DNA of 64,000 nucleotides from Armatimonadota bacterium (GTDB lineage: Bacteria; Armatimonadota; Fimbriimonadia; Fimbriimonadales; Fimbriimonadaceae). Shown piece by piece: positions 1 to 64,000 of the stretch. Position 1 is the first letter of the stretch, and each line of letters opens with the position of its first letter. The translations under genes were made by a program, and so were the position numbers. The notes beneath the pieces are model-generated. The model did no database searches. It was not told the DNA's origin and saw only the letters and a list, made by a program, of their open reading frames with translations. The stretch is taken from contig JAFDWR010000001.1 in NCBI GenBank assembly GCA_018268355.1, positions 215,961 through 279,960 on the forward strand. Direction: 5' to 3'.

Positions 1-183
1 AACTACGTCATCGAAGTGCTCAACTTTGGTGGCATGACCTCTACGATCGACACCAGCGCCGAGTACTACACCTCGGGTAGCTACTTCTTCACCGGCGTGG
101 TTCCGGTTCCGGAGCCCGCGAGTATGGTTGCGCTCGGTCTTGGCGCGATCGCCCTCGTTCGCCGCCGACGAAAGCAAAGCTAA
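1..183 (+). CDS. PEP-CTERM anchored secreted protein, C-terminal end only
   Basis: The window opens inside this gene, so only the last 60 residues are visible. They end in a textbook PEP-CTERM signal: VPVPEPASM, then a hydrophobic stretch (VALGLGAIALV), then the basic tail RRRRKQS. In this family the signal directs an exported protein to an exosortase-type transpeptidase that processes it at the cell envelope. The part before the signal (GGMTSTIDTSAEYY) is not enough to name a domain. No exosortase gene is in the window. A good terminator follows the stop. Confidence 0.85.
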   Translation, partial: NYVIEVLNFGGMTSTIDTSAEYYTSGSYFFTGVVPVPEPASMVALGLGAIALVRRRRKQS

Positions 184-208
184 GGCTCGCCGTTACGCAA
201 ACTAGAAT

Positions 209-243
209 CGCCTGCCGCACATTGCGGCGGGCGATTTGCTTTT
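209..243 (+). terminator. Rho-independent terminator after the PEP-CTERM gene
   Basis: A 10-bp GC-rich stem (209-218 with 224-233, one G-U pair) with a 5-base loop is followed by the T-rich run ATTTGCTTTT. It separates the PEP-CTERM gene from the next promoter. Confidence 0.8.
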
Positions 244-274
244 CAGAACGGTGGCGGTCTGATAGGATAGGCGC

Positions 275-1096
275 ATGTCTGAGAGTGCCCCCGAGTCGGC
301 CCCGATTGCTCCCACCCCTCCCGAGAAGGTCCATGGTGCCGGCCTCGGCTATCTACTCGGTGGGATTCTCGCTCTTGTGCTGCTTTATGCGCTCTATGCG
401 TTTTGGAGCCAGACCGGCCCGTTTGCGTGGCTCGCGGGAGTGCAGGACTCGCTGCTCGGCGGCGTCGCCGCGAAGCTGACCTTCATCTTCTACTTGATCA
501 TCGTGATGATTCCGGTTGGGCTGATCGGCGGGCTGATCAACCGCTGCGAAGGGAAGGGGATGTTGGTGGCGATTGCTCCGGTCGCCTTGGTGGTCGGCTT
601 CCACTTGCTTCTCACATTGTTCCTGCTCATCAAGGGCGGATCCCCGGGCGCGCCGCAGGGCCTCGCCGAACACCTCAAGCAGGTTTCTTTCATCTCCCAC
701 GAGGCCACCTTCAACACCGCCGACCTCGTTAAGCTCGACCTCGCGAACGCGGCGACAATCTCGTCCGGACGGGTGGGAAGCTCCACCACCTCAACCGGCG
801 ACGTGTATGTCCTGTTCGACCGCTCGGCTTGGCCCGATCCAGGAACTCCGGTGTATGTGAAGACGACGAAGAGCGAACTGGAGAGCATCGTCGACCAGCC
901 GACCTTCCCAGGCACGATCTCGAAGGGGCCGATTCCGTTTCTCGCCCGAAAGAACCTGAACGATTTGCCCAGCCCGATTGGCGTCGTGATTGAGCCGAAG
1001 GCGACGGTCCGCGGCACGATGATGGCCCCTGGATTCGTCTACGGTGCGCTGGTGATCTTCGCGCTGTACCTGATGTTCAAGGGAGCAAAGAATTGA
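275..1096 (+). CDS. Hypothetical multi-pass membrane protein
   Basis: The product has 273 residues. A Pro/Ala-rich N-terminal tail of about 25 residues is followed by three hydrophobic helices near residues 25-45, 70-90 and 100-118. Then comes a soluble, probably extracytoplasmic part of about 130 residues, and a final helix near 250-268. I do not recognise the family. The ATG at 275 has no ribosome binding site, but TAGGAT at 263-268 ends six bases before it, which fits a leaderless transcript. A perfect hairpin follows the stop. Confidence 0.85.
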   Translation: MSESAPESAPIAPTPPEKVHGAGLGYLLGGILALVLLYALYAFWSQTGPFAWLAGVQDSLLGGVAAKLTFIFYLIIVMIPVGLIGGLINRCEGKGMLVAIAPVALVVGFHLLLTLFLLIKGGSPGAPQGLAEHLKQVSFISHEATFNTADLVKLDLANAATISSGRVGSSTTSTGDVYVLFDRSAWPDPGTPVYVKTTKSELESIVDQPTFPGTISKGPIPFLARKNLNDLPSPIGVVIEPKATVRGTMMAPGFVYGALVIFALYLMFKGAKN

Positions 1097-1103
1097 GTTC
1101 GAC

Positions 1104-1136
1104 ACGACTTCGCCCCGCAGTGCGGGGCGAAGTCGT
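1104..1136. terminator. Perfect 16-bp inverted repeat between convergent genes
   Basis: Bases 1104-1119 are exactly complementary to 1121-1136. The stem is very strong, but neither side has a run of T, so termination is inferred from its place between two convergent genes. Confidence 0.5.
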
Positions 1137-1187
1137 GGTCTCAGGCGAGCGGAGATAGGTCCCCGTCGCCGATAACGCAGGGCAGGC

Positions 1188-1616
1188 TTAGCCCACCTTC
1201 ATCTTCATTTCCGTGCGCTTCATGCCGCACTTCGGGCACTTGCCGCCCTTCGTGGCGGTGGTTTTGCACTTCTCGCAGGCGTAGTAGGTCGCCATCTTTT
1301 GGCAGTCCATGCCGCACTTCGAGCACTTGCCGGGTTCCTTCATGGAGGTCTTGCAGTGGTCGCATTCGTAGGTGATGCGGGCCTTCTGAGCCTTTAGGTC
1401 CATCTGGCAGGTCGGGCACTTGCCCTTCTTGTCCATCGCCATCTTGCAATGCTCGCAGACGTAAACCTTGGTCGACTTGCTCGCCTTGCCGGCGGCCTTG
1501 TTTTCATTGCCAGACTTCGGCGGCTTGGGTTTGCTGGTTTGGGCGTGGCTGATCGGCGCGAAAACGGCGGTCACCATGAGGACAAGAACCAAGAGGATGG
1601 TTTGTTTCAGTTTCAT
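1188..1616 (-). CDS. Exported protein with three zinc-knuckle repeats
   Basis: The product has 142 residues. A signal peptide (about residues 1-25, ending ISHA) is followed by a Lys-rich linker. Then come three copies of a four-cysteine module of the form YxCxxCK...GKCxxC-M: Cys 54/57/67/70, 85/88/98/101 and 114/117/127/130. The repeats resemble the heavy-metal-binding domain seen on metal-efflux proteins (CPxCGM motif), so zinc or another soft metal is the likely ligand; this is inference. A GGAG lies nine bases before the ATG. It stands alone. Confidence 0.8.
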   Translation of the reverse strand: MKLKQTILLVLVLMVTAVFAPISHAQTSKPKPPKSGNENKAAGKASKSTKVYVCEHCKMAMDKKGKCPTCQMDLKAQKARITYECDHCKTSMKEPGKCSKCGMDCQKMATYYACEKCKTTATKGGKCPKCGMKRTEMKMKVG

Positions 1617-1737
1617 GAGTTAGCTCCAGTGAGTGGCAACCAAAATCGGTTACCCATCGGCCAGAACGAGGAATCAGTCGTAAAGTTCCTTAATTTCTCG
1701 AAACAAGACGGAACGTGTTGGCGTACGCTAGGCAAGC

Positions 1738-2199
1738 ATGAATTCTTCGCGCGCCACAGAGTCTCGGAATCAGATGGAAGGCCTCATCCAAGCCGTCCTC
1801 GACCTCCCCAAGGAGAAGCAAAATCAACCGCCGAACGCGAAGTGCTTTTCGCCGAGCGGCGTGCTTGAGCACATGGCCCTCGTGGAAGTGATCTATCCGC
1901 CGATGGTCAGCAGCACGGGGAGCTGGCGCCGGGCAGGGTTCATCTATGGACGAGTTCTCGAGCGGATGCGATCAGCGAAGAAGATCGGCACCATGGGTTC
2001 GATGACGCCGAGGGCCGAACTCCCGCCAGAGGAGACCGCCGCTAAGTGGCGGAAGGCCCGCGCTGACATTGAGGCCAAACTCCAGACGACACCCGATGCT
2101 GTCCTCCGCCATCCCCTTTTCGGAACGATGACCGAAGACCAGCTCTGGGACCTTCTCGACGCCCACACCCACTACCACCTTGTCAATCTGAACGGTTGA
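1738..2199 (+). CDS. DinB-like superfamily protein
   Basis: The product has 153 residues and a four-helix-bundle pattern with histidines in the DinB-like places: EHMA near residue 43, and a C-terminal DAHTHYHLVNL in which the histidines would complete a metal site. Members include thiol-dependent S-transferases and many proteins of unknown activity, so the reaction is not known. The ATG has no ribosome binding site but follows TACGCT (1724-1729) by eight bases, so it is probably leaderless. Two other DinB-like genes lie near 40.6 and 42.9 kb. Confidence 0.8.
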   Translation: MNSSRATESRNQMEGLIQAVLDLPKEKQNQPPNAKCFSPSGVLEHMALVEVIYPPMVSSTGSWRRAGFIYGRVLERMRSAKKIGTMGSMTPRAELPPEETAAKWRKARADIEAKLQTTPDAVLRHPLFGTMTEDQLWDLLDAHTHYHLVNLNG

Positions 2200-2259
2200 T
2201 GACGGTGGGAACCATTTGAGGCCACCAACCCTTACGAGAGCACGTAAGGAACTATTGGG

Positions 2260-2955
2260 ATGAGACCACAACGACGAGGAATACCGATGTTGGCCCTGCT
2301 GGCGATCACTGCGATCGGCTGTGCAAAGGGCCTACCCCAGATGGAGCCCGCAGCGGCTCCCCCCAAAGCAAAGAAGATGGAATTGAGCACGATGGTGATT
2401 GGCGGCGGCTGTTTTTGGTGCGTCGAATCGATTTATGAGGACCTCAAAGGGGTCGTCAAGGTGGAAAGCGGTTACGCTGGCGGCAGCATTCCGAATCCAA
2501 CCTACCAGCAGGTGTGTTCCGGCCAAACCGGACACGCTGAGGTCGTGAAGATCACCTTCAACCCCGAGGAAGTCTCGGCGGCTGACCTTCTGCGGATCTT
2601 CTTCACCGTCCACGATCCAACGACGCTGAACCGTCAGGGCAACGACTACGGAACGCAGTATCGCTCAGCGATCTTTGTCTCGAATGAAGAGGAAAAGGCG
2701 CTCGCGCTCAAGATCATGAAGGAGATCACCGACGCCAAGATTTGGCCGAACCGACTGGTCACCACGATCGAGCCGCTACGCGCGTTCTACATGGCCGAGG
2801 ACTACCATCAGAACTACTTTGCGAAGTTCGAAAAGGCAACCCCGGCTGAGAAGGCGAAGATGAACGCTGGCTACTGCCAGTTCATCATCGAACCGAAGGT
2901 TCGCAAGTTCCGCGAGAAGTACGCGGCGAAGCTGAAGAAGAAGGGCGGAGAATAA
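2260..2955 (+). CDS. msrA: Peptide methionine sulfoxide reductase A, lipoprotein form
   Basis: MsrA reduces methionine-S-sulfoxide in proteins. The active-site motif GGCFWC is present (catalytic Cys 51), as are the family blocks VESGYAGG, GHAEVV and YGTQYRSAIF, and a late Cys in AGYCQF that may resolve the disulfide. The N-terminus from 2260 (basic MRPQRRG, hydrophobic core, lipobox ITAIGC) is a lipoprotein signal, so the enzyme probably works outside the inner membrane. AAGGA lies nine bases upstream of this ATG. An alternative ATG at 2287 also has a good GAGGA but would lose the basic n-region. Confidence 0.95.
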   Translation: MRPQRRGIPMLALLAITAIGCAKGLPQMEPAAAPPKAKKMELSTMVIGGGCFWCVESIYEDLKGVVKVESGYAGGSIPNPTYQQVCSGQTGHAEVVKITFNPEEVSAADLLRIFFTVHDPTTLNRQGNDYGTQYRSAIFVSNEEEKALALKIMKEITDAKIWPNRLVTTIEPLRAFYMAEDYHQNYFAKFEKATPAEKAKMNAGYCQFIIEPKVRKFREKYAAKLKKKGGE

Positions 2956-2962
2956 TCCCGCT

Positions 2963-3877
2963 CTAGGCACCGCGAGGTGCCGAACGGAACGGAGTGCCGA
3001 CGGCTCTGCAATACGAGCCGAAGGCCACTCCGGCCAGCACCACCGCAAACCCCACCCACTGGAGCGGGGCAAGCACCGTCCCGAAGACCGCATACGCGAA
3101 GAGGGAAGAGAGCGGAGGCACCACGAACTGGTACATCGTTGCCGCCGAGGGGCCGATCTGAGCAATCCCGAGGTAGTACATCAGGAACGCCACCACGCCG
3201 CTCGCGAAGACGACCTGGGCGAGATTCCACCAAACGTAGGGCTCCAAGCCGCCCCAGTTCACCTCAAGCGCGGCGCGCGTCCCCATGACGAGCAGCAAGG
3301 GAAGTGCTCCGGGAAGCGACGACGTCAGCACGAGCCCGGCGGGATATTTGCCGAGCAGCGGCCGGGCGATTGCGGTTGACAAAGCCCAGACCACCGCCGA
3401 AGCGAGAACCATGACGTTCGCGATGAGCGAGCCGTGGAGCTTCTGATCGCCGCCCGCCATCAAGAGACCGACGCCAGAAAACGCCACCACCGCCCCGACC
3501 ATCGCCCAGCCGTTCGCCTTCTCCTGGCGGAAGAGCACCGCGAAGATTGGTGTGAGAATCGGCACGGTGGCGAGCAAGATCGCGGCTTCGCTCGGCGTAG
3601 TCCCCTTGAGGCCGTGGAGGAACAGGGCCATATAAAGCCCCATCGAAAGGAAGCCCACAAACAGGCACCGCAGAAGGTCGTCCTTATCGACCCAGATCCT
3701 TCCGAATCGCCACTTTGCCCAGACGGCGAGGCAGATCCACATCGGGATCCAGCGCACAAGCGCAACCGCGTCGGGAGGGACCTGCTTGTAGACGAGCTTC
3801 ATCGAAACGAAGTTGAAGCCCCAACACAGCATGGTGATCACGAGAGGGAGGTTGATCGCCTTGACTCGTGAACTCAC
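2963..3877 (-). CDS. EamA/DMT family transporter
   Basis: The product has about 304 residues and ten hydrophobic helices arranged as two EamA repeats, typical of drug/metabolite exporters (RhaT/YedA-like). The first helix reads ITMLCWGFNFVSMKL. The substrate cannot be read from sequence. I place the start at GTG 3877, because TATGCT (3889-3884) ends six bases upstream, giving a leaderless start. An in-frame ATG at 3901 would overlap the divergent gene's promoter. It converges on msrA with seven bases between the stops. Confidence 0.88.
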   Translation of the reverse strand: MSSRVKAINLPLVITMLCWGFNFVSMKLVYKQVPPDAVALVRWIPMWICLAVWAKWRFGRIWVDKDDLLRCLFVGFLSMGLYMALFLHGLKGTTPSEAAILLATVPILTPIFAVLFRQEKANGWAMVGAVVAFSGVGLLMAGGDQKLHGSLIANVMVLASAVVWALSTAIARPLLGKYPAGLVLTSSLPGALPLLLVMGTRAALEVNWGGLEPYVWWNLAQVVFASGVVAFLMYYLGIAQIGPSAATMYQFVVPPLSSLFAYAVFGTVLAPLQWVGFAVVLAGVAFGSYCRAVGTPFRSAPRGA

Positions 3878-3909
3878 GTGCGGAGCATACCGGGTGTACA
3901 CTTCTGCTG

Positions 3910-5199
3910 ATGGTCACCTTCACGTGTGCTTTGTTGATCCTTCAGGCAAAGTCCACCGCTGCGTCACGAATGGACCTTGGCGAGCGAGTGAAGCGATTGG
4001 ATCGTTTGTGGGTGGACCAGAAGGACATCCCGCGACGCCGGCAAGCGGTGGTCAGCATCAACGGGAGCGTTGGCTCGTTTTTCAGCGCGAAGTGGTCGGA
4101 AGCCTCGCGCCAGCTCGATGAGGCCTGCGCGGCCCTCCGAGGCGAGAAGATCAGCACGAGCGACGCGATCTCCCTTCGATTCGAGCCTCCGGTTGTTGAA
4201 CCCAAGACCAAGGCCAAGCTCCGCATCTCGTGGGCCTATTCCCCCAAAGAGTTCCGCGCGGTCCGCATCCAAGTGGGAGGTCAGTCGGTTTCGGCGATCC
4301 CGGGTCGCACGATCACGATTGACGTCCAACCCGAAATTGCGGTGCCGGAGCTGAGGGCGGGTGGCGATGCAGGCGTGCTTGTTCCGATCACCGTGGATGG
4401 CTCGACTCGGTTCACTTACCTCAGCGTGGTGAAGAGCTATCGACCCCGGCTGGAACGACTAGAGGAGTCCACCAAACCCGAAGTCCTCGGCCTTGTCGAC
4501 GTCCTCAACAAGTCCCTCGATCCCGACCACGAGGACGAGACCGATCCGTCGTTTGTCCAGCTCCTCGGCACCGCCGAGATCATGGAGGCGGGCGACCTGA
4601 GTTCGATCAATGAGTTGTTTACCTGCAGCTATGGCAGCACCAAGTTCCGCGTCGCCTTGCCCAAGGGCAGTCGAAAGGGTCCGATGACCGTCGTGATCGC
4701 TTATCACGGTGCGGGGGCGTCGCAGAACATGTTCTTCGAGTCCTATGGCGGCGGCATGGTTGCCAACGAGGCCCTCAAGCGGGGTTGGATCTTCGTCGCG
4801 CCGACCGTTCGTGCGGGTGCGTACGAGGACATCCTGAAGTGGCTGCGCGAGCGCGCCAAGATCAATGTCAGCCGAGTCGTGCTCATGGGCCACAGCATGG
4901 GCGGGGGTGCGGTCTTCTCAGAAGCGAACAAGATGTCGCCCAAGCCCGATGCGCTGGTGGCATTTGCGCCTGCCGCGGGCGTCGTGCCTGAGGGCCTGAA
5001 GTCGATCCCGCTCTTCCTCGCGGTCGGAAAGCAGGAGATGGGGATGATCCAGAGCAACGTTCAACGGATGTCGAAGTCGATGGCGGGCTCCCCAAGCTTT
5101 GAACTCTTTGAGGCCGACCCTTGCGAGCATCTAATGATCGTCGCCGATGCGGCGAGGCCTGCATTCACTTTCTTGGATCGGGTGCTATCGCGCCGGTAA
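3910..5199 (+). CDS. Secreted alpha/beta hydrolase
   Basis: The product has about 429 residues. A short hydrophobic signal (MVTFTCALLILQAKS) is followed by about 230 residues with no recognised domain and then an alpha/beta-hydrolase fold. The nucleophile elbow GHSMGG is near residue 329, an oxyanion-type strand VVIAYHGAGAS precedes it, and a late His lies in DPCEHLMIV. The substrate is unknown; it resembles dienelactone hydrolase and poly-hydroxyalkanoate depolymerase-like esterases. The start at 3910 follows TACACT (3897-3902) by seven bases. Confidence 0.82.
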   Translation: MVTFTCALLILQAKSTAASRMDLGERVKRLDRLWVDQKDIPRRRQAVVSINGSVGSFFSAKWSEASRQLDEACAALRGEKISTSDAISLRFEPPVVEPKTKAKLRISWAYSPKEFRAVRIQVGGQSVSAIPGRTITIDVQPEIAVPELRAGGDAGVLVPITVDGSTRFTYLSVVKSYRPRLERLEESTKPEVLGLVDVLNKSLDPDHEDETDPSFVQLLGTAEIMEAGDLSSINELFTCSYGSTKFRVALPKGSRKGPMTVVIAYHGAGASQNMFFESYGGGMVANEALKRGWIFVAPTVRAGAYEDILKWLRERAKINVSRVVLMGHSMGGGAVFSEANKMSPKPDALVAFAPAAGVVPEGLKSIPLFLAVGKQEMGMIQSNVQRMSKSMAGSPSFELFEADPCEHLMIVADAARPAFTFLDRVLSRR

Positions 5200-5215
5200 A
5201 CTAGAGTCCACATCT

Positions 5216-5764
5216 ATGGACCCTGAAAACCAAGTTCAAGAGCAGCAACCCGTTGAGGTTGACGAATCGACCCAAGAAGCGGAAGTTCAAGCAGCCGAAT
5301 CTCAGCTTCGAGAGGATATGGAGCGTCTCCAGGCCGAATCGGAGGGCCTCCGCGATCAGCTTCTTCGAACGATGGCCGACTTCCAGAACTTCCGGAAGCG
5401 CCAGATCGAACAGCGACAAGCCGAGCAAGACCGCCTTGTCGAAGGCATCGCCCGTGAGCTTCTTCCGATCTTGGACAACTTCGAGCGCACCGTCCGCTCG
5501 ATCGACGCCGGAGCGACTCTCGACTCGATTCGAGAAGGCATCCTTTCTGTCGAGCGCCAGTTCCGCAACGTCCTCGCCAATAAGGGCGTCGAGCGCATTG
5601 AGTCGGTTGGAAAGCCGTTTGATCCGGAAATCCACGAGGCGCTCGCGGTTGAAGTGACCGCCGAGGCCGAACCCGACACCGTCGTGATCGAGATTGAGCC
5701 TGGATACACCTTGAATGGCCGAACCATTCGACCGTCCAAGGTCAAGGTGGCTCAAGCACCATGA
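5216..5764 (+). CDS. grpE: Nucleotide exchange factor GrpE
   Basis: GrpE releases ADP from DnaK during protein folding. The 182-residue product has the usual acidic, Gln/Glu-rich N-terminal tail, a long coiled coil (about 25-85), the family block LLRTMADFQNFRKR, and the C-terminal beta domain with GFTL-type ending (here PGYTLNGRTIRPSKVKV). The ATG at 5216 gives a normal length. An in-frame start inside the previous gene (5147) would add an unlikely extension. TAGAGT at 5202-5207 may be its -10. The stop overlaps glmM by ATGA. Confidence 0.96.
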   Translation: MDPENQVQEQQPVEVDESTQEAEVQAAESQLREDMERLQAESEGLRDQLLRTMADFQNFRKRQIEQRQAEQDRLVEGIARELLPILDNFERTVRSIDAGATLDSIREGILSVERQFRNVLANKGVERIESVGKPFDPEIHEALAVEVTAEAEPDTVVIEIEPGYTLNGRTIRPSKVKVAQAP

Positions 5765-7140
5765 GCCGCAAGTACTTCGGCACCGATGGCGTTCGCGGCG
5801 TCGCCAACCGCGACCTCACGCCCCAACTCGCCTTCAGCCTGGGCCAAGGCGCGGGCCGCTGGCTCGTGCAGACCGGCCAGCGACGCCGCGTCGTCATTGG
5901 GCGCGACACTCGAAAGAGCGGCAGCATGCTCGGCGCAGCCCTCGCGGCTGGTTTCTGCTCGGTAGGGGTGGAAGTCACCACGCTTGGCGTCGCCCCGACC
6001 CCGGCGGTGGCAACCGTCGCTCGCATCGGCGACTACGGCATGGGTGCGATCATCTCGGCCAGCCACAACCCCGCACCGGATAACGGCATCAAGTTTGTCG
6101 GCCACGACGGTCGCAAGCTGCCCGATGAGGTCGAGGAGCTCATCGAGGGCCTCTTTGATGCCGATGAGCCCGCCCCGACCGGTGGGGAAGTCGGGTTCAT
6201 CCAAGCCAACCCGGCAGAGCTGGAGATCTACTTCAACATCCTGATCAAGATCGCGGGCGACGGCCTAAAGGGAATGAAGCTGGTCGTCGATTGTGCCCAC
6301 GGGGCGGCCTACGAGCTCGCCCCGCGCGTGCTTCGACACCTTGGCGCCGAGGTCGAGGTTATCGAATCCGAGCCGGACGGCCTGAACATCAATCGGCATT
6401 GCGGCGCGACCCACCCCGACACCATTCAGAACGCCACGATTGAGCACGACGCTGATCTTGGCATCGCCTTCGACGGCGACGCGGACCGCGTCATCTTCTC
6501 CGACCGGAAGGGACGCCTCATCAATGGCGACCGGACGATTGGCCTTTGGGCTGTCGCCGAACAGGCGGCGGGACGGCTCAGCCCGCCGATTGTGGTTGGC
6601 ACCGTGATGACCAACGGCGGACTCGAGGCCTTCCTCACTACCCAAGGCATCAAGCTGGAACGAACGCCGGTCGGCGACAAGTATGTGGCGAAGAGGATCA
6701 ACGAGACCTCCAGCCGAGTCGGTGGCGAGCAGTCGGGCCACATCATCTTCCCCGAGCACGGGCCCACCGGTGACGGCCTCGCCACGATGCTCGAGTTCCT
6801 CCGCATCCTCAAGGCGAGCGGACGGACCTCCGAGGACCTCTTTGACCTGTATCAGCCTTGGCCTCAGGTCTTGGTGAACATGGGCGTTGCCGACCGCGCG
6901 ACCTGGGACCGGCCCGACGCGGTCCAGAATGCGCTCCGATCGGCGAAGGAGCTCCTCGGCGATCATGGCCGGGTGAACGTTCGCCCGAGCGGGACCCAGC
7001 CTGTCGTTCGCGTCATGGTCGAAGCGAGCACATCGGAGCTTCGAGACGAGGTTTGCCAGATGATTGTCTCGGCCATCGAAGGTGAATCGGGCGGAACGGT
7101 GAAGAGCCGGGTGGATTTGACTCATGCTCTTGGCGATTGA
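5761..7140 (+). CDS. glmM: Phosphoglucosamine mutase
   Basis: GlmM converts glucosamine-6-phosphate to glucosamine-1-phosphate for UDP-GlcNAc, and so for peptidoglycan and lipopolysaccharide. The 459-residue protein begins RKYFGTDGVRG, has the phosphoserine loop ISASHNP (Ser 101), the metal loop DGDADR, the substrate loop GGEQSGH and the C-terminal phosphate-binding RPSGTQPVVRVM. Length is normal. It is translationally coupled to grpE (ATGA) and overlaps coaX by 17 bases. Confidence 0.97.
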   Translation: MSRKYFGTDGVRGVANRDLTPQLAFSLGQGAGRWLVQTGQRRRVVIGRDTRKSGSMLGAALAAGFCSVGVEVTTLGVAPTPAVATVARIGDYGMGAIISASHNPAPDNGIKFVGHDGRKLPDEVEELIEGLFDADEPAPTGGEVGFIQANPAELEIYFNILIKIAGDGLKGMKLVVDCAHGAAYELAPRVLRHLGAEVEVIESEPDGLNINRHCGATHPDTIQNATIEHDADLGIAFDGDADRVIFSDRKGRLINGDRTIGLWAVAEQAAGRLSPPIVVGTVMTNGGLEAFLTTQGIKLERTPVGDKYVAKRINETSSRVGGEQSGHIIFPEHGPTGDGLATMLEFLRILKASGRTSEDLFDLYQPWPQVLVNMGVADRATWDRPDAVQNALRSAKELLGDHGRVNVRPSGTQPVVRVMVEASTSELRDEVCQMIVSAIEGESGGTVKSRVDLTHALGD

Positions 7141-7891
7141 TGTAGGCAACACTCAAACCGTTTACGGCGTTTGGGACCGGTCGGCTTGGCGGGCCCAATG
7201 GCGGCGCGCGACGAAGCACGAGGACACCGAGGACGAGATTATCGCCTGGCTCAAGCTCATGTTTGAGCTCGACGAGATTCCGCTCCACTTGGATGGGGTC
7301 GTTGCTGCGTCGGTGGTGCCGTCGCTCGATCTTTCGATCAGCCGACTCGCAGAAAAGTGGCTGAAGTGTCCGTGCTACTTCCTGCGTCATGGCGACCAGG
7401 TGGGCATCCCGGTGGACTACCAGCCCGCGACATCGGTGGGCGCGGACCGCATCGCGAACGTGCTTGCCGCAATGGCGATCGTAAAGCCGCCATTCATCGT
7501 CGTTGATTTCGGCACTGCCACCACCTTTGACGTGGTCGATGGGCGGGGCCACTATCTCGGTGGTTCGATCATGACCGGCGTTGAAGTTTCATCGGCGGCA
7601 CTCTTTGGTCGCACGGCGAAACTCCCCCAGGTCGCCCTTGAGGTCCCCGAGAAGGCGATTGGCCAGAGCACACCCTCCGCGCTTCAATCCGGCATCATGT
7701 TTGGCTATGCGGGCGCGGTGGACGCGATTGTTGCCCGGATTCGGGCCGAGCTCGGTTCCGAGGCGGTGGCACTCGCTACCGGGGGCCTGGGCGGCAAGTT
7801 CATTGGCGCGGCAAAGACGCTCGACTCTTATCACCCAATGCTCACGCTCGATGGCCTGGTGATGGCCCTTCCTTCGCTCAAGGCGGAGTAA
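7124..7891 (+). CDS. coaX: Type III pantothenate kinase
   Basis: CoaX phosphorylates pantothenate, the first step of coenzyme A synthesis. The 255-residue protein shows the ASKHA-fold phosphate loop LLAIDVGNTQT at the N-terminus, the GADRIAN block and VDFGTATTFD. The family's usual GG-x-I-x-PG motif reads GGSIMTG here, with Thr in place of Pro. The gene starts inside glmM, so it is probably the last gene of a grpE-glmM-coaX transcript ending at the terminator just downstream. Confidence 0.95.
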   Translation: MLLAIDVGNTQTVYGVWDRSAWRAQWRRATKHEDTEDEIIAWLKLMFELDEIPLHLDGVVAASVVPSLDLSISRLAEKWLKCPCYFLRHGDQVGIPVDYQPATSVGADRIANVLAAMAIVKPPFIVVDFGTATTFDVVDGRGHYLGGSIMTGVEVSSAALFGRTAKLPQVALEVPEKAIGQSTPSALQSGIMFGYAGAVDAIVARIRAELGSEAVALATGGLGGKFIGAAKTLDSYHPMLTLDGLVMALPSLKAE

Positions 7892-7906
7892 CCCTCCCAA
7901 ACGAAA

Positions 7907-7950
7907 ACGGACCCCAGCCGAATTGGCTTGGGCCCGTTCTCTTTGCTTCT
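7907..7950 (+). terminator. Terminator after coaX
   Basis: An imperfect 13-bp stem (about 7907-7919 with 7925-7937, two mismatches) is followed by TCTCTTTGCTTCT. It lies between convergent genes and probably serves the grpE-glmM-coaX transcript. Confidence 0.6.
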
Positions 7951-7953
7951 GGT

Positions 7954-9276
7954 TTAGAACTTCGCGTCGTGCGACATGTTCGTCACGACAGGAAGGGTGG
8001 GGGTCTGTCGGCTCGCGCCGCCGGTGTTGCCGGTGTTGCCGCGTCGAACGCGGTTGAAGAGCTGCCAGCCGAACTCCATGATCGGGAGTCGGTTCGAGCG
8101 AAGGTCGTTCAGCGTTCCTGCAAAGGAGTCGGCGAACAGGCCCACTTGGTTGCCTTCTCGGTAGATCGCAAGGACGGTCTCACCGGGAGTCGTCGCCTGC
8201 TGTTGCGAGATGTGGCCGACGGTGGGGACTTCCTTTCCGAAGTATTGACCCTTATCCTTCGGGCGGTTCGCCTCGAAGAACGCGAAGATTCGCGATTCCT
8301 TTCGGAGGAAGAGGTCGTACAGGTCGCGCTTGGCGAGCATGTTGGCCGTGTCGCCCGCGCTGGTGGCATCGACGCCCGCAAGGTAGTCGCGGTTGCCAAT
8401 GCAAGCGCCCGTACCTGCAAAGTAGATGAGCACGGTGGCCTCTTCCGGGATTCGCTCGGAGAGGGCCTTGGCCGCTTCAAACATCTGCTTCTGCGTGCCG
8501 TTGATCACGATGTCGATGTTGCCTTCCGCATAGCCTGCGCTCGTCATCAGCGCCTTGCGGATGAGCTGCGCGTTGTTGGAGGCGAAGGGAAGGGCCGCAC
8601 CCGGGATCTGGCACTCGCTGTTGCCAATGATCAGGGCGTACTTCGAAGGCACGACCATGACCGAGCCAGCGGGAGTCGTCGCGGTTCCACCACCGAGGAT
8701 GCCGGGGGTACCGGCCGGGTTCACGCCCGGGTCATTGCCGCCCGCAGGTTGCGGGTTGATGACCGCGAGGTCTTCGGGGGTGATGACTTCGGTGTCGACC
8801 TTCCAAGTGTAGGTGCCGTTGAGGCCGGCCGCGACCTTGGCAGCGGCTTCCTTCTTGGCGGTGTCACCGAGCTTGGTGTAAATCGAATCAAGCACGAAGA
8901 ACGTTGCGCGGCTGCCTTGGTTGCGCTGAATGCGCTCCTCAAGTTCGGCTGCGGCGGTCTTCATGAGCGTGGCGGCATCGTCGCCCGTCATGCCCAGCGA
9001 TTGGCGATAGGCAGAGTAGGCAGCGAGGAAGTTCGCCGAATAGGGTGCGCCGCTTCGCCAGGTGCGAGCCTCGGTCACCGGCCCCGGGAGGCGGGTAGGG
9101 AGACTGGCGTCATCCGGACGATAAGCGATGGCACCGAGGAAGGCAGTTCGGGCTTCTGCCCACTTACCGTCTTTGGCGGCCTTGAGACCTTGCTCATAGA
9201 GCGGGATCCACTTTTGGGCGGACCCGACCACACTGAGCAGGGCTCCAACTGCGACGAGGAGAGTTCGTAAGCGCAT
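7954..9276 (-). CDS. Caspase-fold (C14-like) secreted protein, catalytic dyad lost
   Basis: The product has about 440 residues with a signal peptide (ending VVGSAQ) and a helical TPR-like region (AAKDGKWAEARTAFLGA). After a Gly/Pro-rich linker there is a caspase-like domain starting YALIIGNSEC. In active members the next landmarks are a His in S-G-H-G and a Cys in D-A-C-R. Here they read FAGTGAC and FEANRP, so the His aligns with Thr and the Cys with Asn. That points to a pseudo-peptidase. The start at 9276 has AAAGGA just upstream, and the gene follows an outer-membrane protein gene by seven bases. Confidence 0.75.
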   Translation of the reverse strand: MRLRTLLVAVGALLSVVGSAQKWIPLYEQGLKAAKDGKWAEARTAFLGAIAYRPDDASLPTRLPGPVTEARTWRSGAPYSANFLAAYSAYRQSLGMTGDDAATLMKTAAAELEERIQRNQGSRATFFVLDSIYTKLGDTAKKEAAAKVAAGLNGTYTWKVDTEVITPEDLAVINPQPAGGNDPGVNPAGTPGILGGGTATTPAGSVMVVPSKYALIIGNSECQIPGAALPFASNNAQLIRKALMTSAGYAEGNIDIVINGTQKQMFEAAKALSERIPEEATVLIYFAGTGACIGNRDYLAGVDATSAGDTANMLAKRDLYDLFLRKESRIFAFFEANRPKDKGQYFGKEVPTVGHISQQQATTPGETVLAIYREGNQVGLFADSFAGTLNDLRSNRLPIMEFGWQLFNRVRRGNTGNTGGASRQTPTLPVVTNMSHDAKF

Positions 9277-9283
9277 GGTTCCT

Positions 9284-10411
9284 TTACTTTCCGAATCGGT
9301 AGTTGAAGAAGAGGCCAAAGTCGGGACCACCCGTCTCTGGATAGGCAAAATTCAAGTCAATCGTGTACTTGGCGTTGTTCGGGCGATAGCCGATGCCAAA
9401 GGTGAACGCGTTGCGCGGGCCAAAGCCGTTGCCGCCGCTCGGAACGATGTTGTAGCCGAGTCGAACCGGAATCCGCATCGTGTCGCGGACGAGGTTGTAC
9501 TCGAGGCCGAGTCCGCCGACGACCTGGGTCTTTCGGTTGAAGTCGGGGCCGTTCTTCGCGTTGAAGAACGTTTGAATCTGGGTTCCTACGATCAGGAAGT
9601 CCTTTCCGCCGCGGAAGCCATCAATTCGGTAGGCCATGCTACCGAGCAATCGGGCCGGGATGCGGTCGAGCAGGTCTGAGGTTCGCGAGTTGTTGACCAG
9701 GTTGATCTCGGTTCGGTAGCTGAGACCGAACGAAACGTTCTGGTTGCCCTTGGGGGTGAACTGCGCACCGATGATCGCGCCAACGCCATAGCTGGTGCTG
9801 TTCTCGTTGCGGACGATCGAACCGCCGAGGTTGTCGACCTGGTTCAGGTTATAGCGAAGACCGGTTTGGGCGACCTGAAGGCCGAATCCCCAGCTGAAGA
9901 GCTGGTCCTCGCGAGTTCGTGCGAGCGAAAGCGTGAGGAAGTCGGTTCGGACTTCTCGTCGAAGGTTGCGAGTGATCGTCACCGCGCCGTTCGACGTCGA
10001 ACCGTTGAGCACGTCGTTGAGGTAGCCCTCGGTGGTGAGCGAGAGGCTGAGGACGCCTCGCTTGCCGAGCGGCTTCACGTAGCCGAGGTGGGTCGGCGAG
10101 AGGTTGCCTCGCTTGCCCGAGACGTTGAAGTCAGGATTGAGCGTGTTGCCCGAGATCGTGGTGTTCGATCGCGGGAGGTTGCGAAGGGCAACGCCCACCG
10201 CAGGCGTATCGACGAACGCGGTGCCGGCCGGATTAAAGGCCGAAGACAGCGTGTCGCTCGTCGTCCCATAGAGCGAACCGCCTGCACCCATGGCTCGTCC
10301 TCCCGAATCGAGTGCGTTCAGGAGGTCAGGGACCTGGGCTTGGCTCAGGGCTCCGAAGAGACCGAGAGCGATGATGGTGGAGAGCCTCCGTGCGTTCATT
10401 ATTGTGCTCAT
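9284..10411 (-). CDS. PorV/UPF0164-like outer-membrane beta-barrel
   Basis: The 375-residue product has a signal peptide (to about residue 25). It then carries the family's N-terminal signature, GGRAMGAGGSLYGTTSD followed by LSSAFNPAG, and a long run of amphipathic strands ending in the aromatic FGLFFNYRFGK. Relatives (PorV/PorQ, FadL-like) sit in the outer membrane and take part in surface-protein handling or hydrophobic transport. The role here is unknown. AAGGAG lies directly before the first ATG; an ATG four codons later is an alternative. It is the middle gene of a three-gene minus-strand set. Confidence 0.78.
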   Translation of the reverse strand: MSTIMNARRLSTIIALGLFGALSQAQVPDLLNALDSGGRAMGAGGSLYGTTSDTLSSAFNPAGTAFVDTPAVGVALRNLPRSNTTISGNTLNPDFNVSGKRGNLSPTHLGYVKPLGKRGVLSLSLTTEGYLNDVLNGSTSNGAVTITRNLRREVRTDFLTLSLARTREDQLFSWGFGLQVAQTGLRYNLNQVDNLGGSIVRNENSTSYGVGAIIGAQFTPKGNQNVSFGLSYRTEINLVNNSRTSDLLDRIPARLLGSMAYRIDGFRGGKDFLIVGTQIQTFFNAKNGPDFNRKTQVVGGLGLEYNLVRDTMRIPVRLGYNIVPSGGNGFGPRNAFTFGIGYRPNNAKYTIDLNFAYPETGGPDFGLFFNYRFGK

Positions 10412-10438
10412 GACTCCTTGGCAAACTTGCCAGCTATT

Positions 10439-11449
10439 CTAGCGCAAAGTGATCGTTGCGCGTTGGGTGACAGCCTGGTTTCCAGCCCGATCCGTCACGG
10501 TGACATCAATTCGAAAAGTGTTGGGGAGTTGGACCGCGAGGCCTCGCACTCGGCCGATCCATCGGCTCGAAGGACCCTGCGAGAAGCTGACTCGGGGCAC
10601 TCGGTAGATGAACGCGCCCGACGTGCTGCGGATGATGACGTCGATGCCGGTGACATCCACGCTTCCACCGCCAAAGTCGTTCGTGTCCACGACGATGTTG
10701 AAGTCGCTGTTGCGGCTGGGCGGAGCATCCGTTCGCGGCGCCGAAATCGTGACCGTCGGCGCAACACGGTCAAGGGTGACGGTGAACGTCTGGGTCGTTT
10801 CGTTGTTCGCCTTGTCCTTGATATTGATGCTGACCGTCTGGGGACCGTCCGAGATGATGCCGGTGGTGTCCCAGGTGACCTGCAGCTCGTTGTTGACGAG
10901 CGACGTGCCCGTGTTGTTCGGGATGTCCTGACCGTTGATCTGGACTCGATATTCCTTCAGGTTGGTCTCGCGGACGGTGGCGCGGATGATCCGGTTGCCG
11001 CCACCGACAAAGCTGTTGTTCGTCGGGTTGAAGTCGATGACCTTCGGCTTCGTCACGTCGAGGATGAGGTCGGTGAGCGTGACCAGCGTCGCCGAAGCAG
11101 GAGGATCGTTCGAGTAGCGAGCGCGAACCTCGATGATGTAGTTGCCTTCCGTCGTGGCTTGGTTGAAGTTCAGGATGATCGAGCCATCGATCTTATTGTC
11201 GCTGTTTGGCGTAAAGCGGTCTTCTCGGACGACCTGCGAGTTCGTCGTCGTATTGATCGCAGTCACGGTGACCGTCAATTCACGAACGGCATTATTCGCA
11301 TTGAATCGGACCGTGTTGTTCGAACCCAAGAAGGTCGGGGTCGAAGGGGTGCCCGAAGACGGCGACGTGACGTTGAACGTGAACTGCCCCTGTGCGACGG
11401 CAGAAACCGCCAGCAAAAGCCAAACAAAAAACCACTGAATTGTTCTCAT
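10439..11449 (-). CDS. Secreted protein with Ig-like/cadherin-like repeats
   Basis: The product has 336 residues with a clear signal peptide (IQWFFVWLLLAVSAVAQG). The rest is predicted all-beta, with about three repeats containing NxxVGGGNRIIRATV and ITLRDRAGN-like endings (KDKANNETTQTFTV, TDRAGNQAVTQ). These are typical of bacterial Ig-like domains used for surface adhesion or scaffolding. GGAG is seven bases upstream of the ATG. It precedes the barrel and caspase-like genes by 27 and then 7 bases, so the three are probably one transcript. Confidence 0.75.
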   Translation of the reverse strand: MRTIQWFFVWLLLAVSAVAQGQFTFNVTSPSSGTPSTPTFLGSNNTVRFNANNAVRELTVTVTAINTTTNSQVVREDRFTPNSDNKIDGSIILNFNQATTEGNYIIEVRARYSNDPPASATLVTLTDLILDVTKPKVIDFNPTNNSFVGGGNRIIRATVRETNLKEYRVQINGQDIPNNTGTSLVNNELQVTWDTTGIISDGPQTVSINIKDKANNETTQTFTVTLDRVAPTVTISAPRTDAPPSRNSDFNIVVDTNDFGGGSVDVTGIDVIIRSTSGAFIYRVPRVSFSQGPSSRWIGRVRGLAVQLPNTFRIDVTVTDRAGNQAVTQRATITLR

Positions 11450-11469
11450 GTGAACTCCGGAGCCAGCCT

Positions 11470-12273
11470 CTATTGTCCTCTATTTCTTAGGATCGAGTCA
11501 ACGAATTCGGCCACTCCACCTTGCTCGTTGCTACTTACGACGAATTGAGCAGCCCGTTTTGTTTCCTCGGCTGCATTTCCAACCGCGGCCGATGTGCCTG
11601 CGAACTGCAGCATTTCGATGTCGTTCCAATAGTCTCCAATCGCGGCGACTTCCTCGCGCACGAGTCCAAGCTGCGTCGCGAGTGTCTCCAAAGCGTGCCC
11701 CTTGCTCGCCTCGACGTTGAGGCATTCCAAATACTCGGGTTCTGACCGGGTCAACCTCACGGGGAGGCCCGCAAGGACGTCGGCAAGCTTCTCTTGGATG
11801 GCGTCGATGAGGCTGCCTTCCGCCACCAGCATCGCCTTCGAAACCGCGAGCTGATTCGCAGCGGAACGCTCGATCATCTGGACGGGGACGGAGTGAACGC
11901 GCTGCTGGTACACGCGGCCCCAATCCGACTCGGCAAAGTTGTAGAGCTGGGCCAGGCTGTAGAGGTTGACGTGAATCTGGTCGTGCTCGGCGAATTCAAT
12001 CAGCCGCCGCACCGCTTCCTTGTCCACCGGCCAGTGATGGGAAAGCTCAAAGTCGGAACCATAAAGCAGCGCGCCGTTCGAACAGATCACGGGTCCCTTT
12101 AGGCCGAGCGGATCGAGGAAAGTCTTCATCGACGGCAGGATTCGGCCGCTGGCGAGGATGACTTGGATACCGGCCTCGTTGGCGCGTTGGACGGCGGGGA
12201 TGACCGAGGGCACGAGCTTGCGCTGATGGTCAAGCGCTGTTCCGTCGAGGTCAATTGCAAGCAGCTTGATCAT
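11470..12273 (-). CDS. HAD-superfamily hydrolase, Cof type (HAD-IIB)
   Basis: The 267-residue product has HAD motif I as AIDLDGTALD (Asp 8 and Asp 10), motif II in VILASGR, and motif III/IV in KGHALETLA and AIGDYWNDIEML. The Cof/YbiV-type cap follows motif II. These enzymes dephosphorylate sugar phosphates, flavin or pyridoxal phosphates; the substrate cannot be assigned. I chose ATG 12273 because it places motif I at the normal position. An in-frame ATG at 12417 would add 48 unrelated residues across the cheW promoter. Confidence 0.92.
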   Translation of the reverse strand: MIKLLAIDLDGTALDHQRKLVPSVIPAVQRANEAGIQVILASGRILPSMKTFLDPLGLKGPVICSNGALLYGSDFELSHHWPVDKEAVRRLIEFAEHDQIHVNLYSLAQLYNFAESDWGRVYQQRVHSVPVQMIERSAANQLAVSKAMLVAEGSLIDAIQEKLADVLAGLPVRLTRSEPEYLECLNVEASKGHALETLATQLGLVREEVAAIGDYWNDIEMLQFAGTSAAVGNAAEETKRAAQFVVSSNEQGGVAEFVDSILRNRGQ

Positions 12274-12352
12274 GGTCTTGTTGGTTTTTTGCTGACTCTC
12301 GCGAAGGGGTAGAGGATCGCCCCAAACCTGCCAACGATACCAGTACAGGCCC

Positions 12353-12811
12353 ATGCAGAATACACCCACCGTGACGACCGAGACCTTCTCGGCAGAATCG
12401 CAATACGTGGTCTTCAAGATCGGACCCGAGAGCTACGGCATCGATATCTTCCGTGTGAATGAGATCATTCGGCTGCGGCCGATCACGCCGGTCCCGGGCA
12501 CGCCGCCTTATGTGAAGGGCCTCGTGAACCTGCGCGGCAAGACGGTTCCCATTTTTGACCTTTCGGAACGCCTTGGCATGTTTGCGGATGAACAAACGGA
12601 CTCCTGGCGCATCGTCATCCTCGATGGCAAGCATGGCCTGGTCGGCGTCATCGTCCACCAAGTTTGTGAGGTCACGACGCTCTCGGGCGACAACGTGGAC
12701 GCCGCACCTCCGATGACTTCAAGCATGAACGCGGACCTCGTTCTTGGCGTTGCCAAGACGGAAGTCGGACTGATCACCCTGCTGGATATGGACAAGGTGC
12801 TTGGCGAATGA
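12353..12811 (+). CDS. cheW: Chemotaxis adaptor CheW
   Basis: CheW bridges chemoreceptors to the kinase CheA. The 152-residue product is a single CheW domain with the family blocks VVFKIGPESYGIDI, EIIRLRPITPVP, YVKGLVNLRGKTVPIFDL and GLITLLDMDKVL. It overlaps cheA by ATGA, so the two are coupled. No receptor gene is in the window. Confidence 0.95.
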   Translation: MQNTPTVTTETFSAESQYVVFKIGPESYGIDIFRVNEIIRLRPITPVPGTPPYVKGLVNLRGKTVPIFDLSERLGMFADEQTDSWRIVILDGKHGLVGVIVHQVCEVTTLSGDNVDAAPPMTSSMNADLVLGVAKTEVGLITLLDMDKVLGE

Positions 12812-14898
12812 GCAATGACCTCGATATGTCCCAGTACCTCGACCTCTTTTTGCAAGAGGCCGAGGAGCAGCTTTCGATCCTGGAACAAGAAACGGTCAAG
12901 CTCGAGTCGGACCCGACAACGGACCGACTGAACCTGATTTTCCGCGCAGCGCACACCCTGAAGGGCAGCAGCCGCGCGATGGGCTTCCTGAATTTCGGAG
13001 ACGTGACCCACGAGATGGAGAACGTTCTCGACCTCCTGCGCTCGGGGCAATTGACTGTCGACCGGGAGGTCGCCGACGCGCTCTTGCAGTCGCTTGATGC
13101 CTTGATGGCGATCCGCGACCAGATCGCCGAGGGCCAGGGCGACGCCTACGATGCGGCCGAACTCACCGCTCGACTGGAGCGCATCGCCAAGGGTGGTTCC
13201 GCTGCTCCGGCAGCCAGTGTTGAAGCACCGAAAGCAGCGACCACGGAAATGGCACGCCCCGCGCTTGAGTCTGAAGTTGAAGAGGCGCTGAAGGCCACGA
13301 TTGCCGCTGGCGCGAAGGTGTACGAAACCACGATCGTTCTGACTGAGGAGTGCCTCATGAAGTACGTCCGCGTCTTCATGACCCTGAACGCGGTGCAAGA
13401 ACAGGGCGAGGTGCTCCACACCGTCCCCGGCCACGAGGCGCTCGAGGACGAGTCGTTCGAGCGTCAATTCACGCTGTACTTCCAATCGACCGAGGCGGAA
13501 GCCGACCTTCTGCGCAAGCTGCGCGGGATCGGCGACGTCCAGTCCCTCCACTTTGCGCCGTGGTCACCGGCCGAGGCGAGCGCGCCCCAGCCCGAAGCTC
13601 CGGCGGCAGAAGATAAGGCCCCGGCTTCGCCGACGGCAGCCGCAAAGCCCGAAGTGGCTGCGCCCGCGGCACCGACCACACCTGCCAAAAAGGCGGAGAC
13701 CAACCAGACCGTCCGCGTCGACGTGGCTCGTCTCGATTCGCTGATGAACCTCGTTGGTGAGCTCGTCATCGACCGAACGCGGATCTCCCAGATCGGCGCG
13801 CAACTCGCGGCGAAGTACGAGATGGACGAGAACATCGAGGCCCTCGCCGAATCTGTCGGGCACATCCATCGCATCACGAGCGACCTTCAGGACGAGATCA
13901 TGAAGGCGCGCATGTTGCCGATTGAGACCGTCTTCGCCCGGTTCCCGCGCATGATCCGCGACCTCGCGAGCAAGCTGAACAAGCAGGTCAAGCTTGAGAT
14001 GAAGGGCGGCGAGACCGAACTTGATCGAAGCGTCATCGAAGTCATCGGCGACCCGCTCATCCACATTCTTCGCAACAGCGTTGACCACGGCATCGAATCG
14101 CCCGAGCGACGCCTGGAGGCGGGCAAGCCCGCCGAAGGAACCGTCCACCTTTCTGCACGGCACGAAGAGAACCACATCGTCATCGAGATTCAAGATGACG
14201 GCGGCGGCATCGACGTTCAGAGGATCAAGGCGAAGGCGATCAAGCAGAACTTGATCACCGCCGAGGCGGCCGACCGGATGAGCGACAAGGACATCCTGCA
14301 GTTCATCTTCCACGGCGGGTTCAGCACCGCTGAAGTGGTCAGCGACGTGAGCGGCCGAGGTGTCGGCATGGACATCGTCCGGTCCAATCTGCAAAATCTT
14401 GGCGGTTTGATCGACCTCGACACGGTGCTCGGTCACGGGACCAAGTTCACCCTCCGATTGCCCCTTACGCTGGCAATCATCCGTGGACTCCTCGTGAAGG
14501 TGGCGGGAGTGGTCTTTGTCATCCCGCTCGGATCGGTGGTGGAGACCCTGCATCTTGCCAGTTCTGAAATAAAGTCGATCGTTTCAAAGGAAGTGGTCTT
14601 AATTCGCGGCGTCACCACGCCAATCATTCGATTACGAGACCGGCTTCGTATGTCGGGCTCGTGCGATCAGCAAGCTGAAGACAGCTGTTATGTCGTCGTG
14701 GTCGGCCTCGCCGAAAAGCGGGCCGGATTGGTTGTGGATTCTTTGGTGGGCGAACAAGAAGTCGTTATCAAGAGCCTCAGCCGGTATTGCGGCGAAGGTG
14801 CCGGAGTGAGTGGCGCGACCATTCTTGGGAATGGCAGCGTGGCGCTGATTACGGACGTGAATAGTTTGTTCGGGCTGGATCATCAAGGGGATATCTAA
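12808..14898 (+). CDS. cheA: Chemotaxis histidine kinase CheA
   Basis: CheA autophosphorylates and passes phosphate to CheY/CheB. The 696-residue protein has, in order: an HPt domain with phospho-acceptor His 49 in AAHTLKGSSR; a weakly conserved middle domain (about 145-250); an Ala/Pro-rich linker (about 255-295); a dimerisation helix pair starting VDVARLDSLMNLVGEL; an HATPase with N-box ILRNSVDHG and G boxes DDGGGI and GRGVGMDIV; and a C-terminal CheW-like domain (about 550-690). It is complete and translationally coupled to cheW. Confidence 0.96.
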   Translation: MSNDLDMSQYLDLFLQEAEEQLSILEQETVKLESDPTTDRLNLIFRAAHTLKGSSRAMGFLNFGDVTHEMENVLDLLRSGQLTVDREVADALLQSLDALMAIRDQIAEGQGDAYDAAELTARLERIAKGGSAAPAASVEAPKAATTEMARPALESEVEEALKATIAAGAKVYETTIVLTEECLMKYVRVFMTLNAVQEQGEVLHTVPGHEALEDESFERQFTLYFQSTEAEADLLRKLRGIGDVQSLHFAPWSPAEASAPQPEAPAAEDKAPASPTAAAKPEVAAPAAPTTPAKKAETNQTVRVDVARLDSLMNLVGELVIDRTRISQIGAQLAAKYEMDENIEALAESVGHIHRITSDLQDEIMKARMLPIETVFARFPRMIRDLASKLNKQVKLEMKGGETELDRSVIEVIGDPLIHILRNSVDHGIESPERRLEAGKPAEGTVHLSARHEENHIVIEIQDDGGGIDVQRIKAKAIKQNLITAEAADRMSDKDILQFIFHGGFSTAEVVSDVSGRGVGMDIVRSNLQNLGGLIDLDTVLGHGTKFTLRLPLTLAIIRGLLVKVAGVVFVIPLGSVVETLHLASSEIKSIVSKEVVLIRGVTTPIIRLRDRLRMSGSCDQQAEDSCYVVVVGLAEKRAGLVVDSLVGEQEVVIKSLSRYCGEGAGVSGATILGNGSVALITDVNSLFGLDHQGDI

Positions 14899-14902
14899 AA
14901 AA

Positions 14903-15781
14903 TTGGCACCAACACCAAACGCATTCGTCAAGAAGAGTATTGAGAAGGCCCTCCAGGACCTTCCGTCGTTGCCGAACGTGACCGAAAAGGTCCTTCGAGA
15001 AACGGAGAGTCCGGACGCCTCGGCCGCGAACGTCGAAAAGCTCATCTCCACCGACCAGTCGCTCGCGAGCAAGGTCCTTCGCGTTGTCAACTCGGCCTAC
15101 TACGGTCTTCCGGGTCAAGTCTCGAATCTCAGCCAAGCCATCGTCATTCTGGGCATGCAGCAGGTTCGAAACATGGTTCTCGGCGTGAGCGCGATCGGCA
15201 TGATGAAGGCAAAGACGCCGCGCCAGATCGAGCAGCTCCGACTGTTCTGGCTCCACAGCTTCGGCGCAACGGCGGCGGCAACCTTCTTCGCGGATGCCAA
15301 GAAGCTTTCGCCCAAGGATAAGGAGATCGTCTTTGTGGCGGGCCTCCTCCACGATATCGGCAAGCTGTTCCTTTTCAGCAACTTCACGCAGACCTACGAC
15401 CAGGTCACCGGCTATGCGGCGACCAAGAACGTCAGCGAAGAAGAGGCGGAGTCCTTCCTCCTCGGCATGAACCACGCGGAGATCGCGGCGGAGATGGCCC
15501 AGATGTGGAAGCTGCCGGAGAACATTTGCAAGCTCCTGAAGAGTCACGAAGGTGACTTCGAGGGTTCGAGCGATCCTGTGCTCTACGTTCTTCACCTCGC
15601 GGACTATGCGACGAAGTACCTCTACAGCGGAACCGAGGCGCAGTTCGCCCCCGGCTACCAGCAAGAGGCCTTCGACTGGCTTGGCTTCGACGAAGCGAAG
15701 ATGGCGGAGCTTTTCGAACATGTGGCGACCAAGGTCGAAGACGCAAGCACGCTCTTTGGCATGGTCTCGCCCGCGGCGTAA
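14903..15781 (+). CDS. HDOD-domain signalling protein
   Basis: The 292-residue product has an N-terminal HDOD domain (LPSLPNVTEKVLRE, then SLASKVLRVVNSAYYG) and a region with the HD-like LLHDIGKLFLF. HDOD proteins act in chemotaxis, motility or stress signalling, usually without catalytic activity. It starts with TTG at 14903, four bases after the cheA stop; AAGGGG lies about 12 bases upstream, and no nearby ATG exists. Its place after cheA suggests a link to chemotaxis. Confidence 0.88.
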   Translation: MAPTPNAFVKKSIEKALQDLPSLPNVTEKVLRETESPDASAANVEKLISTDQSLASKVLRVVNSAYYGLPGQVSNLSQAIVILGMQQVRNMVLGVSAIGMMKAKTPRQIEQLRLFWLHSFGATAAATFFADAKKLSPKDKEIVFVAGLLHDIGKLFLFSNFTQTYDQVTGYAATKNVSEEEAESFLLGMNHAEIAAEMAQMWKLPENICKLLKSHEGDFEGSSDPVLYVLHLADYATKYLYSGTEAQFAPGYQQEAFDWLGFDEAKMAELFEHVATKVEDASTLFGMVSPAA

Positions 15782-15791
15782 GAATCCGTTT

Positions 15792-15823
15792 CCGGGGGTC
15801 AAAGGTCCCACTTTGATCCCCGG
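15792..15823. other. Hairpin between the HDOD gene and fliD
   Basis: A 13-bp stem (15792-15804 with 15811-15823, one G-U pair) has a six-base loop. There is no following T-run, so it may slow or protect transcripts rather than end them, or act as a protein site. Confidence 0.5.
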
Positions 15824-15854
15824 ATATGGAATCCCCTTGTGGGGTGAATGAGAA

Positions 15855-18116
15855 ATGAGTTCTGGTGGAAGTCTAAGCGGGATCTCTTTTGGAGGTCTTG
15901 GAAGCGGAATCGACACGGCGTCGATCATTGAGCGGCTGGTTCAGATTGAGTCAGCTCCGCTTTCGCGTTTGAGCGTCCGAAAGCAACAACTTCAGCAGCA
16001 GCAGTCCGTCTTCGGTGCGCTGCGAACCAAGCTCCAGGCAATGAACTCCTCGGCGGGCGCGCTCAATAACACCACCGCGCTCCTCGCGACGAAGCCAACG
16101 AGCTCTGATGCGACCATTGCCACCGGAACTGTCGAATCGGGCGCGAACGTTCAGGGCGTCTACGACCTCAGCATCACCCAGCTCGCCCAGACCGAAAAGA
16201 TCAGCAGCGCCGCCCAGTCTTCCACTACCACCGCGCTTGGCCTCAACGCAGGCACCGTCGTGGTGAATGGCAAGTCGATCACGGTTGACTCGGCCGACTC
16301 GCTTCGCTCGCTCGCCCAGAAGATCAATGACGCCAAAGCGGGCGTGACCGCGAGTCTCATCGACGGCGGAGCAGGGAAGTCGTACCTCACGATCACCTCG
16401 CAGAACTCGGGCGCAGACAACGCGGTTCGACTGCGAAACGGAACCAGCAACGCCTTTTCGGCCCTCGGCGTCGTCGGCGCGACTCAGGTTCGCGATGCCC
16501 AGCCAACTGGTGCGCGCAGCTTTGCCTACGCCAATTCTTCGGACACCTTGGCCAAGCTCGGCGGATTTCCCCAGACCACGCCATTCACTGTTCAGGTGAA
16601 GGGTCAGGACGTCACCATTGACCCCAACAGCGATTCGCTCGACTCAATCGCGGCAAAGATCAACACCGCGACCGGCGACTCCAGTGCAGCCACCGTCGTG
16701 ACGACGAGCGGCGCGGGCGGCAACAAGTCGCGTCTTCAGATCAAGGGGAATCTCACCGACTTTGGCGATCCCTCGAACACCGGCTTTTGGAATGACCTTG
16801 GCATCACCGAGCAAGCCAAGTCGAACGTGATCGTGGCGGCGAAGGACGCTGCCTTCAAGCTCGACGGCATCGACTTCACGTCGTCGTCGAATACAGTTTC
16901 TGGCGTCATCCCCGGCGCAACGTTTAGCCTCCTGAAGGCCGACCCTTCCGGCGCAAAGGCGACCCTGACCTTTGCCCGCGACGATGAAGCGATCATGAAG
17001 CGAGTCAAGGACTTCGTGAACGCTTACAACGACGTCACTGGATTCATCAAGGAAGCGAGCCAGTTCAACAAGGACACCTTTGCTTCGGGACCGCTCTTTG
17101 GTGACTCGCTCTCGCAACAGATTGACTCTCAGCTGAGCGGCCTCGCGACCCAGATTCTTCCCGGCGCAACCGGCGCCTACACCACGCTACAAAGCGTCGG
17201 CATCACCCTCGACAAGGACGGGACGATGTCGATCGACGAGTCGAAGTTCAAGACCGCGATGGACTCGGATTCGCCCGGCGTCTCCAAGCTCTTCCGCTCG
17301 TTCGGTAGCTCGGACAACTCGCAGCTGAGCTACATTTCGAGCACCGCGAACTCCATCGCTGGCAACTATCTGGTCAACATCACCCAGGTCGCGACGAAGA
17401 CGAATTACACCGGCGAAATCGCCCAAACCTCGGGCAACGCGACCGCCGAGCGACTTCGGTTCTCGGGTTCGCTCTTTGGCAGCCAGACGATCGACTTCAC
17501 CGTTCAGGCCGGTTGGACCGCGACCCAGACGATGAACGCGATCAACGCCGACAGCCGACTGAAGGACTACGTTGCTGCGAGCCTGGATTCAAACGGCAAG
17601 CTGAAGATCGAGTCCAAGAAGTTCGGATCCTCGGGCACCTTTGACGTCTTCTCCGACATCGCCGCCGCCGCGGACAACTCCGGCATTGGCGTCGGTCAGC
17701 TCGGCACCAAGGTCGCAGGTGTTGACGTTGCGGGAACCATCAACGGCGAAGCGGCCACGGGAACGGGACAGTTCTTGACCGGTAACACGGGTAACGCACG
17801 GACGGCGGGAATCCAGGTCATGTATTCCGGCACGGCCACCGGCAGCGTGGGCTCCATGCAGTTCGGCAAAGGCTTTGGCGCGCTGTTCACCGACCTCATG
17901 GCGACCTTCACCGACGGAACGAACGGTGCGGTCACAGGTCGAGACAAGTCGCTTGCCAGCCAGATCGAGTCGATTGACGACGACGTCACCTCATTGCAGG
18001 CGACGATTGCACGGAAGCGACAGGACCTGTCGGATAAGTTCACCCGAATGGAGAACGCCATCCAACAGATCCAGTCGCAAGGGCAGCGACTCGCCGCCCT
18101 GCGCCAGTCTGGCTAG
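15855..18116 (+). CDS. fliD: Flagellar cap protein FliD (HAP2)
   Basis: FliD caps the flagellar filament and helps flagellin fold at the tip. The 753-residue protein has the classic start GISFGGLGSGIDTASIIERL, heptad-rich N- and C-terminal ends, flagellin_IN-type blocks (AQKINDAKAGVTASLID and AAKINTATGDSSAATV), and a C-terminal coiled coil (SLQATIARKRQDLSDKF). It is long for the family. A second FliD-N-like segment around residue 500 (GNYLVNITQVAT) echoes GVYDLSITQLAQ near residue 100. GGTGA lies eight bases before the ATG. Its stop overlaps the convergent ABC permease by four bases. Confidence 0.93.
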   Translation: MSSGGSLSGISFGGLGSGIDTASIIERLVQIESAPLSRLSVRKQQLQQQQSVFGALRTKLQAMNSSAGALNNTTALLATKPTSSDATIATGTVESGANVQGVYDLSITQLAQTEKISSAAQSSTTTALGLNAGTVVVNGKSITVDSADSLRSLAQKINDAKAGVTASLIDGGAGKSYLTITSQNSGADNAVRLRNGTSNAFSALGVVGATQVRDAQPTGARSFAYANSSDTLAKLGGFPQTTPFTVQVKGQDVTIDPNSDSLDSIAAKINTATGDSSAATVVTTSGAGGNKSRLQIKGNLTDFGDPSNTGFWNDLGITEQAKSNVIVAAKDAAFKLDGIDFTSSSNTVSGVIPGATFSLLKADPSGAKATLTFARDDEAIMKRVKDFVNAYNDVTGFIKEASQFNKDTFASGPLFGDSLSQQIDSQLSGLATQILPGATGAYTTLQSVGITLDKDGTMSIDESKFKTAMDSDSPGVSKLFRSFGSSDNSQLSYISSTANSIAGNYLVNITQVATKTNYTGEIAQTSGNATAERLRFSGSLFGSQTIDFTVQAGWTATQTMNAINADSRLKDYVAASLDSNGKLKIESKKFGSSGTFDVFSDIAAAADNSGIGVGQLGTKVAGVDVAGTINGEAATGTGQFLTGNTGNARTAGIQVMYSGTATGSVGSMQFGKGFGALFTDLMATFTDGTNGAVTGRDKSLASQIESIDDDVTSLQATIARKRQDLSDKFTRMENAIQQIQSQGQRLAALRQSG

Positions 18117-19297
18117 TTCCGCGCGAGCACCTTTTCTTGTTCGAAGAGGTGGACGGCAATCCGAATCAGGATTGCGGCCAGCGTCACGCCAACCAAGACG
18201 GTAAGCCCAAGGCCGACCCAGTCGAGCTTGCCTTGGAGCGCGCTGCGGATGGAGGTTGACGTGTTCAGCACCGGAACCAGCGACACCCAGCGTGCTCGGC
18301 TGAGGTCGGTGAGGCCGATCACCTGGCCAAAGATCGCCGGAGTGAGAACCACGATGTTCACCACCGCGAGGAACTGTTGGGCCTCGCGAATGTTCTTCGC
18401 CAGCGTGCTCACCGCAAGCAGGAGCGCGCCAAACAGGGCCACCGTGGGGACAAGGGTGATGAGAATCGCGGCGATCTGCATCGGACCCATGCCAAGGCCG
18501 TCGGGGAAGAGCGGCTTGAACATCGGCAATCCACTCGCACCGGCAAAGATGACGCCCATGAGGGCGCTCAGGCTACTCATGGCGCAGATTGAGGCAAGGG
18601 CGAGGAACTTGCCCATCGCGATGTCCTTTCGCCGCACCGAGGTGACGAGCAGAGTTTCCAGCGTCGTCTTTTCCTTTTCGCCCGCGACGATTTCGCCGCC
18701 CGCGCCAAAGCCGCCGAAAAAGGCATAGATGGTGATCATGTAGGGAAGGAGGCTGATGAGGAATTCACTCGCGCCCTTCTCGCCCAGACGGACTTCCTCC
18801 GTTTTGACCTTGATCGGCTCGCTCATCTCCTTGGCGACGCCCTTCTCAGTGAGGATTTTCTCGAGCTTCGCGGTGCCCAACGCGTCCAATACCTTTCGCA
18901 GGCTCGCGAGGGCGATCTGGGCCTTTTGGTCGGTCGCGTCGATGTAGGCCGTAACGGTGGCCGGCTTCTCGCTCGCGAGCTGCTGGTCGAAGTCCTTCGG
19001 GAACTCGATCACAAGTCCAATCTCGCCCGCCTTGATCTTTTTCTGGCCCTCTTCTGCAGTTGCGACGGTTGAAACGTTGAACTTGGCCGCCTTCATCGCG
19101 GTGACGACCGCGTTGTCGGCCTGGACAATGGTGAACTTCTGGTTCTCCTTCTTTCGTGCCGTGTTGATGATGAACCCGAACATCGCCATCATCATCAGCA
19201 AGATGAAGAACGGGCTAACGATCGCCGCGTTGCGGACTCGCTTGTCACGCATAAGCTCGCGGATCTCTTTCTTCCAAACAATCAGAACTGGGTTCAC
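18113..19297 (-). CDS. ABC-2 type export permease (NatB-like)
   Basis: The 394-residue product begins with a cytoplasmic start (VWKKEIRELMRDKRVR) and one membrane helix. A large extracytoplasmic domain of about 130 residues follows, then five more helices, including the block GGEIVAGEKEKTTLETLLV that is typical of ABC-2/NatB permeases. It works with the ATPase encoded immediately upstream (4-bp overlap) to export an unknown substrate such as Na+, a drug or a peptide. Confidence 0.9.
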   Translation of the reverse strand: MNPVLIVWKKEIRELMRDKRVRNAAIVSPFFILLMMMAMFGFIINTARKKENQKFTIVQADNAVVTAMKAAKFNVSTVATAEEGQKKIKAGEIGLVIEFPKDFDQQLASEKPATVTAYIDATDQKAQIALASLRKVLDALGTAKLEKILTEKGVAKEMSEPIKVKTEEVRLGEKGASEFLISLLPYMITIYAFFGGFGAGGEIVAGEKEKTTLETLLVTSVRRKDIAMGKFLALASICAMSSLSALMGVIFAGASGLPMFKPLFPDGLGMGPMQIAAILITLVPTVALFGALLLAVSTLAKNIREAQQFLAVVNIVVLTPAIFGQVIGLTDLSRARWVSLVPVLNTSTSIRSALQGKLDWVGLGLTVLVGVTLAAILIRIAVHLFEQEKVLARN

Positions 19298-20043
19298 GCT
19301 CGCACCTCTCGTCGATAGTCGATGAGCTTCAGGAATGCGGCCTCAAGGGTCGCGCCGCCGCCCAGTGTGCGGATTTCGTCGACGGTGCCTTCGGCCTGAA
19401 GAGCACCCTCGTGGATCACGACGACCCGGTCGCAAAGCCGCTCGACCTCGCTCATGATGTGCGTGCTGAAGATGATCGTCTTTCCGGCGGAGCGCATTTC
19501 CTCGATGAACTCCATCACCGCTTGGGCCATGACGACGTCGAGTCCGGCGGTGGGCTCGTCAAAGAAGAGCACCGGTGGGTTGTGGATGACCGTGCGCGCA
19601 ATGTTCACGCGTTGGCGCTGACCGGTCGAAAGGGTGTCGCAGATCCGGTCGATGAAGCCGCCGAGCTCAAATCGGTCGACGAGCTCGGCAATTCGCGTCT
19701 TCGCCTCCGACGTCGATAGCCCCTGAAGCTCGCCGAAGTATTGGAGGGCTTCGCGACCCGACAGCCTTCCGTAAAGGCCGGTTGAGTTCGAGAGGAAACC
19801 GATGGATCGGCGAACGTCCTCGGGCCGCTCGACCACGTTGATCCCGTTCACGGTCGCCGTGCCGTGGGTCGGCGCGATCATCGTGGACAGAATGCGCAGG
19901 GTGGTGGACTTTCCGGCTCCGTTGGCACCAAGGAGGCCAAAGACATGGCCCGGATGTGCTTCAAAGCTGAGGTTTTGGACGGCGTGGACGGACTTACCCT
20001 TGGCATCGACAAAGGTTTTGCCCAATTGGCTCGCGGTGACCAT
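19294..20043 (-). CDS. ABC transporter ATP-binding protein (NatA-like)
   Basis: The 249-residue ATPase has Walker A GANGAGKST, signature LSTGQRQRV and Walker B VLFFDEPTAGLD followed by the switch His in STHIMSEV. It energises the permease encoded next. The ATG at 20043 has no clear ribosome binding site, but TAAACT ends about eight bases upstream on the minus strand, consistent with a leaderless start. Confidence 0.93.
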   Translation of the reverse strand: MVTASQLGKTFVDAKGKSVHAVQNLSFEAHPGHVFGLLGANGAGKSTTLRILSTMIAPTHGTATVNGINVVERPEDVRRSIGFLSNSTGLYGRLSGREALQYFGELQGLSTSEAKTRIAELVDRFELGGFIDRICDTLSTGQRQRVNIARTVIHNPPVLFFDEPTAGLDVVMAQAVMEFIEEMRSAGKTIIFSTHIMSEVERLCDRVVVIHEGALQAEGTVDEIRTLGGGATLEAAFLKLIDYRREVRA

Positions 20044-20061
20044 TGCCGGGCAGTTTAACCG

Positions 20062-20097
20062 GAAAGGGCCCAGGACTCTTTTGGAGTCCTAGGCCCT
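20062..20097 (-). terminator. Terminator after the DUF4114 gene
   Basis: A 14-bp stem, 20065-20078 with 20083-20096, has one mismatch-like position. On the minus strand it is followed by TTTCCGGTT. It ends the PEP-CTERM gene transcript before the NatA-like promoter. Confidence 0.7.
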
Positions 20098-20131
20098 ACC
20101 GGGAGAATGAGGAGGTTCGAAAACTGAAGGC

Positions 20132-20764
20132 TTACTTCTTGGCTCGCTTGCGGCGGATCATGCCGAAGGCGCCGAGACCGAGAACGGCCATCGTTGCAGG
20201 CTCGGGAACGGCCTGGGCGTTGGTGAGTCGGAAAGCGCGGTCGTTGTAGTCCTTGTCGCCACCGTTGCGGAGGTCTTCCCAGCAGAGGATGTAGCTGTTC
20301 TGGATCAGTCGACCGAACTTGTCTCGCTCTCGAAGGACGGCGACGTGGTTGAAGCCGTCTGCGTTGCGAGCGGTCTCCGATCGGAAGGTGCCGTCCGGGC
20401 TCTGGAGAGCGAGGCCGTAGATGCCGTTGAAGTTGATGTCGCCGGTGTCGTTCAGGCCGGTGTTCTTGCCGCCGGCAACCCAGTTGATGGTGTCGGGAGT
20501 GCCTGCCGAGTAGAAGCCGACCTTGTGGTTGTCGTAGTAACCGGCGTAGCCAAAAAGGGTTTCGATGCGCATCGGACCCGAAGCGGATCGGAGGAAGAGT
20601 CGGGCGTCGACCTGGTCTTCGCTGAGGCTGCTACCGATGCCGAGCTTGATGAGCTGCGACTGAACGTCGAGGCCAGCACCGTCAGGGCTCGTCGGCGAGA
20701 CGTACACGGCAAACGAGGAGCTTGCGAGGACGAGGGTTGCGAGGGTGAGAAGCTGGCGATTCAT
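20132..20764 (-). CDS. PEP-CTERM protein with a DUF4114-like domain
   Basis: The 210-residue product has a signal peptide (MNRQLLTLATLVLASSSFA), a beta-rich body, and the DUF4114-type block CWEDLRNGGDKDYNDRAF, whose Asp-rich loop suggests calcium binding. It ends in a PEP-CTERM tail: AVPEPATM, a hydrophobic helix, then RRKRAKK. It is expected to be exported and processed by an exosortase at the envelope. It is a single gene with its own terminator. Confidence 0.88.
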   Translation of the reverse strand: MNRQLLTLATLVLASSSFAVYVSPTSPDGAGLDVQSQLIKLGIGSSLSEDQVDARLFLRSASGPMRIETLFGYAGYYDNHKVGFYSAGTPDTINWVAGGKNTGLNDTGDINFNGIYGLALQSPDGTFRSETARNADGFNHVAVLRERDKFGRLIQNSYILCWEDLRNGGDKDYNDRAFRLTNAQAVPEPATMAVLGLGAFGMIRRKRAKK

Positions 20765-20866
20765 GCCAACCGATGTCGCAACCTCTGTGCCGGAGCCGGT
20801 CCGACGAAAAAAGACTGGTAGGTTGCCGAGGTCCCAGAGCGGTTGCCCTGGGACCTCGGGGGCAGA

Positions 20867-21640
20867 CTAGGCTGCGGTGTCGATCAGCGGGCCTTGGTTC
20901 ATCCTCGGTCCCTTCGAGTTGTCGACGACGCTGATGAGCGGACCCTTATCGGCGACTTCGATCATCGCCTCACCGGCGTTGATGTTGCCGCTGTAGGCTG
21001 CGATTCCGGGATGGAATCGGGTGCGGAACTCGTGCTCGCCCTTGCCAAGGTAGCCATTGCTGGCTCGCGTACCCGCAAGGTCAGGTCGACCGAGCGCGAA
21101 CTCACCGCGGCTGCCCGCCACGTTGGCAGGGTCGGGCCGACCGAGCTGTGTGCCGCCCCACTCGTTGGGCACGGGCGCAGGACCACCGGCCTGGTAGCCA
21201 TTGCGCGATCCGGCGACGTTGGCAGGTTCGGGCTTACCGAGCTGAGTGCCGCCCCATTCGTTGGGCACGGGCGCAGGGCCACCGGTCTGGTAGCCATTGC
21301 GCGATCCGGCCACGTTGGCAGGATCAGGCCGTCCGAGCTGGGTGCCTTGCTGGGCAGCGGGCTTCGCTGCCGCGCTGAAGTCCTTCCACGCCTTCTGGGC
21401 GTCCTCGATGCCATTGTCGAGGGCACCGCCGAGCTTCTCGAAAGCCTTGCCGGCCTCAGCGGGGAGACCCTTTTGAACGCCACTTTGGATCCGAGCAAAG
21501 ACCGTTCGGGCCGTTGCCAAGTCCCCGGATTCGATCGCTCGTCCTAGGCGTCGCAACCCGACCGGACGTTGCAGTTCCGGGCGTCCAAGGGCAACGCCGC
21601 TTGCGCGCGATCCCGCTTGGATTGAATTGAGGTTTGTCAT
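20867..21640 (-). CDS. Hypothetical protein with 32-residue tandem repeats
   Basis: The 257-residue product has no signal peptide. Residues about 1-95 are helical and charged. Then come two full copies and one partial copy of a 32-residue repeat, each containing GTQLGRPDPANVAGSRNGYQ and GGPAPVPNEWG. Related half-motifs (ALGRPEL, ALGRPDLAG) sit at both ends. The C-terminal 70 residues look compact. I do not recognise a family. AGGTGA lies about four bases before the ATG. The Pro/Gly/Asn-rich repeats suggest an extended or disordered binding region. Confidence 0.7.
   Translation of the reverse strand: MTNLNSIQAGSRASGVALGRPELQRPVGLRRLGRAIESGDLATARTVFARIQSGVQKGLPAEAGKAFEKLGGALDNGIEDAQKAWKDFSAAAKPAAQQGTQLGRPDPANVAGSRNGYQTGGPAPVPNEWGGTQLGKPEPANVAGSRNGYQAGGPAPVPNEWGGTQLGRPDPANVAGSRGEFALGRPDLAGTRASNGYLGKGEHEFRTRFHPGIAAYSGNINAGEAMIEVADKGPLISVVDNSKGPRMNQGPLIDTAA
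21122..21345. repeat. 96-bp in-frame tandem repeat
   Basis: Units begin at 21122, 21218 and 21314 (period 96 bases); the third is cut after about 30 bases. The repeat encodes the 32-residue repeat of the surrounding gene. The units differ by only a few bases, which points to recent expansion or gene conversion. Confidence 0.85.
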
Positions 21641-21751
21641 AGTTCACCTGGTTGGACCTGGTAATTTTCCAGGGCCGTATTCAGATTGTCGGCAGGCGAA
21701 ATGGCCGCCGCTAGTCAAGTTCACGCCAAAGCCTTTATAGTGTTGGCGGCA

Positions 21752-22591
21752 ATGCAAGACCAGATCCTCCTCGTTGGCGAACCCGCCGTGCCCGTGACGT
21801 CCAATGTTTACGTCGTGGCATGGAACGGGACGAAGTACGTCCTTCAACCGGACGGACCGGCCGACGGGCTCTGGGTTCATGCAAAGGTCGAACGCGATAC
21901 GGCTGGTGGCTACGTCATCACCGACGCGGGTGGTCGAGGCGACGTCTACATCGGGACGACGGCCATTCAGGGTCGAACGGGGTTGCCGCCGAACCAGGAG
22001 GTCACGATTGGGACCGCGAAGTTGAAGATCATTCGGCCGGTTCCTGCCACCGCACCCGCTTCCCAGCCCGCGCCCCAACCCGTGGTGCAGCCGGTCGTTC
22101 AGCCGGTGGTCCAACAGGTGGTGCGGCCCGTGGTTCAGGTCTCGAGCTTCGGTCCCCGAAAGTCAAATCGCTATCACCCGCCCGTGATTGCCTATTTCGG
22201 GGCGTTGCCGCTGCTCCTCATGCTGCTGTCGTGGTTCTTCACGTGGATTTCGGGTGGCAACTTCGACAACAGCTACCTTTCCAACTTCGTGAACCTGATC
22301 AAGGTGATCGGTGTGAACCCCAAGTATTTCATCACCGAGTGGCGATGGCCGTTCATCCTCCTGCCGTTCATCACGACGCTCCTCGCGATTGGCGGAGCGA
22401 ACCCGAACGGGTGGAATCAGAAAGCCTGGCTGCTTTGGTCGGGGATCGTCGGGCTTGTCGGGTTCATCCTCTACGCCGCCTTTCCCGCGGTCACGATTCC
22501 CCTCAGCGCAATGTTTGCCCTTGGGTCGATCTTCTTTTTGATCGGATGCGTGATCTCGATCATCCTGGGGATCTTCGTCGAGGCGCGTTAG
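21752..22591 (+). CDS. Hypothetical membrane protein with an FHA-like N-terminus
   Basis: The product has 279 residues. The first 90 form a beta-rich domain (VYVVAWNGTKYVLQ, RGDVYIGTTAIQGRTGL) that recalls a forkhead-associated or GYF-like fold, though I cannot confirm it. A Pro/Gln/Val linker with repeated QPVV follows, then four hydrophobic helices. I chose ATG 21752 because TATAGT (21736-21741) lies ten bases upstream. An in-frame ATG at 21686 would add 22 residues ahead of this box. The function is unknown. Confidence 0.75.
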   Translation: MQDQILLVGEPAVPVTSNVYVVAWNGTKYVLQPDGPADGLWVHAKVERDTAGGYVITDAGGRGDVYIGTTAIQGRTGLPPNQEVTIGTAKLKIIRPVPATAPASQPAPQPVVQPVVQPVVQQVVRPVVQVSSFGPRKSNRYHPPVIAYFGALPLLLMLLSWFFTWISGGNFDNSYLSNFVNLIKVIGVNPKYFITEWRWPFILLPFITTLLAIGGANPNGWNQKAWLLWSGIVGLVGFILYAAFPAVTIPLSAMFALGSIFFLIGCVISIILGIFVEAR

Positions 22592-22998
22592 CGCGACTTC
22601 AGGAGTTCTTCGAGCGAGGAGACCTGCGTCTTTAGCTCGCGGACCTCTTTCAGCAGGGTGCAGATTTCCCGCTCGGCCTTCGAGTCGACCTCGAAGTCGT
22701 GTTCGGCGCGCATCTCCGCGTGGCGGGATTGGAGGTTCTGGCCCACCATGATCAGCGGCATCAGCATGATCTGGATGAGGTTGGAAATGAAGAGCCAAAG
22801 CACGAACCCGGTGGGCGGGTCAAACCGAAGATGGGCGGGGGCGACGAGGTTCCACCCGAGCCAGAAGATCGTCCAGCCGAAGATGATCAGAAAGAAGCCC
22901 ATCGAGCCGACATGCTCGGTGATGAAGAGCGCGACCGTTTCCAGCTTGGTCAGCGAATCCTTGTGCTTCTGATTGACGTTTCGATGCGGTTGATCCAT
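22588..22998 (-). CDS. DUF1003 family membrane protein
   Basis: The 136-residue product has the DUF1003 pattern: a start with ADKLT-like KHKDSLTKLE, two membrane helices with GSMGFFLIIFGWTIFWLGWN and FDPPTGFVLWLFISNLIQ, then MVGQNLQSRH and a C-terminal coiled coil. Members are conserved inner-membrane proteins of unknown role. The start is ATG 22998; a longer frame to 23226 runs across the sigma-factor gene and is unlikely. An ECF-type promoter sits just upstream. Confidence 0.85.
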   Translation of the reverse strand: MDQPHRNVNQKHKDSLTKLETVALFITEHVGSMGFFLIIFGWTIFWLGWNLVAPAHLRFDPPTGFVLWLFISNLIQIMLMPLIMVGQNLQSRHAEMRAEHDFEVDSKAEREICTLLKEVRELKTQVSSLEELLKSR

Positions 22999-23006
22999 CG
23001 ACTCTG

Positions 23007-23035
23007 GAGACGCTTTTCGGCCTCCGCGAGGTTCC
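23007..23035 (-). promoter_or_regulatory. Candidate ECF-type promoter for the DUF1003 gene
   Basis: On the minus strand GGAACC (23035-23030) and CGTCTC (23012-23007) are 17 bases apart, matching the GGAAC/CGTC elements read by many ECF sigma factors. The -10 ends eight bases before the DUF1003 ATG. The divergent gene encodes an ECF sigma factor, so the match may be functional. Confidence 0.45.
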
Positions 23036-23059
23036 GAACCGGAGAAATCTCTAAAATGG

Positions 23060-23617
23060 GTGGCAGGAATGCGCGGCGAGCCTGGTCTCACCTTTGAGCA
23101 TATGGAAAGACTCTGGAACCCCCTGGCCTGCATGGCTTCTGCCCCCGATGATCGCTGGAGTCGAGCGACGAGCGGTGATTTTGGGGCGCTCCGCGAGATC
23201 GTCTTTCGCATGGCGTATGGCTTCACGCTCGATTACGCCCGCGCGGAAGACGTCGCCCAAGAGGCGCTCACCAAGATCTGGCTCCGGAGTCCGAACTGGA
23301 AATCGATTGAGAACCCGAAGGCGTGGATCGCCCGGGTTGTGCTCAATGCCTCTCGGACCGAGTGGCGCAAGTGGGGCAGGGCCGAGGTCGTGCCCGATGA
23401 GGGCCGAAATTCGGAGCATCTGGACGAGCTCATCATGCTGCGCATGGGGTTGCAAAAGATCCCGCGCCGCGACCGGCAGTTGGTCCTCATTCTAGGGGTT
23501 TGCGGGGCGTCGTATGCCGAGGCGGCCACGATTCTCCGGATGAACGAAGGGGCGGTCCCTTCCGCCTTTGCTCGGGCGAAAGACAAGCTGCGCAAGGCGA
23601 TGGGGGAGACCTCGTGA
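23060..23617 (+). CDS. ECF-type RNA polymerase sigma factor
   Basis: The product has up to 185 residues with sigma-70 region 2 (RMAYGFTLDYARAEDVAQEALTKIW cut short here as DVAQEALTKIW) and region 4 (LILGVCGASYAEAATILRM, then EGAVPSAFARAKDKLRKAM). It would redirect RNA polymerase to stress or envelope promoters. The start is uncertain: GTG 23060, ATG 23069 (with GGCAGGA before it) or ATG 23102. It overlaps the next gene by GTGA, so it heads a four-gene set. Confidence 0.88.
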   Translation: MAGMRGEPGLTFEHMERLWNPLACMASAPDDRWSRATSGDFGALREIVFRMAYGFTLDYARAEDVAQEALTKIWLRSPNWKSIENPKAWIARVVLNASRTEWRKWGRAEVVPDEGRNSEHLDELIMLRMGLQKIPRRDRQLVLILGVCGASYAEAATILRMNEGAVPSAFARAKDKLRKAMGETS

Positions 23618-23859
23618 ACTTGGACCAGCTTCTTCAATCCGCGCGGGACCGCGTGGACCGCGCGCCCGTGCCACCTTCGGTAGGGCATTTGCGCGAGATG
23701 AAAGGGACCAAGTGGGACGTGCCGGTGACGGTTGCCGCCTGCCTTCTCATCATGGGATTGGTGTCGTCGCTGTCGGGCGGCACGCCGGGGACCGGGATCT
23801 CCCCGCTTGAACAAGCCCGGATTGCAAAGTACGTGGAGGGTGATTCTCGTGAGAGTTAG
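23614..23859 (+). CDS. Small single-pass membrane protein, possible anti-sigma factor
   Basis: The 81-residue product has a soluble N-terminal half (NLDQLLQSARDRVDRAPVPP), one hydrophobic helix (VTVAACLLIMGLVSSLSGG) and a short outer tail. Its GTG start overlaps the sigma-factor stop as GTGA, the usual place for an anti-sigma factor. It has no HxxxCxxC zinc motif. The anti-sigma role is inferred from position only. Confidence 0.7.
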   Translation: MNLDQLLQSARDRVDRAPVPPSVGHLREMKGTKWDVPVTVAACLLIMGLVSSLSGGTPGTGISPLEQARIAKYVEGDSRES

Positions 23860-25585
23860 TCGACTGTTGATCGCGGCGTGGGTGACGTTCTTGGTGCTGG
23901 TCGCGGCTTTGCCGCTGTACCGGACCTTCTTTGTGTACAGCGTGGACGGGGTGGCGGGGACGAGGTTTGCGGCAGGTGGTCCCGCAGAGCGATGGAAAAA
24001 TTCGACCGACCCGAAGATGCAGCTAGCCTACGCCCTCAGCCACGAGAACTACATCGGTGACAACGGCGGGCCTACTCCCAAGCCGCAGGAGAAGGCGAGC
24101 CCTTTGCTGAACTACATCTCGGCTCACCCAGAGAGCGTCGTTGCCAAGGCCTGCCTGGTCCGGACGGCAATCCGGACGGACAAGATCGACTCGGAGAAGT
24201 CCGTCGGCAGGGAGGACTGGCGCGCGCTTGCCCAGGCGTCCCTCAAAGTCTCGATCGAAATGGAGGCCAAAGAGCCTGAAAACTGGTTGTGGCGCATGGG
24301 GCGAGTCACCGCGCTTCGCTACCTCGGGCGTGCCGCTGAGGCCAAAGAAGCCTTCATGCGAAAGCCACTTCCGACCCACTACCACCAATTCGCAATGGCA
24401 GAGAGCGATGCTTATGCCGAGGCGGTTGCGCGAGACCGGCGATTCACCGGCAACCTGCCCCTGCTCGCCCTGCAGTGTTCAATCTTGTTCCCGCACTATT
24501 CGACCTACAAGGCCTTTATCAGAGATCTCGCTGCGTCGACGAAGCCTGATGATCCTGAGCGGGCGGTCGCTCTCAGCCTTTCCACTGCGATGATGATGGA
24601 TGGAGAAACCATCCTCGACCTGCTGGTCGGCATGGCGAATACGTCGCTTGCACTCATCGAGGATATGCGTTCGGATAGAAAGGCTCTAATGGACAAAGTC
24701 GGCGATTTCGAGGCAAGCAAGGAATACCAAAAGAATCGCCACCAACTCTTGCAGAAGGCGATCCGGGCTAAGGAGAACAAGTTTCGGCCGATCTTGGGCG
24801 ACGAACGATATGAGTTCGTGCTACGCGCTGCGGGCATGAAGCCCGAGGCGGGACTCATGAGCGGCTCAGAACCGACATATCTTCCTGGACTAGGCAACTA
24901 CATTATCGGCTTCGGGTGGGTCGCTGCGCTCGTTGGAGCGGTTGCGAGCGTTATTCCCACCGCCTGGAAACGTGCACAGAGCTTCGGCGCGATTTTAGTT
25001 CCGCTATCTTATTGGGTAGGTGTTGAGTTCGCGATTTCTGCACCGCCACAACGTAACGGAGCCGACATTCTCAGTTTTGAAATTCCTGCTCTCGGACATC
25101 CCTGGCAGATTCCCGTCTTTGTGACGCTGCTCATCCCCCTCGTGATGCTCATCAAGCTCCGCACGGTCAAGGAACTCTGGCCGATCCTCGCCGGGCTGGT
25201 TGGGCACCTCGTCCACTGGAAGATGTCCCAGGCCTTCAACCCGCCGCTCCTGATCACCGTCGGCGGCGCATGCCTGCTAATGAGCTACTGGGCGTTTTGG
25301 GGTCGAAAGGAGGGTCTCCAGCCGGTGGTGGCGGGGGTCTTCACCCTCATCATGGCCTCGCTCGGCGTGTTCTACCAAGGAAGCAACTGGATCCTCGGCC
25401 TCTTCGCGGTCCTGCTGACCTGGCAAGCGGTTGCGAACAAGTCCGCCGCGCGAAACTGGGCACTCGGGCTGGGGCTCGCCGCCTTCGTGACCGGTCTCGC
25501 CGTCGCGCGCAAAGGTGACGCCGACCTCGCTCACTGGCTCGACCCCGACAAGGCCGCGATTGCGAAGATGCGCTCAGGGATCTGA
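23849..25585 (+). CDS. Large membrane protein of the sigma locus, paralogue 1
   Basis: The product has about 578 residues. One N-terminal helix is followed by about 330 residues of TPR-like helices (AKEPENWLWRMGRVTALRYLG), then about eight hydrophobic helices. The C-terminus WALGLGLAAFVTGLAVARKG...AKMRSGI closely matches the next gene (WSLAIGLVSAIVGLFVAAKG...AQMRAGN). The GTG start at 23849 has GGAGGGTGA just upstream inside the preceding gene, which it overlaps by 11 bases. The family is unknown to me. Coupling to the sigma gene suggests a role in sensing or in the envelope. Confidence 0.8.
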   Translation: MRVSRLLIAAWVTFLVLVAALPLYRTFFVYSVDGVAGTRFAAGGPAERWKNSTDPKMQLAYALSHENYIGDNGGPTPKPQEKASPLLNYISAHPESVVAKACLVRTAIRTDKIDSEKSVGREDWRALAQASLKVSIEMEAKEPENWLWRMGRVTALRYLGRAAEAKEAFMRKPLPTHYHQFAMAESDAYAEAVARDRRFTGNLPLLALQCSILFPHYSTYKAFIRDLAASTKPDDPERAVALSLSTAMMMDGETILDLLVGMANTSLALIEDMRSDRKALMDKVGDFEASKEYQKNRHQLLQKAIRAKENKFRPILGDERYEFVLRAAGMKPEAGLMSGSEPTYLPGLGNYIIGFGWVAALVGAVASVIPTAWKRAQSFGAILVPLSYWVGVEFAISAPPQRNGADILSFEIPALGHPWQIPVFVTLLIPLVMLIKLRTVKELWPILAGLVGHLVHWKMSQAFNPPLLITVGGACLLMSYWAFWGRKEGLQPVVAGVFTLIMASLGVFYQGSNWILGLFAVLLTWQAVANKSAARNWALGLGLAAFVTGLAVARKGDADLAHWLDPDKAAIAKMRSGI

Positions 25586-25642
25586 GCGCGAGCGGGGGAG
25601 AGTGAACGATCCGGCCTTCGTTTCCACACTATGTAGGTGGGG

Positions 25643-27391
25643 ATGAAGGTCGGGCGTTGGCTGGGGATTGGCTGGTTGATCGTGATCGTGGTGCTGCTCA
25701 CGGTGCCGCTCACGGTGCCGCTGTTCCGGTTCTTCACCGTCTTCGCGCTCGACACCTCGATCCGGACCGAGTTCGGGCGGCTCGGGTCGATCTCGGAGAG
25801 GTGGCTGGCGTCGAAGGACCAGCGGGTCCGCCTCGCGGGGGCTGCGCTCCGTGCGAACGTGTATCGCCCTGAGAAGCCTTCTGCAGAGGCGAACAGCGGG
25901 CTTCTCGCGTATCTCAAAGACCACCCAGATGATCCGCTTGCCACTGCAGTCTTGCTTCGTAACGCCTTCGGGACCTATGCGGAACAAACAGAGCGCAAGA
26001 TGGTTCCCGAAGGTCAACCTTTCTTCAATTCGCTCATCGAAACGGCCAGACGGATGCAAAAGCGCTACCCGGATAACTGGTTCTGGCGATTCCGGCTTGT
26101 TGCGATGCTGCGCGAACAGAGGAAGTTTGCCGAAGCCCACGACGCGTTCGTGCAGAGACCCTTTCCGAACTCGTTCAACTCCTTTGTTCGCGAGGAGCAG
26201 AACCTGACGTTGGAAGCCGCAGATCAGGACTGGATCGGCCAAAGTCACCTCTCGAAACCCTATTTCGAAGAATTGATGGCCAGTCGCGGTTGCGAACCGG
26301 GCCGGAGGTTCCTCGAAGAGGTCATCTCGATCTCCGACCCCGGTGATGAAGTTCGTGCCGCGGCTATCTCACTTGCGGGGGCAATGGCCGCCGACAGTCA
26401 GGTGCGCGTGGAAGTTGATACGGGTCGAGATCTTCTTGGCTCGGCGCTCTGGGAGGGCATCGAGTTCGAGCGCCAGAAGTTCGACGTTGAGGTCTACCAA
26501 GGTTTGGCTACGGGTTACTTCAAAGCTCAGAATCAAAAGGCTTACGAAAACGTGTTGAGGGCGCTCGAGGCTCGTTTACGACCCAAGATAGGTGATCGCC
26601 AATTCCAACGGGCCATCAAGGCGGCACGGCTCAACTACCAATGGTCCGAACCCTGGCCAGAAGAAAGAACCCAGCTGTGTGGTTTAGGTGCCCTGTTGAT
26701 CCAGATTGGGTTGGCGATGGCCGTACTCGGGACGATCTTGAGTCGAGTGCCAAACTTGTGGCCGAGAATGCTGGGCTGGGGCTGGATCCTCATCCCCGCA
26801 TGTTTCCTCATCGGTCTTTGGGCGACCAAGAACCTACTGGGATTCAGTGAGTACGGGATCGATATCTATCCAAGTGCGTACGGAGAAGAGAATCTTGATG
26901 CGAGGTTACCGAGCTCGTCGGTGGTGTGCCTGGTCGTCCCTCTCGTGTTTCTCTACCAGAAGCGAAAGCCGCCCGCCCTCTGGTTTGCCGTCCTCGGCTT
27001 CATCGCAGCTGCCGCCATTGCGGCTGAAGTTTGGTGGGGCACTCCAATGCTGGCAGAACTTGAAGCCAGCTTGACGCTGGGGCTTCTTGGCTATTTCGCA
27101 CTGTTCGACCGCAAGCAAGGAGCGCAGCCAGTCGTCATTGCGGTGGCGACGTTTGCGCTAGGAGTCTTCATCCACGGCTATCAGGGGTGGTCCTACATCG
27201 TCTTGCTTCTCGCCTTCGCCGGTGTTTGGCAGCTCACCACAAACAAGGTGGCGGCGAGGAACTGGTCTTTGGCGATTGGGCTCGTGTCGGCGATTGTGGG
27301 ACTCTTCGTGGCCGCAAAAGGTGACGACGAAATGAAGGCCTGGAACGAGGAACAGAAGATGATCGTCGCCCAGATGCGCGCGGGGAACTAG
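25643..27391 (+). CDS. Large membrane protein of the sigma locus, paralogue 2
   Basis: The product has about 582 residues and the same plan as its upstream neighbour: an N-terminal helix (IGWLIVIVVLLTVPLTVPLF), TPR-like helices with KRYPDNWFWRFRLVAMLREQ, then about eight membrane helices and the shared C-terminal block. The two genes are tandem duplicates that have diverged strongly. GTAGGTGGGG precedes ATG 25643; a GTG two codons earlier is possible. It is probably the last gene of the sigma-factor transcript. Confidence 0.8.
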   Translation: MKVGRWLGIGWLIVIVVLLTVPLTVPLFRFFTVFALDTSIRTEFGRLGSISERWLASKDQRVRLAGAALRANVYRPEKPSAEANSGLLAYLKDHPDDPLATAVLLRNAFGTYAEQTERKMVPEGQPFFNSLIETARRMQKRYPDNWFWRFRLVAMLREQRKFAEAHDAFVQRPFPNSFNSFVREEQNLTLEAADQDWIGQSHLSKPYFEELMASRGCEPGRRFLEEVISISDPGDEVRAAAISLAGAMAADSQVRVEVDTGRDLLGSALWEGIEFERQKFDVEVYQGLATGYFKAQNQKAYENVLRALEARLRPKIGDRQFQRAIKAARLNYQWSEPWPEERTQLCGLGALLIQIGLAMAVLGTILSRVPNLWPRMLGWGWILIPACFLIGLWATKNLLGFSEYGIDIYPSAYGEENLDARLPSSSVVCLVVPLVFLYQKRKPPALWFAVLGFIAAAAIAAEVWWGTPMLAELEASLTLGLLGYFALFDRKQGAQPVVIAVATFALGVFIHGYQGWSYIVLLLAFAGVWQLTTNKVAARNWSLAIGLVSAIVGLFVAAKGDDEMKAWNEEQKMIVAQMRAGN

Positions 27392-27396
27392 CCGAC

Positions 27397-27519
27397 CTAC
27401 GGCAGGTCGATGACGTGATCAACTGCGGTCATCGCATCGAGGATCGAGAACTTCGCCGCCTTCGTGGGGCAAGCCACCACGAGTCCGAGCGCGAAAACGA
27501 GGAACGCGATCCATTTCAT
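27397..27519 (-). CDS. Small putative lipoprotein (40 residues)
   Basis: A 40-residue frame begins MKWIAFLVFALGLVVAC, which is a compact lipoprotein signal with Cys 17, followed by PTKAAKFSILDAMTAVDHV. Codon use is GC-rich at third positions like its neighbours. There is no strong ribosome binding site. It is convergent with the large membrane-protein gene, six bases from its stop. It may be real, but the evidence is only the signal and codon bias. Confidence 0.45.
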   Translation of the reverse strand: MKWIAFLVFALGLVVACPTKAAKFSILDAMTAVDHVIDLP

Positions 27520-27580
27520 AGCCACATTGTAAACGAGATCATCAAGACTTTTAGTTCGAAGTCCCTATGTTCCTGCGAGA

Positions 27581-27615
27581 TGTCCGAAATATCCGCGACC
27601 GGGAAAATTCGGACA
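27581..27615. promoter_or_regulatory. Inverted repeat upstream of the GlxA-type regulator
   Basis: TGTCCGAA (27581-27588) and TTCGGACA (27608-27615) form a perfect 8-bp inverted repeat with a 19-base spacer. The right arm ends two bases before TAAGTT (27618-27623), the likely -10. An operator for autoregulation of the following AraC-family gene is the simplest reading. Confidence 0.5.
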
Positions 27616-27629
27616 GGTAAGTTGGGGGC

Positions 27630-28637
27630 ATGAAACGACGGGTCGGATTCTTTATCTTCGACGGCATGACGTCGCTCGACCTTACGGGGCCACAAGACGC
27701 CTTCATGAACGCGATTCGGCAGGACGGATCGAGCGCTTATGAGACGGTCACCTATGGCATTGACCACCGCCCGGTGCGATGTGAGAGCGGGCTGCGCGTG
27801 GTTCCTGATGCGAGCCTGGAGCAGGCTCGCGACCTGGACACGTTCATCATTCCCGGCGGCGCAGGCCTGCGGGAGCCGAATGGCTCGGCAGCCCTCATCG
27901 CTTGGCTCACCCGGGCCGAACCTCGCATCCGGCGGGTGGCCTCGGTCTGCACGGGCGTGTTTCCGCTCGCGATGTCGGGAATGCTCGACGGTCGAAAGGC
28001 GAGCACTCACTGGCGATTTGCCCGCGAGCTCCAAAGGCGGTTCCCAAAGGTGAAAATCGAGGTCGAGCCGATCTTCACAGTGGACGGGAAGTTCTGGACT
28101 TCGGCGGGATGCACGGCGGGGATCGACATGTCGCTCGCGATGATCGAGGCCGACCTCGGCCACGAGATGTCACTCGAAGTGGCGCGCGAGCTGGTCGTTT
28201 ATCTCAAGCGCCCCGGAACCCAGTCCCAGTTCTCGTCGCCGCTGAAGGCCCAGGTGCGGGCGACGGAGGACCTTCCGGGAATCGAGGATTTCATCCTCGC
28301 GAACTTGAGCGGGGACCTCAACCTCGAGATTCTCGCCGAGAAGTGCTCGATGAGCGTGCGCCAGTTTGCGCGGCTCTTCCAAAGGACCTTCCATGAGAGC
28401 CCGGCCAAGATGATCGAGGCACTGCGATTGAACCATGCGAAGCTGCTGCTTTCGAACTCGAAGGTGTCAATCTCGTCGGTGGCGATGGCGTGCGGCTTTC
28501 ACAACAGCGATTCGTTCCGGCGGGCGTTCGCGCGCCGGTTCGGCATCACGCCCTCGGACTTCCAGGAGTCATTTTCGGCTCGGAACCTGGACCGTCGGCT
28601 AAACTCGGGCGGTGAAGCTCTGGCGGGCAAGGCCTAA
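27630..28637 (+). CDS. GlxA-type transcriptional regulator (DJ-1/PfpI plus AraC HTH)
   Basis: The 335-residue product has an N-terminal DJ-1/PfpI-like domain (VGFFIFDGMTSLDLTGP, nucleophile-like Cys in ASVCTGVFPLAMSG) and a C-terminal AraC pair of helix-turn-helices (MSVRQFARLFQRTFHESPAK, then VAMACGFHNSDSFRRAFARR). Such regulators sense small ligands and activate nearby genes. TAAGTT ends six bases before the ATG. Its stop overlaps the apbE-like gene by 26 bases, so both are probably on one transcript. Confidence 0.92.
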   Translation: MKRRVGFFIFDGMTSLDLTGPQDAFMNAIRQDGSSAYETVTYGIDHRPVRCESGLRVVPDASLEQARDLDTFIIPGGAGLREPNGSAALIAWLTRAEPRIRRVASVCTGVFPLAMSGMLDGRKASTHWRFARELQRRFPKVKIEVEPIFTVDGKFWTSAGCTAGIDMSLAMIEADLGHEMSLEVARELVVYLKRPGTQSQFSSPLKAQVRATEDLPGIEDFILANLSGDLNLEILAEKCSMSVRQFARLFQRTFHESPAKMIEALRLNHAKLLLSNSKVSISSVAMACGFHNSDSFRRAFARRFGITPSDFQESFSARNLDRRLNSGGEALAGKA

Positions 28638-29463
28638 GGTCCACTTACGGGCATACGAAGGGGTTCTCGGCACCAGCGCAGAGCTGGTCCTGCGCCTCGA
28701 CCCGAAGGTGGCGGCGGGGCCAATCTTCGACCGGATGCTCGCCGAAATCGACCGCTTGGTGGCGATTTTCTCGGTGTACGACCCCGATTCCGAGCTGATG
28801 CGCTGGCAGGCAACCTCGGGTCCCCAGGCCGTGAGCGAGCAACTTGCGCGGGTGCTCACCTTTGCCGAAGAGATGCGTGTTCGGACCGGTGGGGCATTCA
28901 ACCCTGCCGTGCAGTCACGCTTGGCGGACCCAGAAAGTGCGGTCGAGGTGCCTTCCGGGCCGACCTACTCGGTGGACCTCGCCGCGCTCACCGCAACCCG
29001 ACTCTCTGCCGAGCCGCTGACCCTCAATGGCGTGGCGAAGGGGGCGGTGATTGATGCAGCGGTCGAGGTGGCGATGCGCGAAGGGGCGGAAGGGGTCCTC
29101 GTGAACATCGGGGGCGACCTGCGGCAAGGCGGCAAGGCGCTTGCTCCGGTGGTCATTTCAGACCCGCGTTCGGGGGCGGAGAATGCCGAGCCGGTCGCTT
29201 CGTTGCCACCCACCTTGGGAGCATTCGCGACGAGCGGTGAATACCGCAGAGGGGAGCACATCGTTGGGTTCGATGATGGGCTCGCGAGCGTCACCGTCCT
29301 TGCGCCGACCGCGATGGAGGCGGACGCTTGGTCGACCGCGCTTGCCGCCTGTGAGTTTTCGCAGGCAAAATCTTTGGCCGAGGTGAACAACATCTCCTCG
29401 CTGCACGTCTTTTCCGATGGCAAGTTCTGGCTTAGTCCAGCTTGGGTGCTTAGTTTTCAATGA
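28612..29463 (+). CDS. apbE: FAD:protein FMN transferase (ApbE family)
   Basis: ApbE transfers FMN from FAD to a Thr/Ser of exported proteins. The 283-residue product has the family blocks MLAEIDRLVAIFSVYDPDSEL, SGPQAVSEQL, NGVAKGAVIDAAVEVA and VLVNIGGDLRQ, followed by a late DAWSTALAA. It starts with GTG 28612 inside the regulator gene. Unlike many ApbE proteins it lacks an obvious lipoprotein signal, so its cellular side is unclear. It overlaps the DUF2271 gene by ATGA. Confidence 0.9.
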   Translation: MKLWRARPKVHLRAYEGVLGTSAELVLRLDPKVAAGPIFDRMLAEIDRLVAIFSVYDPDSELMRWQATSGPQAVSEQLARVLTFAEEMRVRTGGAFNPAVQSRLADPESAVEVPSGPTYSVDLAALTATRLSAEPLTLNGVAKGAVIDAAVEVAMREGAEGVLVNIGGDLRQGGKALAPVVISDPRSGAENAEPVASLPPTLGAFATSGEYRRGEHIVGFDDGLASVTVLAPTAMEADAWSTALAACEFSQAKSLAEVNNISSLHVFSDGKFWLSPAWVLSFQ

Positions 29464-30050
29464 AGTCCTCTGATTCGCGCCTGTCGAGGCGTACCGTTTT
29501 GCAGGGAATGGCCACCGCCGTCCTCGCCTCGTCGTCTGCGCTGAGCTGGGCCTTTGGCAAGAAGAAAGGTCCTTCGTTCGACAGCCGCTTTGAACTCTCG
29601 ATTGACCTTGAGATTGCCTCCCAGGAGGGCTTCCGAGTTCACCGTCCGTATGTGGCGGTCTACATCGAGGATGCCCAAGGGCGCCCGGTCCGCACGATTG
29701 GCCTTTGGGTTCAGACCTCCCGCCGCGGCCCCCGCTGGATCCCCGACCTTCGCCGCTGGTTCCGCGGTGAGTCGTCGCGGAAGGAAGCGGATGGCGGCGA
29801 CCTTGTTCAGACCGTCAGCAGCGCGACGCGCGAGGCTGGAAAGTACAACCTCGTTTGGGACGGTAAGAACGACAAGGGCAAGGCGGTCGAGCAGGGCGAG
29901 TACACGGTTTACATCGAAGCGGCCCGCGAGCATGGCACCTATCAGCTGATCTCCAAAACGGTGAAGATTGGAACCAAGGCGTTCAAGGAAAAGCTGACCG
30001 GCAACATCGAGATCAAGGAAGCTTCGCTTGAGTTCCGCAAGCGAAAGTAA
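29460..30050 (+). CDS. DUF2271 domain protein with Tat-like signal
   Basis: The 196-residue product starts with a twin-arginine signal (SRRTVLQGMATAVLASS), then a DUF2271 domain: RPYVAVYIEDAQGRPVRTIGL, GRPNYTLTW-like KYNLVWDGKNDKGKAVEQG, and YTVYIEAAREHG. DUF2271 genes commonly neighbour apbE and PepSY-membrane genes in flavin-linked extracytoplasmic redox clusters, and the same order is seen here. Its biochemical role is unknown. It overlaps both neighbours (ATGA, and 23 bases). Confidence 0.88.
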   Translation: MKSSDSRLSRRTVLQGMATAVLASSSALSWAFGKKKGPSFDSRFELSIDLEIASQEGFRVHRPYVAVYIEDAQGRPVRTIGLWVQTSRRGPRWIPDLRRWFRGESSRKEADGGDLVQTVSSATREAGKYNLVWDGKNDKGKAVEQGEYTVYIEAAREHGTYQLISKTVKIGTKAFKEKLTGNIEIKEASLEFRKRK

Positions 30051-30654
30051 CCCCGCCAAGCCAAAAAAGGCGTTCAAGCACCGCTTCCACCAGTGGATGC
30101 GGTGGTTCCACCTTTATGCCTCAATGGTCACCTTCGTGATCGTCCTTTTCTTTGCCCTCACGGGCGTGACCCTGAACCATCCGGAATGGACCTGGGGCGG
30201 GGGAGAGAAGCAAACCTCAGTGGCCGGCGTCCTGCCGGAGAAAGCCGTTCGCGGCGAGACCGTCGACTGGTTCGTGGTGAGCGAGTATCTGCGCAAGACC
30301 CACAGCCTCCATGGGACGGCCTCGGAGAATCGAGTCGACAATGGCGAGGGATCGCTCTCCTATCGCGGCCCTGGCTACGCGGCGGAGGTCTATTTCAAGC
30401 TCGCTGACCGCAAGTACGAGGTTCGGATCACAACGCAGGGGTGGCTAGGGGTGATGAACGACCTCCATCGCGGCCGCGACAGCGGCAAACCCTGGAGCTG
30501 GGTCGTGGACGTGAGCGGGATTGTGCTCGCACTGGTGAGCCTCTCTGGGCTTGCGATTCTGTTCTTCTTGAAGAAGGCGCGGCTGAGCGGCCTTGCGTGG
30601 ACGGTGATGGGTCTGATCGCCACGTGTGGGCTGATCTGGCTCGCAACGAGATAG
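30028..30654 (+). CDS. PepSY-associated membrane protein
   Basis: The 208-residue product has the PepSY-TM pattern. The first helix is preceded by HQWMRWFHLYASMV with two histidines and ends in LTGVTLNHPEW. A soluble loop contains a PepSY-like block (YKLADRKYEV, WLGVMNDLHRGRDSG), and helices near 155-175 and 185-205 finish the protein. The His residues of WFHLY and DLHRG are placed to bind heme in related proteins. The start is TTG 30028 within the DUF2271 gene; the next ATG (residue 24) would delete part of the first helix context. Confidence 0.85.
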   Translation: MSSASESNPAKPKKAFKHRFHQWMRWFHLYASMVTFVIVLFFALTGVTLNHPEWTWGGGEKQTSVAGVLPEKAVRGETVDWFVVSEYLRKTHSLHGTASENRVDNGEGSLSYRGPGYAAEVYFKLADRKYEVRITTQGWLGVMNDLHRGRDSGKPWSWVVDVSGIVLALVSLSGLAILFFLKKARLSGLAWTVMGLIATCGLIWLATR

Positions 30655-30714
30655 GCGCGCGGGCCCGAGGCCCGACCCTCGGTCTCACTACGCTCGACCT
30701 CCGCCCCCGCGCGC
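30655..30714. terminator. Nested GC-rich inverted repeats between convergent genes
   Basis: Outer arms 30655-30663 and 30706-30714 are a perfect 9-bp match. An inner 6-bp hairpin (CCGAGG/CCTCGG, about 30664-30682) lies inside. There is no T-run. A terminator-like role is inferred from the convergent context. Confidence 0.4.
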
Positions 30715-30718
30715 TCGA

Positions 30719-31303
30719 CTACTCTGCCGACCCCAACACCGTCGACGTCCACTCCGATTGCTCTTCAATCGGAGTCTCCACCCACTGCCGCACCACCCGC
30801 AGCCACTGGATCCGCGCCCGGGTCTCGTAAACGATCGAGAGCGTCGCAAGCACTCCATAGTAGTCACCGATCAGCTCGTTCTCCTTCATCATCCGCTCGC
30901 CCGCCATGAGGTGCTCGGCGAGCGTTTCGAGGGTGGAATCGATGAACTTGAGCCGATCAGCCTGGGGAACCGCCGCGAGGAAGAAGAACCGAAGCCGCAC
31001 CAGGTCGGCGGTGTGGGCGACGTCGGCGAGGGGCACCGGCGGCGCGACCCATTCGCGGAGGAGCTCCAGCCCCGACGGGCTCACCTCAATGCGTTGATCT
31101 TCGTGTTGGATCAGCAGGCCGATTGCGATGAGCCGGTTCGACACCGAGTAGGCGGTGCCCGCCCGCGACTTGTAATAGCTCGAACCCGACAGCGAGAGCT
31201 CCTTCATGATCGCGTAGATCGTGCAAGGCCCTCGAAGCCAGGTCAGGCCAAGCACACTCATCTCGATCGTCGAGAGCTTTCGGTTCGGTTTGCGCGACGC
31301 CAT
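30719..31303 (-). CDS. PadR-family transcriptional regulator
   Basis: The 194-residue product has a PadR winged helix (STIEMSVLGLTWLRGPCTIYAIMKE split as two helices, then YSVSNRLIAIGLL) and a helical C-terminal dimer domain. PadR proteins repress neighbouring genes until a ligand binds. I chose ATG 31303 because a promoter TTGGCA-17-TAAGAT ends seven bases upstream. An in-frame ATG at 31339 lies in that promoter. A PadR-type operator sits in the divergent intergenic region. Confidence 0.9.
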   Translation of the reverse strand: MASRKPNRKLSTIEMSVLGLTWLRGPCTIYAIMKELSLSGSSYYKSRAGTAYSVSNRLIAIGLLIQHEDQRIEVSPSGLELLREWVAPPVPLADVAHTADLVRLRFFFLAAVPQADRLKFIDSTLETLAEHLMAGERMMKENELIGDYYGVLATLSIVYETRARIQWLRVVRQWVETPIEEQSEWTSTVLGSAE

Positions 31304-31310
31304 CCGCACG

Positions 31311-31339
31311 ATCTTAACAGCAAAGGGAAAAGTTGCCAA
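31311..31339 (-). promoter_or_regulatory. Promoter of the PadR gene (leaderless)
   Basis: On the minus strand TTGGCA (31339-31334) and TAAGAT (31316-31311) are 17 bases apart. The predicted first transcribed base falls at or next to the ATG at 31303. Confidence 0.65.
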
Positions 31340-31356
31340 CGAGGGAACTTGCTTGG

Positions 31357-31386
31357 GTTACAATGTCGAATATTACACATTGTAAC
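31357..31386. promoter_or_regulatory. PadR-type operator
   Basis: GTTACAATGT (31357-31366) and ACATTGTAAC (31377-31386) form a perfect 10-bp inverted repeat with a 10-base spacer. The inner ATGT...ACAT matches the known PadR-family operator core. It lies between the divergent padR-like and PDZ-hydrolase genes, 12 bases from the latter's ATG, so the regulator probably represses the hydrolase and may control itself. Confidence 0.75.
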
Positions 31387-31397
31387 AAGTGACTCCT

Positions 31398-32768
31398 ATG
31401 ATCCTGACTACCCTCATCGCGACCCATTTCGTCATCCAGTCCGGTCAGAGCAGCCATGAGCCGCTCGGCGCTCCCCTCCCGCGGCGCGGTGCAATCGGCC
31501 TCGGCTTTGCCCCACTGCCTCCTGCGGAAGCCCAGAAGCTGAAGCTCAAAGCAGGCACCGGGCTGATCATCTCCCGCGTGGTTCCCGGGTTCACCGGCGA
31601 CCTCGCCGGCGTCCGCGCAGGCGACATCATCTTGAACATCAACGGTAAGGCGCTCGGCGTGCCCGAGATTGCCGAGTTCGCCCGCAACCTGCCCACCGGC
31701 AAGGAAGTGAACTTCCGCGTCGTGCGCGACGGCAAGGAGGTCGACCTGAAGACCGTTCACAAGGAGAAGGAGCGCGACCTCGGCACCGCCGACTACGAGG
31801 TCATTTACAGCCACATCGTCAGCTATGGCAAGCGGATGCGCACGATCATCACGAAGCCGCGCAAGGCAGGGAAGCACCCGGGATTCTTCTTCATTCAGGG
31901 CTTTTCGCCGATCAGCTACGACTATGTCCTAGATCGCCCGCAATATGACATCACGCGCATTGACGCCCCCATGCTCGCCGACATCGCGAAGTCGGGCTAC
32001 GTCACGATGCGGGTGGAAAAGCCGGGCGTGGGCGATAGCGAGGGTGGCCCGTTCGCCGACCTCGACTACAACACCGAGATCGACATCTACCGCCAAGCGC
32101 TCAAGCAGCTTAAGGCCCAACCGGAAGTGGACAACGACAACGTCTTCATCTGCGGCCACAGCATGGGCGGCGCGTTCGGTCCGATGATCGCCTGCGAGAT
32201 CCCGGTGAAGGGAATCTCGGTCTATGGCACCGCGGCGCGGACGTGGCTGGAGTATCTCCTCGACACCGTTCGCTATCAAGGACTCCTTTCGGGTGAGTCG
32301 TTCGAGCAGGCCGATGAGTCCGTACGCCTCGCGAGCCGGATGATGGCGATGATCATTCTCGAGAACATGACTCCGGCCGAAGTGAAGAAGAAGCACCCCG
32401 AACTCGCGAAGGAAGTCGACGGTATGTTCCCGGGCGGACTCTTCAACGGCAAGACGACCAAGTTCTGGGCCCAACTCGGACAGATCAACTTCCCGGCCTA
32501 TTGGGCGAAGTGCAATGCGCGCGTCCTCAGCGTTCGAGGCGAGAGCGACTATGTGACCTACGACGCCGACCACAAGCTGATCGCCGACGTCGTGAACCGA
32601 GTCCACCCGGGCTGGGCGCGATTTGAGATCGCGAAGAGCTCCGACCACCTGTTCAACGACTGGCCCACCGAAGCGGACAGCATGAAGAACTGGACCAAGG
32701 GCAACTTCAACATGAACTTCACGAACATGACGAAGGCCTGGATGAAGGAAGTCATGGCCCAGCGCTGA
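31398..32768 (+). CDS. Secreted PDZ plus alpha/beta-hydrolase protein
   Basis: The product has about 456 residues. A short signal-like start is followed by a PDZ domain (about 40-125; GTGLIISRVVPGFTGDLAG, then VRAGDIILNINGKAL) and an alpha/beta hydrolase with nucleophile elbow GHSMGG near residue 254 and late acid/His (GESDYVTYDADH, SSDHLFNDWP). The substrate is unknown. GTG 31389 is an alternative start, but it nearly abuts the operator. Control by the divergent PadR-like repressor is likely. Confidence 0.85.
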   Translation: MILTTLIATHFVIQSGQSSHEPLGAPLPRRGAIGLGFAPLPPAEAQKLKLKAGTGLIISRVVPGFTGDLAGVRAGDIILNINGKALGVPEIAEFARNLPTGKEVNFRVVRDGKEVDLKTVHKEKERDLGTADYEVIYSHIVSYGKRMRTIITKPRKAGKHPGFFFIQGFSPISYDYVLDRPQYDITRIDAPMLADIAKSGYVTMRVEKPGVGDSEGGPFADLDYNTEIDIYRQALKQLKAQPEVDNDNVFICGHSMGGAFGPMIACEIPVKGISVYGTAARTWLEYLLDTVRYQGLLSGESFEQADESVRLASRMMAMIILENMTPAEVKKKHPELAKEVDGMFPGGLFNGKTTKFWAQLGQINFPAYWAKCNARVLSVRGESDYVTYDADHKLIADVVNRVHPGWARFEIAKSSDHLFNDWPTEADSMKNWTKGNFNMNFTNMTKAWMKEVMAQR

Positions 32769-32874
32769 GCCTGACGAGCGGGTCGCTGGCGCGGTACCTC
32801 GTCAGACTTACTGCCCGATGAACAAAGCCCTAGGCTTAACCGGAGGAGAATTGTTAAGACTTGCGCAGTGAAAT

Positions 32875-32904
32875 TTGGATTGTTAAGGCCACCCGCCGTA
32901 CAAT
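32875..32904 (+). promoter_or_regulatory. Promoter of the Cys/Gly-tailed membrane protein gene
   Basis: TTGGAT (32875-32880) and TACAAT (32899-32904) are 18 bases apart. The start codon at 32915 follows by ten bases, so the leader would be at most a few bases. Upstream, ATTGTTAAG occurs twice (about 32850 and 32879). Confidence 0.5.
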
Positions 32905-32914
32905 AAAGATGTAG

Positions 32915-34351
32915 ATGGCAAGACACCTACAACATCCGCTCTGGAATCAACTGGCGGCCTTTTCGTTTGACGACGAAAAGGCCGTTTTTCCTTATTCGGC
33001 CAAGCTTGCCAAGCAGCAAGGTTGGACCCCTGTCTTCGCCCAACGCGCGATCGAAGAGTATCGCCGATTCATCTTTCTCACCCAGGTCTGCGATCACACG
33101 GTGACCCCGTCCAAGGCGGTCGACGAGGCATGGCACCTCCACCTGACCTACACCAAGAGCTACTGGGAGGGGCTCTGTCAGGGGGTTCTCGGTCGCCCGC
33201 TTCACCACAACCCGAGCGACGGTTCGACCGCCGATGAGGCCAAGTACCGCGAGGCCTATGACCAGACCCTGAACTCCTACCGCGAGTGGTTCGGCCAGGA
33301 GCCGCCCTCCGACGTGTGGGGGACGAGGAACCCGAAGCCGAAAAGGCGGCTCAAGCTCTCGCCGTGGTCGTGGGTGACCGGTGGAGCCCTCGCGACGGTG
33401 CTTGCGGGTTGCACCGGCGGCATCTTCGAGCAGAGGGGACCCGACTTCCTCCAAACCTACTTCGTGATGATGGCGGTGACGTTCTTCGTCATGTTCATGC
33501 TTGAGCTCATCCCGCCCTCGGAGGGCGGGAAGGACAACACCGACCTCTCGCCTTACGACATCGCCTACCTTTGCCAGGGAAGAGATGCGGTGGTGCGAAC
33601 CGCGCTGTTCTCGCTCCTGAACCAGAAGATCATCTCGGTGAAGACCGACGGCTCCGAGCGATTGCAGGTGAATCCGGGACCACTGCCCGATCTCCCCGAA
33701 CCGGAACGCGACGTCATCAACATCCTGCGTGAACAGGGGCCGATGACCGGCAACAGCGTTCGATTCTTCATGCTCGATGACCTCCGGCCGATCCGGGATC
33801 GGCTGAGCCGCCGAGGACTCATCAAGGGTGTGGCGGGGAACGAGATCAAGTTCTGGTCAAAGCTCGGCCTTGGCCTCGCGCTGCTCGCCGTCGGTGCGAA
33901 CAAGGTCGCGGTCGGCGTGATGCGCGACAAGCCGGTGAGCTACTTGGTTGTGCTGATGCTGCTGACCCTGATTGCGCTCCTCTTTCTGGTCCTGCCGACG
34001 GGGCTGCCGACCAGCAAGGGCACTGCACTCTACTATGAACTCCGGGAGGGAACCAAGTTCATCGTGGACGAGAACGCATCGTCGATCGCGCCCCAAGTCC
34101 TGCTGATGGGAGTGGCGGTGATGGGCATCTTTGGCTTCAACCAATGGGTTCGTTCGGCGAACGTCAGCGCAACCTACCCAATGGAGCTCTACTGGGTCGA
34201 TAATATCGGGGGCCTGGGAGGCGCGGCGAACCCCTTCATCAGACCAACTTCGTCGAGCAACAACAGCTCGTATGGATGCAGTTCGTCCTCCTGTGGTGGG
34301 GGCGGGAGCGGCTGTGGTGGTGGCGGTTGCGGCGGCTGCGGCGGAGGCTGA
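32915..34351 (+). CDS. TIGR04222-type membrane protein with Cys/Gly-rich tail
   Basis: The 478-residue product has a soluble N-terminal domain rich in His/Trp (YRRFIFLTQVCDHTVTPSKA, then DEAWHLHLTYTKSYW) of the glycine-rich-domain-like type, a helix near 155-185, a middle domain, two helices near 315-365 and a further helix near 390. The last 35 residues are almost only Ser, Asn, Cys and Gly (SSSSCGGGGSGCGGGG). The plan matches TIGR04222 proteins of unknown function. A strong terminator follows. Confidence 0.82.
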   Translation: MARHLQHPLWNQLAAFSFDDEKAVFPYSAKLAKQQGWTPVFAQRAIEEYRRFIFLTQVCDHTVTPSKAVDEAWHLHLTYTKSYWEGLCQGVLGRPLHHNPSDGSTADEAKYREAYDQTLNSYREWFGQEPPSDVWGTRNPKPKRRLKLSPWSWVTGGALATVLAGCTGGIFEQRGPDFLQTYFVMMAVTFFVMFMLELIPPSEGGKDNTDLSPYDIAYLCQGRDAVVRTALFSLLNQKIISVKTDGSERLQVNPGPLPDLPEPERDVINILREQGPMTGNSVRFFMLDDLRPIRDRLSRRGLIKGVAGNEIKFWSKLGLGLALLAVGANKVAVGVMRDKPVSYLVVLMLLTLIALLFLVLPTGLPTSKGTALYYELREGTKFIVDENASSIAPQVLLMGVAVMGIFGFNQWVRSANVSATYPMELYWVDNIGGLGGAANPFIRPTSSSNNSSYGCSSSSCGGGGSGCGGGGCGGCGGG

Positions 34352-34370
34352 GGCGACAGAAGCAACGACG

Positions 34371-34411
34371 AAAGGTCCCCGGCCAGGTTCGACCGGGGAC
34401 CTTTTTTGTTT
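34371..34411 (+). terminator. Strong rho-independent terminator
   Basis: AAAGGTCCCCGG (34371-34382) pairs with 34393-34404 around a 10-base loop, followed by a run of six T. It lies between convergent genes and may work in both directions. Confidence 0.9.
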
Positions 34412-34417
34412 GTGAGA

Positions 34418-35491
34418 CTAGGGAACGAGGTTCCAGATAATGCCGTGGGTCTTTCCAGCGGTGTCGACCGCCCAACCCGTCACGTTGCCATTCGCATCGA
34501 CGCCGGTGGCGCGGGAGGTGATGAACCCGGCTGGGAGGGTGAGATGGAGGTCGCGCTGGCTGAAGTCAGCGAGGTTCCAAACCACGGCGTGGGTGTATTG
34601 CGTCGTTCCCGCGCGGTTCTTGCCCATTCCGAATCCGCAAACGAGGTTGCCACGGATGCCGGTCGCTTGGGCCGTGCCGAGCGGAAGGTCGGCGGGGACG
34701 TAACCGAGGGTGATCAGGCTGTTCGCGCTGCCTTGCCAGACGGCGGCGTAGTTCATGAGCACTTGGAAGTTGCGATGGGTCTCATTGAAGAGCTTCATCG
34801 AGATTCCAACCGTGCCCACCTGTCGGACGCCGTCGGTGGCGACGGCCATCGAGGTGTCATAGGCCTTCGGGTGGAGGTTGACGAAGCCGCGCTTGGCTCC
34901 AAACCAGAGTCGTGCTTCCAGGGAGCTACCCTTACTCTCGTAGCCAACCTGGGTTCCGTGGGCACAGCCGAGGGCAACGACGGGCTTGCCGTCGAAGAGG
35001 TCAACGACAACGCCACCCGTGGTCGCATCCCAGACGATCGCGTGCTGGGGGCCCTGAGACTGAACGTCGCGAATAACGTCGAGCTGGGTCGCAGTACCGA
35101 CAATCTGCGTTCCGTCGGTGAAGACTCCCGTGCTCGAATAAACCGCGAACGGATCGGCGAGCGGCTGCGCCACGCCACCCACCCATCGCAGGGCGACCGA
35201 GTGGCCAGGGCGGTTGCCATCAAAGCCGGTTCCGACGAACAGGCCGTTGAAGGTCGAGTTGATCGCAGAAGTACCGGCGCGAGTCGGCGCGTTCAAGAAG
35301 CTGGGATGGGCGTCGGTCGCGTTGCCGAGGAGGTCCCAGAAGGTCGCGTGGCCGGCAACCGCACCGCCGACATTGCCTTCGCCGATGCCATAGGCAAACG
35401 AGTTGGGTCCGAGGTCGGTCGGAACGTAGGACTGTGCGGAGGCGAAGGTGCCGCCGAGAAGGGCAAAGGCAAGGATCAGAGTCGTCTTCAT
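34418..35491 (-). CDS. Secreted HAF-repeat-like protein
   Basis: The 357-residue product has a signal peptide (ILAFALLGGTFASAQS) and repeated segments of the form G-x-A-x-x-W-x-L/V with small residues (AVAGHATFWDL, HSVALRWVGG, QHAIVWDATTGG, THAVVWNLADFS, THGIIWNLVP). That resembles the HAF repeats of extracellular propeller-like proteins. The function is unknown and no anchor is visible. GGAATGAACTC precedes the ATG. Confidence 0.7.
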   Translation of the reverse strand: MKTTLILAFALLGGTFASAQSYVPTDLGPNSFAYGIGEGNVGGAVAGHATFWDLLGNATDAHPSFLNAPTRAGTSAINSTFNGLFVGTGFDGNRPGHSVALRWVGGVAQPLADPFAVYSSTGVFTDGTQIVGTATQLDVIRDVQSQGPQHAIVWDATTGGVVVDLFDGKPVVALGCAHGTQVGYESKGSSLEARLWFGAKRGFVNLHPKAYDTSMAVATDGVRQVGTVGISMKLFNETHRNFQVLMNYAAVWQGSANSLITLGYVPADLPLGTAQATGIRGNLVCGFGMGKNRAGTTQYTHAVVWNLADFSQRDLHLTLPAGFITSRATGVDANGNVTGWAVDTAGKTHGIIWNLVP

Positions 35492-35617
35492 GAGTTCATT
35501 CCAAGAACCTCGATGGAGGAGGTTACGGAAGGCAAGAGGCTCTGCAGGAGGGGCTTGATACAGTTCTTTTCGATTTTGAAGCGTGGCTAGCCAGAACCCG
35601 ATTCTATACTGCTATCC

Positions 35618-36349
35618 GTGAACCAAGAGATCACCGGCGCAGGCAACTCCGATGTGCCCGCCACCGACCTCAGTTACTGGCTTCTGCTCATTGGCTGCTG
35701 TTCCTAAGGCGAGACCGCAGCCGACCTCCTCTCCCACGAGCTCAAGCTCGGCTACCTTGTTTCAAGATCGATCCTGCTCGTCGTCTTCCTGACCGCGATG
35801 GTCATTGAACTTCGGCAAATGGGGCCGCGCGAATTGCGCTACTGGTTCGCGATCGCGGCGACCGCCACCGTGGGTACGACGCTCGCTGATCTCACGTCGC
35901 GGACGCTCAAGCTGGGTTACGCCTGGAGTTCGGCGCTGATGATCGGGCTCTTTGCGGCGGTGTTCCTCACTTGGCACCGAGGACGCTCGGAGTCGCTTGG
36001 GTCGCAGCTCCACTATTGGGCGGCGATTCTCTTCGCGAGCGTCATGGGCACCACGCTTGGCGACTTCCTTTCGAACGCTTCCGGGCTTGGATTCGGCAAG
36101 TCGGCGGCGATCCTCGGTGGTCTCTTGCTCGTGGTGCTGTTCTTGCGAACAAAGATTCAGACCGCTCAGAGCCTCACCTATTGGACCGCGATCATCCTCA
36201 CCAGCACCTTTGGCGCGGCGTCGGGCGACTACCTCGCCAAAGAAGATGGGGTGGGCCTTGGTGCGATCAAGGCGACGATCTACCTCGGCATTGGACTGAT
36301 CGTGATCCTCGGCGTTGCCGCCGCCCTTCGCCGCAAGTCGACCGCCTAG
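35618..36349 (+). pseudogene. COG4705-like membrane protein gene broken by an in-frame TAA
   Basis: From GTG 35618 the frame encodes four repeats, each with an LxYW...GTTLGD-type motif and two membrane helices. Repeat 1 reads LSYWLLLIGCCS, then TAA at 35705-35707, then GETAADLLSHELKLGY in the same frame. The remaining three repeats (LRYWFAIAATATVGTTLAD, LHYWAAILFASVMGTTLGD, LTYWTAIILTSTFGAASGD) are open to 36347. TATACT (35605-35610) lies seven bases before the GTG. A shorter protein from ATG 35798 (183 residues) could still be made. TAA is not a recoding signal for selenocysteine or pyrrolysine, so a nonsense mutation or sequence error is most likely. Confidence 0.7.
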
Positions 36350-37362
36350 TTCGGAGCCTCGACGACCTTGATCGCCTTCGTAAGTCGCGCTTCGTCGAAC
36401 CCGAGGATCGCGTCCACGACGGTCCCCTTTTTGTCGACGACCACCGTCACCGGATAGGCCTGGACGCTCACCGCCTTGGTGAGGGACTCTGCGCCGGTGC
36501 CGATCAGCGTCGGGTAGGGAAGCTTGTTTTTGGTCGCGGTTCGGAGCATGGCCGACTTTTCGTCGATCGTGTTCACGCCGAGCATCGCGATCTTCGACTT
36601 GGCCAGCTTTGGCGCGAGGCCGACGAGGTACGGCATCTCGGCCACGCAGCCCGTGCAAGCCGAGAACCAGAAGTTCAGCACCACGCCGCGGTGGGAAGAG
36701 AGGAGAGAGCTGAGCTTCCACTTTTTGCCCATGCCGTCCTTGGCGGCGAAATCGGTGAGCTTGGTCCCGGGCTTGATCAGCGTGGACGACGGGTCGAACT
36801 TGCCCGCTGGCCTCGAATCCTTCGGCGGCTGGAATCGAAGCGTCTTTTCATCGAGCTTGCCCACGGTGACCGACTTGTAGACCGACTCATAGGTGGTGCC
36901 GTTGAGCTCTACGCGCGTGCCCTTCGGCATCAGGTTGGCCTGCTCAACGAACAGGTGGATCGTGTAGCCGCCCTTGGCGGCGAGGTCCATCTCGTAGCAG
37001 CTTTTGCCTGCAAAAGAGGCGTCCTTCGTCTCGCCGACCTGCTTGTATTCGGTCTCGCCGCCCGCCCAAAGAGCGTGGAAACCCACCGGGAGCGGATTCA
37101 AATCTTCCGGTTTAGCCCGGGAGTATTCCCGCCGGTCGGGCATCCAGGTGACGACCTCGTCCTTCGAATAGAACTGCTCCGTGGTCGGGTATTTCGCCAC
37201 CATCAGCCCGCTCGGGCTCACCTTGAAGGTCATCGGGACCACTGAAGGGGAGGTCATCTCGCTCTCGACGATCACACCGGGGAACTGCCGGACCTTGGTG
37301 TTGAGGTCGTTGAGCGTGGGCTTTGCGAGGAGGACGGTATGGAGGGCGAGCGAGAGAATCAT
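36346..37362 (-). CDS. TlpA-like thioredoxin-fold protein with LolA-like N-terminus
   Basis: The 338-residue product has a signal-like start (LSLALHTVLLA), a beta-rich region of about 180 residues resembling LolA/DUF2092 lipoprotein carriers, and a C-terminal thioredoxin domain with the redox motif FWFSACTGCVAEMP (CTGC) and cis-Pro in QAYPVTVVVD. It is probably an exported disulfide reductase, as in TlpA/ResA proteins. Its stop overlaps the convergent broken gene by four bases. Confidence 0.85.
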   Translation of the reverse strand: MILSLALHTVLLAKPTLNDLNTKVRQFPGVIVESEMTSPSVVPMTFKVSPSGLMVAKYPTTEQFYSKDEVVTWMPDRREYSRAKPEDLNPLPVGFHALWAGGETEYKQVGETKDASFAGKSCYEMDLAAKGGYTIHLFVEQANLMPKGTRVELNGTTYESVYKSVTVGKLDEKTLRFQPPKDSRPAGKFDPSSTLIKPGTKLTDFAAKDGMGKKWKLSSLLSSHRGVVLNFWFSACTGCVAEMPYLVGLAPKLAKSKIAMLGVNTIDEKSAMLRTATKNKLPYPTLIGTGAESLTKAVSVQAYPVTVVVDKKGTVVDAILGFDEARLTKAIKVVEAPN

Positions 37363-37451
37363 GGCGGTAGTACGAGGCGAGAAAACTGACGAGTTCCGGG
37401 CCGTCTGCGCCGCCCCTAGCCTGGCAGATACGGCGGTTCAATTTTTGAGAG

Positions 37452-38027
37452 TCAGAGTGTCTCCAACCAATCGGCCAGTCCCTGACACTGCTCGGCAAAG
37501 AAGGCACTGGATCGCACGGCCTCCTTGTCACTCCAAACCCTGATGCCGGCTCGTGGCGGGAGCCCGAGTTGTTCATGAGTAACCTTGGGTGCACTCATTG
37601 ATTTAGTTTCGTAGAGAAACGTGCTTTCAGCAACGATAACCAGGGCGATTTCTCGGGCCTTGGCAATCTTGACGGCGCCCGACTGAAATCCGGATGTAGA
37701 GAACAGAATGGCTTTGTGGGCTCCGATGTCATGACGCCTGCCATCCAAGTTAAGCACGAGATCTCTTGACACGGGGCGAGTGTGATGCTTGCATTCAACG
37801 GCGACTCTGATCTTGGCACCGCCGAGCACAGAAAACTCCACGAGTCCGTCTAGCTCGTACTCACCTCCATCGCCACTCACGATCGCTCGGTGAAAAATGC
37901 TGCATTCGCTCAGCCCGCCACTGGCCTCTTGCAGCCATGCTATGACCTGAAGTTCGAACTCCTCATGAGTCAGTTTGGCTGGTTTGACCGGATTCCAAGG
38001 CGCGTTCGGGTCCCGATTGGGATTCAT
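37452..38027 (-). CDS. Mrr-like restriction endonuclease domain protein
   Basis: The 191-residue product has the PD-(D/E)XK pattern of Mrr_cat proteins: GGEYELDGLVEF, then RVAVECKHHTRPVS with the E-x-K pair, then KAILFSTSGFQSGA. It could cleave modified or foreign DNA, though many such orphan domains have unknown roles. The start is ATG 38027; an in-frame ATG at 38069 is an alternative. Base composition is less GC-rich than its neighbours and it stands alone, so it may be acquired. Confidence 0.78.
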   Translation of the reverse strand: MNPNRDPNAPWNPVKPAKLTHEEFELQVIAWLQEASGGLSECSIFHRAIVSGDGGEYELDGLVEFSVLGGAKIRVAVECKHHTRPVSRDLVLNLDGRRHDIGAHKAILFSTSGFQSGAVKIAKAREIALVIVAESTFLYETKSMSAPKVTHEQLGLPPRAGIRVWSDKEAVRSSAFFAEQCQGLADWLETL

Positions 38028-38206
38028 GTTCGATTGACGTAAGTCGCTTCTAGATTGATGCAAACTCATAAAAAAGTGGATTGTGCCTGCGTAGGATTCG
38101 AGCGTCACTGAAGCACTGCTTCGGACGTTGGTTGCCAGCGTTCCCCGAGCTTCCGCGCCAGCCCAATAGTCCCAACCCGCCGGTCCCAGCATCTAGACTA
38201 GCGGGG

Positions 38207-39583
38207 ATAGTTCGAAATCACCTGTTTCCTGCTGCTGCGCTCCTGGTCCTCACCGCCCAAGGACACGCCGACCCCGTCGACGACGTCGTGCGCAAGGAGA
38301 TGGCCATGCGCCAGATTCCCGGAGTCAGCATCGCGGTGATCAAGGACGGAAAGGTGGTCAAGCTCCAGGGCTACGGTTTTGCGAACCTCGAACACCAGGT
38401 GAAGGTCCGGCCGGAGACGATTTTCCAGTCCGGATCGATGGGCAAACAGTGCACCGCCGCCCTCGTCCTGAAGCTCGTCGAGGACGGCAAGATCAAGCTC
38501 GACGATCCGGTGAAGAAGTATCTGCCGCAAGTTGCCGACGCATGGTCGAAAATCACCATCCGGCACCTGCTCACCCACACCTCGGGCCTCGGCGACCCCT
38601 ACGACCGGCTCGACTTCCGCAAAGATTACACCGACGACGAGCTCCTCGAGATCGAAGGGAAGGTGCCGCTGCTCTTTGCCCCGGGCGAGAAGTGGTCGTA
38701 CAGCAACATGGGCTATCACGTGCTCGGGTTCCTCTGCAACAAGGTCGGCGGGAAGTTCTATGCCGACCAGCTTGCCGAGCGGATTTTCAAGCCCGCCGGG
38801 ATGACGACTGCCCGGATCATCAGCGAGGCCGACATCATCCCCAACCGGTCCGCGGGCTATGAGGTCAATGGCGGCGTGCTCCAGAACCAGTCGTGGGTCG
38901 CGCCCGTTCTCAACACCACCGCTGACGGCAGCCTGTACTTCTCGATGCTCGACCTCATCAAGTGGGACGCCGCGCTGAACTCGAACAAGCTCTTTACCGA
39001 TGCCCAAAAGAAGCTGATGTGGACCCCGGTCCGGTTGAATAACGGCAAAACGGAGCCCTATGGCTTCGGTTGGTCCCTCAACGAAATTGCCGGTCACAAG
39101 CACATCGGCCATGGCGGCGCGTGGCAAGGCTTCCGGACGATGATCATGCGGCTCGTCGATGACAAGCTGACCGTCATCGTGCTCGCGAACAGCGGCTCCG
39201 CGAACCCCGATACGATCGCCCGGCGCGTGGCCGGTTGCTACATTCCAGACCTTGCCCCGAAGCCTCTCGCTGAGATTCCGGACAAGGATCCCCAGGTCAC
39301 CGCCAGCATCGTGAAGATGCTCGACCTGAAGGGCGACGCGCTGCGCGCCAAGCTCAGCCCCGAATTCCTCAAGGCCGTCCCCGCGAATGCGTTTGATTCG
39401 AGCATCCACGAGCTGAACAAGTCACTCGGTGCGTTCCGCCGCGCCGCCTTGCTCCAAACCCAAGATCGTGGCGAAGGCCGGTTCTATATGTACCGACTGG
39501 AATACGCGAAGGGCAACGCCACGATTCGACTCGTGCTGAACAAGGGCGGACTGGTGGATGGATTTATGATCGAACCGGAATGA
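38207..39583 (+). CDS. Secreted serine beta-lactamase-like hydrolase
   Basis: The product belongs to the beta-lactamase/transpeptidase-like (class C, EstB) family. It has S-x-x-K as SMGK (Ser 77), Y-S-N in WSYSNMGY and the HGG triad, with RHLLTHTSGL. A C-terminal domain of about 90 residues follows. No ATG, GTG or TTG lies near the signal peptide. ATA at 38207 gives a perfect 21-residue signal (to AQGHA), and TAGACT (38194-38199) ends seven bases before it. Other choices are TTG 38132 or 38081, with an odd Pro-rich extension. Confidence 0.85.
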   Translation: MVRNHLFPAAALLVLTAQGHADPVDDVVRKEMAMRQIPGVSIAVIKDGKVVKLQGYGFANLEHQVKVRPETIFQSGSMGKQCTAALVLKLVEDGKIKLDDPVKKYLPQVADAWSKITIRHLLTHTSGLGDPYDRLDFRKDYTDDELLEIEGKVPLLFAPGEKWSYSNMGYHVLGFLCNKVGGKFYADQLAERIFKPAGMTTARIISEADIIPNRSAGYEVNGGVLQNQSWVAPVLNTTADGSLYFSMLDLIKWDAALNSNKLFTDAQKKLMWTPVRLNNGKTEPYGFGWSLNEIAGHKHIGHGGAWQGFRTMIMRLVDDKLTVIVLANSGSANPDTIARRVAGCYIPDLAPKPLAEIPDKDPQVTASIVKMLDLKGDALRAKLSPEFLKAVPANAFDSSIHELNKSLGAFRRAALLQTQDRGEGRFYMYRLEYAKGNATIRLVLNKGGLVDGFMIEPE

Positions 39584-39586
39584 GCC

Positions 39587-40546
39587 TTAGGCTCGGGCTT
39601 GGGGCCATCGCCGGATGACGGGATAGAGGTCGCTCGCCACAAGGTGGAGACCAACCCAGACGGTGAACCACTCCGCACCGAGAACGGGGAAGAGCCACCG
39701 CAGTTCGGGCACGTGGCTCACGGCATAGCCGAGCAGGCCAACCGCGAGGTTGATCCCGATCACGCCGGCCGCGCCAAGCCACCACTCGCCCTTCTTTCGC
39801 CGCGCATGGGCGGCAAAGTAGGCACCGAGGTAGTGGTAGAAGCTGCCCGCCGCGATATGGAAGGTGTAGACCCCGGCGAGGAAGACGGGAATCTTGAGCC
39901 CGCTGAGGGTTCCCCATACCGCGGCTTCGGCGACAAAGAGGAGGGAGATAAAGGTCCCGCGGCGGTCACCTTCGATCAAGTCCCGCCAGCCTCCGGTAGA
40001 GATGATGAGGAGGCCAATCGCGAGCGAAACGCCCCAAACGATCCATTGGTAGCTCGTGATCTGCCCGAAGTCGAGCAGAACAATCGTCAGCCAGCCAAAT
40101 GTGAGGATCGGCTGATAGGACCGAACCCAGCGGGCAAGCAGGGTCTCGGGCGCGGCCTTACCGGTGGCGAAGAACTGTTCGGCCTTCAGGAAGTGGTCGA
40201 TGAAGTAGGCCCAAACGACCGCACCGAAGACGCCCTGGCCAACCACCGAACGTAGCCCGATCAGGATGGCCAATGCCACCGCAATCAGGGCGAGGAAGGT
40301 CAGGATTCTCGGGGCACTTCGTCCCGCCAACAGGCCCCTGGATTGTCCCTGATAGGCAAAGAGGAAATGGGCCCAGCCCGCCCACGCGGTGACCGCGTAA
40401 AGGTTGGTCGCCTCGGGCGAGAGTTGGCCCATGCTTCCGGGCGGAATGAGCTTGAACGGCAGGGCGAAGGAAAGGCCGATGATGAGGGCGCTCAGGGCGA
40501 TGATCCCCTTCGATGTGGTCTGGCGCAGCCCCTCCCCCTCAGCCAT
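39587..40546 (-). CDS. Hypothetical multi-pass membrane protein
   Basis: The 319-residue product has about nine hydrophobic helices. Conserved-looking polar positions lie inside them: AGWAHFLFAYQGQ, YFIDHFLKAEQFF and YTFHIAAGSFYHYLGAYF, rich in His and Tyr, which could bind a cofactor or metal. I do not recognise the family. ATG 40546 follows TATCAT (40558-40553) by six bases on the minus strand; longer frames to 40648 run over the divergent gene. Confidence 0.75.
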   Translation of the reverse strand: MAEGEGLRQTTSKGIIALSALIIGLSFALPFKLIPPGSMGQLSPEATNLYAVTAWAGWAHFLFAYQGQSRGLLAGRSAPRILTFLALIAVALAILIGLRSVVGQGVFGAVVWAYFIDHFLKAEQFFATGKAAPETLLARWVRSYQPILTFGWLTIVLLDFGQITSYQWIVWGVSLAIGLLIISTGGWRDLIEGDRRGTFISLLFVAEAAVWGTLSGLKIPVFLAGVYTFHIAAGSFYHYLGAYFAAHARRKKGEWWLGAAGVIGINLAVGLLGYAVSHVPELRWLFPVLGAEWFTVWVGLHLVASDLYPVIRRWPQARA

Positions 40547-40583
40547 GAGCAGATGATATCCCGGACGGCGGTAGGATGGGCGA

Positions 40584-41069
40584 ATGGACCCAGTGGTTGA
40601 AACGTGCAAGAAGAGCGCGGTCGATGGAATGAACATGTTCCTGCGCAACTTTGCTCACGTCCCCGACGACAAGCTGAACTTTCAGGTCACCCCGACCGCG
40701 AAGTCGCCCCTGCGGATCGCCGCCCACACCGCGCTTTACATGGGTCGGTTTGCGGCGATGATGCGGGACCGGAAGTTGCCCTCGCCGGTGGACCTCGATG
40801 CTTGGTTGAAGCTGGTCGAGGCGGAAGAGACCGCGATCACCACTCGCGAGGACATGGAGAAGGCATTCCGCGCGGGGACCGACGAGGTTCTCGCCGTGCT
40901 CGATTCGCTGACGCCCGAGGACCTCGAGTTCGCGTTTGATTCGGGGCTGGGATTCAGCTTCTCGATGCGGCAGATGATGGCGCTGCCGGGTTGGCACGCG
41001 ACCCTCCACACCGGGCAGATCGACTTCTTGCAGACGTGTTGGGGCGACCAACACGTGCACCTTTCCTAG
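40584..41069 (+). CDS. DinB-like superfamily protein
   Basis: The 161-residue product has the DinB four-helix pattern: MNMFLRNFAHVPDDKLNF, then RIAAHTALYMGRF with an early His, and ALPGWHATLHTGQIDFLQ with two late His that would complete the metal site. Its activity is unknown. TAGGAT (40572-40577) ends six bases before the ATG, so it is probably leaderless. It diverges from a membrane-protein gene only 37 bases away. Confidence 0.85.
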   Translation: MDPVVETCKKSAVDGMNMFLRNFAHVPDDKLNFQVTPTAKSPLRIAAHTALYMGRFAAMMRDRKLPSPVDLDAWLKLVEAEETAITTREDMEKAFRAGTDEVLAVLDSLTPEDLEFAFDSGLGFSFSMRQMMALPGWHATLHTGQIDFLQTCWGDQHVHLS

Positions 41070-41179
41070 GTCGTCTTTTATTGATCGGAGTGGCGGAGCG
41101 GCAAAGGACCCAGAGTTTCGGAAGTTGAGATAAGTCACTCTTCGAAGTGCGCAATGGGCGTCTGAAGGCGCAGGGATCG

Positions 41180-42355
41180 CTACCCGAGCTTCCAAATAAT
41201 GTGCGGCCAGCTCTTCGTGGGGAAATCGGGCTCGTCGATCGGCACGGTGATCACCTCCGGACCTTTCTTCGTCAGCCGATAGGTGGCCGACTCGCTGACG
41301 TACATTTCGGGCGACACCCGTTGCGCCTCTTCCAACGACTCTGGCCAGCGGCCTTCGAGGTTGTAGAACAGACCAGCGATAACCCAAGCCCTAGCCGCGG
41401 TGTACGTGCGACCTGCCTGCAATTGGACATTTCCCATCATGTAAAGGCTATCGAGGCAGCCGTGAAGGACTTCCTTTGCCGCAGAGCGTTTCGGCACCCG
41501 AACGTAGATTGGACCGCAAGTCCCCAAGGTATTAGGGTCCATTAAGACCGAGTCGCCGAGTTCGTTGAACATCTGGGTGTAGGCCTCGACGAGGGTGAGC
41601 AGGCGTTCGCGATCCACCTCGGCTGCAGGCAAGGCTCGCCAGTTGATCGGCGGTTGATCCTTCATCTGATCGGTCGCGAACATTCGCCGAAGCTGCTTCT
41701 CGCCTCCGTACTGGTCAACGTTTCTCACAAGCCCTATCTCAACCAAGGCCTCGGCGGTGAGCATATCGATGGCGCTCCCGATGTGTCCAACGTCGTGTAT
41801 GTGGGGTTCGACGAGGAGTGCCATGTCTGATTCTGGGTTATTCTTGATCGCGACCCCGATCGACCGACTCACGTACACGATAATGGCACTCCGAACGAGC
41901 TCCGCAAACATCGAGCGCTCTTCGCGCATCAGCCAGACCAGGTTGAACGAACGTTCGACCGCTTCCGCGAGACCGGCGTAGCGCTCTTCCTCAAAGGCGT
42001 GGCTCCCGTGGAGGGCGAGCATGACGAGAGGCTTGATGCACTTCAGGTCGTCATAGTCGTCGTGCCCGTGATCCCAGTTCCGCCGCTTCAAGTAGTAAGG
42101 GGCTTCGCGGGTTTGGCGCAGCAAGTCCATCACGCGGCGATAGGCCGCTTCTGCCTCTGGGGTCTTCTTTCGACCCAAAATCTCCTTCACATAGCCGATG
42201 ATGGTCGGGATTTCCTTTGGGTCCAGCAGCGGCTGAAGGATGTCGTAGGCGTTCATCTCGCCGGGCCGTGGAATCACGATCCGATTCGGATGCAGCGGAA
42301 CGCCCGCCGCTTTCGCACGTTCAAACGCCTCCTCGAGCTGGGCATCACTGATCAT
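41180..42355 (-). CDS. Hypothetical helical protein
   Basis: The 391-residue product is soluble and mostly helical, with no signal peptide or membrane helix. Notable stretches are DHGHDDYDDLKCIKPLV (Asp/His-rich), EPHIHDVGHIGSAIDML and VLMDPNTLGTCGPIYVRVP. I recognise no family. The His/Asp clusters might bind metal. It stands alone on the minus strand. Confidence 0.7.
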   Translation of the reverse strand: MISDAQLEEAFERAKAAGVPLHPNRIVIPRPGEMNAYDILQPLLDPKEIPTIIGYVKEILGRKKTPEAEAAYRRVMDLLRQTREAPYYLKRRNWDHGHDDYDDLKCIKPLVMLALHGSHAFEEERYAGLAEAVERSFNLVWLMREERSMFAELVRSAIIVYVSRSIGVAIKNNPESDMALLVEPHIHDVGHIGSAIDMLTAEALVEIGLVRNVDQYGGEKQLRRMFATDQMKDQPPINWRALPAAEVDRERLLTLVEAYTQMFNELGDSVLMDPNTLGTCGPIYVRVPKRSAAKEVLHGCLDSLYMMGNVQLQAGRTYTAARAWVIAGLFYNLEGRWPESLEEAQRVSPEMYVSESATYRLTKKGPEVITVPIDEPDFPTKSWPHIIWKLG

Positions 42356-42403
42356 CGGTATGCCTAATGTACCAGTGAATCGCCCAGCCGAGAAGGGGGA
42401 CTT

Positions 42404-42805
42404 TTACTTTGCTCGGATCCGGTTGTTCTTGGCGTCGTGGGTGATCTCGACCAGCCCCATCGCCTCGAGCAGCGGCGGAACGTAGACGCCGAACCGGCCC
42501 CGAAGGCCCTTCTTAAGCCCGTACCAGCCGCCGACCGGGTTATCCGTCGATCGTCCCCACGCCTCAAACGTGCCCGCCTTGGCTTCCTTTTGCTCGTCCG
42601 CCCCGCCGAGGTCCATCCAATCGCCGTGGGCCTTCAGCATCGCGACCGAGTCCTCGATGCAGCGTGCGTCATAGATCAAGGTCGTGTTGCCGACCTGGCA
42701 GTAGATGACCTCTTGGCCATCCTTCGTGTCGAAGTGCATCTGATACTCCGCCGTTCCGGGAGGAGTCTTGAGCTGGTAGGGGTTGTCCTTCCCGCGTTTA
42801 TCCAT
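42404..42805 (-). CDS. Conserved hypothetical protein (DUF6855-like)
   Basis: The 133-residue product reads KDNPYQLKTPPGTAEYQM, then YCQVGNTTLIYDARCIEDSV, AHGDWMDLGGADEQKEAK and AWGRSTDNPVGGWYGLKKG, ending in EITHDAKNNRIRAK. The pattern matches a small conserved family that I believe is DUF6855; the function is unknown. A decayed copy of its last 17 codons lies at 51217-51275. Confidence 0.8.
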   Translation of the reverse strand: MDKRGKDNPYQLKTPPGTAEYQMHFDTKDGQEVIYCQVGNTTLIYDARCIEDSVAMLKAHGDWMDLGGADEQKEAKAGTFEAWGRSTDNPVGGWYGLKKGLRGRFGVYVPPLLEAMGLVEITHDAKNNRIRAK

Positions 42806-42865
42806 GCGCCATTTTGCCTGGATCTTGAGAATTCAGTCAACTATCTGGGTGAGTATAATGCCGCC

Positions 42866-43366
42866 ATGAGCACCCACCTCGACCGACATCGAGCCCTGAA
42901 AACAGCCAAACAAGAGTTCGCCAAGCGGCTGCTCGCGATCCCGGCCGACAAGCGCCACGTCCAGCCTAGCGATGGCGGCTTTAGCCCCGCCGAACTCATG
43001 GAGCACCTCGCAAAGGCCGAGGAGTTCAACCTGAAGTTCCTCCGCAAGGTGGGCCCACAACAGATCGCCTCTCGCCGCGTGAAACCGGGGCCGTTCTACA
43101 ACATGATCCTCGGCTCATTCACCAACTTGAAGCGGACATCGGCCCCGCCGATGCTAAAGCCCGCGAAAACGCCCGACATGGATAGCCATCATTCGACGTG
43201 GATGAAGCACCTTGAGGAGGTCGAGAGCTTCATCACCCAAGTGCCTTCGGGGAGCAGCCCGTTCATCAAGATGAACTTCCTCTTTGGCACCCTCTCGGCG
43301 GATCAGTTCCTGGCCTTCCAAGAGGCGCACATGAAGTACCACGACCACTTCTTTCCCCAAGTTTGA
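42866..43366 (+). CDS. DinB-like protein
   Basis: The 166-residue product starts STHLDRHRALKTAKQEFAK and has DinB-type helices with SPAELMEHLAKAEEFNLKFL and a late FQEAHMKYHDHFFPQ, where the His would bind metal. TATAAT (42854-42859) ends six bases before the ATG, so it is probably leaderless. Its stop shares one base with the ArsR start (TGATG), so it begins a three-gene set. Confidence 0.85.
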   Translation: MSTHLDRHRALKTAKQEFAKRLLAIPADKRHVQPSDGGFSPAELMEHLAKAEEFNLKFLRKVGPQQIASRRVKPGPFYNMILGSFTNLKRTSAPPMLKPAKTPDMDSHHSTWMKHLEEVESFITQVPSGSSPFIKMNFLFGTLSADQFLAFQEAHMKYHDHFFPQV

Positions 43367-43698
43367 TGCCGGACCTCGCCAACAAGTCTGACCTTGACCC
43401 CATCTTCGCCGCGCTTGCCGAGCCAAACCGTCGGGCCATTCTCGAGCGTTTGGCCCAGGGTGCTGACACGGTGGAAGCGATAGCCGAAAACCTGTCGATG
43501 AGCACTTGGAACACGTTGAAACACGTGCGGGTGCTCGAAGCAGCGGGGCTGGTTTCGACGGAAAAGGTCGGTCGAAAGCGGATCTGTCGGTTAGAATTGG
43601 GCGGTTTGGACCCCATCACGGCCTGGACGGTTGACCTCCGGGCGTTCTGGAAATCGAACCTTGGGCGATTGGAGGCCCACCTCAACCGGCATGATTGA
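43366..43698 (+). CDS. ArsR-family transcriptional regulator
   Basis: The 110-residue product is a single winged helix: IFAALAEPNRRAILERLAQG, AIAENLSMSTWNTLKHVRVL, then GLVSTEKVGRKRICRLE. It lacks the Cys pairs of metal-sensing ArsR members. It belongs to the type that pairs with an AHSA1 (SRPBCC) protein, as found immediately downstream with an 8-bp overlap. Confidence 0.92.
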   Translation: MPDLANKSDLDPIFAALAEPNRRAILERLAQGADTVEAIAENLSMSTWNTLKHVRVLEAAGLVSTEKVGRKRICRLELGGLDPITAWTVDLRAFWKSNLGRLEAHLNRHD

Positions 43699-44146
43699 AT
43701 TCTTTCCCATCGGCGATGACGGCCTTCGCGTCGAGGTCTTTCTCCCTCATTCTCCGGAGCGGGTCTTTCGCGCGTGGGCGGATCGCGATGAGTTTGCGAC
43801 TTGGTTCAGAGGGTCGGAAGATGGCCACCTCGTGGTTCAAGGGTTCGACTTCCGCGAGGGTGGCGGGTTCGAGGTGACGATGGTGAGCGGTTCAGGCCAT
43901 GAGGCGACGCTCGTGGGGACGTATCTCCAGATCGTGCAGGATTCGGAGCTGCAGTTCACCTGGTCGTGGCGCTCACCCGAAGGCCTGAGCCCCCAGATGG
44001 TGGTCACGCTAACCCTCCAGGCCGCTGAGCGCGGGACGCACCTGGTGATCGACCACCGTCCGTTCCTCTCGCCCGAGGCGCGGGACATGCACCGGAGTGG
44101 CTGGCAACCGTGTCTTTCAAACCTGGTGCGGCATCTCTGCGATTGA
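43691..44146 (+). CDS. SRPBCC (AHSA1-like) domain protein
   Basis: The 151-residue product has the START-like AHSA1 pattern: FLPHSPERVFRAWADRDEFATWF, cut here as VFRAWADRDEFATWF, then DFREGGGFEVTM, LVGTYLQIVQDSELQFTW and a C-terminal amphipathic helix SGWQPCLSNLVRHL. These proteins bind small hydrophobic ligands. Co-transcription with an ArsR regulator is common. The ATG overlaps the regulator's stop. Confidence 0.9.
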   Translation: MIEFFPIGDDGLRVEVFLPHSPERVFRAWADRDEFATWFRGSEDGHLVVQGFDFREGGGFEVTMVSGSGHEATLVGTYLQIVQDSELQFTWSWRSPEGLSPQMVVTLTLQAAERGTHLVIDHRPFLSPEARDMHRSGWQPCLSNLVRHLCD

Positions 44147-44207
44147 TCGGAGTCTAGGATCCGCCATGGCCAACAGACCCTAGACCTCCGTGCGGGAAGC
44201 CAGTTTC

Positions 44208-45017
44208 TTAGCGCTTGGCGGTGACAGGCTTTTCCGCCACGATCAAGTGAATTGTCGCGCTGTATCCGATCGAGTCATAGCCCGTTCCTTTGGCGGTGGA
44301 ATCCTTGAAGTGGGCGACGATGAGCCACTGGCCCGAGCGGTCGAAGGCCTTGCCTGCGATGCCGCTGCCGTCGGTCTTGAACTCAAAGGCTGGATCAAGA
44401 TCGCCCTTGAGCTCAACCCCCTTGGGAATGAAGCTCACCACGGCGTCGCGCATCGGCTTCCCCTTGAAGAGAAGCTGCACCTTGAACGTGGATCCAACGA
44501 GCGCCGATTCAAAGGGATCGGAGACAGGAACAAGCTCAAAGGGTGAGCCCACCTGGCTGAGGTTCTTGGGCAGTTTCCTGCTTGACCTCGACGAGCCATC
44601 CTTCACGAACAGGAACGACTTGGCGCACTTGATATCCCGCACGGGGGCGTAGGACATCACCTGGTCAAACGTCGACACGAGCTGATAGCCACCCGCCTTC
44701 GATGCCGCGAATCCGGTGGACCAATAGCTCGTCTTCGACTCGAGCATCGTCTCCTGGAGCTTGCTCGTGAGGTCGTTCCGGCTTCCATCCGGTGAGAGAA
44801 CCAGGAGCTGTTGCCGGCCAGCGGGAATCCGGTCTCGGAGCGCAAAGTCGCGATGGTGGTTGCCGTGGTTCCCGAGCATAAGCGAGAGCTTCATCTCTTG
44901 CCCGACCTTACAGACCGCACTGGAAGCCTCGATCCAAATATCGTGGGCCTTGGCCTGGCTCATAAGAGCCAAGCCAAGCACGATTCCAAGCGTTCGACCT
45001 TGGACGGTCCTAATCAC
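44208..45017 (-). CDS. DUF4198 family exported protein
   Basis: The 269-residue product has a signal peptide ending SQAKA, giving a mature start of HDIWIEAS, typical of DUF4198 proteins (NikM-like, linked to nickel or other metal uptake). Beta-rich blocks follow: KLSLMLGNHGNHHRDFAL (four His), GSTFKVQLLFKGKPM and GQWLIVAHFKD. The N-terminal His could bind metal. It shares one base with the preceding prepilin gene, so the two are probably co-transcribed. Confidence 0.85.
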   Translation of the reverse strand: MIRTVQGRTLGIVLGLALMSQAKAHDIWIEASSAVCKVGQEMKLSLMLGNHGNHHRDFALRDRIPAGRQQLLVLSPDGSRNDLTSKLQETMLESKTSYWSTGFAASKAGGYQLVSTFDQVMSYAPVRDIKCAKSFLFVKDGSSRSSRKLPKNLSQVGSPFELVPVSDPFESALVGSTFKVQLLFKGKPMRDAVVSFIPKGVELKGDLDPAFEFKTDGSGIAGKAFDRSGQWLIVAHFKDSTAKGTGYDSIGYSATIHLIVAEKPVTAKR

Positions 45018-45781
45018 TAGTTGCGCCTTCCTTCGTTCCTCGGGTCAAACGAACCCGCATAGATTCGGTTCGGGAGGTCGCGCCACCAAACCTGGGACCA
45101 GCGGCCAAACTTCGCGTGGCCATCCGCGTAGGCAAAGTTCGATCCTTCGCTGAAGGCGCGGAGCTTAATCTCCTTTGTTTCGCCAATTGCCGCATCCCAA
45201 GTCAGGTTCTGCATAAAGCCGCTGACCTGCTCCGAGGGCGATCCCCAATAGAAGCCGTGGAAGTGGTCGCGGGGGGCAACGTCGTCACGGGCGAGAGCGA
45301 TGTAGATCACGTTGGCCGGGGCGGGGAGGCTGCTTTGGACCGAGAAAGCGCCAACGGTTCCGCTCGTGGGGTCGGTGTATTGGCCCGACATGTAGGCGCT
45401 GAGGAGGTAGCTCGTCCACCGATAGGACCAGCGGATATCGGAGGCTGGGGTCTCGGGAGTCGGTCGCTGAACTCCAGCCGGCGGCCACAGCGTGCTCGCG
45501 TCGCCCGGTGAGCGAAACATGTCCCAGTTCTTGATGTAGGTCTGGCACTGCATCGGCCAGTTGTTGCCCTTCGACGGGAACGACGTGAGCGGGAAGCGGT
45601 CGTCGTTGTCGCCGCCATAAAGCATCATCATCGTCCCCAACTGCTTGAGGTTGCTCAGGTCGGCCGTCTTCTTTGCGGCGAGCTTTGCCTGGGCAAAAAC
45701 AGGGAAGAGGATGGCGGCGAGAATCGCGATGATCGCAATGACGACGAGAAGCTCAATGAGCGTGAATGCTTTGGATTTCAT
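45017..45781 (-). CDS. Type II secretion/prepilin-like protein with H-X9-DG ending
   Basis: The 254-residue product begins with a class III prepilin signal ([20 protein letters not shown]), with Ala where Gly usually precedes the cleavage site. The C-terminus contains [14 protein letters not shown], the DG-H motif of the prepilin-like proteins common in Planctomycetes and Armatimonadota. It would be processed by a prepilin peptidase and form or decorate a pseudopilus. AAGAAAG precedes the ATG. Confidence 0.9.
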
Positions 45782-45959
45782 TTGGTTTCTTTCTTAGAGT
45801 TGGCTTGGACTGACCGCCCAGAAATAGGGCGATGATGCATAGCAGGAACAGGGCATAGACGGCAGGTTCCAGCAGCACCCACCGACCAAGCATGATCTGC
45901 TTTGCAATCGGATAGGTGCTGGCGGTTTCTGCGGGCGTCAGCTCGGATGTGGAGGACAT
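45753..45959 (-). CDS. Small single-pass membrane protein
   Basis: The 68-residue product has a polar N-terminus, a helix ([20 protein letters not shown]) and a basic tail. It overlaps the prepilin gene start by 29 bases in another frame. Membrane helix and position between two cluster genes support it; there is no homology to report. Confidence 0.55.
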
Positions 45960-45975
45960 AGAACCCCGTGGGGAC

Positions 45976-46623
45976 CTACATCTTCTCCATTCCGAGCGGG
46001 CAGCCGGACGTGATCTCTTGGGGCGCGGGGCGGGTCTCCATCTTTCGGTCCTTCACCTTCGCCAGCTTGGCGATCCGAGCGGTGACCTCGCGCAGCATCG
46101 GCGCGGAGTAGCCCGCGTAGCTGAGCGCGATCCTGCCCTTGGTGTCGATGAGTCGCGCCGCCAGGCCCGCCTCGGCCTTGTACGCCTTGGCGATGGCTCC
46201 CTTCGGGTCGGAAAGGACGCGGAATTGCGGCTTGGTCGTCTGCTTCCACGACTTGGCCGCATCAACGTCGCCATAGACGACGCCAACCACGTTGGCGACA
46301 TCGCCATAGTAGTTCTGGATCCGATCGAAGTACGGCTTGCCGCTCTTGCAGCAGGGGCAGCCCTTTTCGATGAAGACCAGGACCGTCGGCTTGTTAGATA
46401 GGGCCTTCAGCGTAACGGTGACGCCGGCCGAATCCTTGGTGGTGAAGTCGGGCGCCTTAGCACCGTTTAGTTTGCCGGCCGCAACGATCTTTGAATTGTC
46501 CGTCGCATGGCCCGCTTGTTTGCCGTTAGCGTCTAGCGTGTGTTTGTGATTTTCCTGGGCTTGGACACCAAAGGTGACGCAGACTAGCAGGATACCCGTC
46601 GAAATGTGGTTCTTAAGATTCAT
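45976..46623 (-). CDS. Exported redoxin (thioredoxin-fold) protein with CPCC motif
   Basis: The 215-residue product has a signal peptide ([15 protein letters not shown]), a His-containing linker and a redoxin domain: [34 protein letters not shown] (CPCC active site), and [17 protein letters not shown]. It ends [10 protein letters not shown]. It probably acts as an extracytoplasmic thiol oxidoreductase or peroxidase. GAGGAA is six bases before ATG 46623. Confidence 0.85.
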
Positions 46624-46697
46624 ATGATTCCTCAATAGGTCTTGGCACGATGGGGCGTCAAAACGGCCCATCAAAAGCAGACTCCGAGATTTGGGGA

Positions 46698-47144
46698 TCA
46701 GATGAACCGGGGCGGGGGAGTGGGCGGCGGGGTTTTGTAGCCCGAGTAGGCATGAAGTGCGCCGCGAACTTGGGTCCCTCGGATCACCGGCATCGAGGGT
46801 AATTTGAATTCAACTTCGGAAGCCAGCACGGAAAGGAACACGAACCTAACTGATTCGCGGTGGTCGGACTTTGCTTGGTTCGCTGCGGCCGACTTTTCGG
46901 CGCATTGACACTGAACAAAGTAGGCTTCGCCTTCACGGGGCTTGCGTTCAATGGTCTTTTTGACCAGCTTGCCGCAACAATCACGAACAAGAACAACGTC
47001 GGAGACCAATTGGACCGGTGCGGTGGGGCATTGGACGCCTCGCGGCGTCATCGGCCCGATGGGAGACATCGCGCACATCCAGATACAGAAGGCCAATAAG
47101 AAACCTCCGGTTTGTCTGAATGCGATTCTCCACGACTCCGCCAT
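46698..47144 (-). CDS. Small exported Cys-rich protein
   Basis: The 148-residue product has a signal-like helix ([18 protein letters not shown]), then [16 protein letters not shown] and [10 protein letters not shown] (Cys pairs CC and CQC), and ends in a Pro-rich tail ([11 protein letters not shown]). The Cys pairs could bind a metal. It lies upstream of the redoxin gene on the same strand. I do not recognise a family; its start (47144 or 47162) is uncertain. Confidence 0.55.
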
Positions 47145-47244
47145 TCGAGTGCAGGTTACCACGCTAGTTCGGCATTCGTCTAGGAGGGAATCCGGTGGTC
47201 TTCAGTGGCCGTGGCCAGTTTTGAATGAAAACCGAGAGGCGACA

Positions 47245-47277
47245 AGAAGAGGGGCTCCGCTACTCGTGCAGAGCCCC
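47245..47277 (-). terminator. Terminator after the quinone-reductase gene
   Basis: GGGGCTC (47251-47257) and GAGCCCC (47271-47277) form a perfect 7-bp stem. On the minus strand it is followed by TCTTCTTG. Confidence 0.65.
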
Positions 47278-47302
47278 CTGGCACCCCAAAGGGCTATGGA
47301 CG

Positions 47303-47884
47303 TCAGCCCGCGTCGCGCGACCCGAGCGCCTTCGCGTTCTCAAGCCAAGCCGAGATGCGGTCGGGCGTGGCGGTGCGCACGCGGCAGAACTCGCGCGTCC
47401 GCAGGACCTTGAACCCGGAGAACCAGAGCGTTGCCCAGCGAAGCCACGTGATTGCCGACCCGCGATACACGAATCGGTGCCAGAACGACGGTGAATCCAT
47501 CGTGAGCAGGATCCGCGCAGTGCGACCCTTCAGCAGCTTGACCGGGAGTCCGTTTTCGCCGTAGTTGAACGCGAAACCCGAGGTCATCGCGCGGTCGACA
47601 AAGCTCTTCAGAGCGGCGGGAGCCGATCCCCACCAGACCGGATAGACGACGGCGACATGAGCGGCCTCGCGGATCAGGTCTTGGGCGCGCTGGATGTCGG
47701 GTTCAAGGGTCTTGACGGTTCGGGGATCGGCGAGCCGGTCAAAGTCCAGCGCAGCGAGGTCGAGGATGGTCACGGTGGCACCCGATTGTCGCGCCCCTTC
47801 GGCATAGCTCTCGGCGAGCGAGCGGCAAAGCGACTGGGGAGCGGGGTGGCCAAGAAGAACGAGAACTTGTCGAGTGGTTTTCAT
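47303..47884 (-). CDS. NAD(P)H-dependent oxidoreductase, flavodoxin-like (NQO family)
   Basis: The 193-residue product has the flavodoxin-fold start VLVLLGHPAPQSLCRSLAES, the block VAVVYPVWWGSAPAALKSFVDRAM and FNYGENGLP typical of KefF/MdaB-like quinone reductases that bind FMN/FAD. It probably reduces quinones or electrophiles. AGGTGAG is six bases before the ATG. It diverges from a TetR gene with paired operator-like sites, so control by that repressor is likely. Confidence 0.9.
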   Translation of the reverse strand: MKTTRQVLVLLGHPAPQSLCRSLAESYAEGARQSGATVTILDLAALDFDRLADPRTVKTLEPDIQRAQDLIREAAHVAVVYPVWWGSAPAALKSFVDRAMTSGFAFNYGENGLPVKLLKGRTARILLTMDSPSFWHRFVYRGSAITWLRWATLWFSGFKVLRTREFCRVRTATPDRISAWLENAKALGSRDAG

Positions 47885-47895
47885 CGTAACTCACC

Positions 47896-47948
47896 TATAA
47901 TGTAAACGCTGAATACATTGTACATCAAAAGTATTCGGTGCATACATT
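47896..47948. promoter_or_regulatory. TetR-type operator pair and promoter
   Basis: AATGTA (47899-47904) and TACATT (47914-47919) form an inverted repeat. The longer motif AATGTA-N3-C-N2-GAATAC at 47899-47916 recurs in inverted orientation at 47931-47948. TATAAT at 47896-47901 overlaps the first site and could be the TetR -10. The sites lie between the TetR and quinone-reductase genes. Confidence 0.55.
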
Positions 47949-47951
47949 GAG

Positions 47952-48509
47952 ATGAAGAAAAAAAGTGAATCGTACCGACACGGGAGCTTGCCCCAGACGC
48001 TGGTTGAGGGTGCGCTGAAGCTGCTGGAGACCCAAACCGCCGAGGAGCTGAGTGTCCGCGAGCTGGCCGAGCTCGCCGGGGTCAGCCCCCGCGCCCCTTA
48101 CGTTCACTTCCCAACGAAGCGCGACCTCTTGAAGGCGGTGGCCGTGCGGGGGTTCGAGCAGCTCACCGAAGCAGGGGAAGCGGCAAGGGGCGACCTTATC
48201 GCCCTCGGCAAGGTCTATATTCGCCTCGGGCTCGAGCATCCCAACCTTTATCGACTGATGTTCAGCGGGGTTCTGGACGCGGATTGCACCCAGGCGGACG
48301 AGTCGTACCGCCAGGTCCAAGAGGCGATCTCGGCCCGGAAGCCGGATTGGGACGAGGGCCGGGTCGCGACCGCAAGCCTGGGGCTATGGGCCTTTGTCCA
48401 TGGCCTGACGGAGCTGCAGCTGCTCGGCCTGGTGTCACCCGAGACGTGGGAGCATGTCAAGTTCGAGCACCTCGCCGGCGCGCTGGGGGAGATCCTGCGG
48501 GCAGAGTAG
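47952..48509 (+). CDS. TetR/AcrR-family transcriptional regulator
   Basis: The 185-residue product has the TetR helix-turn-helix (ELSVRELAELAGVSPRAPYV, HFPTKRDLLKAV) and a WHG-type C-terminal ligand domain (IRLGLEHPNLYRLMFSG). It probably represses the divergent quinone reductase and itself. A decayed copy of its last 30 codons is found at 52209-52297. Confidence 0.92.
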   Translation: MKKKSESYRHGSLPQTLVEGALKLLETQTAEELSVRELAELAGVSPRAPYVHFPTKRDLLKAVAVRGFEQLTEAGEAARGDLIALGKVYIRLGLEHPNLYRLMFSGVLDADCTQADESYRQVQEAISARKPDWDEGRVATASLGLWAFVHGLTELQLLGLVSPETWEHVKFEHLAGALGEILRAE

Positions 48510-48565
48510 GCGGGCCGGTCTCTCCAGGGTAACTTGATTCGCCACTTGGAAGGAATCTAACCCCC

Positions 48566-49048
48566 ATGCCGCCCTTTGTGCCCAAAGACTTTGCCGTTCC
48601 GGCCACTCTCAAAACGAACGAGTTTCACTTAAGGATGCTCACCGTCAACGACGTGGTCAAGGACTTCGATGCCGTGATCACCAGCGTCGACCACTGCAAG
48701 ACGATTTGGGGTGGAAAATGGCCCGAGGGTCTCACCCTTGAACAAAACCTGATCGACCTCGGCTGGCACCAGAAGGAGTTCCAGATCCGGCAATCGTTCG
48801 CCTACACGGTTGTCGCCCCCGATGAATCCATGGTCCTTGGATGCGTTTACATCAACCCGACGGACAAGTCTGGGATTGACGCCGAGGTCTATCTCTGGAT
48901 TCGGCAGAGCCACCTCGCAAGCGGAATGGAGACGCGGCTTTACCAGGCGGTTCGGGAGTGGGTGCAATCAGATTGGCCCTTTGCGGCTGTCGCCTACCCT
49001 GGTCGGAGTATTTCGCTCGCCGAGTGGCGAGAAATCGAGTCGATTTAG
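48566..49048 (+). CDS. GNAT-like acetyltransferase
   Basis: The 160-residue product fits a GNAT fold: NEFHLRMLTVNDVVKDFDAV, SFAYTVVAPDESMVLGCVYI (strand 4) and DAEVYLWIRQSHLASGMETRL in place of the acetyl-CoA loop R/Q-x-x-G-x-G/A. The substrate is unknown. AAGGAATC precedes the ATG by about ten bases. A diverged copy of its last 40 codons is fused to a lipoprotein start at 50811-51092. Confidence 0.75.
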   Translation: MPPFVPKDFAVPATLKTNEFHLRMLTVNDVVKDFDAVITSVDHCKTIWGGKWPEGLTLEQNLIDLGWHQKEFQIRQSFAYTVVAPDESMVLGCVYINPTDKSGIDAEVYLWIRQSHLASGMETRLYQAVREWVQSDWPFAAVAYPGRSISLAEWREIESI

Positions 49049-49268
49049 ACCCCGACTACAATCACTAGATCCAGAAATGTCCCTAGTCCATGCTGCTGTT
49101 GCAATCCTAGAGCGTAACCCACCCTCGATTCACGACAAGAAGGAGTCAAAATAGACACCTTGTCGTTGAAGGCCTTCTGGACTGCGCATCATTTCACTCA
49201 TCCCGCCCATTGCCAAAACACATCTCTATCCAATGTCTTTGGTGGAGAAATGTAACTCCAAGGGCGCA

Positions 49269-49994
49269 CTATTTGATGACTTTTTTGACCTTGCCTTTTG
49301 CGTCGAGAAACTCAATCCTCGGCTCATCATTCTCGTCAACGGTGAGCCTCAGCCTGGGCTGTGATTTCGAGTCCTTGAGCTCCAGGTACGCAGACCTTGT
49401 CTTTCCACCAGCCGTTCCGAGATAAATTCGCTCGGAAAAGTATCGCTTCTTCCCCATGAATTCCTGGTACTTGCGAAACTCCTTCGCTTGATCCTCTTCT
49501 TTTGCGGCGACGACCGCTTTCCAGGCAGCTATTCGCTCTGGATCATCATCGATGACCTTGGGGTCGATGTCAGCTGGATAGTCGTTGATTCTCAAAGCTG
49601 ATCGGGCGAACCCACCTTGTACATAATTCATCAGGCTGATTGCTTGACCATCATGGTCCACTTGGTCGAGTGAGAGCGAAATGCCGCCGACTGGAAGTCC
49701 ATCCGAGCCCTTGTTGAGCTGTGAAATGATTCCGCCCGCCTCGTCGCCATTGTTGTTGTAGAAAAGGACTCCAGCCGCACCTTTACGACTCGCTGGGTTG
49801 AACTCCTTACCGTTGCGAATGACTCCAGGCATTTGTCCTACAGAAGCGGCAACGAACCCCTTTTTGCCTTCGCTCGTTTGGACATCAAGCCTAGCCCCGT
49901 TAAATTGGCCCGTTGCGACAAGCGCACCAAACGTCAAGCCCGCACCGACGGCACCAGCTACCAAGGCGAGAATCGAATCTCGGACGATCTGCAT
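49269..49994 (-). CDS. Hypothetical membrane-anchored protein
   Basis: The 241-residue product has one N-terminal helix (SILALVAGAVGAGLTFGALV) and then an extracytoplasmic beta-rich domain with GVLFYNNNGDEAGGIISQL and a C-terminal strand pair RLRLTVDENDEPRIEFLDAKG. The pattern recalls small exported proteins of unknown function that are common in this lineage. ATG 49994 is the best start; an upstream in-frame ATG (50078) adds a non-hydrophobic extension. Confidence 0.7.
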   Translation of the reverse strand: MQIVRDSILALVAGAVGAGLTFGALVATGQFNGARLDVQTSEGKKGFVAASVGQMPGVIRNGKEFNPASRKGAAGVLFYNNNGDEAGGIISQLNKGSDGLPVGGISLSLDQVDHDGQAISLMNYVQGGFARSALRINDYPADIDPKVIDDDPERIAAWKAVVAAKEEDQAKEFRKYQEFMGKKRYFSERIYLGTAGGKTRSAYLELKDSKSQPRLRLTVDENDEPRIEFLDAKGKVKKVIK

Positions 49995-50336
49995 CTTGAG
50001 CGCACATACGTTGGAAAGGCGAACTGTAGTTCCCAACTGAGATGGCGACGATATGTGACGAAGGTGCCCGCCCGGCATCGTTGGAGCTGAGCCAAAGGTG
50101 GTGAGGCGGGGTTTGTGCAGGATTACCCGGCTCTTCCTTTTGGCGAGGTGACCGCTCAGAACCGCACAAAAAGCTAGCCTTCGGCTTCAGAACTCCGGTT
50201 CTAATTCGACTTGCTTTCCTTTTCTCGAGGCTCCGGCCATATAAGCGAGCATGGGTCAAGCTCCGAAGCTCCATTTCGGAAAGGGACGTTTCTCGCGGCG
50301 ATGTTGTCAGGGTCAACGTTCATGCCCATCTGTCGA
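49995..50336. other. Intergenic stretch without a supported gene
   Basis: About 340 bases between two minus-strand genes. A frame runs through on the minus strand but its translation (SLEKRKASRIRTGVLKPKAS) has no domain, signal or codon bias. I see no terminator or RNA gene. Confidence 0.5.
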
Positions 50337-50696
50337 TCAATGGTCTAGCAACCAATCCAGGATAGTCTGAACGAGTGTTTCCGCCGCGGGCGGCCGGTTG
50401 TTGATAGAGACGATGAGGCGATCATCTTTGAAGAGTCCATAGGCGCAGAGATCACCGGTGATGCCCGCCTCTTTGAACTCGGGCATCGCTCTCATCGCGT
50501 TGACCATCGCGTTGGCCTTGGTGCTGGCGTCCACCGAGCCGAGTCCAGCGAGCGTGGTCTCCAGGCTCGTCATGACGGTGTCTCTCTGCGTGTCCGTGAT
50601 GGTTTGGATTCCACCACCGCCACCGGCACCCGACCCTCCGCAGCCCACGAGGGCGAGGAGCAACGTGAGGAAGATGAGTCCGGCCAGAGATTTCAC
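50337..50696 (-). CDS. Small lipoprotein
   Basis: The 119-residue product has a lipoprotein signal (LIFLTLLLALVGC, Cys 19), a Gly-rich spacer (GGSGAGGGGG) and a small helical domain with ITDTQRDTVMTSLETTLAGL. The function is unknown. It stands alone in the accessory zone. Confidence 0.7.
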   Translation of the reverse strand: MKSLAGLIFLTLLLALVGCGGSGAGGGGGIQTITDTQRDTVMTSLETTLAGLGSVDASTKANAMVNAMRAMPEFKEAGITGDLCAYGLFKDDRLIVSINNRPPAAETLVQTILDWLLDH

Positions 50697-50810
50697 GATT
50701 TCAGTTTACGACAGATGTTTTGGGACCGAAAATTAGGCGATTGGCCACCGTGAAACCGCCATGGTGGGGGCACGATTTTGTGGTGAGAAGTGTTGTAGCT
50801 TGGGGTGAAC

Positions 50811-51092
50811 ATGCGGAGCGCGCAAATAGCTTTGATCCTGTCGGCGGGGCTTGTGGTCTGGTCCTGCGCGCCCGCAAAGCAGGCGGCCGCCCCGGTTAAG
50901 CCGCCTTTGACCCTCCCTCCGTTGCTTCATCCCGCCGTGCAATACCGAGGTGAGGCAATCCCAAGCGAAGTGGGGACCCGGCTCTATAAGGCGGTTCGGG
51001 AGTGGGTGCAATCAGATTGGCCCTTTTCGGCTGTCGCTTACCCTGGTCGGAGCATTTCGCTCGCCGACTGGAGAATTCTTCCAAGCAGTTAG
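50811..51092 (+). pseudogene. Chimeric remnant: lipoprotein start fused to GNAT 3' end
   Basis: The 93-residue frame begins with a lipoprotein signal (MRSAQIALILSAGLVVWSC) and a Pro-rich linker. From about residue 52 it becomes a near copy of the end of the GNAT gene at 48566: TRLYKAVREWVQSDWPFSAV versus TRLYQAVREWVQSDWPFAAV. The DNA match covers about 50964-51073 against 48919-49030. Two unrelated genes have been joined; it may or may not be expressed. TAGCTT lies nine bases before the ATG. Confidence 0.65.
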
Positions 51093-51216
51093 CCGTCAGG
51101 GCCACAAGTGCAAATAGCCGTCAGGGCAACAGGAGAACCTCTATAGCTTGAGAAGGGGGATGTGGTACACCGAAGTGGACGCGCTTAGAACCTACTTGCT
51201 CCTTCGGGAGAAATCT

Positions 51217-51275
51217 AGATCGTAAGAATGCGGTTGTTCTTGGCATCATGCGTGATCTCGGCCATCTTACCAAGC
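51217..51275 (-). pseudogene. 3' fragment of a DUF6855-like gene
   Basis: The minus strand reads GKMAEITHDAKNNRILTI then stop, matching the end of the gene at 42404-42805 (LVEITHDAKNNRIRAK). A stop codon lies just upstream in frame, so only about 20 codons survive. Nearby, at 51090-51126, TAGCCGTCAGGG is repeated with a 25-base period. Confidence 0.6.
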
Positions 51276-51309
51276 GCACCCTAACGCAAATCAACGCAGG
51301 ACTGACAAT

Positions 51310-51846
51310 TCAGCGGGGCATCTTGGTCGGGAGTTTGAGGGGTTCTCCCTTCTCTTTCAGGCGCTCAAGGGCCGCATTCGAAGGGCCGATGAAGAACGTT
51401 GCCCTCCCATGCGAGCTACCCGCGTTATACATCAGAAGGTCTTCATCTTGCCTGATCACACTGGTGGGCTGATTCAATAGCACTTTTAAAAATTCGGACT
51501 TGGGTGCCTTCTTCAAGTCCAACTCGTACATGCAAGTAACAGCAGTCGGGTAGTCGCTATAACCATAGGCCGTAACGGTGCCTACTTGCCCGTTTTCACC
51601 GATCAGTTCGTATTCAGTGGTATAGCTACAGGTCTGGCTACTATACGAATCAAAGGTATCCATCCATAAGTGAGAACCCAGTTTCACGGAGAACCACTGA
51701 TTGAACTGGGCGATCACCTTGGGCGCTCGATCTTGATGAAACGTTGCACGGTCGCGGTCCCAATTCCACTCTCGGTATGTCAGCCATCCAGCCACGAAGA
51801 GCACCACACCGGCTGCCGCCATGAGTTTGGCTTTTCCGCCTGTCAT
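51310..51846 (-). CDS. Hypothetical single-pass membrane protein
   Basis: The 178-residue product has an N-terminal helix (LMAAAGVVLFVAGWLTY) and an outer domain with paired Cys (SSQTCSYTTEYEL and YPTAVTCMYELDL) that could form a disulfide. I recognise no family. It lies in the accessory zone just left of the tRNA-Glu fragment. Confidence 0.65.
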   Translation of the reverse strand: MTGGKAKLMAAAGVVLFVAGWLTYREWNWDRDRATFHQDRAPKVIAQFNQWFSVKLGSHLWMDTFDSYSSQTCSYTTEYELIGENGQVGTVTAYGYSDYPTAVTCMYELDLKKAPKSEFLKVLLNQPTSVIRQDEDLLMYNAGSSHGRATFFIGPSNAALERLKEKGEPLKLPTKMPR

Positions 51847-52170
51847 TCGCTCAGTCTAGCAGTGAGGGCGCAAGGTTTGCGACTTCAGTGAATTCCTCGT
51901 TCTCAAGCCGAGAGATTTCGGCCAAGGAAAGAACTCACACCCGCGGAGCGAAGCCGCCGTTCACAACCCGCTCTCAACGAGGATCGATTGCTGCTCAGCT
52001 AATCGGGCCGAGCGGCGTCTGAGAGTCCGAGAATCCGCCCGGGACACCCTCGACTCGATCTTGGTCCACACCTCTCACGCTACCGATTGTGAGTGACCGA
52101 CAGTACTGCTGTGAGCCATGCAGTTCGAATCCCATACGGTCACACGGGCAATTTTAGGTTCAAACTATGC
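51847..52170. other. Intergenic stretch left of the island
   Basis: About 320 bases without a supported gene. I see no RNA gene or terminator. Confidence 0.5.
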
Positions 52171-52208
52171 TGGTACTCCCGACGGGATTCGAACCCGCGA
52201 TCTTCGCC
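52171..52208 (-). repeat. Distal attachment-site-like repeat (3' half of tRNA-Glu)
   Basis: These 38 bases are identical to 55757-55794, the part of tRNA-Glu from the 3' side of the anticodon stem to the CCA end. Element integration at a tRNA 3' end leaves such a displaced copy at the far side, so this is a good attL/attR candidate. Confidence 0.8.
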
Positions 52209-52297
52209 TGCTCGGCCTGGTGTCGCCCGAGACGTGGGAGCATGTCAAGTTCGAGCACCTGGCCGGTGCGCTGGGGTAGATTCTGCGGGTCGAGTAG
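52209..52297 (+). pseudogene. 3' fragment of a TetR gene
   Basis: About 90 bases match 48420-48509, the end of the intact TetR gene, with roughly seven differences. One of them turns a Glu codon into TAG (HLAGALG then stop). It directly abuts the tRNA-Glu fragment. Confidence 0.75.
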
Positions 52298-52450
52298 TGA
52301 GCCGCTAATCAGGAATTAGATGCATCTATACCCATGCTCGTTCAAAACAACAAAAATGGTGATGATGATTCAAATCGCTCGATTCCGAAACATAGAAAAA
52401 CCACCATTCGATAAGTTTGCATCCTTCACTACAATACCTGATACCATTTC

Positions 52451-54031
52451 CTACATATAGAACTTGAACGGAAGCGGCGGCGTCTCAGAAAGCGGGCCCG
52501 CCGTCAGAATTGATCCTATGGCATCTGCAAAACGCAGCGTCACGGGAATCCCGTCGCCATATACATTGGAATTGTAATTAAGCTTGGTAAGTTTCAAGAT
52601 ATCCTCTAGCACCGTGAGAATTGGAGTGTCTCCACGCAACACATCCACTTCAAGCGGGGTAGGCACCTCTCGGCCCGGGTAGGTTTGCATGCGCGGAATC
52701 CAACCGTTTGCGATAAGTAGCCCATGGCGTTCATCAGTTATGTGGGCGACTCCGCGAAGCGCGACCAAGTCTGAACGAGGATATATTCGAATACTTGAGC
52801 GAGTTTTAATCCGTATTCCTGTTAGCTGAGTTTGAGGCGGGACAGCACGCTGAAATCCCTGCCACTCCTCATCAGTAAATGCCGTCTTCCCATGAATAAA
52901 TAGCTCACGCGGATATTCCCCGTCAAATCGGTCACGATAAGATTGAAGGGCTAAACTAATAAGACTCTCAGCAGCATCGGCATTGAGATGACACTCCTTT
53001 GTATCAGGGCTATACCATGGGCCAACATTCCCCTTAAAAACGGTGCCATCTCCGGAGTCAAGGAACATTTGAGCCGCGCAGCAAGCTGTGGTTGCCACAT
53101 TGTTTGGACGGAACCGTCTCCCCCTCGGAGGCTCTGTTCGCTTAAACACGAGCCCGATGTAGCAGACGCCAGGTCTAAGATTGGCGACTTTCCAAGGACT
53201 TCCGCAGGCCTTGTAAAAAAGAGCTGTACTCAGATTCCAAGCAATGTCGTTGACATGCGTATAGAGAGCAGAGATTTTTTTGCAGTCTCCTTGAAATCTG
53301 TCTACGGTCTGGGCAAGGTCGGTGATAATTGCGATCGTCTGCTCTCGAATCAATTGGACAGGAATCTGAGAAACCAGAAGCCGGTGCTTCAATTGGTGGT
53401 GAAAGTCCGTCTTGTATTCAACGGCATCTAGGCTGAAATCTGGTTCCGAATCATCAAACAGGCCACCCTGACCCGCGGTAACTTGAGCAAGCCTCTTCAG
53501 TAGCTGCTTTGGACTTAACGATGGTGCAACAGATATCTCCGAGTCATTCAACGGGGCGGATTTTGGCTGGCAGTGAGTATAAACGACATCAGGTACATAG
53601 CAGATCCAGAGCAGTGACGTCGTATCATCTTCACGGCGAGCCGCTTCCAATTGCGCCAGGTAAAGATCTACAGCAGAGTAGATCCTTTGATGAGGTTCTC
53701 TTATCCTGAGTACTTGTTTGAGCGCACCAAAATCAACAAATTTGAAGATCTCAAATCGTTCTGGCAATGCGCAATTGAAAAGCGCCTCAAAGCCTGGGAA
53801 TATGACTCGGGCTCTTGGGTCTACCGGGAACCTAAGCGGATTCATGAGCTCGGAAATCAGCTGTTGAGCCTTTTCAAGTCCCTCACGAGGGCCGACGTAC
53901 CCTAGCCTAAGCGCGCGCAGAGAAGGTGTAACCAAAGGCCCGTGCAATGAGAGTCCTACTCGAGGGTGCTTGGCGGTCTGTCCTCGCCCGAAAATTATGT
54001 CCGGTTCTTCAAGGTATATCGCTCGATTCAT
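52451..54031 (-). CDS. Short prokaryotic Argonaute (MID-PIWI), SPARTA subunit
   Basis: The 526-residue product has a MID-like region (about 200-260; FHHQLKHRLLVSQIPVQLI) and a PIWI domain with WNLSTALFYKACGSPWKVAN, then YIGLVFKRTE (291-300). Where active PIWI domains carry the first catalytic Asp after YIG, there is a Val/Phe, and the end VTLRFADAIGSILTAGP lacks the last catalytic residue. It should therefore bind guide and target without cutting. There is no PAZ domain. It overlaps the TIR-APAZ gene by 4 bp. In known SPARTA systems the pair uses guide RNA to sense invader DNA. Base composition is markedly AT-rich. Confidence 0.88.
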   Translation of the reverse strand: MNRAIYLEEPDIIFGRGQTAKHPRVGLSLHGPLVTPSLRALRLGYVGPREGLEKAQQLISELMNPLRFPVDPRARVIFPGFEALFNCALPERFEIFKFVDFGALKQVLRIREPHQRIYSAVDLYLAQLEAARREDDTTSLLWICYVPDVVYTHCQPKSAPLNDSEISVAPSLSPKQLLKRLAQVTAGQGGLFDDSEPDFSLDAVEYKTDFHHQLKHRLLVSQIPVQLIREQTIAIITDLAQTVDRFQGDCKKISALYTHVNDIAWNLSTALFYKACGSPWKVANLRPGVCYIGLVFKRTEPPRGRRFRPNNVATTACCAAQMFLDSGDGTVFKGNVGPWYSPDTKECHLNADAAESLISLALQSYRDRFDGEYPRELFIHGKTAFTDEEWQGFQRAVPPQTQLTGIRIKTRSSIRIYPRSDLVALRGVAHITDERHGLLIANGWIPRMQTYPGREVPTPLEVDVLRGDTPILTVLEDILKLTKLNYNSNVYGDGIPVTLRFADAIGSILTAGPLSETPPLPFKFYM

Positions 54032-55371
54032 TCCTCTTCGTCATCCTCCTCATCATCAACATGGTCATCTGGTTGGAGATTCTTTAGCCTCTGGTGCTTA
54101 ACGGGAACTTGGAGGTGGGACAATTCGCCTGAAAGGACAAGCGGGGAGTTGCCTTCAAATTCGAACCATATCTCCCCCGCTTCTTCTTTCCAAAAGGACA
54201 GAAGGGTGTAGTAGAAGCCTCTCCACTTATCATTGAACCAAAGCTTAGCGATAGAACGGCGCTTCTTATGCTGCAGTCGACGGTCCCGAATTGAGTCAGG
54301 GTCTAGCGGCTCAAGAAGAGCATCCTTTGTGAATAGAATATGTGGCGTTAATGTAACGTAAAAGCCGTCAGCGTATCCAATTGAGAATTCAAAGCCTAAG
54401 TGCCAATAGAGGTTCTTGTGGATTCCCCAAACATTCCTGTAGCTGCGTTTGGAGTTTTCTGGAAGTTTGATGAGTACCTTTCCATTTGGCACAGTATCCC
54501 TGTTGAAGAAAAAGATTGAAGCCTTCTTGGGACGCTGTAGTTCTATTAAGCCGCGTTGGCGCAGTTGAGTGTGCAGCGACTTTCGAATTAGTTCAACAAC
54601 GAGTCTTCTTGTTTCAAGAGGGCTAAGAGGATACTGTTCAATGCCGCGGGAAAGTGCATCACTTAGAGAATGCACTATTGGCATATCTTGTCCAAAAAGG
54701 CGAGGAGAGCCTTTTAGTGCATGAAAACTGAAGCGTCTGCCAGCATACGCTAAGCCACTCACCAATTCACTAGATATGGAGCAGTCATCCGCGACGCTAA
54801 ATAGCGTTTCAGGGAGCTTTAGGCACTCAACTCGATTGATGTCGTATCTGATCGTACTATGAGTTACTCCAATGTCGTCTGGAAGTAAAAGCCCTTGCAA
54901 TACTTGGGTTTCCGCCTCATTATTGTTTCCTGGTCTAACGCCCACTGAATCTAAGTAGTCTAGTATCCGGATCAAGGCTACTGACCATCGTCGCTCCGGT
55001 ACCGACATTCGACCGTGTACTTGGATTGGTAAGTCTTTTAGTGGCAAGTCATCGATGATCCAAGGAAGGACGAACTTGGGGTAGTCCCTCTCGAGCGTTA
55101 GCCCAAGCTCCATCTCCCGTTCGACGCCTATCCTCAATTGTCCGTCCTGTCCAAAGGTTGATTTTGACAGGACGAGAATGAGTGCGCGGCATTCAACCCG
55201 AAGAACTGGCTCAATCGTTCGCCAAATTGTTTCGCCTCCTCTAAATTTTTTGACGTCGATCCAGACGCTGTAGCCTAGGGCTGAGAGTTTAGCGGCCAGC
55301 CAGCCGGCCGCGTCATTGTCGGCCGGATTTGCGTGACTGATGAACACTGTTTGACGGCTGGACTCGGTCAT
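54028..55371 (-). CDS. TIR-APAZ protein, SPARTA NADase subunit
   Basis: The 447-residue product has an N-terminal TIR domain: VFISHANPADNDAAGWLAAK, GYSVWIDVKKFRGGETIW, ALILVLSKSTF, then IGVEREMELGL, where Glu 84 or 86 is the likely NADase residue. From about residue 160 a large domain with no other known motif fits APAZ, the partner of short Argonautes that replaces their N and PAZ domains. In known systems target binding makes the complex oligomerise and deplete NAD(P)+, killing or stalling the infected cell. AAGGAT precedes the ATG. It is encoded first, then the Argonaute. Confidence 0.87.
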   Translation of the reverse strand: MTESSRQTVFISHANPADNDAAGWLAAKLSALGYSVWIDVKKFRGGETIWRTIEPVLRVECRALILVLSKSTFGQDGQLRIGVEREMELGLTLERDYPKFVLPWIIDDLPLKDLPIQVHGRMSVPERRWSVALIRILDYLDSVGVRPGNNNEAETQVLQGLLLPDDIGVTHSTIRYDINRVECLKLPETLFSVADDCSISSELVSGLAYAGRRFSFHALKGSPRLFGQDMPIVHSLSDALSRGIEQYPLSPLETRRLVVELIRKSLHTQLRQRGLIELQRPKKASIFFFNRDTVPNGKVLIKLPENSKRSYRNVWGIHKNLYWHLGFEFSIGYADGFYVTLTPHILFTKDALLEPLDPDSIRDRRLQHKKRRSIAKLWFNDKWRGFYYTLLSFWKEEAGEIWFEFEGNSPLVLSGELSHLQVPVKHQRLKNLQPDDHVDDEEDDEEE

Positions 55372-55711
55372 ATCCTTGAGTTCTCATAGAGGTGGACGAA
55401 TGACGACAGGTAAAGGGGTCTTGTTGCGGAAATTGTGTGAATAGCCCGACGTGTGTCCTGTGGCGCTCATCGACGAGGTACGAAAGGCCACGTGAAAGTG
55501 AAAGGAGTCAAGATCAGCTGACGTGGTCGCGAGTTGCGCATCGTCTTGGCTCGTGGAACTGCGCTCTTGCGATTTTCCAAGTAAGAGAGTGGGATTGCCC
55601 CATTCCTCTTTTAGAACTTCCGACAGTATTCCCCGGTGCGACCTCGCTCCATTTCCCTCGGTCTGGCAGGCTGAGACTCGGCGGGGTGAACTTCCCATCC
55701 CACCCCCAGGC
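55372..55711. other. Intergenic stretch between the TIR-APAZ gene and tRNA-Glu
   Basis: About 340 bases. The promoter of the TIR-APAZ/Argonaute pair must lie here, but no convincing -35/-10 pair stands out. Short frames on both strands lack domains. I see no integrase gene. Confidence 0.5.
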
Positions 55712-55756
55712 AAAAACTGAATGAGCCCTGACACAAAGTGCCAGAGCTCATTCAGT
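55712..55756 (-). terminator. Terminator of tRNA-Glu
   Basis: Bases 55716-55726 and 55746-55756 form a perfect 11-bp stem that continues imperfectly inward. On the minus strand it starts right after the CCA end and is followed by TTTTTG, so it ends the tRNA transcript. Confidence 0.85.
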
Positions 55757-55794
55757 TGGTACTCCCGACGGGATTCGAACCCGCGATCTTCGCC
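55757..55794 (-). repeat. Proximal attachment-site-like repeat inside tRNA-Glu
   Basis: This is the intact copy of the 38-bp repeat that bounds the island. It starts at the CCA end and stops at the anticodon stem, the usual crossover zone for tyrosine integrases. No integrase gene is present between the copies. Confidence 0.75.
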
Positions 55795-55833
55795 GTGAGA
55801 GGGCGATGTCCTGAACCGCTAGACGACGGGAGC
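55757..55833 (-). tRNA. tRNA-Glu, anticodon CTC
   Basis: The minus strand folds as a full 77-base tRNA with encoded CCA. The acceptor stem is GCTCCCG with CGGGAGT (G1-U72 wobble), the anticodon stem is TCGCC/GGCGA with loop CTCTCAC and anticodon CTC, and the T-arm contains GGTTCGAATCC. Its 3' 38 bases are repeated at 52171-52208, marking it as the integration site of the Argonaute island. Confidence 0.96.
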
Positions 55834-55868
55834 ACGCTAGGATCGGAAGTATATCCGATCCTAGCGTG
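55833..55868. other. Perfect 15-bp inverted repeat at the tRNA 5' end
   Basis: Bases 55833-55847 pair exactly with 55854-55868 around the six-base loop AGTATA. It touches the first base of tRNA-Glu and lies six bases from the cydB stop. No T-run follows. It may end the cydAB transcript or guide tRNA 5' processing. Confidence 0.6.
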
Positions 55869-55876
55869 GCTGTCTA
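55848..55876 (-). promoter_or_regulatory. Promoter of tRNA-Glu
   Basis: On the minus strand TAGACA (55876-55871) and TATACT (55853-55848) are 17 bases apart. The -35 overlaps the cydB stop codon and the -10 is the loop of the inverted repeat. Confidence 0.6.
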
Positions 55877-56914
55877 GTGACCGTACGAGTCTTCGGGGCG
55901 GACCTTGCCCGCGAAGGTTCGGAACAGGTGGATGAAGTACACCGCGGCGAGGACGATGGCGGTGAACCAGATCACCGTGCCCCAGTTCAGGCTCAGGTCC
56001 GAGGTCCGCGCGTTCTGCGCCGTGATGTCATAGGCGGGGTCGAGGGTCGAGTGCAGCATCACCGGATAGGCCGCAAACGCGGTCGCCGCGAGCATCGTCG
56101 CAATGAAGACGCTCGAGGCGAGGAACGGAAGGTTCGACGCGCGCCTCATCCAAAGCTTCACCGCGCCAAAGGCAGCGAGGAAGACCACGGTGAGGACAAT
56201 CGGGATCGGCCGGCTAAAGACCGCGCTGAGCAGCTCGGGCCGAACCTGCATCGTCGCGCCCGTCGCCAGGAGGCCCAGGCCAAGCACCACGATCCACAGC
56301 TTCTTCGCCGCCGCCGTGGCGCGGGCCTCGACCTCGCCTTCCAACCGCATCCGAAGGTACAGCGCACCCTGAAGGGCGAGCACCGCGAACGCGAAGAGGC
56401 CAATCGTGACCGTGTACCAATCCAGGACTCCCGGATGGGTTCCTGGCATGAAGTTGGTGAAGAGCGGCCCCGTGAAGTAGCCATCAGCACCGATCGGGAC
56501 GCCGCGAACCACGTTGCCGAGGGCCGCGCCGAGCACAATCGCCATGAGCGACGAGGACAAGAACAGCGCTCCATCCCAGAAGCTGCGCCAGATCGGCGAG
56601 GCTTCCTTGGATCGAAACTCGATTGAGAGTCCGCGCATCATGAGCAGCCAAAGGACCATCGTGAGCGGCAGGTAGAACCCGCTGAACCCCGACGCATAGG
56701 CCTTGGGGAAGGCGAAGAAGAGCGCGCCGCCACCGGCAAGCAGCCAGACCTCGTTTCCATCCCAGAACGGGCCGATCGCGGCGATGACCTGACGCTTTTC
56801 CTCGTCCGTCTTGGCGATGAAGGGGCTGAGAATGCCCGCGCCGAAGTCAAATCCGTCGAGCACAACGTACACGGCGACCATGACGGCGACGATGAAGTAC
56901 CAAAGCATTTCCAT
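55874..56914 (-). CDS. cydB: Cytochrome bd oxidase subunit II
   Basis: CydB is the second subunit of the bd-type quinol oxidase. The 346-residue product has about eight membrane helices with the family start MLWYFIVAVMVAVYVVLDGFDFGAG and GPFWDGNEVWLLAGGGALFF (quoted in parts: VLDGFDFGAG, PFWDGNEVWL). It follows cydA by 15 bases with an AGGAG near its ATG, so the two form one operon. Confidence 0.96.
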   Translation of the reverse strand: MEMLWYFIVAVMVAVYVVLDGFDFGAGILSPFIAKTDEEKRQVIAAIGPFWDGNEVWLLAGGGALFFAFPKAYASGFSGFYLPLTMVLWLLMMRGLSIEFRSKEASPIWRSFWDGALFLSSSLMAIVLGAALGNVVRGVPIGADGYFTGPLFTNFMPGTHPGVLDWYTVTIGLFAFAVLALQGALYLRMRLEGEVEARATAAAKKLWIVVLGLGLLATGATMQVRPELLSAVFSRPIPIVLTVVFLAAFGAVKLWMRRASNLPFLASSVFIATMLAATAFAAYPVMLHSTLDPAYDITAQNARTSDLSLNWGTVIWFTAIVLAAVYFIHLFRTFAGKVRPEDSYGH

Positions 56915-56929
56915 GGTGTTCTCCTTGCT

Positions 56930-58264
56930 TTAAGCCGCGAGAGGCTTGGGATCCTCCGGCCCCTTGGCAATGACCTTATGAACGAGATAAAGGAACAGCA
57001 CGCCCATCACGAGGTACATGCCGAGGAATCCCAGCGTGGTGAAGGCGACGTTGCCTCCGCTGACCGTCGGCGATGAGCCGTGAATCGTGCGCTGGACGCC
57101 ATAGATGAGCCAGGGCTGCCGGCCGAACTCGGCGGTGAGCCATCCCATCGTGGTGGCGATATAGGCGAGCGGGAACGACGACATGAGGATCCACATCATC
57201 GCCTTGCTGTTCATCAGCGTGCCTCTGCGCAGCTTGATCGCACTCGTGATCATCAGCACGATGAACACGGTGCCGAGCCCCGCCATGATGTGATAGGCGT
57301 AGTAGAGCAGCTCGGGGTTGTCGGGCAGCTCGTCGGGCTTGAAGTCGTTCATGCCTTTCACGTTCGCGCCAAACGATCCGTAAGCGAGGTAGCTGAGGAT
57401 CGCGGGGACACGCAGGGCGTTGTCGAGTCGCCGGTTCTTCATGTCGGGCTGACCGATCAGGGCGAGCTCGGCCTGGTCGCCGCTCTCAAAGCGACCTTCC
57501 ATCGCGGCCAGCGAGGCTGGTTGGTGCGCGGCGAGCATCTTTCCGTGGTGGTCACCGGTGGGGAAGATGACGAGGATCGAAGCGATGAGCCCGACCACAA
57601 CCGCAACCCGCATCGAAGCCTTCGCCACCTCTTCGTGGCGCTTGGCAAGGGTGTAGAACGCGGCGACGGCCGCCACGACGAACGCCGCTGTGATCGTCGA
57701 CGACATCATGTTGTGGGCGTATTGCCAGAGTCCCCAAGGGTTGAAGAGGTAGGCGACAGGGTCGCTGAGCGAGAGGGTTCCTTCAGCGTTGATCTTATAG
57801 CCTACCGGATGCTGCATGAACGCGTTGGTCGCGATGATGAAGTAGCCGGAAAGCCACGATCCAATGAAGACCATGAACGCGCTGACGAGGTGGGCTTTCT
57901 TGCTGAGCCGCTTCGCGCCGTAAAGGAAGAGGCCAAGGAAGACCGACTCGGCGAAGAAGGCAAACATGCCTTCCATTGCGAGGGTGAGGCCGATCACGCC
58001 GCCGCTGAACTTCGAGAAGTTGGCCCAGTTGGTGCCGAACTGGAATTCGAGCGGGATGCCGGTGACGACGCCGACGGCAAAGTTGATGCCAAAGATCTTG
58101 GCCCAGAAGGTCGCCGCCGCGTCATAGCTGGGGTCGTTCTTCTTGTAGCCGATGAACTTGAGAATGAAGATGATGAGCGCAAGGCCCATCGTGAGCGCTG
58201 GGAACAGATAGTGAAAAGTCGCCAGCAGTCCGAACTGGAATCTTGACCACGTGATCGCATCCAT
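56930..58264 (-). CDS. cydA: Cytochrome bd oxidase subunit I
   Basis: CydA carries the three hemes and reduces O2 to water at low oxygen. The 444-residue product has about nine membrane helices, His 18 in ATFHYLFPAL (heme b595 ligand position), a second His in GLWQYAHNM, and the GRQPW motif near the C-terminus. The Q-loop is short, as in the cyanide-insensitive-like subfamily. An AGGAGG lies about 14 bases before the ATG, a long spacing. Confidence 0.96.
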   Translation of the reverse strand: MDAITWSRFQFGLLATFHYLFPALTMGLALIIFILKFIGYKKNDPSYDAAATFWAKIFGINFAVGVVTGIPLEFQFGTNWANFSKFSGGVIGLTLAMEGMFAFFAESVFLGLFLYGAKRLSKKAHLVSAFMVFIGSWLSGYFIIATNAFMQHPVGYKINAEGTLSLSDPVAYLFNPWGLWQYAHNMMSSTITAAFVVAAVAAFYTLAKRHEEVAKASMRVAVVVGLIASILVIFPTGDHHGKMLAAHQPASLAAMEGRFESGDQAELALIGQPDMKNRRLDNALRVPAILSYLAYGSFGANVKGMNDFKPDELPDNPELLYYAYHIMAGLGTVFIVLMITSAIKLRRGTLMNSKAMMWILMSSFPLAYIATTMGWLTAEFGRQPWLIYGVQRTIHGSSPTVSGGNVAFTTLGFLGMYLVMGVLFLYLVHKVIAKGPEDPKPLAA

Positions 58265-58388
58265 GGGTGATGTGCATTCCTCCTGGGAGAATTCCTTTTG
58301 GGAGTTGTCTCCGAGTTCAATCGTAGTGCTGGGGACGCTCCTCCGTCTGTCGTGAATTCTCTGGACGGAGACCCTTCGACACGCAGGC

Positions 58389-58417
58389 TTGGCAAAAGTC
58401 GGCGGCGGGATTAGAAT
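58389..58417 (+). promoter_or_regulatory. Promoter of the first NTF2-like gene
   Basis: TTGGCA (58389-58394) and TAGAAT (58412-58417) are 17 bases apart. The ATG at 58427 follows by nine bases, giving at most a few bases of leader. Confidence 0.6.
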
Positions 58418-58426
58418 CTAAACATC

Positions 58427-58933
58427 ATGAGAAAGCTCACGTTTGCCGTTCTCGCCGTCTCGCTGGTCAGCGTCTCCGTCGCGGGCCTAAAAGAGGAGAT
58501 CAACGCGTCGTATGGCAAGATCGCCGTCGCCCTGAAGAACAAAGACATCAAGGCCTTCGAGAAGCTTCTTCGAGGCATCACGACGCCCGACTTCCGCTAT
58601 GTCGAGCGGGGAACGAGCCAAACCCTCGACCAGATGGTCGCGAACATGAAGATGGGCATGGGCCAGCTCGGCAAGGTCACCCGGTCGAAGGCCTACGTCG
58701 TTTCGGTGAAGGAGTCGCGAAACTTTGCCACCGTGGTTGCGGTCCACGACATGGCGGGCACCATGGTTACGCCCGACAAGAAGACCCACACGATGGACTA
58801 CGTGGGAACGATGACGGAAACCTACGTGAAGTTCAACGGAAAGTGGAAGCTAAAGGAAATGAAGGTGGCGAAGGAAGTGATGAAGATGGACGGCAAACCC
58901 TTCGATCCGATGGGTGGAGGCACTCCGAAGTAA
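58427..58933 (+). CDS. Secreted NTF2-like (SnoaL/DUF4440 type) protein 1
   Basis: The 168-residue product has a signal peptide (KLTFAVLAVSLVSVSVAG) and an NTF2-like fold: LKEEINASYGKIAVALKNKD, FEKLLRGITTPDFRYVERG and a C-terminal KFNGKWKLKEMKV. It is about 40% identical by eye to the next gene's product. Its ligand or reaction is unknown. Confidence 0.8.
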   Translation: MRKLTFAVLAVSLVSVSVAGLKEEINASYGKIAVALKNKDIKAFEKLLRGITTPDFRYVERGTSQTLDQMVANMKMGMGQLGKVTRSKAYVVSVKESRNFATVVAVHDMAGTMVTPDKKTHTMDYVGTMTETYVKFNGKWKLKEMKVAKEVMKMDGKPFDPMGGGTPK

Positions 58934-58973
58934 CTCATTCTTTTGCCAGAGGCACGATATACTAATGGACGTT

Positions 58974-59477
58974 ATGAAACGAATCGCTCTTGCACTTTCG
59001 ATGGTCCTTCTTTCGGGCGCGGCCTTCGCTGGCTCACTCAAAGACGAATACGCGGCGGTGAACGCCAAGATTCTCAAGGCTCTTGCCGCCAACGACATGA
59101 AGGCGTTCGAGAAGATCATGCGACCGATGATCACGAAGGATTACACCTACGTCGAGATGGGTCAGAAGCAGACCTTCGATCAAATGCTCGCCAACATGAA
59201 GATGGGCCTGAGCATGATGAAGAAGCCGATCAAGGCGATGGGCAAGATCCTCAGCGTCAAGGAAACCGGCAACACGGGCGTCATCATGGAAATGCAGGGC
59301 ATGTCCGGCATGATGATGGGCGAAGACAAGAAGCCCCACAAGCTGGAATACACCGGCCAGGCTCGAATGGACATGGTCAAGATCAAGGGCAAGTGGTTCC
59401 TGAAGACGATGACCGTCCTCAAGTCGTCGATGAAGATGGACGGCAAGGAAATGCCGATGGGCGGAGCGCCGAAGTAA
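58974..59477 (+). CDS. Secreted NTF2-like (SnoaL/DUF4440 type) protein 2
   Basis: The 167-residue product has a signal peptide (IALALSMVLLSGAAFAG) and the same NTF2-like plan as its upstream neighbour (FEKIMRPMITKDYTYVEMG). It is unusually Met-rich (GMSGMMMGEDKK). ATG 58974 lies 11 bases after TATACT (58958-58963); ATG 58965 is possible. It is a tandem paralogue. A shared bidirectional terminator follows. Confidence 0.8.
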   Translation: MKRIALALSMVLLSGAAFAGSLKDEYAAVNAKILKALAANDMKAFEKIMRPMITKDYTYVEMGQKQTFDQMLANMKMGLSMMKKPIKAMGKILSVKETGNTGVIMEMQGMSGMMMGEDKKPHKLEYTGQARMDMVKIKGKWFLKTMTVLKSSMKMDGKEMPMGGAPK

Positions 59478-59499
59478 GGGCGTTTTCTGACAACTAGGT

Positions 59500-59540
59500 A
59501 AGCCCGGTGACGTTTCGCGCGTCACTGGGCTTTTCTTTGT
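59500..59540. terminator. Bidirectional terminator
   Basis: A 12- to 13-bp stem (59500-59512 with 59520-59532, one G-U pair) is followed by TTTTCTTTGT on the plus strand. It lies between convergent genes. Confidence 0.85.
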
Positions 59541-59542
59541 CT

Positions 59543-61723
59543 TTAGGGGTTCCAGTCGGGCCGGAACGGCTTAAACTCAAAGTCACGGGCAAGGCGGGCC
59601 TGGTCGTACTGGTGCTCGCCGCTTTCCGCCACTCCGGGCGGAGCGATGTTCACCCCCGCGATCGTGTTACCGAGCTCCAGTATCTGGATCGTCGTGCCGC
59701 GGTTGCTGAACCGAATGACGTCCTGACCCGGATATCTCAACACCCAGTAGTCAAACAGCTTGGCGGAGGGCTTGCGCCGCGCATACTTAGCCGCACCACC
59801 CTTGAGGGCGGCAGCAAGGACCTCCTGCTCGGTCCGACCCGCAAGGTAGTCGTAGCGGGTCTGCTTGCGCAAGGCGCGCAGAGCAAGGCTCGGCTGGCAA
59901 ACCTGGTCAAAGAAGTCTGGCGTGAGGAAGGTGCCGACATGAGGCACGAAGATCGCCTCGCGGAGGGCGTCGAACCAGTCGTCATAGGCCGGACCTCCCG
60001 CCACGCCAAAGGCCCACTCACCCTTGAATGCACGCAGCGCAGCGACGTACTCAGGATCAACGCCGCTCGTGTCGCCAGCCAAGCACCTGTCCAGATAGGC
60101 GGCAAAGCTCGTATAGGTCGACTCACGGCGGGAAATGTACCGGGCGGCGTTCGCGAGGTCGTCGGTGGTGAGCTGCCGGTCGCCGAGCGAATCGCGAATC
60201 TCCTGGACGTGGTCAATCTCGCCCCAAACCGGCGAATCGAAGTTCGGCCACCAGCGGGCGGGCTTGTTGTTCCAGTTCGTCAGGAGGCCATTCTTCGGGT
60301 TGATCACGCGCGGCATCTGCTCCCAGCTAAAGCGGCCCTTCCAATCGTTTTCGGGAACGTCGAGAGTGGGGAAGCGCCAATCCAGGCCCTTCGCCCGGAT
60401 CGGGATCGAACCGCAATACTGATAGCCGATGTCGCCATTCTTGAGCGCGAAGAACGCGTTGAAGCTCGTCGACTGGCGGGCGAACGCCTTGTGGAAGTCG
60501 CGGAACGACTTACCGGAATAGATTTGGTGAAGCGAGGCGAGGCCCTGCACCTCGCTCATGAAGTAGGTCCGACGCTGCGAGAAAACGTGGCCCTGTGACT
60601 TTAGGAGCACGGGGCCCTTGTCGGTGCGCTCCTGCACCACGACGACGGGCTCAGATTGCCCCTTGACCTTGATCTTGAACTCCAACCGGGTCAGCTTTGC
60701 CTTCTCTTGGGGCAGGTAGAAGACGTCATTCGAGTCGCCGATGCCGCTCGTGAAGGTCCACGCGAAGTTCGGTGTGCAGCCGATGATCACCCCGGGAAGG
60801 CCAGGAACCTCCACGCCGGCGACTTGAAGCCCCGGCGCGTGGATGCGGGTCTCGTGGACGATTGACGGGTTCGAAAAGCCCATCTGCGGCGCGCCGAGGA
60901 GCAGCGCGTGGCCAGTCTTCGAGCGCTTTGCGTTGACGAGCATCGCATAGCTGCCCCACTTGGAAGGAGCGGCGACCACCTCGGCGACCTTGATCTGCTC
61001 ATCCATTCGCGCGAGCCCCATCGCGCCGATGAGGTCGCCCAGCGGGATCTTTGGCAAGGCTTCGATCTGCTTCAGGCTTTGGGCGCGGGTGGCGAGGGCG
61101 AAGGGGCTCTTGCGGCCGTCATCGGCGGCAGAAACCGTCGTGGGCGCGTCGGGGCGGTCAGCCCAGAGGAAGTCGTCCATCACGTCGATCCAGCGATCGC
61201 CCAGCTTCTTTTGCGACCGGAAGTATGCGAGACCCGCAAGGTTGCGCAGCTCACCGTCCGCGCCGGTGCCAAACCGCTGGAACAGCGAGACCGCAATTGC
61301 AATCGAGTCCCTAGGCGTCCACTTTCGCGGTTCAAAGCCAAACTTCGCATAGCCCTCGGGAAGGCGACCCGTGCGCGAGGCCTCCATGATCCAAAAGTTC
61401 ACGCCGCGGGCATAGGCGCGCAGGGCAAGCTGAAGATCAGCCGGTAGGGCGGCGAACTGCTCGTCAAATTCCTCGGGCGTGTAGCCGGTCTTGGCCCGGT
61501 CGCGATCGCTCTTCACCATCGACTCCCCATAGACCTCGGCAAGCTGGCTCTGGGAAAGACGCCGTGAATTTTCCATCTGCCAAAGCCGGTCCTGGGCGCA
61601 GGCATAGCCAGAAAAGAACCAGGCTTGCTCCGCGCTGTTCGCGCGGATCGTGGGAACGCCGTAGCGGTCGCGGGTGATCGGTTCGATCCACAGGGCGGCG
61701 GCGAGAACGAGGCTAAGTGGCAT
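59543..61723 (-). CDS. Penicillin acylase family (Ntn-hydrolase) protein
   Basis: The 726-residue product has a short signal-like start, then an N-terminal chain with [15 protein letters not shown] and [16 protein letters not shown], the hallmark of penicillin/cephalosporin and AHL acylases. The autocleavage site is WGSYAM, making Ser 258 the beta-chain nucleophile. [12 protein letters not shown] and [11 protein letters not shown] are further family blocks. It should hydrolyse an amide such as an acyl-homoserine lactone or lipid amide. TAGGAT lies nine bases before the ATG. Confidence 0.88.
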
Positions 61724-61766
61724 AGATGCTCCATCCTATCACCCGAGTCCGATAAACTACAGGGGT

Positions 61767-62576
61767 ATGACCGCCATCCGACTCATCCCGTGTCTCGATA
61801 TCCAGCATGGCCGGGTGGTGAAAGGTCGTAACTTTGTCGACCTGAAGGACAACGGCGACCCGGTGGAAACGGGGAAGAAGTACAACGACGAGGGCGCGGA
61901 TGAGCTCGTTTTTCTCGACATCTCCGCCTCGCACGAGGGGCGACCGTTCGTCGTTGACCTCGCCGAGAAGGTCGCCGAACAAATCTTCATACCGTTCACC
62001 GTTGGCGGTGGCATCAACACGGTGGACGATGTGCGCGAGTGCCTCCTCTCCGGCGCGGATAAGGTCGCGATGAATTCTGCGGCCATCCGCAATCCGAAGC
62101 TCATCTCTCAATCGGCGGAAGTCTTCGGCTCCCAGGCGGTGGTGGTGGCGATTGACGCCAAGCGCAACCGGGAAGAGGGCGGCTGGACCGTGTTCAGTCA
62201 CGGTGGACGTGCTTCGACCGGACTCGATGCGATCGAATGGGCGAAGGAAGTTGCCGAGCGCGGCGCGGGCGAGCTGCTCGTTACGAGCATCGATGGTGAC
62301 GGAACCCGGATGGGCTATGACCTCGAGCTCACGCGCACGATTTCCGACGCGGTCGGCTGTCCGGTGATTGCGAGCGGCGGAGCAGGGAATGCGCTCCACC
62401 TCATCGATGGCGTGGTGAAGGGCCACGCAGATGCGGTGCTGCTTGCGGGGATTTTGCACGACGGCACGACGACGATCGGCAACCTGAAGCGCGCGATGGA
62501 CGCGGCCGGACTCAGTGTCCGATACAAGAAAAACCCCGCACCCGGAGAATCCGAAGGCGGGGTTTCGTTTGAGTAA
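61767..62576 (+). CDS. hisF: Imidazole glycerol phosphate synthase subunit HisF
   Basis: HisF makes imidazole glycerol phosphate and AICAR in histidine synthesis. The 269-residue barrel has [14 protein letters not shown] (catalytic Asp 11), [17 protein letters not shown] and [11 protein letters not shown] (second catalytic Asp). It is about 15 residues longer than usual; the extra C-terminal tail ([13 protein letters not shown]) is encoded by a transcription terminator stem. ATG 61767 follows TAAACT by eight bases. No hisH is nearby. Confidence 0.95.
62531..62570. terminator. Terminator inside the hisF 3' coding end
   Basis: AAACCCCGC (62531-62539) pairs with GCGGGGTTT (62557-62565). On the minus strand the stem is followed by TTTTTCTTG, so it ends the infC-rpmI-rplT transcript. 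On the plus strand TTTCGTTT follows it. Confidence 0.8.
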
Positions 62577-62581
62577 GGCTC

Positions 62582-62932
62582 TTAGCGGGCCTTGGCTTGC
62601 TCGACAACGGCCTTGAAGGCGTTCATGTCGGCGATGGCGAGCTCGCTCAGCATCTTTCGGTTGACTTGGATGCCGTTCTTGGTCAGGCCATCAATGAGCT
62701 GGCTGTACTTGATGCCGCACTCGGCGCAACCGGCTGAGATTCGGGCAATCCAGAGTCGTCGGAAGTTTCGCTTCTTGGCGCGTCGGTCTCGGAAAGCGTA
62801 CTGTCCGGACTTCATCACCTGCTCGTGAGCACGGCTGAAGACGTTCTTCTTTCGTCCCCAGTACCCTGAGGCTCGTTCGATGATCTTCTTGTGGCGCTTG
62901 TGGCGCATCAAACCTCGCTTAACGCGGGCCAT
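62582..62932 (-). CDS. rplT: Ribosomal protein L20
   Basis: L20 binds 23S rRNA early in 50S assembly. The 116-residue product has the family blocks ARVKRGLMRHKRHKK, GYWGRKKNVFSRAHEQVMK and LWIARISAGC. AAGGAG is eight bases before the ATG. It is the last gene of the infC-rpmI-rplT operon. Confidence 0.97.
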   Translation of the reverse strand: MARVKRGLMRHKRHKKIIERASGYWGRKKNVFSRAHEQVMKSGQYAFRDRRAKKRNFRRLWIARISAGCAECGIKYSQLIDGLTKNGIQVNRKMLSELAIADMNAFKAVVEQAKAR

Positions 62933-63010
62933 ATGGTGTTCTCCTTATTTTTCACCGGTTCCCAACCCCCTTGGGCGGTAGCGGTAAAGGACGTCGGGCG
63001 ACGGATCGCC

Positions 63011-63295
63011 TTACGAGAGGGACAAGAACTTTCTGACGTCGCGCTTCTGACCCGGTCCAAGGTTCTTCCTCTTGGAGCCAGTCTTCTGTGCGTTGGTCAA
63101 GCGCAGAACGAGCAGGGCGCGCATTCGGCCCTGTTCACCCTGAAACACTTCCGGTTCAAGTTCAAGTCGTCGCTTCCGCGAGGCCTTCTTGTGAAGGAAC
63201 TGGTGGCTATTGTGCGACGCTCGGCGGGTGATCTTCCCCGTCCCCGTGATCTTGAACCTCTTGACCGCCGTCTTGTTTGTCTTCAGCTTTGGCAT
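63011..63295 (-). CDS. rpmI: Ribosomal protein L35 with internal extension
   Basis: The start PKLKTNKTAVKRFKITGTGK is clear L35. The product has 94 residues, about 30 more than normal. A first ending-like stretch (KKASRKRRLELEPEVFQG) is followed by a second (KTGSKRKNLGPGQKRDVRKF) that fits the normal L35 C-terminus. Removing the segment between them gives a standard 60-residue protein. The first 89 bases overlap infC in another frame. Confidence 0.88.
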   Translation of the reverse strand: MPKLKTNKTAVKRFKITGTGKITRRASHNSHQFLHKKASRKRRLELEPEVFQGEQGRMRALLVLRLTNAQKTGSKRKNLGPGQKRDVRKFLSLS

Positions 63296-63851
63296 GGTTC
63301 TTCTTTACGTCCTTGAGTCCCGGCTTGGGAAGTAAGACCATGATCATCATCTTTCCGTCGAGGGTCGGTTCTCGCTCAACGTTTGCGTATTCTTTGCAGA
63401 CCTCGGCAAACATCGCGAGCTTCTTCTTGCCCAGCTCGGGATGGGTTACTTCTCTCGCCTTGAACTGGCAGGTCACCTTGACCTTGTGCCCCTCGACCAG
63501 GAACTTGATCGCGTTCTTGGTCAGGAATCCGAGGTCGTGCTCTGCAATTCGCGGACTGATCTTTATACCCTTTAGCTCTTGCTGTTTGGGTTTTTTATCC
63601 TTTTTTAGCTTGCCCTCAAGGTATTTGTGCTTGCCGTAGTCGACGATTTTCGCTACGGGGGGCTGCGCTGTCGGAGCCACCATCACGAGGTCGAGGCCCT
63701 CATCTTGGGCGATCTGAAGTGCCTGTCGGCTTTGGAGGATGCCGAGCTGGCGTCCATCCTGGTGGACGACGCGAAGGTCTCGGTACTTCAGGAGTCGGGA
63801 GTTAATTTCTGGGCCTGGTTCAGGTCGTGGCGGTCTTCGATACGGTCTTAT
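63207..63851 (-). CDS. infC: Translation initiation factor IF-3, AUA start
   Basis: IF-3 checks start codon and initiator tRNA on the 30S subunit. The 214-residue product has the N-domain (EINSRLLKYRDLRVVHQDG, then DLVMVAPTAQPPVAKIVDYG) and C-domain (KGIKISPRIAEHDLGFLTKN). No ATG, GTG or TTG lies in frame before the N-domain. ATA at 63851-63849 sits six bases after GAGGTGA (63864-63858), and an in-frame TGA lies just before it. This recalls the AUU start of E. coli infC. A charged 30-residue C-terminal tail runs into rpmI. Confidence 0.9.
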   Translation of the reverse strand: MRPYRRPPRPEPGPEINSRLLKYRDLRVVHQDGRQLGILQSRQALQIAQDEGLDLVMVAPTAQPPVAKIVDYGKHKYLEGKLKKDKKPKQQELKGIKISPRIAEHDLGFLTKNAIKFLVEGHKVKVTCQFKAREVTHPELGKKKLAMFAEVCKEYANVEREPTLDGKMMIMVLLPKPGLKDVKKNHAKAEDKQDGGQEVQDHGDGEDHPPSVAQ

Positions 63852-63892
63852 GTTGTTTCACCTCAAGTGTGTCAAGTTCTTTGACGGCGCGA

Positions 63893-63922
63893 ATTATGAC
63901 TCCGGCGCAAGGTTTTCGTCAA
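63893..63922 (-). promoter_or_regulatory. Promoter of the infC-rpmI-rplT operon
   Basis: On the minus strand TTGACG (63922-63917) and CATAAT (63898-63893) are 18 bases apart. Transcription would begin near 63886, about 20 bases ahead of the GAGGTGA ribosome binding site. Confidence 0.65.
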
Positions 63923-64000
63923 ATTCCTATCCCAATCTCATTGTAGGCGAAATCTTCGGTACCCTGAGGCTCGATGTCGGTCAAGAGTTTTAAGGTTGGG

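Follow-up and report, generated by a model that had tools for sequence, protein, structure and literature searches.

A divergent SPARTA pair bounded by tRNA-Glu sequences in an Armatimonadota genome

A two-gene locus on a tRNA-bounded, GC-poor segment

The window analyzed here, a 64,000-nucleotide stretch of contig JAFDWR010000001.1 from a member of the Armatimonadota (family Fimbriimonadaceae), carries two overlapping genes on its reverse strand. The upstream gene (54028-55371, minus strand), recognized as an open reading frame (ORF) with profile and structure matches, encodes a protein of 447 amino acids comprising a TIR domain (approximately residues 1-142, including W50 and E86), an APAZ domain (approximately residues 165-425) and a disordered acidic C-terminal tail (residues 432-447). 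It is followed by the gene for a short Argonaute of 526 amino acids (pAgo; 52451-54031, minus strand), which consists of MID and PIWI domains without PAZ and was identified by PADLOC, PDB-sequence and Foldseek searches. Start and stop codons share an ATGA overlap of 4 bp (54028-54031, minus strand), the layout of translational coupling, and the same overlap occurs in many of the SPARTA loci compared, including Crt and Map. In the ORF list both genes are intact and have exactly the coordinates given in the original prediction, whose description of a TIR-APAZ gene directly before a short MID-PIWI Argonaute gene with a 4-bp overlap agrees with the ORFs and with the Pfam and PADLOC matches. No clear promoter for the pair was found at the locus.

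An intact tRNA-Glu (CTC) gene (55757-55833, minus strand; ARAGORN; Rfam RF00005, 63.5 bits) precedes the TIR-APAZ start by 386 bp, with its 3' end towards the pair. Beyond what had been predicted, we found that this tRNA gene and an exact 38-nt copy of part of it bracket the two genes: the 3' half of the tRNA up to its CCA end (55757-55794, minus strand) recurs, identical at 38 of 38 positions, as a truncated tRNA-Glu 3' fragment at the opposite end of the segment (52171-52208, minus strand). These att-like repeats are the only two exact copies in the whole genome, which contains one further site with 1 mismatch. The enclosed 3.55-kb segment (52209-55756), delimited by composition and inspected through the ORF list, PHROGs and Rfam, holds the SPARTA pair only. 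Its GC content is 49.8%, whereas the window outside 48.5-55.8 kb has 60.5%, and the GC3 of the two genes is 0.48-0.49 versus approximately 0.8 in neighboring host genes. Thus, the pair, which had been called AT-rich, is GC-poor relative to the genome but not AT-rich in absolute terms. The combination of a tRNA repeat with foreign composition is what site-specific integration into a tRNA gene classically leaves behind.

A very stable hairpin of 20 bp with a T-run (55715-55757, minus strand; -33.5 kcal/mol for a 58-nt stretch, z -7.6) immediately follows the tRNA 3' end, on the side of the attachment repeat that faces the island. It is probably the rho-independent terminator of tRNA-Glu, insulating the pair from the tRNA gene. 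At the inner border of the opposite end, the tRNA fragment is abutted by a 90-bp TetR pseudogene fragment (52208-52297, plus strand), which matches the final 90 bp of the TetR gene (47952-48509) with 92% identity; the presence of this fragment beside the tRNA copy is a puzzle. The source of the fragment (48420-48509) extends to the stop codon, and the copy, 3.8 kb away, has an internal stop. A GNAT-like gene likewise has its 3' part (48915-49030) copied, 2 kb away (50959-51074; 89%), with small orphan ORFs in between. The TetR, GNAT and tRNA copies thereby mark out three adjoining segments, each bounded by the duplication of a gene 3' end and none carrying an integrase. Elsewhere in the window, an ORF at 7954-9348 (minus strand) contains a caspase-type peptidase domain (Pfam Peptidase_C14, E = 2.8e-6).

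Assignment to SPARTA and conservation of functional residues

Profile searches matched both proteins over most of their length. Pfam TIR_2 aligned with residues 9-110 of the TIR-APAZ protein (E = 9.9e-13; 49.1 bits versus a cut-off of 28), and the PADLOC model Aga_TIR-PNTD1-PNTD2, which is of the TIR-APAZ type, covered residues 6-446 (E = 4.5e-70); the Argonaute was covered by PADLOC pAgo_I over residues 3-526 (E = 8.5e-163). When the TIR-APAZ protein was compared with PDB sequences, SPARTA TIR-APAZ chains were the only strong matches (best E = 5.2e-30), followed by lone TIR domains at E = 0.016. For the Argonaute, SPARTA Argonautes again came first, with an E value of 1.9e-116 for the CrtSPARTA pAgo; the next short-pAgo system was SPARHA (9om4; E = 5.5e-42).

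The two proteins were modeled as single chains with AlphaFold, from 52 sequences for the TIR-APAZ protein (mean pLDDT 86.1) and 44 for the Argonaute (mean pLDDT 83.2). In Foldseek searches, SPARTA chains ranked before those of SPARSA, SPARDA and SPARHA for both models, and the top 35 matches of the TIR-APAZ model were all SPARTA. The Argonaute model superposed on the CrtSPARTA pAgo (8isy_A) with a TM score of 0.88/0.91 and an rmsd of 2.7. For the TIR-APAZ model, the whole-chain TM score against SPARTA was low, approximately 0.5, probably owing to a hinge between the TIR and APAZ domains of the model, because chains holding mainly APAZ, such as 8jr8_B of MapSPARTA, align at a TM score of 0.80 (rmsd 3.2). 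Thus, SPARTA is the nearest solved family in the profile, PDB-sequence and structural searches, as originally predicted; the TIR domain is genuine, judging from TIR_2 and the SPARTA TIR-APAZ chains, and the APAZ similarity does continue past residue 160, up to residue 446 in the profile match, and the APAZ model superposes on 8jr8_B.

Functional residues were mapped through CrtSPARTA (L023), with positions taken from PMC11156904. In the alignment, the PIWI tetrad positions are occupied by V295, C347, K382 and D503, so that three of the four acidic residues are gone and slicing should therefore be lost; the catalytic residues had indeed been suspected of being lost, and the DEDX alignment bears this out. 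Across the family, the fourth position is most often D (63 of 80). Residues that bind the guide are kept, with Crt Y148, H207, K211, R225, N466 and N468 corresponding to Y151, H211, K215, R229, N485 and N487, and the pocket for the guide 5'-phosphate and metal in MID is conserved in the alignment (Y151, H211, K215 and N487). In the TIR domain, E86 corresponds to the Crt catalytic residue E77 and is present in every sequence ungapped at that column, and W50 corresponds to Crt W46 in a nearly invariant column. The last 25 residues of the TIR-APAZ protein are 44% D/E, an acidity equal to the family median; in one study, NADase activity was little affected when the flexible C-terminal segment (418-452) was deleted along with a MID loop (PMC10474274).

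Other TIR positions appear to have diverged. The Crt TIR-TIR interface and adenine-stacking residues Y105, R114 and N116, substitution of any of which reduced or abolished the NADase activity of CrtSPARTA (PMC11156904), are aligned with L111, G120 and M122, an alignment-dependent result that is uncertain by one residue near Crt R114, with R121 sitting one position off. The L at the Crt-105 position is unique among 71 sequences, and the R114 and N116 positions vary in approximately one-third of the relatives. Because of this variation and the uncertain register, we read the three replacements as a caution on the predicted activity rather than as evidence against membership in SPARTA. At the Crt pAgo-pAgo interface, Q35/Y37 are replaced by T35/R39, at positions that are variable in the family.

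The same replacements (Y105>L, R114>G, N116>M), along with a longer stretch preceding the catalytic helix and the long end branch of the Argonaute (see below), could be taken to indicate a SPARTA-derived pair with a lost or changed TIR output, which would still recognize guide and target but would form no standard composite TIR site or would act on another substrate. Given that the catalytic E86 and W50 are kept, that both reading frames are intact and free of decay, and that many other SPARTA TIRs are variable at R114 and N116, we consider this quite unlikely.

For the favored reading, a SPARTA system proper, the sequences and models support the presence of every required part, and NADase activity would be expected from homologues. 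By analogy with characterized homologues, from which guide type, target type, oligomerization, NADase activity and abortive outcome are all carried over, the two proteins would assemble 1:1 into a complex carrying a 5'-phosphorylated small RNA guide, and the guide would pair with the single-stranded DNA of an invader (plasmid or phage). Such pairing would lead the complexes to tetramerize via their TIR domains, the assembled TIR domains would hydrolyze NAD(P)+, and the loss of NAD(P)+ would kill or stall the infected cell, stopping the invader.

Distribution, acquisition and mobility

A scan of GTDB species genomes located Argonaute relatives at 282 places, of which the best 80 were retained. 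A TIR-APAZ-like homologue is located upstream of the pAgo in 77 of these best 80 relatives, a few being truncated. Identity of the Argonaute to the best 80 of the 282 relatives does not exceed 45%, and the TIR-APAZ protein is approximately 19-25% identical to its homologues. In the phylogenetic tree, the Argonaute has a long terminal branch (1.59 changes per column) without a supported close relative, and the tree gives it no placement with any phylum. Bacteroidota, Acidobacteriota, Verrucomicrobiota and other phyla are mixed in the pAgo tree, as expected because these Argonaute systems spread horizontally (PMC6299218). Among plasmids, 101 records have a match to the SPARTA pAgo, the best approximately 40% identical, and no SPARTA pAgo was found in viral contigs and phage records.

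Within the phylum, 5 of the 291 genomes contain any Argonaute match, and full-length SPARTA is confined to two, the present genome and G241. In the family, full-length homologues are missing from all 84 other genomes, one of which gave a weak partial match (32% identity). Our literature search found no publication joining Armatimonadota with argonaute. The occurrence had been singled out as noteworthy for the lineage, which holds in the sense of rarity (2 of 291) but not of uniqueness, G241 having a full pair at 42% identity. The further claim that the pair was acquired is supported by the composition, the tRNA-bounded repeat and the near-absence from the family.

We also looked for comparable boundaries around other SPARTA pairs. 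An exact bracketing repeat of at least 20 nt within 3 kb was present in 3 of 67 other SPARTA loci, and eight tRNA genes lie near seven of the other SPARTA loci, where no further tRNA 3' fragment turned up beyond the pair (0/7). Separately, a 20-nt direct repeat without mismatches, AACGGAACTTCAGGAGCTTA, tightly encloses a Dadabacteria SPARTA pair (L037:4497, L037:7570), which may likewise be a compact insertion. An empty tRNA-Glu site was sought by way of cydB relatives elsewhere; the stretches around these did not include the tRNA-Glu locus, and no empty site was seen.

No recombinase, phage gene, integrase remnant or other RNA family was found on the segment by means of the ORF list, PHROGs and Rfam. 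The genome, estimated to be 97.7% complete, contains only two tyrosine recombinases, of 300 and 319 aa, both of which look XerC/XerD-like by length and sequence. Far from the pair, a tRNA-Ala gene and, behind it, two neighboring large serine recombinases of 517 and 682 aa (L107:6419-10063, corresponding to approximately 1058418-1062062 on contig C1) lie at the start of a GC-poorer stretch, a separate integrated element; considered as possible kin of the SPARTA segment, it was rejected, as the two share no sequence.

Because its own integrase is absent, we do not class the segment as a complete integrative element. It is more likely what remains of a larger integrative element after loss of the integrase than a cargo-only mobile unit at tRNA-Glu att sites that depends on a foreign integrase acting in trans, although elements dependent on helpers in trans are a recognized class (PMC11389934). 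The cargo-only reading is somewhat unlikely; if true, it would provide a route for short-Argonaute immunity between distant phyla.

The lack of an integrase, together with the other small duplications that flank the locus, might instead suggest that the pair is old and vertically inherited, the tRNA repeat being a chance occurrence or the remnant of a tandem duplication. This is highly unlikely, considering the 38/38 identity with an abrupt edge exactly at the tRNA CCA end, the GC3 of 0.49 versus approximately 0.8, the lack of a full-length homologue in the other family genomes (0/84, with the one partial match), and the scarcity of bracketing repeats (3/67) and of second tRNA fragments (0/7) at other SPARTA loci. 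We favor, with a probability of approximately 0.93, a SPARTA system acquired horizontally at tRNA-Glu (CTC).

Comparison with known systems and significance

CrtSPARTA of Thermoflavifilum thermophilum/Crenotalea thermophila (8ifk, 8isy, 8u72) shares with the present pair the gene order, the 4-bp overlap and the folds, as well as TIR E77/W46, MID Y148/H207/K211, the metal-site N468, an inactive PIWI and an acidic TIR-APAZ tail, at identities of approximately 40% (pAgo) and 25% (TIR-APAZ). It differs in TIR Y105, R114 and N116 and in pAgo Q35/Y37, all replaced here, and in the C-terminal residue of the pAgo, which is Ile in CrtSPARTA and Met in the present protein. Furthermore, no tRNA or bracketing repeat was found at the Crt locus, unlike here. 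MapSPARTA of Maribacter polysiphoniae (L021; 8fex, 8ffi) has the same architecture and overlap, with D and K at the fourth and third PIWI tetrad positions, respectively, as here; its proteins are 38% (pAgo) and 24% (TIR-APAZ) identical to those described here, and no tRNA or bracketing repeat was detected at its locus.

The best database match is the SPARTA system of Spartobacteria UBA695, with a pAgo 45% identical to the present one. There, approximately 340 bp separate the TIR-APAZ gene from an upstream tRNA-Thr gene (L002:4165-4240), whose 3' end points towards the pair, as here, but no second tRNA fragment was found on the other side. The full pair of G241 (L102), from the same phylum, has an upstream TIR-APAZ gene and the 4-bp overlap, and like the present pair it is inserted between housekeeping genes; its pAgo ends in KFYM, as does the Argonaute described here. 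Its TIR keeps H, R and N at positions 105, 114 and 116, unlike the present TIR, and there is no tRNA in the 19 kb read. Finally, SPARSA (SIR2-APAZ/Ago), SPARDA and SPARHA share the logic of an inactive MID-PIWI with an APAZ effector and appear lower in the same searches, but assignment to one of these systems can be dismissed as having a negligible probability, because the effector here is TIR, as opposed to SIR2 or a nuclease, and the scores and the top 35 Foldseek matches favor SPARTA. The SPARSA and SPARDA pAgos are only approximately 20% identical to this Argonaute in structural alignment.

The pair is thus a real, intact and divergent representative of SPARTA, a type of system that was itself already known, in an unusually clean tRNA-bounded and integrase-less setting. 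As a divergent but intact SPARTA in a lineage where such systems are rare, it would help to test which residues of the TIR interface are really needed. Moreover, the clean tRNA-bounded edge of this SPARTA acquisition bears on how a two-gene system travels between phyla without adjoining transposases or integrases.
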